A stretch of 22,963 nt of DNA from a virus: positions 1-22,963 of the IMG/VR virus record IMGVR_UViG_3300036444_000018; one strand, written 5' to 3'. Shown here piece by piece: positions 1-22,963 of the stretch. Both the position numbers and the translations under genes were made by a program. Below the pieces are notes generated by a model that worked only from the letters and a program-made list of their open reading frames with translations, made no database searches and was not told the origin of the DNA. Within the stretch, counting starts at the first letter, position 1, and each line of letters begins with the position of its first letter.

Positions 1-1053
1 TCAGCCGGATTCGAGCTTGCGGATTGCAGCTTCGGCGAGGCGCGGATCGCGGCTGAGGTAGTGGGCGTCGAGGATCTCGTGGACGTCGCGGAGCGAGTGG
101 CCGGTGATCGTTGCGATCTCTGGCGGCGTGGCTCCGGCGAGCGCGAGACGGGTGACGGCCGTGCCGCGCAGATCGTGGAAGGTGACGCCTTCCACCCCCG
201 CCTTGATGCACGCCTTTCGCCACGAGGCGCGGAAGCCGCTTTCGGTCCAGGGCATGCCCCGTTCGGTGAGCAGGATGGTTTGGGTGCGCGTGCGCGCGGC
301 AGGATCGAGCGCGTCGAGCCTGGCCTTTAGCGGCGCGCCGACAGGGATGATGATCCGCTTGCCGGTGCTGCTCTGGTTCTTGCGGATGGTCTTGCGCTGG
401 ATCAGCCGGATATGGCTGCCATCGTAATTCGCCCAGGTGAGCGCGAGCAGATCACCCTGGCGCTGGCCGGTCCATAGCGCGAGCGTGAGGGCGAGATGCA
501 GGTGCCTCGGCGCCTTGGCATAGAAGGCGGCTTCGTCGAGCTCGGTCCAAATATTCTCCGAGCGGCCGGAGCGATAAACGCGGCCGCCCGCTTTGCACGG
601 ATTGACGACGGCGAGGCCGCGATCGACCGACCAGGAGAGCGTGCGCGCGAGGACCGCGAAGGCATAGTCGGCCTGGCGGCGCGACGTGAGCGCCAGGCGA
701 TCACGCCACGCCATGAACTCGCCGCGGGTGCGGCGATCCGCCAGCGCCGCGAGCGGGAAGTCCCCGAACTCGGCATCGATAACGCGGATCTGCTTGCGAT
801 AGTCGGCGCGCGTGCGCGGCGCGAGATCGGTGAAGTCCGACGAATCCTGAAACGCGTCGAGGAGCGAGCGCAGCGTATCCGATTCGCGCCGCTTCGCCTG
901 TTCGTGCGCCTGGTGATAGCTCGCGATGAACTCGGGGGAGCCGAACGCCCCCTCAAGCCGGGGGCCGCCCTTCCAGGCATAATAGTATGTAACCGATCCG
1001 CCGCCCGCGAGCTTCTTGCGGACGCTGTTGATCCCCTTGAGCTTAACGCGCAT
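1..1053 (-). CDS. int: Tyrosine site-specific integrase
   Basis: Tyrosine recombinase that would integrate and excise the element by cutting and rejoining DNA at attachment sites. The C-terminal half shows the catalytic set: Arg in TGQRQGD, His and Arg in HDLRGT, His in TGHS, and the nucleophile Tyr in LDAHYLS about 20 residues before the end. The N-terminal half looks like an AP2-type arm-binding region followed by a SAM-like core-binding domain (inference). I chose the ATG at 1053 (350 aa) because a GGAGG lies about 10 bases upstream; an in-frame ATG at 1074 would add 7 residues. It is the last gene of a minus-strand chain of overlapping genes that begins at the Cro-like regulator, so it is probably expressed with the early operon. 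Its stop codon is at the window edge, so any adjacent attachment site would lie outside. Confidence 0.95.
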   Translation of the reverse strand: MRVKLKGINSVRKKLAGGGSVTYYYAWKGGPRLEGAFGSPEFIASYHQAHEQAKRRESDTLRSLLDAFQDSSDFTDLAPRTRADYRKQIRVIDAEFGDFPLAALADRRTRGEFMAWRDRLALTSRRQADYAFAVLARTLSWSVDRGLAVVNPCKAGGRVYRSGRSENIWTELDEAAFYAKAPRHLHLALTLALWTGQRQGDLLALTWANYDGSHIRLIQRKTIRKNQSSTGKRIIIPVGAPLKARLDALDPAARTRTQTILLTERGMPWTESGFRASWRKACIKAGVEGVTFHDLRGTAVTRLALAGATPPEIATITGHSLRDVHEILDAHYLSRDPRLAEAAIRKLESG

Positions 1054-1231
1054 CGCGGCTTGCCCTCCATGCATCGAAAGGTGTTGCCGCCGGATCTGCG
1101 GCAGCGGCGTGGATCAAAACGATCCGGCCATCGGGTTCGATCTCGGTCCGGACGACGGCGAGGCCGCCCGCGCGGGCGGCGCGGACGGCGCGGGTGAGAT
1201 CGGCCTGGCGGAAGTGCGCGCGGCCGCTCAT
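1043..1231 (-). CDS. Small phage-type hypothetical protein (62 aa)
   Basis: A 62-residue protein of the kind often found immediately before integrases in alphaproteobacterial prophages. It has an N-terminal helix (QADLTRAVRAARAGG) followed by a short beta-like stretch (VVRTEIEPDGRIVLI). I know of no assigned function. Its 3' end overlaps the start of the integrase gene, and its ATG overlaps the stop of the preceding 47-aa gene as ATGA, so translational coupling is likely. Conservation of this arrangement is from memory; the overlaps are visible in the sequence. Confidence 0.7.
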   Translation of the reverse strand: MSGRAHFRQADLTRAVRAARAGGLAVVRTEIEPDGRIVLIHAAAADPAATPFDAWRASRDAR

Positions 1232-1371
1232 TCGAGCACCTCGGCCGCGGGATCGATGCCGAAGGCCACGGCCACGCCCGGCCCGGCGGTGAGCATATCG
1301 AGCGCGCCGGCGACTAAAATGCCAACCAGCAGCCCCAGGGCGATTATCGCGCTGCGGCGAGGGCGGGCCAT
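1228..1371 (-). CDS. Tiny one-pass membrane protein (47 aa)
   Basis: A 47-codon reading frame starting MARPRRSAIIALGL. A basic N-terminus is followed by one hydrophobic segment (residues 8-24, rich in A, I, L, V and G) and a mildly acidic tail ending in AAEVLE. It is packed in the early operon: its stop overlaps the next start as ATGA, and its ATG lies next to the stop of the preceding 43-aa gene. Function is unknown. The tight coupling on both sides and the sensible membrane topology are the reasons for calling it. Confidence 0.55.
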   Translation of the reverse strand: MARPRRSAIIALGLLVGILVAGALDMLTAGPGVAVAFGIDPAAEVLE

Positions 1372-1372
1372 T

Positions 1373-1504
1373 TCAGCGGCCCTCCGAACGGGCGCGCGCG
1401 ATCGTCATCGCCACGAGCGGCAGAGTGAACACCGCCGCGAAGCAAACGGCGAGGCCGATCGCCAGCGCGCGGGCGAGCGAGAGCCACAGCGATCGCTCGC
1501 GCAT
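1373..1504 (-). CDS. Tiny one-pass membrane protein (43 aa)
   Basis: Begins MRERSLWLSLARAL and has a single hydrophobic segment (about residues 8-34) with basic residues at both ends. The ATG at 1504 is preceded by GGGAGG seven bases upstream and overlaps the stop of the 138-aa gene as ATGA. Its own stop abuts the start of the 47-aa membrane protein. I do not recognise a family. Two consecutive tiny membrane proteins might act in superinfection exclusion or lysis, but nothing in the sequence proves this. Confidence 0.55.
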   Translation of the reverse strand: MRERSLWLSLARALAIGLAVCFAAVFTLPLVAMTIARARSEGR

Positions 1505-1920
1505 CACGCGGCCTCCCGCCGCGCATCGGCGCAGCGCGTGCAGTGAAAGGCGTTCACCCATCCACAGGTGGAGTGGCCGTCTGCCGAAGTGCAGGCATCG
1601 TGTTCACTGCAGCCGCAATCCCGGCAGATGCGGGGGTGACGATCGGGCGCTTCCTCGACGAGCTGCCAATAGACGCTGGGATCGAGCGCGAATGCAGTTC
1701 CCAGGCTCTCGATGGTGGATCGATAGAGCGCCCGGCGCCCTGGCGTCTCCAGGCGCCGTAACAGGGCCTCTACACGCTCGATATCGGCAGAGGTGGGCGC
1801 GAGACGGCGGGCAGCGTCACAGATCGTGAGGCCAGCCGCCCTTCTGCGCAGCCGCAGATAGACCCATGGCGTGACCGGGCCGGCCTCGGGCAGATCCGGG
1901 AAGAGAGCGGAGTGGAGCAT
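1504..1920 (-). CDS. Phage protein with C-terminal Cys-rich zinc-binding motif
   Basis: A 138-aa protein. The N-terminal part (PWVYLRLRRRAAGLTICDAARRL) resembles a helix-turn-helix start. The C-terminal 40 residues contain six cysteines spaced as CRDCGC, DAC, STCGWV and CTRC, with histidines between them. This is a probable zinc-binding motif of a type I have seen in alphaproteobacterial prophage proteins (recollection, not a search). An AAAGG lies upstream of the ATG. It follows the Ogr-like gene after about 96 bases and is coupled to the 43-aa gene by an ATGA overlap. Function unknown; a DNA-binding or regulatory role is plausible. Confidence 0.75.
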   Translation of the reverse strand: MLHSALFPDLPEAGPVTPWVYLRLRRRAAGLTICDAARRLAPTSADIERVEALLRRLETPGRRALYRSTIESLGTAFALDPSVYWQLVEEAPDRHPRICRDCGCSEHDACTSADGHSTCGWVNAFHCTRCADARREAA

Positions 1921-2016
1921 GGGGCGGACCTTTCAGGCAAAGGAAGGGCATGCCCGGAAGCGCGTGCTTGCCGGGTTGGTGGGAAGAGCGGGGAGGGTGG
2001 CGGCTAGCCCGTGGGA

Positions 2017-2331
2017 TCAGGTGCCCATGGGGGTGGCCCCCTCGGCCGCAGGTGGCTTGTCGTCATTGGCGGGGCGTGGCTCGCGATCGTTTGCGGGCAC
2101 GCTCCAGCCTCCCTGGGGCAGGTGGACTGCCGGATTTGGCCGGGCGGAGGGGCGAACCGTGCGGATCGCGGAGAGCTGCGCGACGAAGCTGTGCCCGCAT
2201 TCGATATCGTCGCAGACGATTCGGAGCTCGCGCACCAAGCGCGTGACCTGTTCGCTGGTGCGAACCTTGGTGCGCCCGAGGCAATGCGGGCAGGGGATGC
2301 CGGGATTTCTTCGGTAGGTTTTGGCGGTCAT
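2017..2331 (-). CDS. ogr: Ogr/Delta-type zinc-finger late-gene activator
   Basis: Probable activator of late (tail) transcription. The N-terminal half matches the Ogr/Delta family of P2, 186 and P4: cysteines at residues 14, 17, 40 and 45 give C-X2-C-X22-C-X4-C, the family zinc-finger spacing, followed by a conserved-looking stretch (GHSFVAQLSAIRTVRPSARPNP). At 104 aa it is longer than P2 Ogr (72 aa) because of a proline-rich tail. P2 ogr lies beside gene D at the late end; here it sits in the early operon between the CII-like gene (ATGA overlap) and the Cys-rich gene, about 6 kb from D. In P2, Ogr binds dyads upstream of late promoters. Matching dyads occur here upstream of J and V. Confidence 0.88.
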   Translation of the reverse strand: MTAKTYRRNPGIPCPHCLGRTKVRTSEQVTRLVRELRIVCDDIECGHSFVAQLSAIRTVRPSARPNPAVHLPQGGWSVPANDREPRPANDDKPPAAEGATPMGT

Positions 2332-2822
2332 TGGGTTCCCCCCATGGTTTCCCCGCGCGGCCCCGCGCCGCGCGGCAGGAAAGACGAGAGACGCCGGACA
2401 ACGACCGCCATCGCTGACTTGGCTTCTTCAGCTTCGCCCAGCGCGCGGTGTGCCTCACGCGGGCCGGAGCCCGGCTGCGAGACGGCCAGGCCGTGCGCGA
2501 TCGCCTCACCGCATTCCTTCGCGGCCGTCGCCAGATCATTGGCGAGCGCGATGCGGGAGGCGACCTGCCGGCCAAGCTCATTGTCGAGCTGCTGGGCATA
2601 GGTTTCGAGCAGGGGCGCACCGTCGCCGCCGGCGGCCACGAAGGCCGTATCGAGCGCGAGCGCCTGGGAAATCGTGGGATAGGCGCCAGCTCCCGGATGC
2701 ATCCATTTGTGCACCAGGCGCTGGCTGCGGCCTACGGTACGCGCCATGCGCGCCACGGTGAGCACCGCGGCGACGCGGGTGAGCGCGTGCTGGAAGGTAA
2801 CGGGATCGCGCCGCAGCGTCAT
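2328..2822 (-). CDS. CII-like phage regulatory protein
   Basis: A 164-aa protein starting MTLRRDPVTFQHAL. Residues 8-60 look like a DNA-binding region (AAVLTVARMARTVGRSQRLVHKWMHP), followed by a long helical part. The layout resembles the CII/CP76 regulators of P2-like and 186-like phages, where CII helps establish lysogeny, but the match is structural and I rate it moderate. I used the ATG at 2822 because GGAG precedes it by 7 bases and it overlaps the Cro-like stop as ATGA. Its stop overlaps the start of the Ogr-like gene, so all three regulators are translationally coupled. Confidence 0.6.
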   Translation of the reverse strand: MTLRRDPVTFQHALTRVAAVLTVARMARTVGRSQRLVHKWMHPGAGAYPTISQALALDTAFVAAGGDGAPLLETYAQQLDNELGRQVASRIALANDLATAAKECGEAIAHGLAVSQPGSGPREAHRALGEAEEAKSAMAVVVRRLSSFLPRGAGPRGETMGGTQ

Positions 2823-3136
2823 GCCTCCGCTCCGGAGTGCGAAGCGGCGCTCTGATCGCACGCGACGATCGGAGCGTCGGGGGCTACGACGCTGCCATGG
2901 GCAAGGGGGACAGAAGCAGCATCGTCCTGCGGGTAAAGGTCTGGACGGAGCCGATGGCGCGACACGCCGGTGAGATCTTCGGCGCGGAGCACGAGTTCGC
3001 CGGGCAGAAGCCGGTGGTGCTTCAGGAGATACGATATTCTCTGCTGCGAGGTGCCCACGCCGCGTGCAAAGGCGCCCTGCGACTTCGCGGCGGTGACTGC
3101 GTCGCGGAACGCTTGATATGCCAAAGCGGTGTCCAT
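2819..3136 (-). CDS. Cro/YdaS-like DNA-binding regulator
   Basis: A 105-aa protein with an N-terminal helix-turn-helix (AFRDAVTAAKSQGAFARGVGTSQQRISYLL, residues about 10-38). The downstream signature (TGVSRHRLRPDLYP) is typical of YdaS/Cro-type phage regulators. It is the first gene of the minus-strand early operon that ends at the integrase. It is divergent from the XRE repressor gene and shares the 81-bp gap holding a large palindrome. By analogy with cI/cro it would antagonise the repressor and favour the active state; that role is inferred from family and position. Confidence 0.78.
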   Translation of the reverse strand: MDTALAYQAFRDAVTAAKSQGAFARGVGTSQQRISYLLKHHRLLPGELVLRAEDLTGVSRHRLRPDLYPQDDAASVPLAHGSVVAPDAPIVACDQSAASHSGAEA

Positions 3137-3145
3137 ACCAGAAAA

Positions 3146-3208
3146 CTACTAGAGTATGGTAATCACTACAAGAGTTTTTGTGGCCGTCCCCTACAAAAAC
3201 TCTTGTAG
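3146..3208. promoter_or_regulatory. Divergent operator of the lysogeny switch
   Basis: Perfect 16-bp inverted arms, CTACAAGAGTTTTTGT (3166-3181) and its complement (3193-3208), surround an 11-base centre. A related half site, CTACTAGAG, lies at 3146-3154, 20 bases before CTACAAGAG at 3166. The inner part reads TTGTGG-N7-CTACAA. Because it fills the gap between two divergent regulator genes, it is best read as the shared operator, overlapping both promoters. The XRE gene start (3218) is only 9 bases away and has no Shine-Dalgarno, so its mRNA may be nearly leaderless (inference). Confidence 0.75.
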
Positions 3209-3217
3209 ATCTGACTC

Positions 3218-3745
3218 ATGGACCTTTCTGGAGCCGCAAGGTGGATGCGTGAGGAGCGGAGACGCCTAGGCTGGTCCGCAGCCGAGCTTGCGCTCCGCGC
3301 CCGATCTCAGGGAAAGAAGCAGGGTGTTGAACTGGCCCTGTCTCAACAATCGATATCGGCCTTTGAAAACGGCACCGCAAAGCGAATGCCCTCGTGGTTT
3401 CGATTCGTGGAACTCGCATTCAACGCAGCCGAAACGCCGCTCTCAGAACGTCAGCAGTGGGCGCTCGATCGCGCTGAGAACCAGCCTCAGATCATCACCA
3501 TGCGGGTAGAGCTTCCTAGTGAAGCTGCGTTGGCGCGCATGTACGAGGGTCTGCTTCGAACGTTGGACCTGTCCAAACCGGTGGACGAACTCGCGCGAAC
3601 TCTCGCTCGGCTGCTGCCAACCGGTCTTTCGCAGCTTCAAGATCTGATGCCCGCACCCGCGAGGGCCGAAGCGCCCGAACACGATGAAGCTCCTCGAGAT
3701 CGCGCCAATACTGATCCCGAGCCGCCGCGAGCACCGCGCACATAA
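3218..3745 (+). CDS. XRE-family repressor, candidate lysogeny repressor
   Basis: A 175-aa protein with an N-terminal XRE helix-turn-helix. The scaffold helix is MREERRRLGWSAAELALRA, and the recognition helix is in ALSQQSISAFENGTAKRMPSW (residues about 9-65). The C-terminal part has no S24/LexA-type peptidase residues and ends in a disordered Pro/Glu/Arg-rich tail, so RecA-stimulated self-cleavage is not expected. It is the only plus-strand gene of the element, divergent from the Cro-like gene across the palindromic operator; this is the standard position for a lysogeny repressor. A LexA-type box lies 80 bases after its stop and may link induction to SOS by another route. Confidence 0.82.
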   Translation: MDLSGAARWMREERRRLGWSAAELALRARSQGKKQGVELALSQQSISAFENGTAKRMPSWFRFVELAFNAAETPLSERQQWALDRAENQPQIITMRVELPSEAALARMYEGLLRTLDLSKPVDELARTLARLLPTGLSQLQDLMPAPARAEAPEHDEAPRDRANTDPEPPRAPRT

Positions 3746-3826
3746 TTTCGCATCGCGGGCACGCCAGTTCGCAGCCTGGGGTAAGCCGATATACCGGTTC
3801 GCTCACTCTTTCGCTGGTTCCGAGTC

Positions 3827-3841
3827 GTTCCTGATATGTTC
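3827..3841 (+). promoter_or_regulatory. LexA (SOS) box, GTTC-N7-GTTC
   Basis: GTTCCTGATATGTTC is an exact match to the alphaproteobacterial LexA operator GTTC-N7-GTTC. A further GTTC at 3817-3820 precedes it with six-base spacing. A plausible sigma-70 element (TTCGCT, 16 bases, TGATAT) overlaps it on the plus strand. It lies just after the repressor gene. It could drive a short plus-strand transcript toward 4115, or a minus-strand transcript antisense to the repressor. Confidence 0.6.
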
Positions 3842-3864
3842 TTATCGCGGACGAAATCCAACAT

Positions 3865-3924
3865 GTGAAGGTGGGCTCGGCGGTAGTGCAGGGCGGCGGC
3901 TTTGCGCGCAAGTCCGGTCACTAA
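3865..3924 (+). CDS. Possible SOS-controlled 19-aa peptide
   Basis: A GTG-initiated frame of 19 codons, rich in Gly and Val and ending RKSGH, begins 24 bases after the LexA box. No strong Shine-Dalgarno is visible; GGACG lies 15 bases upstream. I do not recognise it. The only support is its position directly behind an exact SOS box with no other gene to regulate on that strand. It may be chance. Confidence 0.22.
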   Translation: MKVGSAVVQGGGFARKSGH

Positions 3925-4000
3925 CCCCGGATTGCGATGATTCCGAAACCTGCCATTCTTTTATGGCGCTGAAGGCTTCAGTCGGAACGGTCGGCATTGC

Positions 4001-4050
4001 GCCGGAAGCGGGCTTCGCTGGCGCCGTCGACCGTCCGCTAAGCGCCCCAC
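4001..4050 (+). repeat. Degenerate intergenic repeat copy
   Basis: Contains GTCCGCTAAGCGCCCCAC (4033-4050), which differs from the block GTCCGCTAACGCCCCAC by one inserted base, with GGAAGCGG upstream in place of GAAAGCGG. It lies just beyond the 3' end of the restriction operon. Confidence 0.45.
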
Positions 4051-4115
4051 ACGCTAGCGATCGTCGGATTCGGGTAGACCAGACCATCTTCCCAGATAAC
4101 TGTCGCAGCTAATGT

Positions 4116-4862
4116 CTAGGAGATTGTTGCGCTGCCCGCGATCGTCATAGTCGGCGGCGAGGCGTCAAGCCACAGATGCCAGAGTGCTATGGTCCCAGGA
4201 TCGTTGGCCGGTGATTGCGTGTGCGTGTAAGTGAATGATCGGCCATGGTCGGATTGCGCCGCGTCACAGCCATCTATGGAATGGGCGGAAAGCGCGCCTT
4301 GCAAGGCGTAGCTAGCTGCATGCCCGGCCTGCGCGAGATAGGGCTGAAGGCGGCTCGAGATATTCGTCCCATCCCGCACATAAGCGATCAGGAACGCCTC
4401 GCGGCTGCCCCAGCCATATTGTCCGTCGAGAAAGCGGCTTAGGCCTTGGCTGCAATAGAGATGCTCACCACGGGTCGCGTCTATGATCTTGGCTTCGGCG
4501 ATCAGCGGAAAGCGGATGGCTCGCGCCGACAGATGGATCGACAAGTCCGGCCGCTTTTCCAGGTGAGCGCCATTGTAATTCACGCTCTCGGCTCCGCGAA
4601 CTACGCTGCTGACGAGTTGGCGCCAAATCTGGTCCTCCTCGATCATGCGGTTAAGCCGCGCTACCAGAAGAGCGGTGACTTCGGCCTCGTCGCCGGTCGC
4701 GACCGTGCTGGCCTGACTCGCGCCGATGTCCTGAAACGCCTGAACTATGCCCTCGGCAACGAGCTGCAGATAAACCTCATCAATGGCCGGCAGAGGCAAG
4801 GCAAGTCCGCGCGTCAGTTCTGCGATCTGGTCAGGGCGAGGGGAAGACGCCGAGGAACTCAT
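4116..4862 (-). CDS. PD-(D/E)XK restriction endonuclease, partner of the methyltransferase
   Basis: A 248-aa protein with a PD-(D/E)XK nuclease core: PD at residues 105-106 (EKRPDLSIHL) and EAK at 123-125 (PLIAEAKIID), the usual metal-binding and catalytic residues, in an alpha/beta setting. The N-terminal 90 residues are helical. Its ATG overlaps the methyltransferase stop by 4 bases, so the two are translationally coupled. The second position in a restriction-modification operon is usual for a nuclease whose methyltransferase must act first. Cleavage specificity cannot be read from sequence. The annotated role rests on the motif plus the partner gene. Confidence 0.72.
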   Translation of the reverse strand: MSSSASSPRPDQIAELTRGLALPLPAIDEVYLQLVAEGIVQAFQDIGASQASTVATGDEAEVTALLVARLNRMIEEDQIWRQLVSSVVRGAESVNYNGAHLEKRPDLSIHLSARAIRFPLIAEAKIIDATRGEHLYCSQGLSRFLDGQYGWGSREAFLIAYVRDGTNISSRLQPYLAQAGHAASYALQGALSAHSIDGCDAAQSDHGRSFTYTHTQSPANDPGTIALWHLWLDASPPTMTIAGSATIS

Positions 4863-7800
4863 CCGCGACGGCGCCCCTTGAGGAAGTCGAGCCGCGACCA
4901 GATCAGGTGCTGGGCCAGCAGCCTCGCTTGCGTTGCGCTCCAGTAACGATTCTGGGCGAGGCGGCCGACGAGCAAAACGCCACCCTCATCCTCGACTACG
5001 ATCTCGGTGGCTGCTGAGGCGTCCGCGACCATGAGCAGTGCTTCCCAATCCTTCTCGACGGCCGTCGCTGATGCGCTCCCGCCGATTCGCAGGGCGAAGC
5101 CTATCCAAGGTGAGGTTGAGTGATTTTCGATCGTGCAAACGCTGAGCGACGTGCCGAAGCGCTCCGTCCAAGGCGACAGCTCGCTTTGGAGGAGTGCACA
5201 GAAGTCTTTGGCGGCTTCCGGCTTGGGACGGGCTTGCGCAGCCGCCTTGTTCTCGGCGAACGGCAGATTGTACCTGAGGGTATCTGTGATGATCTCTAAA
5301 TCGCTAACGCCAAGGCCGTAGAGGTTCGCGACCCAACGATCCACGTCCTCCCAAGCCGACGGAGACCGGTAAACCGCGTCGAAGAGCTGCAGGATTTCAG
5401 CGCGGCCGTGCGATCCGAGTTGGCGGAAGTCGGGGATCGGTATGCGGTCGAACGCGGCCTTCTCAATGACCTCACGCTCGAAGCCGAATTCTCCGCTGGT
5501 AACGAGCGCAAGCCACAGTGCGAACTTGCTGCCAAACACAAGGGTGAGGTAGCGCACGAGTATGTCCGAATGCGCGAAACCCGCGGGACAGTAGCCGTAG
5601 AAGGTCTCGTTGTAGACGACCGGTTCAACGGCGATGCCGACGCGAATTCTATCCCGGGAAGCTGGCGGCGACTTATGGACGATCGCGATCGGTCCCTCAA
5701 ACAAACTCGCATCGCGCAGTCGGTGAACGCGGTCTTGCTGGAACGTTTTCAGCTTCTTCCCGTCGATCACCAGGCGGTCCAGTGATTCGACCGTCACGTC
5801 AGGCAAGCCGCGAAGATGTCCCGCATCCTTACCGGGCGGGAGCGCTCCAATCTCGCGGGAACCGCTGCTCGTGCGAAGCTGCTGATAGCCCTGCCCCGAA
5901 CCAGCCATTCGTCCGCGGCCCGACACGCCGACTGCCTCGCGCCAGAACGCTTCGACGGTAGGAAAACCCTTGCCGCGGATACGCTCGACCAAACCCAGGT
6001 CCGCCCTAGTCCCGCGAAAGAGGATCTTCAGGATATCTGGCGTCTCGATCATCTGCTGGGTCGCGATGATCTCGGCCGCGTGTGCGTCGATGCGCATTGC
6101 GCCGGCGGCGTTGAGCCCTGTTTCCAGACGGGGGCTGATCAGCCGGAAGCCTGCACCAGGTTCTGGCACACGGTTGGTTGCGATCAGCAGGCAGAAGGGC
6201 GCCATGATTTCTGGCCAGACCTTGGTCTGGCGCAGTTCGGAGCCATTGATGACGGAGGTGATGTCGAGCGCCTGGAACAGCATTCGGCGCGCATCGGCCA
6301 TGCCGTCGCCCTGCTGGAAGAGCAAGCGTGCGTGGAGCGCAAAGGCGATCTGGCCGCCCGGCTTGGCCCATTCCATTGCACGCCAGACAAAAGGAATGTC
6401 GAGTCCCTCGTTGGGCAGAGGCGGCGCGAGCTTTGTGCCCGAGCGCTCGCTCGCGATGTCCGAGACGGTCTTCAGAACCAGCGACCAGTCCGGTAGCTTC
6501 GTGCCAGTCGACCAAGGCGGGTTGCCGACGACCAAGTCGTACCGACCGCGATGCTCATCACCCACCAGTGGCCCGAGGCTGCCCAGACTGGAGCCACGTT
6601 CGTCATTCTCGATTGAGACGAGGTGGAGCACCTTGCCGCGAAGATCGTCGAAACGCAGCTTGTCGATGGGCTGGGGCTCAGGGTCGAGTTCGATCGAGAC
6701 TAGATAGAGCGCGAGAGCGGCGAAGCGCAGCGCCTCCTCGTTGATGTCGAAGCCGGTGATCTGCTTGTAGAGAATCTCGCGGAGCACGGCCGTGTCTGGC
6801 CGCTTGCCATCTGCACGCCAGCGCGCCGCCACGAGCTCGCGAAAGGCCGTCAGAAGGAACACACCGGCGCCCGCCGCCGGATCGAGGATGCGCGCCGATC
6901 CATGCGATCCGTCGCGTTCGAGCGCCCGGAACGATGCGCGAACGAGCAGATCGGCGATTGGCCGCGGTGTATAGAAGCCGCCTTCCTTGCGCTGTTTTTC
7001 CGGGGCATGCCGGCGCATGTAGAGCTCATAGGCCTGGCTCAGCACGCCGACGGGGATGTGCGCGAAGTCGAGCCGATCCCAGCGCTCGGTCCAGGCGAGG
7101 AAAAGTTGGCCCCCGGGCGCGCGCATCATGATGTTGCCGAGAACGAAATAGGCGTCCGTCGAGAGGGTTTCGAAGATATCCCTCGACAGCGGCAGCAGGT
7201 CGCCGTTGAAAGTCCTGTCGAGCCAGGCACTCGCCTCTCGCGCATTTTCCGCGTTGGCGAACAGTGCGGCAGCGGTCTCCGGAGCGGCCATGTTCTGTGG
7301 CAGAAGATCACGGTCTCCGAGGAAGCGCGCAAACAGCGCCCGTCCAACCAGTGAGATCGCGTCGCCATGCCGGACGTCCATTCCGATCAACTGGTTGATC
7401 GCGTCCGTTAGGAGGTTGAGCACTACATTGGAGATCCAGCCCTGTCGGGTGCGCGCCGCGCGCGGACGTCGGTTGGCCAAATGCGGGAACAGGTCTCGGT
7501 TCGGCGCTTCCGGCTTACCAAGGGGCACTCGAGCCTGCGACGGGGTTTTGCGATCAAGGGCGATTGCGTAGATGTCGAGCCGGCCCGCCGCGACGATGCC
7601 AAGATACGGCGCATCCCCGCGCATCGCGAGCAGGCGGCGCAATCTATGGATATCCGCTGCGCCCGCGATCCGATCAGCGGCGACGAGGAAGATCAGCGGG
7701 GCGTCCTGCCATTCGTACACAGCGCCCACCATATCGAGAACCGAGCCGCCCTCTCGCCGCGCGTTGGCAAGGGTCGCGTAGGGCAGCAGTTCCGGAGCGT

Positions 7801-7870
7801 CGCTATCGAGCACATGGAGCGCGTGCCGATCGGCGCCGAAGGGTTCAAGGCAAGCGAGCCAGTCAGTCAT
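4859..7870 (-). CDS. N6-adenine DNA methyltransferase (Eco57I/type IIG-like)
   Basis: Large S-adenosylmethionine-dependent DNA adenine methylase. Counting from an upstream TTG at 7891, motif X-like GGFYTPRPI is near residue 304, motif I (ILDPAAGAGVFLL) near 335 and the catalytic NPPW near 457 (YDLVVGNPPW). The C-terminal half (from about 640) has the character of a target-recognition domain, with TSGEFGFEREVIEKAAFDRIPIP typical of such enzymes. The N-terminal 300 residues carry no visible PD-(D/E)XK site, so cleavage is probably left to the separate 248-aa nuclease. I chose ATG 7870 (1003 aa) over TTG 7891. It follows the controller gene after 30 bases. A BREX PglX-like role is possible but no other BREX gene is present. 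Confidence 0.88.
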   Translation of the reverse strand: MTDWLACLEPFGADRHALHVLDSDAPELLPYATLANARREGGSVLDMVGAVYEWQDAPLIFLVAADRIAGAADIHRLRRLLAMRGDAPYLGIVAAGRLDIYAIALDRKTPSQARVPLGKPEAPNRDLFPHLANRRPRAARTRQGWISNVVLNLLTDAINQLIGMDVRHGDAISLVGRALFARFLGDRDLLPQNMAAPETAAALFANAENAREASAWLDRTFNGDLLPLSRDIFETLSTDAYFVLGNIMMRAPGGQLFLAWTERWDRLDFAHIPVGVLSQAYELYMRRHAPEKQRKEGGFYTPRPIADLLVRASFRALERDGSHGSARILDPAAGAGVFLLTAFRELVAARWRADGKRPDTAVLREILYKQITGFDINEEALRFAALALYLVSIELDPEPQPIDKLRFDDLRGKVLHLVSIENDERGSSLGSLGPLVGDEHRGRYDLVVGNPPWSTGTKLPDWSLVLKTVSDIASERSGTKLAPPLPNEGLDIPFVWRAMEWAKPGGQIAFALHARLLFQQGDGMADARRMLFQALDITSVINGSELRQTKVWPEIMAPFCLLIATNRVPEPGAGFRLISPRLETGLNAAGAMRIDAHAAEIIATQQMIETPDILKILFRGTRADLGLVERIRGKGFPTVEAFWREAVGVSGRGRMAGSGQGYQQLRTSSGSREIGALPPGKDAGHLRGLPDVTVESLDRLVIDGKKLKTFQQDRVHRLRDASLFEGPIAIVHKSPPASRDRIRVGIAVEPVVYNETFYGYCPAGFAHSDILVRYLTLVFGSKFALWLALVTSGEFGFEREVIEKAAFDRIPIPDFRQLGSHGRAEILQLFDAVYRSPSAWEDVDRWVANLYGLGVSDLEIITDTLRYNLPFAENKAAAQARPKPEAAKDFCALLQSELSPWTERFGTSLSVCTIENHSTSPWIGFALRIGGSASATAVEKDWEALLMVADASAATEIVVEDEGGVLLVGRLAQNRYWSATQARLLAQHLIWSRLDFLKGRRRG

Positions 7871-7900
7871 GGCCCAATCCCACAGCTGCAATCCACCGGC

Positions 7901-8188
7901 TCACGACAGAAGGTCCAAGCTGGCTTGGCGGTCTCCGCCAAACTGGCCGGGGCGGGTCGCACCGCGCGGCTTTCGGGTCGGCCCAACCTTGGCGATCGCG
8001 CTGCGATAATCGAGACCCTGCGCAGCCATTTCGGCCACCAGCACCGCAACGAGCGCGACATGCTGCGGGACGTCACCCCGGCCGGCGTAGTTAGTGATGG
8101 AGTTGGGGTTCATGCCGATGAGGCCTGCAAAGCCTCGGACGCTGAAGCCCGCGCGCTCAAGCTCGGCGACGAATTCAGCGTAAGGCAC
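7901..8188 (-). CDS. XRE-like controller of the restriction operon
   Basis: A 95-aa protein with a central helix-turn-helix (FSVRGFAGLIGMNPNSITNYAGRG, residues about 15-38) and a basic, Gly-rich tail. It starts at GTG 8188, preceded by AGAAGG. It is the first gene of the operon with the methyltransferase and nuclease, as for controller (C) proteins of type II systems that delay nuclease expression. Three evenly spaced operator-like sites sit immediately upstream, suggesting autoregulation. Family membership is a motif judgement; the regulatory role is inferred from order and operators. Confidence 0.7.
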   Translation of the reverse strand: MPYAEFVAELERAGFSVRGFAGLIGMNPNSITNYAGRGDVPQHVALVAVLVAEMAAQGLDYRSAIAKVGPTRKPRGATRPGQFGGDRQASLDLLS

Positions 8189-8205
8189 AGCACCTTCTCA
8201 TCCCA

Positions 8206-8265
8206 CACAGTATTTGATGTGCGCCGGCACATGGTTTGATGTGTCATAACACACTGTTTGGTGTG
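8206..8265 (-). promoter_or_regulatory. Three tandem 16-bp operators, 22-bp period
   Basis: CACAGTATTTGATGTG (8206-8221), CACATGGTTTGATGTG (8228-8243) and CACACTGTTTGGTGTG (8250-8265) start exactly 22 bases apart, about two helical turns. The shared form is CACA-N2-R-TTTG-R-TGTG, with CACA/TGTG as inverted ends. They lie 17-77 bases upstream of the controller start and are the obvious binding sites for that protein. Cooperative binding on one DNA face would be expected. Confidence 0.75.
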
Positions 8266-8538
8266 TGCAACAACTCGACGCCTTTGCCATCCGGAAAGGT
8301 CGGATCTTCGTGTTGATGACTGCCTGCCAAGTCTTGCCGACAGGTTCTGGTCGGGCAACTTTCCGTTTGGATGGCACGCTTTGCATCCGAAGAGAGACAG
8401 CCATCGACCCGTTCTGAGCGGCACGTAGAGCGCCGCGTAGACATCAAAAGTTCGTCTCGGCTGTCCGCTTTCGCTGATTGTCGAATTGAAAGCCGCCTAG
8501 CCGCTAACGGCCCATTTCCAGCCACGCTCGGCCACCGA
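8266..8538. other. Intergenic region with nested inverted repeats
   Basis: About 270 bases without a convincing gene, between the restriction operon promoter and the end of the tail module. It holds imperfect inverted repeats (8286-8300 with 8358-8375, enclosing TTGCC-GAC and GTC-GGGCAA arms). A copy of the intergenic repeat lies at 8486-8520. No clear U-tract terminator follows gene D. Confidence 0.5.
8486..8520 (+). repeat. Intergenic repeat copy
   Basis: TGAAAGCCGCCTAGCCGCT, then AACGGCCCATTTCC, aligns with the right-flank copies. It sits between the restriction operon and the end of the tail cluster. Confidence 0.55.
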
Positions 8539-9543
8539 CTAGCCGGTTAACTCAAGCTGAAGCCGGCTCGTAAATCCGCCGCTTCCATCGAGCTGGTGCT
8601 CCACTTCCGCAAGCAACCAGTCGGTGCCGTCGATCTCCGCCTTGAAATCTTGGGCGCGCGTCTTCTGCTCGGGATATAGATCGAGCCGCGCCAGGGCGAG
8701 GTTCAGGCTCAGCTTGCGTGGTGCGCGTGCGCCGCGCTTCGCTTCAGCTTCCGCCGCCCGCCGCGCAGCCTGTTCCGAAGGGTAGACCCGCGCGAGCTTG
8801 CGCTCCGGGCCATCGCCAGCACCGGCAGTGACGGTCTTCTTCTGAGCCGACCTGCGATCGTGCCAGGCGGCAGTGACACGGCCCACCGCCTCTCGCTTCT
8901 CGATCCGGAAGGTGTGGCGGTCGCCGTCGCGGCGGCGAATGACGGCGGAGGGCAGGGGCTGGCCGCTGGCCGTGACGCCGGCGCCGATCGGCGCGAAGAT
9001 CAGCGCGCCTGCCTTGATCGTGGCAACGGCGTCGTGTTCGCGCCCCAGGCGGCGCAGGAAGGCGATGTCGCTCTCCCGCGACTGGGATAGGGCCTTGATG
9101 GCGATCGACGCCAGAGCGGCCGCGCAGCGCGCGGTGAGACCGTGGCGCCCGGCGACCTGACGCACCACGTCTCCCAGAGTGGTATTGTGCCAGCTCTGTT
9201 CGCGGCGCGTGGCGACGGCGCTGGTGAAATCGGCGGAGCGGGCGCGGATGGTGAGGGTATCGGGTGGGCCGGAATGCTCCAGCTCGTCGACAATGAAGCG
9301 GCCCTTGTCGACCAGGCCGACGGCAACATCGCTTCCGGCCTTCCACCCGAGCTGCAGGGCGAGAACAGCGCCCTCTGGCGGCATGGCAAGGCGGCAGTCG
9401 CTGTCGTCGAGCACGATATCGAGCTGATCGGCCTCACCCCCGCGCTTTTCGACGAGCCGAAGCGAGACGAGCCGGGGGAGGAGCCGGGGCGAAATATCCT
9501 CACCGCCCAGCATCACGCGGAAATCGGGGACGGCTACGCTCAT
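8539..9543 (-). CDS. D: Tail protein gpD (baseplate hub, late control D family)
   Basis: A 334-aa homologue of P2 gpD, the hub protein that joins tail tube to baseplate spike and is related to T4 gp27. The sequence has the family form: N-terminal beta domain (VMLGGEDISPRLLPRLVSLRLVEKRGGEADQLDIVLDD), a middle segment (TLGDVVRQVAGRHGL, LSQSRESDIAFLRRLGREHDAVATIKAGALIFAP), and a C-terminal domain ending in LQLELTG. It is the last gene of the tail transcript, overlapping gpU by ATGA, as in P2. No ogr follows, unlike P2; the Ogr-like gene sits in the early operon instead. Confidence 0.93.
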   Translation of the reverse strand: MSVAVPDFRVMLGGEDISPRLLPRLVSLRLVEKRGGEADQLDIVLDDSDCRLAMPPEGAVLALQLGWKAGSDVAVGLVDKGRFIVDELEHSGPPDTLTIRARSADFTSAVATRREQSWHNTTLGDVVRQVAGRHGLTARCAAALASIAIKALSQSRESDIAFLRRLGREHDAVATIKAGALIFAPIGAGVTASGQPLPSAVIRRRDGDRHTFRIEKREAVGRVTAAWHDRRSAQKKTVTAGAGDGPERKLARVYPSEQAARRAAEAEAKRGARAPRKLSLNLALARLDLYPEQKTRAQDFKAEIDGTDWLLAEVEHQLDGSGGFTSRLQLELTG

Positions 9544-9947
9544 ACCCCGCGCCGTGCCGCGTTGGCCGCGGGATCGACCTCGAGGAGATCGATGCCGAAG
9601 TCGATCATCCGGGGCGTGCCATCGGGCAGGAAGTGCGTCTGCCGCTCGTCGATCTGGGTGATGACGAAGGCGCCATAGACGGTGCCCGAACCATCGACCA
9701 GCGACCAGGCCTCTCCGCTGCTGGCCATGTCGCGCAGCGTATCGAGCGACACCATGCCGTCCATCAGCTCCGCGGGCGCGCTTCCGCTGAGCGAGACGGT
9801 CATATTGTCAGGCCCCACGAACTGCAGGGCATCCCGAGCGCCGACCCGCGCGCTGCGCGCATGCCGCCAGGACTGGCGCCGCTGCAGTTCCTGAAAGGCG
9901 AGCGTGGGGAGCGAGAAGGCGAACATGCCGAGCGACATCATCGTCAT
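9540..9947 (-). CDS. U: Tail completion protein gpU
   Basis: A 135-aa protein of the P2 gpU family, which caps or terminates the tail tube. Hallmarks include the opening MMSLGMFAFSLPTLAFQELQRRQSWRHARSARVGARDALQFVGP and the late stretch FLPDGTPRMIDFGIDLLEVD. Overlapping ATGA junctions link it to T upstream and D downstream. In a head-less particle this protein would presumably form the upper tail end. No LysM-type gpX gene is found between U and D. Confidence 0.92.
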   Translation of the reverse strand: MTMMSLGMFAFSLPTLAFQELQRRQSWRHARSARVGARDALQFVGPDNMTVSLSGSAPAELMDGMVSLDTLRDMASSGEAWSLVDGSGTVYGAFVITQIDERQTHFLPDGTPRMIDFGIDLLEVDPAANAARRGV

Positions 9948-12436
9948 GCGTCGGCTCCATCCGGCGAATCGAGCATGGTGCTGCGGCGCGCCGCGCGGCG
10001 ATCATTTTCGAGCCGCTCGATCTCGGCACGCACGGCGCGCGCGAGATCCTGCGGCGACTGGCCGGGCTGCTGGTGGATGTGGATCTCGATCCTGGTCGCT
10101 GGTGCAGCGGGAGCGGATTGCGCCACGGCAGGGCGCGGAGGGCCCGCGGCGGCAGGGACAGCGGCAGTTGCGGCCGCGCCGACGCTGAACGCCGTGACCA
10201 GCTCACGCGAGAGCGTCTGGATCCGCTGCACGGGCTCCGACTGGCGGGCGGCAATGCCGCGATCGAGCCCCTGCATCATGAACCCGCCGAACCCGGCGAA
10301 TACGCGCGAGGGCGAACGGATGCCGAGCTTCGCCTTGAACCAGTTGGCCGCAGAGCTTGCCGCATTGACGATCGTGGAGTGAAGCTGGCCGAGCATGCCG
10401 GTGATCCCGCGGATCAGCCCGCGCACCAGATCGGCGCCGGCGGAGACGAGCTGGCCGGCCATGCCGCCGCGCAACCAGGAGAGCAGGACCATGAAGCCCT
10501 GCAGGAACAGGCCTTGTGGCGTGAAGCTGAGCAGCATGCGGCCGAGCCCCTCGACGCCTGCCCAGAACACGCTCTTGATGCCCTCCCACAAGCGGCCGAA
10601 CCAGCCCGCGATCGCGCCCCAATTCCGGTAGATGTAATAGGCAGCCGCGCCGATGGCGGTGATCGCGAGCACCACACCACCGACGATTCCGATCAAGGGT
10701 AGCATGCCGATCCCGAAGGCCGCAGCGGTGGCGGAGAGCGCCGCGAAGGGGGCGGCGAGGCCGGCGATCAGGATCGTGCCGCCGCCGACCACAAGGAAAA
10801 GGGCGCTGAGCCCCGCGATGGCGAGCGCGATGCCCTTGGCCAAGACGGGGTGGCGCTGCGACCAGGCGGAGATCCTGTCGGCGACGGCGACGGCAATCCC
10901 AGCGACCCTGTTGGCCACAGGGAGGAGCTGCGCGCCGAGCGTGATCGCCAGCGTCTGCGCGCGGACCTTCAGCTCCCGAGCCTTTTCGGCCGAGTCCTTC
11001 ATGCGCTCGGCGAAGTCGGTATCCGTGGTTCCATTCGACGCCCCCGCCTCCGCGCGGATCCGGCGATATTCCTCGAGGTTGGCAATCAGCGGTCGTAGCG
11101 CCTGCTGCACCTGAGCATCTTCGAAGAGGTAGCCGAGCTTCGACATGTCGCCGCCCAAGGTCCTCTGGGTCAGCTCGGCGATCGCCTCGAGGGGCGTCTT
11201 GCCCTGCTGGTAGGCGCGCTTGAGTGCTGCCGGCAGGTCAACGCCGTAGTTCTTCTCGAACGCACGCACCGTCGCCGGCGACGTGATCTTCTGCAGCAGA
11301 TTGGCAACGTTGGTGGCGGCACTCGCGGAATCGCCGGCGCCTTTGCGCGCGATCTGCAGCGCGGCGGAGAGATCCGCGACTGCGGGCACGCCCTTTTGCC
11401 CGAGCGCCTGATAGCCCGCAGTGAGGGCGGGGAAGTGCTGCGCCATGTCGCGCATCTCGAACGCGCCCGCCTTGCCCGCCGCGGCCATCACGTCGATGAC
11501 GCGCGCGGTCTGATCGACGGGCACTTTGAGGTTGTCGCTCACCGCGAAGGCTGCGGCCGACAGATCCGAGATCTCCGCCTTGTACGCCGTTGCGGCGCGG
11601 CCGATCGGCGCCATCATCCGCGTTGCCTCGCGCGGATCGAGGCCGAAGCCTGAAAGTGCATCTACGCCCGCCTGCAGATCCGCGGGCATCTGGTTTGCGG
11701 CGCGCGCTGCGCGCGCCAGCGCCAGTCCCATGCGCTCGCCCTCGGCGCGGGAGAGGTTCGCCTTCTGGGCGATATCCGTCATCGCCGACTGGTACTGCTG
11801 GGCAGCCGCTACGGCACCGAGCACGGGGCGGCCGATCGACTCGCCGGTCTGGATCGCCGCGAAGCCTCCGGCAGCAAGGCCGGTGGCGCCGTTCTGGATC
11901 GAGGAGAAGCGCTCGCGCCCCGCGGCGAAACGGCGAGCGCGCGTGTCGGCAGCCTGCAGGCGACGGCCATGCTCTTGCAGCTCGGTATTGGTGCGCGCGA
12001 TCGCGGCGCGCAGCTCGCGCTGGTGGGCGACCAGGCCATCAGCGCCGAGACCCGCCTCGCGCATGCGGTTGCGTACCTGCTGAAGCTCGGTCGACTGCTG
12101 CTCGTGCTGGATCTTCAGCGCCGAGGCGGCGCGCCTGGCGTTGTCGAAGTCGCGCGCGAGCTTGCGGGAGGGCGTTCCGGCCGCATCCATCTCGCGGGCG
12201 AGCGCGGCGACCCGCGCCTGCGCGCTGCCGAGCTGCGCCTCTGTGGTGCGCAGGCCCATCTTGAGCGAACGGAAGGCACCGATATCGGCCTGTGCCTGCT
12301 CGAGCTGTTTCAGGCGATCGCGAGTTTCCTTCAGAGCGCGGCCCGTGCGGCTGGAGCCGCTGGCGATGTTGCGCAGCGGCCCGGTGACCTTCTCGCTCGC
12401 CTCGAGCAGCATGCGGATGCGGAGATTGCGGTCCAA
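9944..12436 (-). CDS. T: Tape measure protein gpT
   Basis: An 830-aa tail length-determining protein. Residues about 30-180 are strongly coiled-coil (many EAQ, RLKQLEQAQ and LARDFDNARR segments). A conserved phage tape-measure domain follows (about 215-470). A hydrophobic Gly/Ala/Ile/Val-rich stretch at about 529-607 looks like the membrane-penetrating part, and the C-terminus includes a KAKLGIRSPSRVF motif typical of tape measures. The start is TTG 12436, with AAGGA about 8 bases upstream inside the end of the E' frame. At roughly 0.15 nm per residue it predicts a tail near 125 nm (inference from general tape-measure scaling). Confidence 0.93.
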   Translation of the reverse strand: MDRNLRIRMLLEASEKVTGPLRNIASGSSRTGRALKETRDRLKQLEQAQADIGAFRSLKMGLRTTEAQLGSAQARVAALAREMDAAGTPSRKLARDFDNARRAASALKIQHEQQSTELQQVRNRMREAGLGADGLVAHQRELRAAIARTNTELQEHGRRLQAADTRARRFAAGRERFSSIQNGATGLAAGGFAAIQTGESIGRPVLGAVAAAQQYQSAMTDIAQKANLSRAEGERMGLALARAARAANQMPADLQAGVDALSGFGLDPREATRMMAPIGRAATAYKAEISDLSAAAFAVSDNLKVPVDQTARVIDVMAAAGKAGAFEMRDMAQHFPALTAGYQALGQKGVPAVADLSAALQIARKGAGDSASAATNVANLLQKITSPATVRAFEKNYGVDLPAALKRAYQQGKTPLEAIAELTQRTLGGDMSKLGYLFEDAQVQQALRPLIANLEEYRRIRAEAGASNGTTDTDFAERMKDSAEKARELKVRAQTLAITLGAQLLPVANRVAGIAVAVADRISAWSQRHPVLAKGIALAIAGLSALFLVVGGGTILIAGLAAPFAALSATAAAFGIGMLPLIGIVGGVVLAITAIGAAAYYIYRNWGAIAGWFGRLWEGIKSVFWAGVEGLGRMLLSFTPQGLFLQGFMVLLSWLRGGMAGQLVSAGADLVRGLIRGITGMLGQLHSTIVNAASSAANWFKAKLGIRSPSRVFAGFGGFMMQGLDRGIAARQSEPVQRIQTLSRELVTAFSVGAAATAAVPAAAGPPRPAVAQSAPAAPATRIEIHIHQQPGQSPQDLARAVRAEIERLENDRRAARRSTMLDSPDGADA

Positions 12437-12440
12437 GAGG

Positions 12441-12913
12441 CTAGTCCTTCACCCCGTTCATCGCCTTGAGCCGCTCGATCGCGCGGGCATGCCATCCCAT
12501 CAGCTCGGGCAGGCTCATCGGATCCATGACCGAGGGCGACCAGTGGAAGACGGTCGCCACATCGGCCATCACATCGTCTACGCTTGCGGGAAGTCCGGCT
12601 TCGCGGCCTGCGGCAGCAAAAAATCCAGCACCTCCGCGCCGAACTGCATGAGGTCCGCGGGATCCATGATCGCGCCCTTGTGGATCATCGGCGTGGTAAT
12701 GCGGGGCGCCAGCGACTCGAGCTGCAGGACGTCGAGCTGGAAGAGCGACTGGAGCTGCAGACCGCGCAGCTCGCCCGAGCCGGGCTTGCGAACCTGGATC
12801 CTGGTGCCCTTGGCGATCAGTTCCTTGTCGCCGAGCATGATCGGGGCTTCGGTGATGAAGCTGCGCTGGGCAGGGCTGTCGTTCGCGGCGGGCGTGGATT
12901 GGACGGTTTCCAT
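12441..12913 (-). CDS. E': gpE+E' tail assembly protein made by -1 frameshift
   Basis: In P2-like phages the tail assembly gene E is extended by a -1 ribosomal frameshift into E'. Here the downstream frame continues from the slip site as AAAGREAGLPASVDDV, then MADVATVFHWSPSVMDPMSLPELMGWHARAIERL, which is the recognisable E' signature (FHW, then LPELMGWHARA). It ends at 12441, just before T. There is no independent start signal for this part, so it should be made only as a fusion to gpE. Both products act as tape-measure chaperones during tail assembly. Confidence 0.85.
12578..12913 (-). CDS. E: Tail assembly chaperone gpE
   Basis: A 111-aa protein of the P2 gpE family beginning METVQSTPAANDSP and ending LLPQAAKPDFPQA. 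The core (APIMLGDKELIAKGTRIQVRKP) and the repeated mention of Leu/Gln (LRGLQLQSLFQLDVLQLESLAPRITTPMI) match family style. It lies between tube protein FII and tape measure T, the standard place for the two frameshift-related chaperones. The Shine-Dalgarno is weak (AGAAAG). A slippery heptamer near its 3' end produces the longer E' form. Confidence 0.88.
   Translation of the reverse strand: METVQSTPAANDSPAQRSFITEAPIMLGDKELIAKGTRIQVRKPGSGELRGLQLQSLFQLDVLQLESLAPRITTPMIHKGAIMDPADLMQFGAEVLDFLLPQAAKPDFPQA
12617..12623 (-). promoter_or_regulatory. Slippery heptamer T-TTT-TTG for -1 frameshift
   Basis: On the minus strand the E frame reads GAT TTT TTG CTG, giving T_TTT_TTG in the correct phase for -1 slippage, the same heptamer I know from P2 E/E'. 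After slipping, translation continues GCT GCC GCA into the E' frame, which stays open to 12441. Confidence 0.85.
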
Positions 12914-12972
12914 GGTAACTGGCTTTCTGCAGGAGAAGGGGAGGGCCGCGCCGGGCGACGCGGCCCAAAGGA

Positions 12973-13479
12973 TCAGCTCACGGCCGCGCGGATCTCGGCC
13001 ATGCGATCGATGGCGCCGACGATGAAGGCGCCGTTGAGCACGTCGATCTCGATCTCGGTCACACCGTTCCAGTCGAGCCGGTAATAGGTGAGCGCCGACT
13101 TGACCTTGAACTCTCCGCCCTCGCCGGGCTTGGCCTCGCCCATGTCGATCTCTTCGTGGCGACCGCGCACCGTGATCTCGACGGTGTCGACGCTGCCGGT
13201 GCCATCGTCCTGATAGGCGCCGGCGAAGCGGAGGAACGCGCCGGAGATGCTGGTGAGGCCGTATTGGCGCAGAACGTCGCGCATCGGGCCGCCGGTGGTG
13301 AACTCCAGCTCCAGAGGCTCGGCGCCCATATCGATCTTGACGGTGCCGTCCATGCCTCCGCCGCGCCAATCCTCGAGCTTGCGCGTGAGCTTGGGCAGGG
13401 TGACGCTTGCGACCAGGCCGAGATAGCTCAGGCCTTCGTTGAACAGGTTGAGGGATTTCAGCTTGCGAGGAAGGGCCAT
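12973..13479 (-). CDS. FII: Tail tube protein gpFII
   Basis: A 168-aa tail tube monomer of the P2 FII family. Recognisable segments are the opening PRKLKSLNLFNEGLSYLG, then VTLPKLTRKLEDWRGGGMDG and LELEFTTGGP near the middle, and YYRLDWNGVTEIEIDVLN near the end. The family forms the rigid inner tube driven through the target envelope when the sheath contracts. AGGAG precedes the ATG. It lies 44 bases after the sheath gene FI, as in P2. Confidence 0.95.
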   Translation of the reverse strand: MALPRKLKSLNLFNEGLSYLGLVASVTLPKLTRKLEDWRGGGMDGTVKIDMGAEPLELEFTTGGPMRDVLRQYGLTSISGAFLRFAGAYQDDGTGSVDTVEITVRGRHEEIDMGEAKPGEGGEFKVKSALTYYRLDWNGVTEIEIDVLNGAFIVGAIDRMAEIRAAVS

Positions 13480-13523
13480 CGATCAGCTCCTGAAACTTGG
13501 GGAAAGGGGCGGGCGGCGCCGGT

Positions 13524-14675
13524 TCAGCCTTGGCCGAGCGAGAAATCGGCCAAGTAGGAATCGGTGATGCGCTGGGTGAGGGTCAGGTGCTCGAGCGGCG
13601 GCACCGGCGTGTAATCATAGTCGATCACCAGCTTGCCCCCGGCGAGCGACGTCGTCGGGTTCTTCTCCGGATCGAACCAGGCGCGCCCGTCGATGAGCTG
13701 GCCTGCGGCCTTCATCTCGCGGATCTTGCCGTTGATCGTCTCGACGATGTCCTTCACCAGGCTGGGGCGCAGCGGCTTGTCGATCGCCCACATCATGCCC
13801 GCGGCGATCGTGTCCATCAGCACCTGCGCAGTGCGCGTGGCGCTTTCGAAGATGAAATGCGGCTCCTCCGCGCAGGTGCGGCTGCCCCAGATGCGGAAGC
13901 CGCCGCCCGCGCGGATCAACGCGCTCACCTCGGCGGCGTTGAGCAGATTCGCTTCGCAGTTCGCATCCTGGACGTCGAACTGGACGTCCTTGGTGAGGCC
14001 CAAGACGCCCTGCACCGGCACGTTGGAAATCGTCTTGTGGAAACCCTGCTCGGTATCGATCCGGGCACGCAGGCCGAGGGCGCGCGCGCTGCCGAAGCTG
14101 GTGACGTTCGCCTCGGCCGCCGTGTCGAATGCGACAAAGTCGGGATAGAGGAGCATCAGCTCGCGCGCCGTGAAATTGGCACGATAGGCGATCGCTTCGG
14201 TGACGGTGTCGCCGACCGCCGCCGCATAGGCCATGGCGCGCAGCTTCTGGGCAATCACGATCATCGCCGTAGTCACCGCCTGGGTATCGAGCCCTGGCGC
14301 CCCGATTATGCGCGGCTTGACGCCGACCTGCGCTTCGGCCGCGAGCAGCGCCTGCATGCCGCTCTTCACGCCGTTCACGTCGTCGCCGATGACTGCCGCA
14401 TCGGTCGCGGCAGCATCGGCGCCGGGAGCGACGCGCACCACAACCACAGGGCAGCGGGCCTGGTCCGCGATGGCCCGCAGCGCGTTGCGAAGCGTGCCGG
14501 TGGCGCCCGCGACACCGATCGCGGCCTCGATGTCCGTCACCAGGGCGGGGCGGTCGAGGGGGAAGGCCGCGGCGTCGGCCGCCGGTGCGGTCGCGACCAG
14601 GCCGATCACGGCCGTTGCGATGGTGGCGAGGCTGCGCGTGCCTTCGCTGACTTCGGTGATGGTGATGCCGTGCAT
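13524..14675 (-). CDS. FI: Contractile tail sheath protein gpFI
   Basis: A 383-aa sheath protein of the P2 FI family. It opens MHGITITEVSEGTRSLATIATAVIGLVATAP and carries the sheath signatures ARIIGAPGLDTQAV-like (VKPRIIGAPGLDTQAV), then DGRAWFDPEKNPTTSLAGGKLVIDYDYTPVPPLEHLTL at the C-terminus. Its presence shows the particle is contractile (R-type) rather than flexible. AAGGAG lies 6 bases before the ATG. It follows W directly; in P2 the genes J, I, H and G lie between W and FI. Confidence 0.96.
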   Translation of the reverse strand: MHGITITEVSEGTRSLATIATAVIGLVATAPAADAAAFPLDRPALVTDIEAAIGVAGATGTLRNALRAIADQARCPVVVVRVAPGADAAATDAAVIGDDVNGVKSGMQALLAAEAQVGVKPRIIGAPGLDTQAVTTAMIVIAQKLRAMAYAAAVGDTVTEAIAYRANFTARELMLLYPDFVAFDTAAEANVTSFGSARALGLRARIDTEQGFHKTISNVPVQGVLGLTKDVQFDVQDANCEANLLNAAEVSALIRAGGGFRIWGSRTCAEEPHFIFESATRTAQVLMDTIAAGMMWAIDKPLRPSLVKDIVETINGKIREMKAAGQLIDGRAWFDPEKNPTTSLAGGKLVIDYDYTPVPPLEHLTLTQRITDSYLADFSLGQG

Positions 14676-14687
14676 GCTTTGGCTCCT

Positions 14688-15059
14688 TCAGGCGTAGACG
14701 GTGAGGCCGCCGCGCGAGGCGAGCGGCACGGTGATGCGGGTGCGGACGTTGGGGCGGGCGACGTCGGTGCGGCGTCCCTCGACGATCACGTTGAAAGCGC
14801 CGGGGCCGGTCTGCTCGAGCGCGACGCGCGTGAGGGCGATGCGAGGCTCCCAGCGCAGCAGGGCGAGCGCGGTGGCCGCATAGATCCGGATCCTGCCCGC
14901 CGCATTGGCCGGCTGATCGATTAGATCCATCAGGAGCGAGCCATAGTCGCGGCGCGCAACACGGGTGCCGATCGGCGTGGTCAGGATATCCGCGATGGAT
15001 TGACGGAGGTGATCCTCCCCCTCGAGCGGCTTTCCAGTGTGCGCGTCCATTCCGTTCAT
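14688..15059 (-). CDS. W: Baseplate protein gpW (gp25-like)
   Basis: A 123-aa baseplate wedge protein of the P2 gpW/T4 gp25 family. The core LRQSIADILTTPIGTRVARRDYGSLLMDLIDQPAN is highly characteristic, with the EPR-type motif present as WEPRIALTRV. It links the sheath to the baseplate and primes sheath assembly. Its ATG overlaps the gpV stop by 4 bases; an internal ATG three codons in (MDAHTG) is an alternative start. V-W adjacency is conserved from P2. Confidence 0.94.
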   Translation of the reverse strand: MNGMDAHTGKPLEGEDHLRQSIADILTTPIGTRVARRDYGSLLMDLIDQPANAAGRIRIYAATALALLRWEPRIALTRVALEQTGPGAFNVIVEGRRTDVARPNVRTRITVPLASRGGLTVYA

Positions 15060-15628
15060 GCCGGCGGTCCCGACTGCGCCCCGCCCGCCTGGACGCCGGT
15101 GTGCTTGTGGCTCTTGAGGCTCTTGCCGCCGCCGATCACGTCGTCGCTGGCGGTGACCGTCTCGCTCACCTGGACCGAGCCAGAGATCTGCACGTCGCCG
15201 GTGATCACGGTGTCGGCGGTGATCGTCAGCCCGCCGGGTGCCGCGAGCTCGGCCGTGCCGCCGGCGGGGATCTCGATCTTCAGCGCGTGCGCTTCAGGAT
15301 CGTAGGAGAGCTGGGTGCCATCCTTGAAGGCGATCATCAGCAGCGGATCGGAAGACGGGGCGGGGTGCGCGTCCGAGAACAGGCCCGTCACGGCGACGCC
15401 GGCCTCAGTGTCACCTTCCGCGCAGAGGAGCAGGCACTGTTCGCCAATACTCGGCGGCGACCAGATCCGCACCAGCTCGCCGGCACGAGGGCTAAGCCAG
15501 GGGATGTCTCCGGTGACATTGTCGCCCACGCGGACGCGGCACGTCGCTTCGCCCAGGTCGACGCTCTCGATTGTCCCCAGGCGAAGGATGTTGCCGATGA
15601 TGCGGCGCGGATCCGGCAGATCGCTCAT
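15056..15628 (-). CDS. V: Baseplate assembly/tail spike protein gpV
   Basis: A 190-aa membrane-piercing spike protein. The N-terminal part is an OB-fold-like domain (ILRLGTIESVDLGEATCRVRVGDN, then WLSPRAGELVRIWSPPSIGEQCLLL), followed by a beta-helical repeat region rich in GDVQISGSVQVSETVTASDDV. The tip HKHTGVQAGG carries the His-X-His iron-binding motif of P2 gpV-type spikes. I chose ATG 15628 over TTG 15640. No Shine-Dalgarno is visible before either, and an Ogr-type dyad is centred 58 bases upstream of the ATG, so it begins the second tail transcript. Confidence 0.94.
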   Translation of the reverse strand: MSDLPDPRRIIGNILRLGTIESVDLGEATCRVRVGDNVTGDIPWLSPRAGELVRIWSPPSIGEQCLLLCAEGDTEAGVAVTGLFSDAHPAPSSDPLLMIAFKDGTQLSYDPEAHALKIEIPAGGTAELAAPGGLTITADTVITGDVQISGSVQVSETVTASDDVIGGGKSLKSHKHTGVQAGGAQSGPPA

Positions 15629-15674
15629 GGTGGCGGACAATGCCGCCGGCGGGGCAGCTTCGCGCGAATCGGGG

Positions 15675-15697
15675 CTTGTGGAGCGAGCCTCTACAAG
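15675..15697 (-). promoter_or_regulatory. Late-activator dyad upstream of V (site C)
   Basis: CTTGTGG-N9-CTACAAG, with inverted ends CTTGT and ACAAG; TGT and ACA are separated by 13 bases. It matches the site upstream of J at the same spacing and is centred 58 bases before the V ATG. P2 Ogr sites, as I recall them, have TGT-N12-ACA centred near -55, so this is a likely binding site for the Ogr-like activator. Confidence 0.65.
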
Positions 15698-15740
15698 GCC
15701 GGGCCAGGCTGCGCTTGATCAGCGAGCCCAAGCTGTCGCC

Positions 15741-15851
15741 TTAGATTGAGCCGTACAGCTGGTTCACGGTCAGGGCGCAGATCAAACGGACCGCCGGCTG
15801 TCCCTTCCGCGCCGGTAAGGTGCCGCGATTACCATCTCTATTGATAGCCAC
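15741..15851 (-). CDS. Possible 36-aa phage protein
   Basis: A GTG-initiated frame (VAINRDGNRG, ending LTVNQLYGSI) whose start overlaps the 3' end of the acidic protein gene, with GAGGAAGAGG just upstream as a Shine-Dalgarno. The C-terminal stretch looks protein-like, but the length is small and I know no relative. The alternative is that it is an accidental frame in the space ahead of the V promoter. Confidence 0.3.
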   Translation of the reverse strand: MAINRDGNRGTLPARKGQPAVRLICALTVNQLYGSI

Positions 15852-16014
15852 CCTCTTCCTCACGCTTCTCGGCGGCGTCTTCCTGCGCTTCCTCGAGATC
15901 TGCGGCGTCGTCCACTGGGGGGGACTCGTTGTCATTTTCGGGACCTAGGTACATGACGCTCTCCTCGTGCTCCTCAACGAAGTACGGAGGCGTAGGGTCC
16001 GCTAGCCACACCAT
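15838..16014 (-). CDS. Small, very acidic protein (58 aa)
   Basis: Starts MVWLADPTPPYFVEEHEE and ends in a run dominated by Glu, Asp and Ala (from VDDAADLEEAQ to the final GGYQ). It has more than twenty acidic residues and very few basic ones. Only one frame of this stretch gives such a biased and sensible protein; other frames are Arg-rich shadows. The Shine-Dalgarno is weak, and an internal Met at residue 21 is possible. It lies between the membrane-segment ORF and V. Acidic mini-proteins in phages can be DNA mimics or chaperones, but here function is unknown. Confidence 0.5.
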   Translation of the reverse strand: MVWLADPTPPYFVEEHEESVMYLGPENDNESPPVDDAADLEEAQEDAAEKREEEGGYQ

Positions 16015-16103
16015 TCGCCGGCCGAGAGCCGCAGATCGGAGATCAGCTGCACCGTTGAATGCTGGAGCGGAAAGGCTCGGTCACAGCGAACCGGGACTTT
16101 CTG

Positions 16104-16265
16104 CTATTTGAGCCGCGTCGACACATTCCGCGCCGCAGCCTCCCGCATTTTGGAGCGACGGTATTTGGCTTCGTGAGAGTTGTGCCGGACCCAGACAATC
16201 AGGGTGACCGCAGCGGCGACAATGAAGCCCAGCAGCAGGTAAGCGATCAGGATGCGGTCGGTAAT
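16104..16265 (-). CDS. Small membrane protein without a standard start codon (53 aa)
   Basis: The frame reads (ATT)TDRILIAYLL, then a hydrophobic segment to VTLIVWV, then a strongly basic tail ending STRLK: one transmembrane helix plus a cationic C-terminus. There is no ATG, GTG or TTG upstream of the helix; the frame is closed by TAG at 16275-16277. The codon where an MTDR start would be expected is ATT, a rare but real initiator (as in infC). It may be a lysis-related (holin or spanin-like) or structural accessory protein, or a gene crippled by a start mutation. Position in the tail cluster between fibre assembly and V supports a phage origin. Confidence 0.45.
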   Translation of the reverse strand: MTDRILIAYLLLGFIVAAAVTLIVWVRHNSHEAKYRRSKMREAAARNVSTRLK

Positions 16266-16274
16266 GGAGAATAC

Positions 16275-16296
16275 CTAAGGGCGACGCTCCTACAAG
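16275..16296 (-). promoter_or_regulatory. Degenerate late-activator site (site D)
   Basis: CTAAGG-N9-CTACAAG keeps the right half and the nine-base spacing of the sites upstream of J and V, but the left half has lost TTGT. It lies 10 bases before the ATT start of the 53-aa membrane ORF. It could be a weak or decayed activator site; half-site matches also arise by chance. Confidence 0.3.
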
Positions 16297-16372
16297 ATGG
16301 GGCCGGTGACACTGACCTTCAACGCACAATGTCCCCCTGCAATCATGCCGGCATCCACGATCGTCGACTGAG

Positions 16373-16855
16373 TTAGGCTGGCCAGTGCTCGGCCGCAGCG
16401 ACACCGAGCGCGGAGAGCTGCTTGGCGTCCATGCTCGCGATCGCCGCCTCCAGGCGATCGCTCGCGGCGCGGATCGCGTCGATCCGCTCGCGGCGGGCGA
16501 CCGCCTCGAACGCGTCGATCGTCGATGCTCCGGCCGTGAGCTGGAGCGCCATCATTGCGATCGCCGCATTGTCGTTCGATTGCTGCTCGAGGTTGGCGAC
16601 TTCGATGATCCGGCGGCGCGCCTCGGCGCGCACTCGTCGCAGCGCCGCCTCGCGCTGCTGCTCGAGCGGGAGAGCTGGCCGGCGCGCAAGGCGAGGCCGC
16701 CCCTTGCTGTCCGGGACAATGCACTTCCCCTCGGTTTGGCCTGCCATAAGCTCACGGTGCCGGGCCGCGGTGATCGGCACGGCATCGGCAGGCAGCTCGG
16801 CGTGGATCGCGGAATCGAAGAAGCTGTTACGCGCAGCGCTGTAGTGCAGCGACAT
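16373..16855 (-). CDS. G: Tail fibre assembly protein (gpG-like position)
   Basis: A 160-aa protein with the typical assembly-chaperone opening YSAARNSFFDSAIHAELPADAVPITAARHRELMAGQTEGKCIV, then a long helical region rich in Arg, Ala and Glu. This family helps tail fibres fold and trimerise. It lies 12 bases after the fibre gene and has GAGGAG upstream of its ATG. The position equals P2 gene G, although the sequence resembles other alphaproteobacterial phage fibre chaperones more than P2 gpG. It probably coevolves with its fibre. Confidence 0.8.
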   Translation of the reverse strand: MSLHYSAARNSFFDSAIHAELPADAVPITAARHRELMAGQTEGKCIVPDSKGRPRLARRPALPLEQQREAALRRVRAEARRRIIEVANLEQQSNDNAAIAMMALQLTAGASTIDAFEAVARRERIDAIRAASDRLEAAIASMDAKQLSALGVAAAEHWPA

Positions 16856-16867
16856 TGGGTGGTCTCC

Positions 16868-19075
16868 TCAATAGCCGATCGCGAGGACGTACGGCCAGGA
16901 AAAGGCGTTGTCGCTCGGTGAACCGGTGATCTGGCGCTGGACGGTGACGCCGGTAGTGGTGGGGCTTCCGATCAGCTGCCAAAAGGCGTCGCCTGCAGTC
17001 GTCGCGCTGCTCAAGCGGGTGGTTACCTGGGCGTGCAGGCAGGCGCTGGGAAATGCGATCGGGAAGTTCACGCCCTGCGTTGATTCATAGCCGCCGTTGG
17101 CTCCACCGCCCGCGCACCATTGGATGATGAGACCACCGGGGAGACGCTGGTAGCCGCTGCCGGTGAGATTGTTGGCGAAGTCGGCGACCAGCGCGAAATC
17201 GGACGCATGCCGCCCATCGAGCAGATCAGCGTCGAGTCCAGAGCCATGGCCGTCGTTTCCGGCATCCCAGACTTGATGCCCTGAGCGCGTGATCGCGCCC
17301 GTTGCGGAGAGGGCGCCGGCAACTGCTACAGGTCCGCCTGTGAACGAGAAGCCTGCACCAGTCGACGAAACGAACGGCAACGCGCCGTTGTTGATCCCAA
17401 AACCGATATAGGCCTGGCGCGTGCCGTTCAGATCGCTGAACTCGACATAGCCGCTGTTGCCGGCAGTGCCAGGGAGCAAGTTGACTCTTCCGCCTCCGAC
17501 CGCCGTCGCCACAACCGTTCCCACAACAGTCACGTTCCCGGTGAAGCTTGCACCGGAAAGGAGGGCGTAGTTGGCGGGATTTAGATTGCCCGCGTGCCAG
17601 ACGGCGCTGCCACTCACCTGCAGATGAGTAGCGTTGAGCGTACCAGGAACCGTCAATCCGGTCGTGGTGATCGACAGCGAAGTCGATCCGCCGATTATGA
17701 AATCCCATTGATTGGTAGCCTGAGCGAAGCGCAGCGTGTCACCAGCGTCAACTTGAAGGTCCACCAGCGTCCCGGCTGGTTTGTTGAACCTGACATTCGC
17801 GTCGATCGCAAACGCCGGCGCGGTAATTGCCCCGTTGAAGTTCGCTCCGCTGAGCATGGCGTAATCTGGGGGATTGAAGTTGCCCGCGTGCCAGACCTGA
17901 TTGCCGAATTGCTTGAGAGCCACATGGACATTGAACTCGCTCTCGGAGAGCGTAGTCCGCGCTACACCGGCGATGTTTTGATAGTAGGTGTTCTGCGTTC
18001 GATTGTAGCGAACGAAATCGCCAGCATCGAATGCAAGGTCGATCGTATTGGGATCGATGCGCGCCAGATATGAGTAATCATCCGTCTGCAGAGACGGCGC
18101 GAAAACCGGGCCTGTAAAGGTGCTGCCCGAAAGGTTCGCCTTGGTGGAGGGGTTGAAGTTGCCCGAGTGCCAGACGGCATTGGCGCCCACGAGCAGGCCG
18201 GTGGACCCGACGTAAACCGACGTGCCGCCGCTGGTGAGCTGGATGCGCCCGGGCCGATCATTGACAAAAGCGAAGTCATTGCCTGTGCCGGTGTGCTGGA
18301 TATAGCCGAAGCGCACCGTCTGCGCGGCATTGTAGAAGGAATAGAAGGGCGCGGCGTGCGCGACGCGAAACCCTTCCGAATTGGTGCCAACGACCAGCGG
18401 GGCACTCACGGTGCCCCCAAAAGCGGCGCCGGCGAGCAGCGCGAATTCGCTGCCCTGCTTCCCATCGAGCAGATCCGCGTCGAGGCCAGATCCGGCGCCG
18501 TCGTTGCTCGCGCGCCAGACATCGGCGCCCCAGGTGGCGAAGCGCGCGTTCAAGGCGAAGGATAGGCTCTTCGGCGTGACAGCACGTTGCGCGTCGGCGC
18601 CCGCCGAGGTTTCGGCATCGTTCGCCAGCTCAACGACGCCGGCGGTTTCCGTCGTCGCCGGCGGATTGATGAAGTTGGCATCGCCGAAGGTGATCGTCGT
18701 CGCGTCAATGTCCGCAAACTGGACGTCGATCGCGAGCAGCAGCAGCGCCTGCGCCGCCTTCTCCGCCACGATATCGGCCTGCCCATAGGCGGCGAAGAGC
18801 GTCCCGTCCTGCAGGTAGAGCGCGATCGAGCGCACCGTGTAGACCGCAGTCGTTTCGTCGCGCACGGTGACGTGGATCGTGTCTTCAGACGCAGCCGCGC
18901 CGGAGATGGTGTTGATCCGCTTCACTTCGCCGGGCAGCGCCGCGGTGGCGGGCGAAGCGGCGATCGCGGTGGGCGACACGCCGACCGAGGCGATGCGAAC
19001 CGCGTTGGTGCCGTCGTTGGACGCCGCGACCAGGGCCGCGCGGCCCGCGTTGGTGATGACCAGCTCGAGTGCCAT
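16868..19075 (-). CDS. H: Tail fibre protein (receptor binding)
   Basis: A 735-aa fibre. Residues 1-180 form the conserved baseplate-attachment region (DUF3751-like; LELVITNAGRAALVAA, and the GVVELANDAETSAGADAQRAVTPKSL signature near 146-171). The shaft has recurring units: VWHSGNFNP at 301, VWHAGNFNP at 394 and VWHAGNLNP at 492, each followed by a LSGxxFxG segment. Two longer DGxGSGLDADLLDG units lie near 192 and 608. The C-terminal 100 residues (LPGGLIIQWCAGGG and on to WPYVLAIGY) look like the gp53-type receptor-binding tip. The target bacterium cannot be read from sequence. GGAG precedes the ATG; the gene lies between I and the fibre chaperone. Confidence 0.92.
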   Translation of the reverse strand: MALELVITNAGRAALVAASNDGTNAVRIASVGVSPTAIAASPATAALPGEVKRINTISGAAASEDTIHVTVRDETTAVYTVRSIALYLQDGTLFAAYGQADIVAEKAAQALLLLAIDVQFADIDATTITFGDANFINPPATTETAGVVELANDAETSAGADAQRAVTPKSLSFALNARFATWGADVWRASNDGAGSGLDADLLDGKQGSEFALLAGAAFGGTVSAPLVVGTNSEGFRVAHAAPFYSFYNAAQTVRFGYIQHTGTGNDFAFVNDRPGRIQLTSGGTSVYVGSTGLLVGANAVWHSGNFNPSTKANLSGSTFTGPVFAPSLQTDDYSYLARIDPNTIDLAFDAGDFVRYNRTQNTYYQNIAGVARTTLSESEFNVHVALKQFGNQVWHAGNFNPPDYAMLSGANFNGAITAPAFAIDANVRFNKPAGTLVDLQVDAGDTLRFAQATNQWDFIIGGSTSLSITTTGLTVPGTLNATHLQVSGSAVWHAGNLNPANYALLSGASFTGNVTVVGTVVATAVGGGRVNLLPGTAGNSGYVEFSDLNGTRQAYIGFGINNGALPFVSSTGAGFSFTGGPVAVAGALSATGAITRSGHQVWDAGNDGHGSGLDADLLDGRHASDFALVADFANNLTGSGYQRLPGGLIIQWCAGGGANGGYESTQGVNFPIAFPSACLHAQVTTRLSSATTAGDAFWQLIGSPTTTGVTVQRQITGSPSDNAFSWPYVLAIGY

Positions 19076-19087
19076 TTCTGATCTCCG

Positions 19088-19636
19088 TTAGGCGGCAGGC
19101 GCCTGCACCTGCAGGCGGCGGAAGGTGGTGGGGCGAGCGGCAGCGATGACGCCGACCTGGCCGGACAGGCTCACGCCCTGGGTGAAGATGAAGTGCGACC
19201 GCACCGGCTTGGTGCGGCGGACCTCGTTGATCACGGCATCCGCGAAAGCGGCGCTGGCGGGCGTGCCGCCGGCGCCGGTGAGGGTGACAATCAGCTCGAA
19301 GGTGTAGGGTTCGCCGGGCGGCGTCATCTGCCACCATTCACGAAGTGCTACGCCGCCGCCGAAGCTCTCGACCACGGCTCGCACCGACTCGGCGGTGCCC
19401 TTGCGGCGGGCGATTTCCATCGCGCGACGGACGCGGTTCCGCTTAACCTGATCGGGCCAGTCGCTCGACCAGCTATCGAGCGAGAGCGCCCAGGCGAGAT
19501 AGGGGAGGAGATCAAGCGGGCAGGCGTCGGGGTTCACCAGCTCGCGCAGCGGGACCGGCAGCTCTGTCATGCGCGCGGTGGCCTGCTCGATCGCACGCTC
19601 GAGTGCGCTGGCGTTGGGAGGAAGAAGGCTGCCCAC
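19088..19636 (-). CDS. I: Baseplate/tail protein gpI
   Basis: A 182-aa protein of the P2 gpI family, which connects the baseplate wedge to the tail fibres. It starts at GTG 19636, overlapping the stop of J (TAGTG). Characteristic parts are LPPNASALERAIEQATARMTELPVPLRELVNPDACPLDLLPYLAWALSLDSW and the helix RRAMEIARRKGTAESVRAVVESFGG. J-I-H order is as in P2. Confidence 0.94.
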   Translation of the reverse strand: MGSLLPPNASALERAIEQATARMTELPVPLRELVNPDACPLDLLPYLAWALSLDSWSSDWPDQVKRNRVRRAMEIARRKGTAESVRAVVESFGGGVALREWWQMTPPGEPYTFELIVTLTGAGGTPASAAFADAVINEVRRTKPVRSHFIFTQGVSLSGQVGVIAAARPTTFRRLQVQAPAA

Positions 19637-20547
19637 TATTCGCCGACGCCCGCATGCGTCACGTCAACCAGCGTGCACCAGCTCGCGTGCTCGCGGTCGA
19701 TCACGATGTCGGCCGCAGGCGAGGTGAGCACGACGTTCTGCACGCCCTCGCAGTGGAGCGCGGCAAAGAGCCCCGAGCGCGTGACGTCGAGGCCCAGGCG
19801 GTGCTGGCGATCCTTATATTCGTTGGCGCGCTTGATCGCCTCGGCGAGCACGATCGAGCCGTCGGGGCCTGAGAAGGTCGTAATGGTCGCGACGATCTGA
19901 TACGGCACGATGGTGGCGGATTGGACCGTGACCGCATCGGTGAGCGGGCGGCGGGTTTCGTCCGACACATGCGCCTCGACCAGCTCGAGCAGCTCGGGCG
20001 CCGCGGTGCCGTCTCCTACGCGGGAAAGCACCGTCACGAGCACTTGGCCGGGTGCCGGGCTGATCGCGCTGGCGTCCAGCACGTCGCCCGACGCCGATCG
20101 CGCATGGAAGATATAGGCGCCCTCTGGACCAGCCACCGAATAGCCCTCGGCGGCGATCACGAAGCGGCTACGCAGATCCGCGTCGCTCTCATAGGTGGGC
20201 GGAACGCCGTTTGCCGGATCGCCTTCGTCGAGCAGCAGGCGCTGCACGTTCATCAGCGCAGCCAGGTTGTCGAGATCCGTGCCGGTCGCGAATGCGGGCA
20301 TCACCGCACGCGCCGCGTCGTTGATGCGGCCGCGCAGCAGCACCTCGCGATAGGCAGAGACCTGAAGGATCTTCATCGCCGGATCGGATTCGAGGATCGC
20401 GTCGAAATCCGGCACCAGCGTTTGAAGGCTGGCGAGCATCTCGCCCAGGATCTGCTCGAAGCTGAGCTGCTCGATCACCGCCGGCGGCGGCAGTCGGGAC
20501 AGATCGACGGCGGTGAAGGTGGCGGAAGTGTCCGGCATGGCCGCCAT
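19636..20547 (-). CDS. J: Baseplate wedge protein gpJ
   Basis: A protein of about 303 aa of the P2 gpJ/T4 gp6 baseplate wedge family. Signatures include VDLSRLPPPAVIEQLSFEQILGEML at the N-terminus, then AYREVLLRGRINDAARAVMPAFATGTDLDNLAALMNVQRL, and a later AEGYSVAGPEGAYIFHARSASGDVLDASAISPAPGQVLVTVLSR. A second ATG three codons downstream (20538, MPDTSATF) is an equally good start. Neither has a Shine-Dalgarno. It is the first gene of the tail cluster; an activator-type dyad is centred 48 or 57 bases upstream depending on the start chosen. Confidence 0.94.
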   Translation of the reverse strand: MAAMPDTSATFTAVDLSRLPPPAVIEQLSFEQILGEMLASLQTLVPDFDAILESDPAMKILQVSAYREVLLRGRINDAARAVMPAFATGTDLDNLAALMNVQRLLLDEGDPANGVPPTYESDADLRSRFVIAAEGYSVAGPEGAYIFHARSASGDVLDASAISPAPGQVLVTVLSRVGDGTAAPELLELVEAHVSDETRRPLTDAVTVQSATIVPYQIVATITTFSGPDGSIVLAEAIKRANEYKDRQHRLGLDVTRSGLFAALHCEGVQNVVLTSPAADIVIDREHASWCTLVDVTHAGVGE

Positions 20548-20582
20548 GTCGCGGCGGCGCGGGCTAGGCTGCTAGTCTGGGG

Positions 20583-20607
20583 CCTTGTGGGGCGCGGTTC
20601 TACAAGG
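20583..20607 (-). promoter_or_regulatory. Late-activator dyad upstream of J (site B)
   Basis: CCTTGTGG-N9-CTACAAGG, with perfect 6-bp inverted ends (CCTTGT and ACAAGG) and TGT and ACA separated by 13 bases, as at site C upstream of V. It is centred 57 bases before the inner J ATG. It is a likely binding site for the Ogr-like activator and marks the start of the J-I-H-G transcript. A sigma-70 -10 element is not obvious. Confidence 0.65.
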
Positions 20608-20687
20608 GCGCGCGGAGAAACTCAAACGGCAGAAAATTCATGCCTGCTCGCCGGGATCCGGCCATTCCGCGTACGCCCCGCTGGTAG

Positions 20688-20729
20688 CCGAAAGCCGCCT
20701 GTCTCGTTCCGACTCCCTTGCGGACATTC
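20688..20729 (+). repeat. Intergenic repeat copy
   Basis: CCGAAAGCC and CTTGCGGACATT blocks at the same spacing as the copies at 22168 and 22629. It overlaps the space between the tail cluster promoter and the lipoprotein gene, so it is the first host-like mark to the right of the element. Confidence 0.6.
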
Positions 20730-20752
20730 GCCGGTTCATCGATGCTGACCGG

Positions 20753-21202
20753 ATGAGAAAGCTTTTTATCCTCAGTGCTGTCCTGTCGCTCGGCGGGTGC
20801 GGCGACAACATAGAAGAGAGCTATGCCACTTGGGCTGAAGCAAAACGCGCAGGTGCCGTCGAGAGGGGTTGGTTGCCTCGCTTCGTTCCGACGAGTGCGA
20901 GAGACATTCATGATGCTCATGATCTCGACACCAACGGGCAGAGGCTGACCTTCAACCTCCCCCCTGAAGCGGTTCAGCCAATGCTGGACAGCATTCAGCC
21001 TCACAACGAGCTGCGCGGAGAGCTTGCCACCAAGGCTTTCGATGAAGCGAGATGGAAGCAGGGCGTCGCGCAGGATGCACGGCCCATTTTGCTTTGCACC
21101 CAAACCTACTCAGGCATCCTTATAGCCGATCAGCGAACCGGACGGTCAGTCTATGTTTCTCCCGCAGAGTGGGCGAGAGAGCGTTGTCCAAGGCCCCTTT
21201 GA
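20753..21202 (+). CDS. Small lipoprotein
   Basis: A 149-aa predicted lipoprotein. MRKLFILSAVLSLGGC is a signal peptide with lipobox LGGC (Cys 16). The mature part contains YATWAEAKRAGAVERGWLPRFVP and SARDIHDAHDLDTNGQRLTF, which I recognise as a widespread family of small bacterial lipoproteins without a firm function. The longer open frame upstream (to 20585) would add 56 non-conserved-looking residues, so I chose ATG 20753, where the signal peptide starts. It is divergent from J and likely belongs to the host chromosome rather than the tail element. Confidence 0.8.
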   Translation: MRKLFILSAVLSLGGCGDNIEESYATWAEAKRAGAVERGWLPRFVPTSARDIHDAHDLDTNGQRLTFNLPPEAVQPMLDSIQPHNELRGELATKAFDEARWKQGVAQDARPILLCTQTYSGILIADQRTGRSVYVSPAEWARERCPRPL

Positions 21203-21230
21203 TTTAGCCTGCAATGTCCGTTTTCCACCC

Positions 21231-21399
21231 TATTGTGTTGAAAAACTCTGGATGGGGTCCAAAGCGCTCCAGCAGCAGCAATATCCATGCGTGGGAGCAC
21301 CCGCGTAAGCACGAATAGTGTTCAAATAACCACTAATTTGCATCAATGTGTCTCTATTGAAGCCGGGACGAGGGCTTAGAGGAGTTTTTCAACAGAATA
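21231..21399. mobile_element. 169-bp MITE-like element with TIRs and CACCC target duplication
   Basis: Ends are TATTGTGTTGAAAAACTC (21231-21248) and, on the other strand, TATTCTGTTGAAAAACTC (21382-21399): 17 of 18 bases agree. CACCC lies directly outside both ends (21226-21230 and 21400-21404), as expected of a 5-bp target-site duplication. The interior has no gene. This is the structure of a non-autonomous insertion element mobilised by a transposase elsewhere; I cannot name the family. Confidence 0.75.
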
Positions 21400-21436
21400 C
21401 ACCCAGGTTTGGACGTCGGGAGGGTCGATCCAGATG

Positions 21437-21480
21437 CCAAAAGCTGCCGGGCCGCTGACGCCCCATTTCTTGCCGTTCAG
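21437..21480 (+). repeat. Intergenic repeat copy
   Basis: GCCAAAAGCTGCCGGGCCGC, then TGACGCCCCATTT, aligns with the copy at 22629. The right end (TTGCCGTTC) has diverged from TTGCGGACATT. It is located just right of the MITE-like element. Confidence 0.55.
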
Positions 21481-21545
21481 CATCACGTTTTAGGTCGCTT
21501 AAAGCCGCCGTTGACGACGGCCGTGTTCGCTGGCCTTCTTATCTC

Positions 21546-21761
21546 ATGAACGATGAGCGCGACCCCTACGGCAGGTTGATTGACCCGGCTGAGGCCTATC
21601 AGCAATTCATGCTGGGCCTTTTCGACATGTTGGCTGAAGCAGGGGACGAGGGCTATTGCGCCGAAGCTTGCGAAAAATTGGCCGAGGCACGCCTCATGTT
21701 TATGGACGAGTTTGAGGCTCGGCACCCAGGATATGGAAAGGGTCGCGCTGTCTGGCGCTGA
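21546..21761 (+). CDS. Small acidic hypothetical protein (71 aa)
   Basis: Starts MNDERDPYGRLIDPAEAYQQF and is helical and acidic, with two Cys in YCAEACEKLAEARL. No signal peptide or membrane segment. The Shine-Dalgarno is poor. I do not recognise a family. Amino-acid use is natural, unlike the opposite-strand frame, so I favour this strand. It ends 71 bases before the next membrane protein start. Confidence 0.5.
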   Translation: MNDERDPYGRLIDPAEAYQQFMLGLFDMLAEAGDEGYCAEACEKLAEARLMFMDEFEARHPGYGKGRAVWR

Positions 21762-21832
21762 TCGCCCTACTCTCAGACACTCGGGCGCAATCAAGGTTGC
21801 TCGAAACGCGTCATTGGTTCAGCTTGCGCCAT

Positions 21833-22132
21833 ATGAGCCCTGCCTACTTGCCTCTGTTCGTCGTGATAGGTGTTGCGTTGGATTGGGCATTCTTCGAAAG
21901 AATGCGCACGATCATCGGAATGTTCAAACCAAACGCGGACAGTATGGGCTATAGGGATGAATTATGGCCCCGCATTGCACTTACTGTCGTAGCTTGCTTA
22001 ATAGTAGGCATCGGCTCCGTACCTAAGGTTCCGAACGCCTCTCTTATTATATTTGGGGCAGTGATGTTTTTCGCTTCTAACTTCTATGTAGATTACAAGA
22101 TGTGGCTCTGCAGGGCAGAGAATGATGCGTGA
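21833..22132 (+). CDS. Small multi-pass membrane protein
   Basis: A 99-aa protein from ATG 21833; an upstream in-frame TTG at 21797 would add 12 residues. It has hydrophobic segments at about residues 3-16 (AYLPLFVVIGVALDW), 49-64 (RIALTVVACLIVGIGSV) and 70-86 (SLIIFGAVMFFASNFY), so probably three membrane helices. No family is recognised. Base composition is less GC-rich than the tail genes. It lies in the host-like right flank. Confidence 0.55.
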   Translation: MSPAYLPLFVVIGVALDWAFFERMRTIIGMFKPNADSMGYRDELWPRIALTVVACLIVGIGSVPKVPNASLIIFGAVMFFASNFYVDYKMWLCRAENDA

Positions 22133-22167
22133 TGCCCTATTGAGCGCCCGCTAAAGTCACCTTGCTT

Positions 22168-22208
22168 CCGAAAGCCGTCGGACCGCTTCCGACCCGGTTG
22201 CGGACACT
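22168..22208 (+). repeat. Intergenic repeat copy
   Basis: CCGAAAGCCGTCGGACCGCT, then TCCGACCCGGTTGCGGACACT. It shares block order and spacing with the copies at 20688 and 22629 and lies directly before the next gene. Confidence 0.65.
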
Positions 22209-22232
22209 GGAGGAAAGAGGGAAACTAGACTA

Positions 22233-22568
22233 ATGCGCACGTTGGCTTCTGGTCCCCTTCCGTGGCTGATTACAGGTGCTGCTTTGCTTATCATCGCCGC
22301 TTACCTCTGGTTAGCCGGATCAGCCGTTGTGGTAGATCAAACGCACGGTGTCCAAAGCGCCGTCGTGACCAACAATGGAGGTAACGAGCAGAGGCTTCAT
22401 CGGCTTTGGAGCGGCTACTTTTACGCGATCCCGCATGTTGAGCGGACAATCGAGGTCCGCTGCTCAACCGGCGAGCGAAAGCAGATCGGGTACGTCACCC
22501 GTCATATGCACACCAAGATCAAGGTCGTTGGAAACGAGCCGTGCAAACGGACTGTTGAGGAGTTCTGA
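22233..22568 (+). CDS. One-pass membrane protein (111 aa)
   Basis: The N-terminus WLITGAALLIIAAYLWLAGSAVVV (residues about 11-34) is one transmembrane helix or uncleaved signal anchor. The rest would face the periplasm and has two Cys (VRCSTGERK and EPCKRT) that could form a disulphide. No family is recognised. A purine-rich GAGGGA lies about 12 bases upstream of the ATG. Probably a host gene. Confidence 0.6.
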   Translation: MRTLASGPLPWLITGAALLIIAAYLWLAGSAVVVDQTHGVQSAVVTNNGGNEQRLHRLWSGYFYAIPHVERTIEVRCSTGERKQIGYVTRHMHTKIKVVGNEPCKRTVEEF

Positions 22569-22628
22569 GCGAACAACTCAATGGCAGCTAATCACTAATC
22601 CAGGCCGTTCGCGTCTCGTGCGCCGATG

Positions 22629-22670
22629 CCGAAAGCGGTCGGTCCGCTAACGCCCCACTTGCGGACATTT
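22629..22670 (+). repeat. Intergenic repeat copy (best preserved)
   Basis: CCGAAAGCGGTCGGTCCGCT, then AACGCCCCACTTGCGGACATT. This copy joins all blocks seen separately in the others and serves as a working consensus. Confidence 0.65.
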
Positions 22671-22693
22671 CCGAACTGAAGCAGCTTGGCAAT

Positions 22694-22951
22694 ATGAGGC
22701 ACGTCCGTCGATCTGTCGCTTGGGTCGACCGCAACTACGAGACGGGCGCTGCTCGGTCGAACATGGCACTAGGTGCGATCATCTCGGTCCTCGGCATCGT
22801 CGGCGTGACCTTTGATAACCTTATCGTTCGGCATGTGGCGCTCGCACTCGCGATTGCCTCGCTTCTCTTTTTCGGTTGGCGAATGATTCTTGCGCTCGGG
22901 CGCGTGGCGCGAAAGGAAGATAAAAGGCGCAGGCGCGCGCGAACGAAATAG
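22694..22951 (+). CDS. Small two-pass membrane protein (85 aa)
   Basis: Two hydrophobic segments (about residues 24-41, NMALGAIISVLGIVGVTF, and 46-68, RHVALALAIASLLFFGWRMIL) and a strongly basic tail ending RRRRARTK. This is the topology of many small inner-membrane proteins of unknown role. No recognised family. It sits at the right end of the window behind an intergenic repeat. Confidence 0.55.
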   Translation: MRHVRRSVAWVDRNYETGAARSNMALGAIISVLGIVGVTFDNLIVRHVALALAIASLLFFGWRMILALGRVARKEDKRRRRARTK

Positions 22952-22963
22952 CCCAACGACCAT

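Follow-up and report, generated by a model that had tools for sequence, protein, structure and literature searches.

A repressor outside the self-cleaving class

The window, meaning the whole stretch of DNA analysed here, is the 22,963-nucleotide IMG/VR virus record IMGVR_UViG_3300036444_000018. To judge by its relatives and gene content, it is a sphingomonad phage of P2 type, with an integrase at 1-1074, an Ogr-like activator at 2017-2331 and a baseplate hub GPD at 8539-9543. An XRE-type repressor of 175 amino acids is encoded on the plus strand at 3218-3745. On the minus strand, 2819-3136 encodes a Cro/YdaS-like regulator, the first gene of the early operon, and between the two lies the inverted repeat CTACAAAAACTCTTGTAG (3191-3208), which is likely to be the operator, similar repeats being present in L001 and L002. 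Domain searches with the repressor returned only marginal HTH_3/HTH_31 matches and no Peptidase_S24 domain. Its structure model consists of the HTH region and two helices (102-115 and 122-143), and beyond residue 143 the tail is disordered; the conserved C-terminal domain, LPSEAALARMYEGLL...ELARTLARLLP, corresponds to 3488-3652 on the plus strand. Search and model thus bear out an earlier reading of the sequence alone, according to which this repressor is unable to cleave itself, and they place it outside the S24 (LexA/CI-type) self-cleaving class. DNA damage must therefore act on the prophage through another route.

A conserved LexA box in front of a minus-strand gene

The motif GTTCCTGATATGTTC is found exactly at 3827-3841 on the plus strand, 82 bp past the repressor stop at 3745, and reads GAACATATCAGGAAC on the minus strand. 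GTTC-N7-GTTC is the LexA site described for alphaproteobacteria (PMC3323433). Chance alone would give 0.47 exact matches per window, which puts a single match such as that at 3827-3841 within the range of chance, and the site was therefore judged by comparison among relatives; another match at 6929-6943, within a methyltransferase gene, was treated as chance. Two repressor relatives in viral contigs carry the box at the equivalent place with different spacers, and the DNA conserved between them and the window revealed an open reading frame on the minus strand. It starts with GTG at 3806, 20 bp beyond the box, stops at 3516 and encodes a protein of 96 amino acids, the product of what we call the minus gene. 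Relatives of this protein occur in IMG/VR and in S. desiccabilis, Sphingomonas sp. CBMAI 2297 (L013) and Sphingomonas sp. Leaf22. Within the same GTDB family, 20 of 398 genomes carry one, and further ones occur in the order.

The main homologue set comprises 37 non-redundant sequences from sphingomonad phages and prophages. An exact GAAC-N7-GAAC lies 24-39 bp upstream of the start codon in 35 of them, with 28 different spacer sequences among the 35, whereas none of 2423 control windows from the records of these homologues contains the box. Most of the additional homologues checked beyond the 37 have it as well. The box of L038 has one mismatch, and in a divergent branch of the minus gene (L046, L052, L060, L098) the box is absent and the C-terminus altered; control therefore differs in that branch. 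Three Sphingomonas genomes with relatives of the element have an exact GTTC-N7-GTTC at the start of lexA, and two of the three have one upstream of recA as well. Conservation thus indicates that the site at 3827-3841 is a functional LexA box of the host type, as the sequence-only reading had proposed, and that the minus gene, with a promoter box conserved in its orthologues, probably belongs to the alphaproteobacterial SOS regulon. LexA would be expected to bind here and a promoter to be active. That the gene and its operator are real we regard as nearly certain. The same reading had let the box drive a 19-residue peptide (3865-3924) or a small RNA on the plus strand, and here comparison speaks against it: neither is conserved. 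The short frame does exist; in the nearest relative its start codon is lost, and in most relatives the DNA past the box is unrelated.

On this far side of the box, the interval up to tail gene D (window 4116-8188) is a cargo hotspot. The window carries a Type IIG-like restriction-methyltransferase there, together with a 248-residue protein (4116-4862), and L001, L002 and L013 carry different genes. The 248-residue protein has no match in Pfam, PHROG or PADLOC, and used as a query for related loci in IMG/VR it recovered no relative.

Several further features surround the box. A GANTC site adjoins it at 3822-3826, and among the 35 boxed homologues 24 have such a site 0-12 nt past the box, compared with a background of 3-6% of equal windows and with shuffles that gave a mean of 2.7 and a maximum of 10. 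The contexts of these sites are close to YGAKTCG, the motif described for GcrA/CcrM-activated promoters (PMC7987155). The SOS promoter may thus also be gated by DNA methylation and GcrA. About 27-30 bp upstream of the box (near -29), at a nearly fixed distance and with any HTH module, stands an element TTTCCTAC(A), carried by L007, L008, L009, L015-L017, L019, L039, L043, L054, L094-L096 and L099; it is possibly a -35 element or the site of a host factor. The L040-L049 clade has the palindrome TAGGAAAAATCCTA in its place. TTTCCTACA recurs upstream of the box as well and shows no genome-wide over-representation in four of five hosts. Consensus scans of 2700-4300 showed neither a sigma-70 promoter nor a terminator-like site, either result being weak evidence.

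The 96-residue protein defines a new family

Four cysteines of the minus protein (C12, C16, C19 and C23) form a C-x3-C-x2-C-x3-C motif, encoded at 3738-3773 on the minus strand; a possible metal site, it is kept in all 37 homologues. The structure model (mean pLDDT 71) is confident in a helical hairpin only, formed by helices 19-46 and 53-73; the tail, residues 81-96, is of low confidence and the cysteine region is not resolved in the model. A structure search with the hairpin gave no significant PDB match. Searches of Pfam, PHROG, NCBIfam and PADLOC found no significant family, the best weak matches being to unrelated ones, and tblastn detected the protein neither in INPHARED phages nor in PLSDB plasmids. 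A diverged copy of the gene is located in MT836451. By these comparisons the protein represents a new, previously unnamed family. The sequence-only reading had seen no known antirepressor in this DNA; the minus gene, 96 codons long and conserved, is now a candidate for one. Given that it has no characterised homologue, an excisionase-like factor or another SOS effector is also possible.

Selection acts on both strands of the overlap

Antisense overlapping genes are known but contested, and annotation usually discounts them. The minus gene covers, in antisense, the final 230 nt of the repressor gene (3516-3745), repressor codon positions 1, 2 and 3 standing opposite minus positions 1, 3 and 2. 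Nearly all minus genes sit opposite a repressor, and the antisense phase is constant. An open frame on the minus strand is rejected as standalone proof of a gene, since that frame survives 7-65% of trials per locus in which the repressor is recoded synonymously; codon-position patterns were therefore used instead, as mean pairwise differences at minus positions 1, 2 and 3 among 12 window-like sequences. In minus codons 2-20, which have no gene opposite, the differences are 0.14, 0.12 and 0.52, and dN/dS is approximately 0.08 in the window-like clade and 0.12 and 0.26 in two other clades. Codons 23-76 give 0.13, 0.14 and 0.36. In codons 77-96 the pattern is reversed (0.22, 0.41 and 0.13) and the repressor dominates. 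Sliding windows resolve three zones: the minus frame is constrained at 3657-3806, both frames at 3582-3656 and the repressor frame at 3516-3581, so that within the overlap the variable position shifts from the minus wobble to the repressor wobble. The predicted disordered tail of each protein lies opposite a helix of its partner.

These patterns indicate that the minus protein is under purifying selection outside the overlap, with dN/dS about 0.1, and that the two genes are an antisense overlapping protein-coding pair, with coding-type selection in both frames. They also bear on the simplest explanation, that the box is a chance LexA-like motif and the minus frame a by-product of repressor codons. 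The expectation of 0.47 matches per window and the ease with which the frame stays open under recoding would suit that explanation. Chance, however, leaves the box in 35 of 37 loci against 0 of 2423 controls without a cause, and likewise the selection in codons 2-20, where no repressor gene lies opposite. We consider it highly improbable and, in our judgement, already refuted by conservation.

The minus gene travels with the repressor C-terminal domain

Repressors opposite the minus gene share a single C-terminal domain, LPSEAALARMFEGLL...ELARxLAxRLP, but their N-terminal modules are of several unrelated types. The minus genes of L007, L008 and L009 are about 85-95% identical (DNA bins) and the HTH halves of their repressors are unrelated. 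In pairs with different HTH modules, most maximum-likelihood change points lie between +292 and +333, counted from the minus start, and so just beyond the minus stop at +291; none is inside the minus gene. It appears from these comparisons that the DNA-binding domain has repeatedly been exchanged and that no exchange reached into the minus gene, so that the box and this gene travel together with the repressor C-terminal domain. In L007, L008 and L009, HTH, operators and cro are replaced as one immunity cassette flanked by conserved DNA; the cassette occupies roughly +300 to +900 relative to the minus start. Differences between the window and L003 are confined to the repressor HTH and the operator region.

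The C-terminal domain alone, used as a query, matches in 24 of 398 genomes, and the minus gene accompanies these matches except in four small (~2-Mb, Zymomonas-like) genomes and at two weak matches. The copy in L082, missed by the minus-protein profile, was found through this search. Repressors of Zymomonas plasmids (L058, L059, L061) have the same C-terminal domain without minus gene or box, and could show an ancestral or a derived state; some of these plasmids hold several copies of such a repressor. As evidence for binding, the coupling of minus gene and C-terminal domain is weakened by the fact that shared DNA partly forces it.

A proposed route to induction

We propose that in the lysogen LexA would repress the minus gene while cro and the early operon are silenced by the non-cleavable repressor. 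Upon DNA damage LexA would be cleaved and the minus gene expressed from 3806 to 3516. Its product, with its four-cysteine N-terminus and helical hairpin, would most likely bind the two-helix C-terminal domain of the repressor, so that the DNA-binding domain is released from the operators. The minus transcript, running antisense through the repressor gene, would lower the synthesis of new repressor and aid the switch, and could read on into cro and the early genes, which lie downstream on the same strand. Thus the box would be the LexA operator of an antisense gene whose product relieves the repressor after damage, with antisense transcription assisting, and we think this account is probably right. 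The antirepressor function of the protein is, as far as sequence comparison can tell, likely. It is suggested by the tie between a small protein under LexA control and the repressor C-terminal domain; that the protein binds the repressor and lifts operator repression is suggested by coupling and position only. The logic is that of Tum, which the sequence-only reading had invoked: a small phage gene, LexA-boxed in 35 of 37 homologues, faces a repressor that has no S24 domain. Likeness to Tum, AntC and the Gifsy proteins makes an antirepressor the best reading, and the minus gene is probably how the sleeping prophage wakes on damage to its host.

The transcript itself might be the inducer, antisense RNA and transcriptional interference silencing the repressor and read-through driving cro and the early operon, with the protein in a side role. 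The gene does lie opposite the repressor and shares its strand with cro and the early operon; the scan of 2700-4300 showed nothing like a terminator, and OOP of lambda is a precedent for antisense RNA against a phage regulator. Yet the minus protein is under strong purifying selection, outside the overlap too, and retains its four cysteines in 37 of 37 homologues; moreover, repressor protein made before induction would persist without an antirepressor, and the role of OOP after SOS is minor, if any (PMC2327240). We consider this alternative unlikely. The antisense transcript that the sequence-only reading had drawn from the box through the repressor into the early operon is thus kept as a second contribution to induction, which the position of the gene and the scan for terminators would allow, and given up as the whole mechanism.

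Another alternative is an SOS effector that acts elsewhere and whose position opposite the repressor is historical; it might, for example, serve in excision or replication, inhibit the host cell cycle or resemble a toxin. Constant pairing with the repressor C-terminal domain despite exchange of the HTH half argues against it, and it leaves unmet the need of a non-cleavable repressor for an SOS route. It is compatible with the lack of a homologue of known function, with the fact that other SOS-linked phage genes do such jobs and with the GANTC site beside the box, a hint of cell-cycle linkage. Such an effector seems to us improbable.

The antirepressor account has a wider form, in which the repressor domain bound by the LexA-controlled antirepressor is the one whose coding sequence harbours, in antisense, the gene for that antirepressor. 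If so, recombination could not separate the target from its inhibitor, and immunity would change freely by swaps of the HTH half. A single transcript would make the antirepressor, silence the repressor gene and open the early operon. Since the C-terminal domain is common to them, relatives that differ in immunity should be inducible by one another's protein, and the GANTC site would add a cell-cycle (CcrM/GcrA) gate. Taken jointly, these propositions are tentative, somewhat nearer to doubtful than to likely.

Relation to known systems

The pair, a small phage gene under a LexA box and a non-cleaved repressor, probably falls in the class of LexA-controlled prophage antirepressors. Database family searches, as distinct from pairwise comparison, gave no recognisable homology to the Tum, GfoA and AntC families, and in the literature, as far as it was covered, we found no description of an SOS-controlled gene lying antisense in the repressor that its product antagonises. 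Small LexA-controlled antirepressors of non-cleaved repressors are themselves established, in the Gifsy phages, in 186 (Tum) and in N15 (AntC) (PMC3121763).

Tum of the P2-like coliphage 186 is likewise made under LexA control in a P2-type phage, and it binds and inactivates a non-cleaved repressor, as we infer for the protein described here. The tum gene is, we presume, separate from its repressor gene, while the minus gene lies antisense over the repressor 3' end. Tum differs also in having 146 amino acids and a DinI-like second half (PMC3121763), in place of 96 residues with four cysteines and a helical hairpin. GfoA, GftA and FsoA of the Gifsy/Fels phages of Salmonella and AntC of N15 are again small and LexA-controlled and relieve repression by non-cleaved repressors, the Gifsy complex being consistent with A2B2 (PMC3121763). 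In those phages, however, immunity region and antirepressor locus form modules that lie apart from each other (PMC3121763), whereas here they are fused in one double-coding stretch that includes the repressor C-terminal domain. This layout suggests why the overlap persists: exchange of immunity specificity leaves the inhibitor joined to its target. For sphingomonad P2-like prophages with non-cleavable repressors, it offers a sequence-conserved, testable answer to how they respond to SOS.

LexA control is paired with antisense transcription in symE/SymR too, where the antisense RNA SymR keeps an SOS-induced toxin in check (PMC1891008). OOP of lambda, an antisense RNA to the phage regulator gene cII, codes for no protein, and its role after SOS induction was at most minor (PMC2327240). 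Unlike both, the antisense transcript proposed here carries a conserved protein gene. Finally, laoB, ano and asa of E. coli O157:H7 are protein genes embedded antisense in other protein genes. Whereas laoB is reported to be evolutionarily young and limited to Escherichia/Shigella (PMC5810103), the present pair extends across diverse sphingomonad prophages at about 30-95% identity with selection in both frames, and thus appears, on comparative grounds, to be a strong example from prokaryotic viruses of two long protein genes that overlap in antisense.
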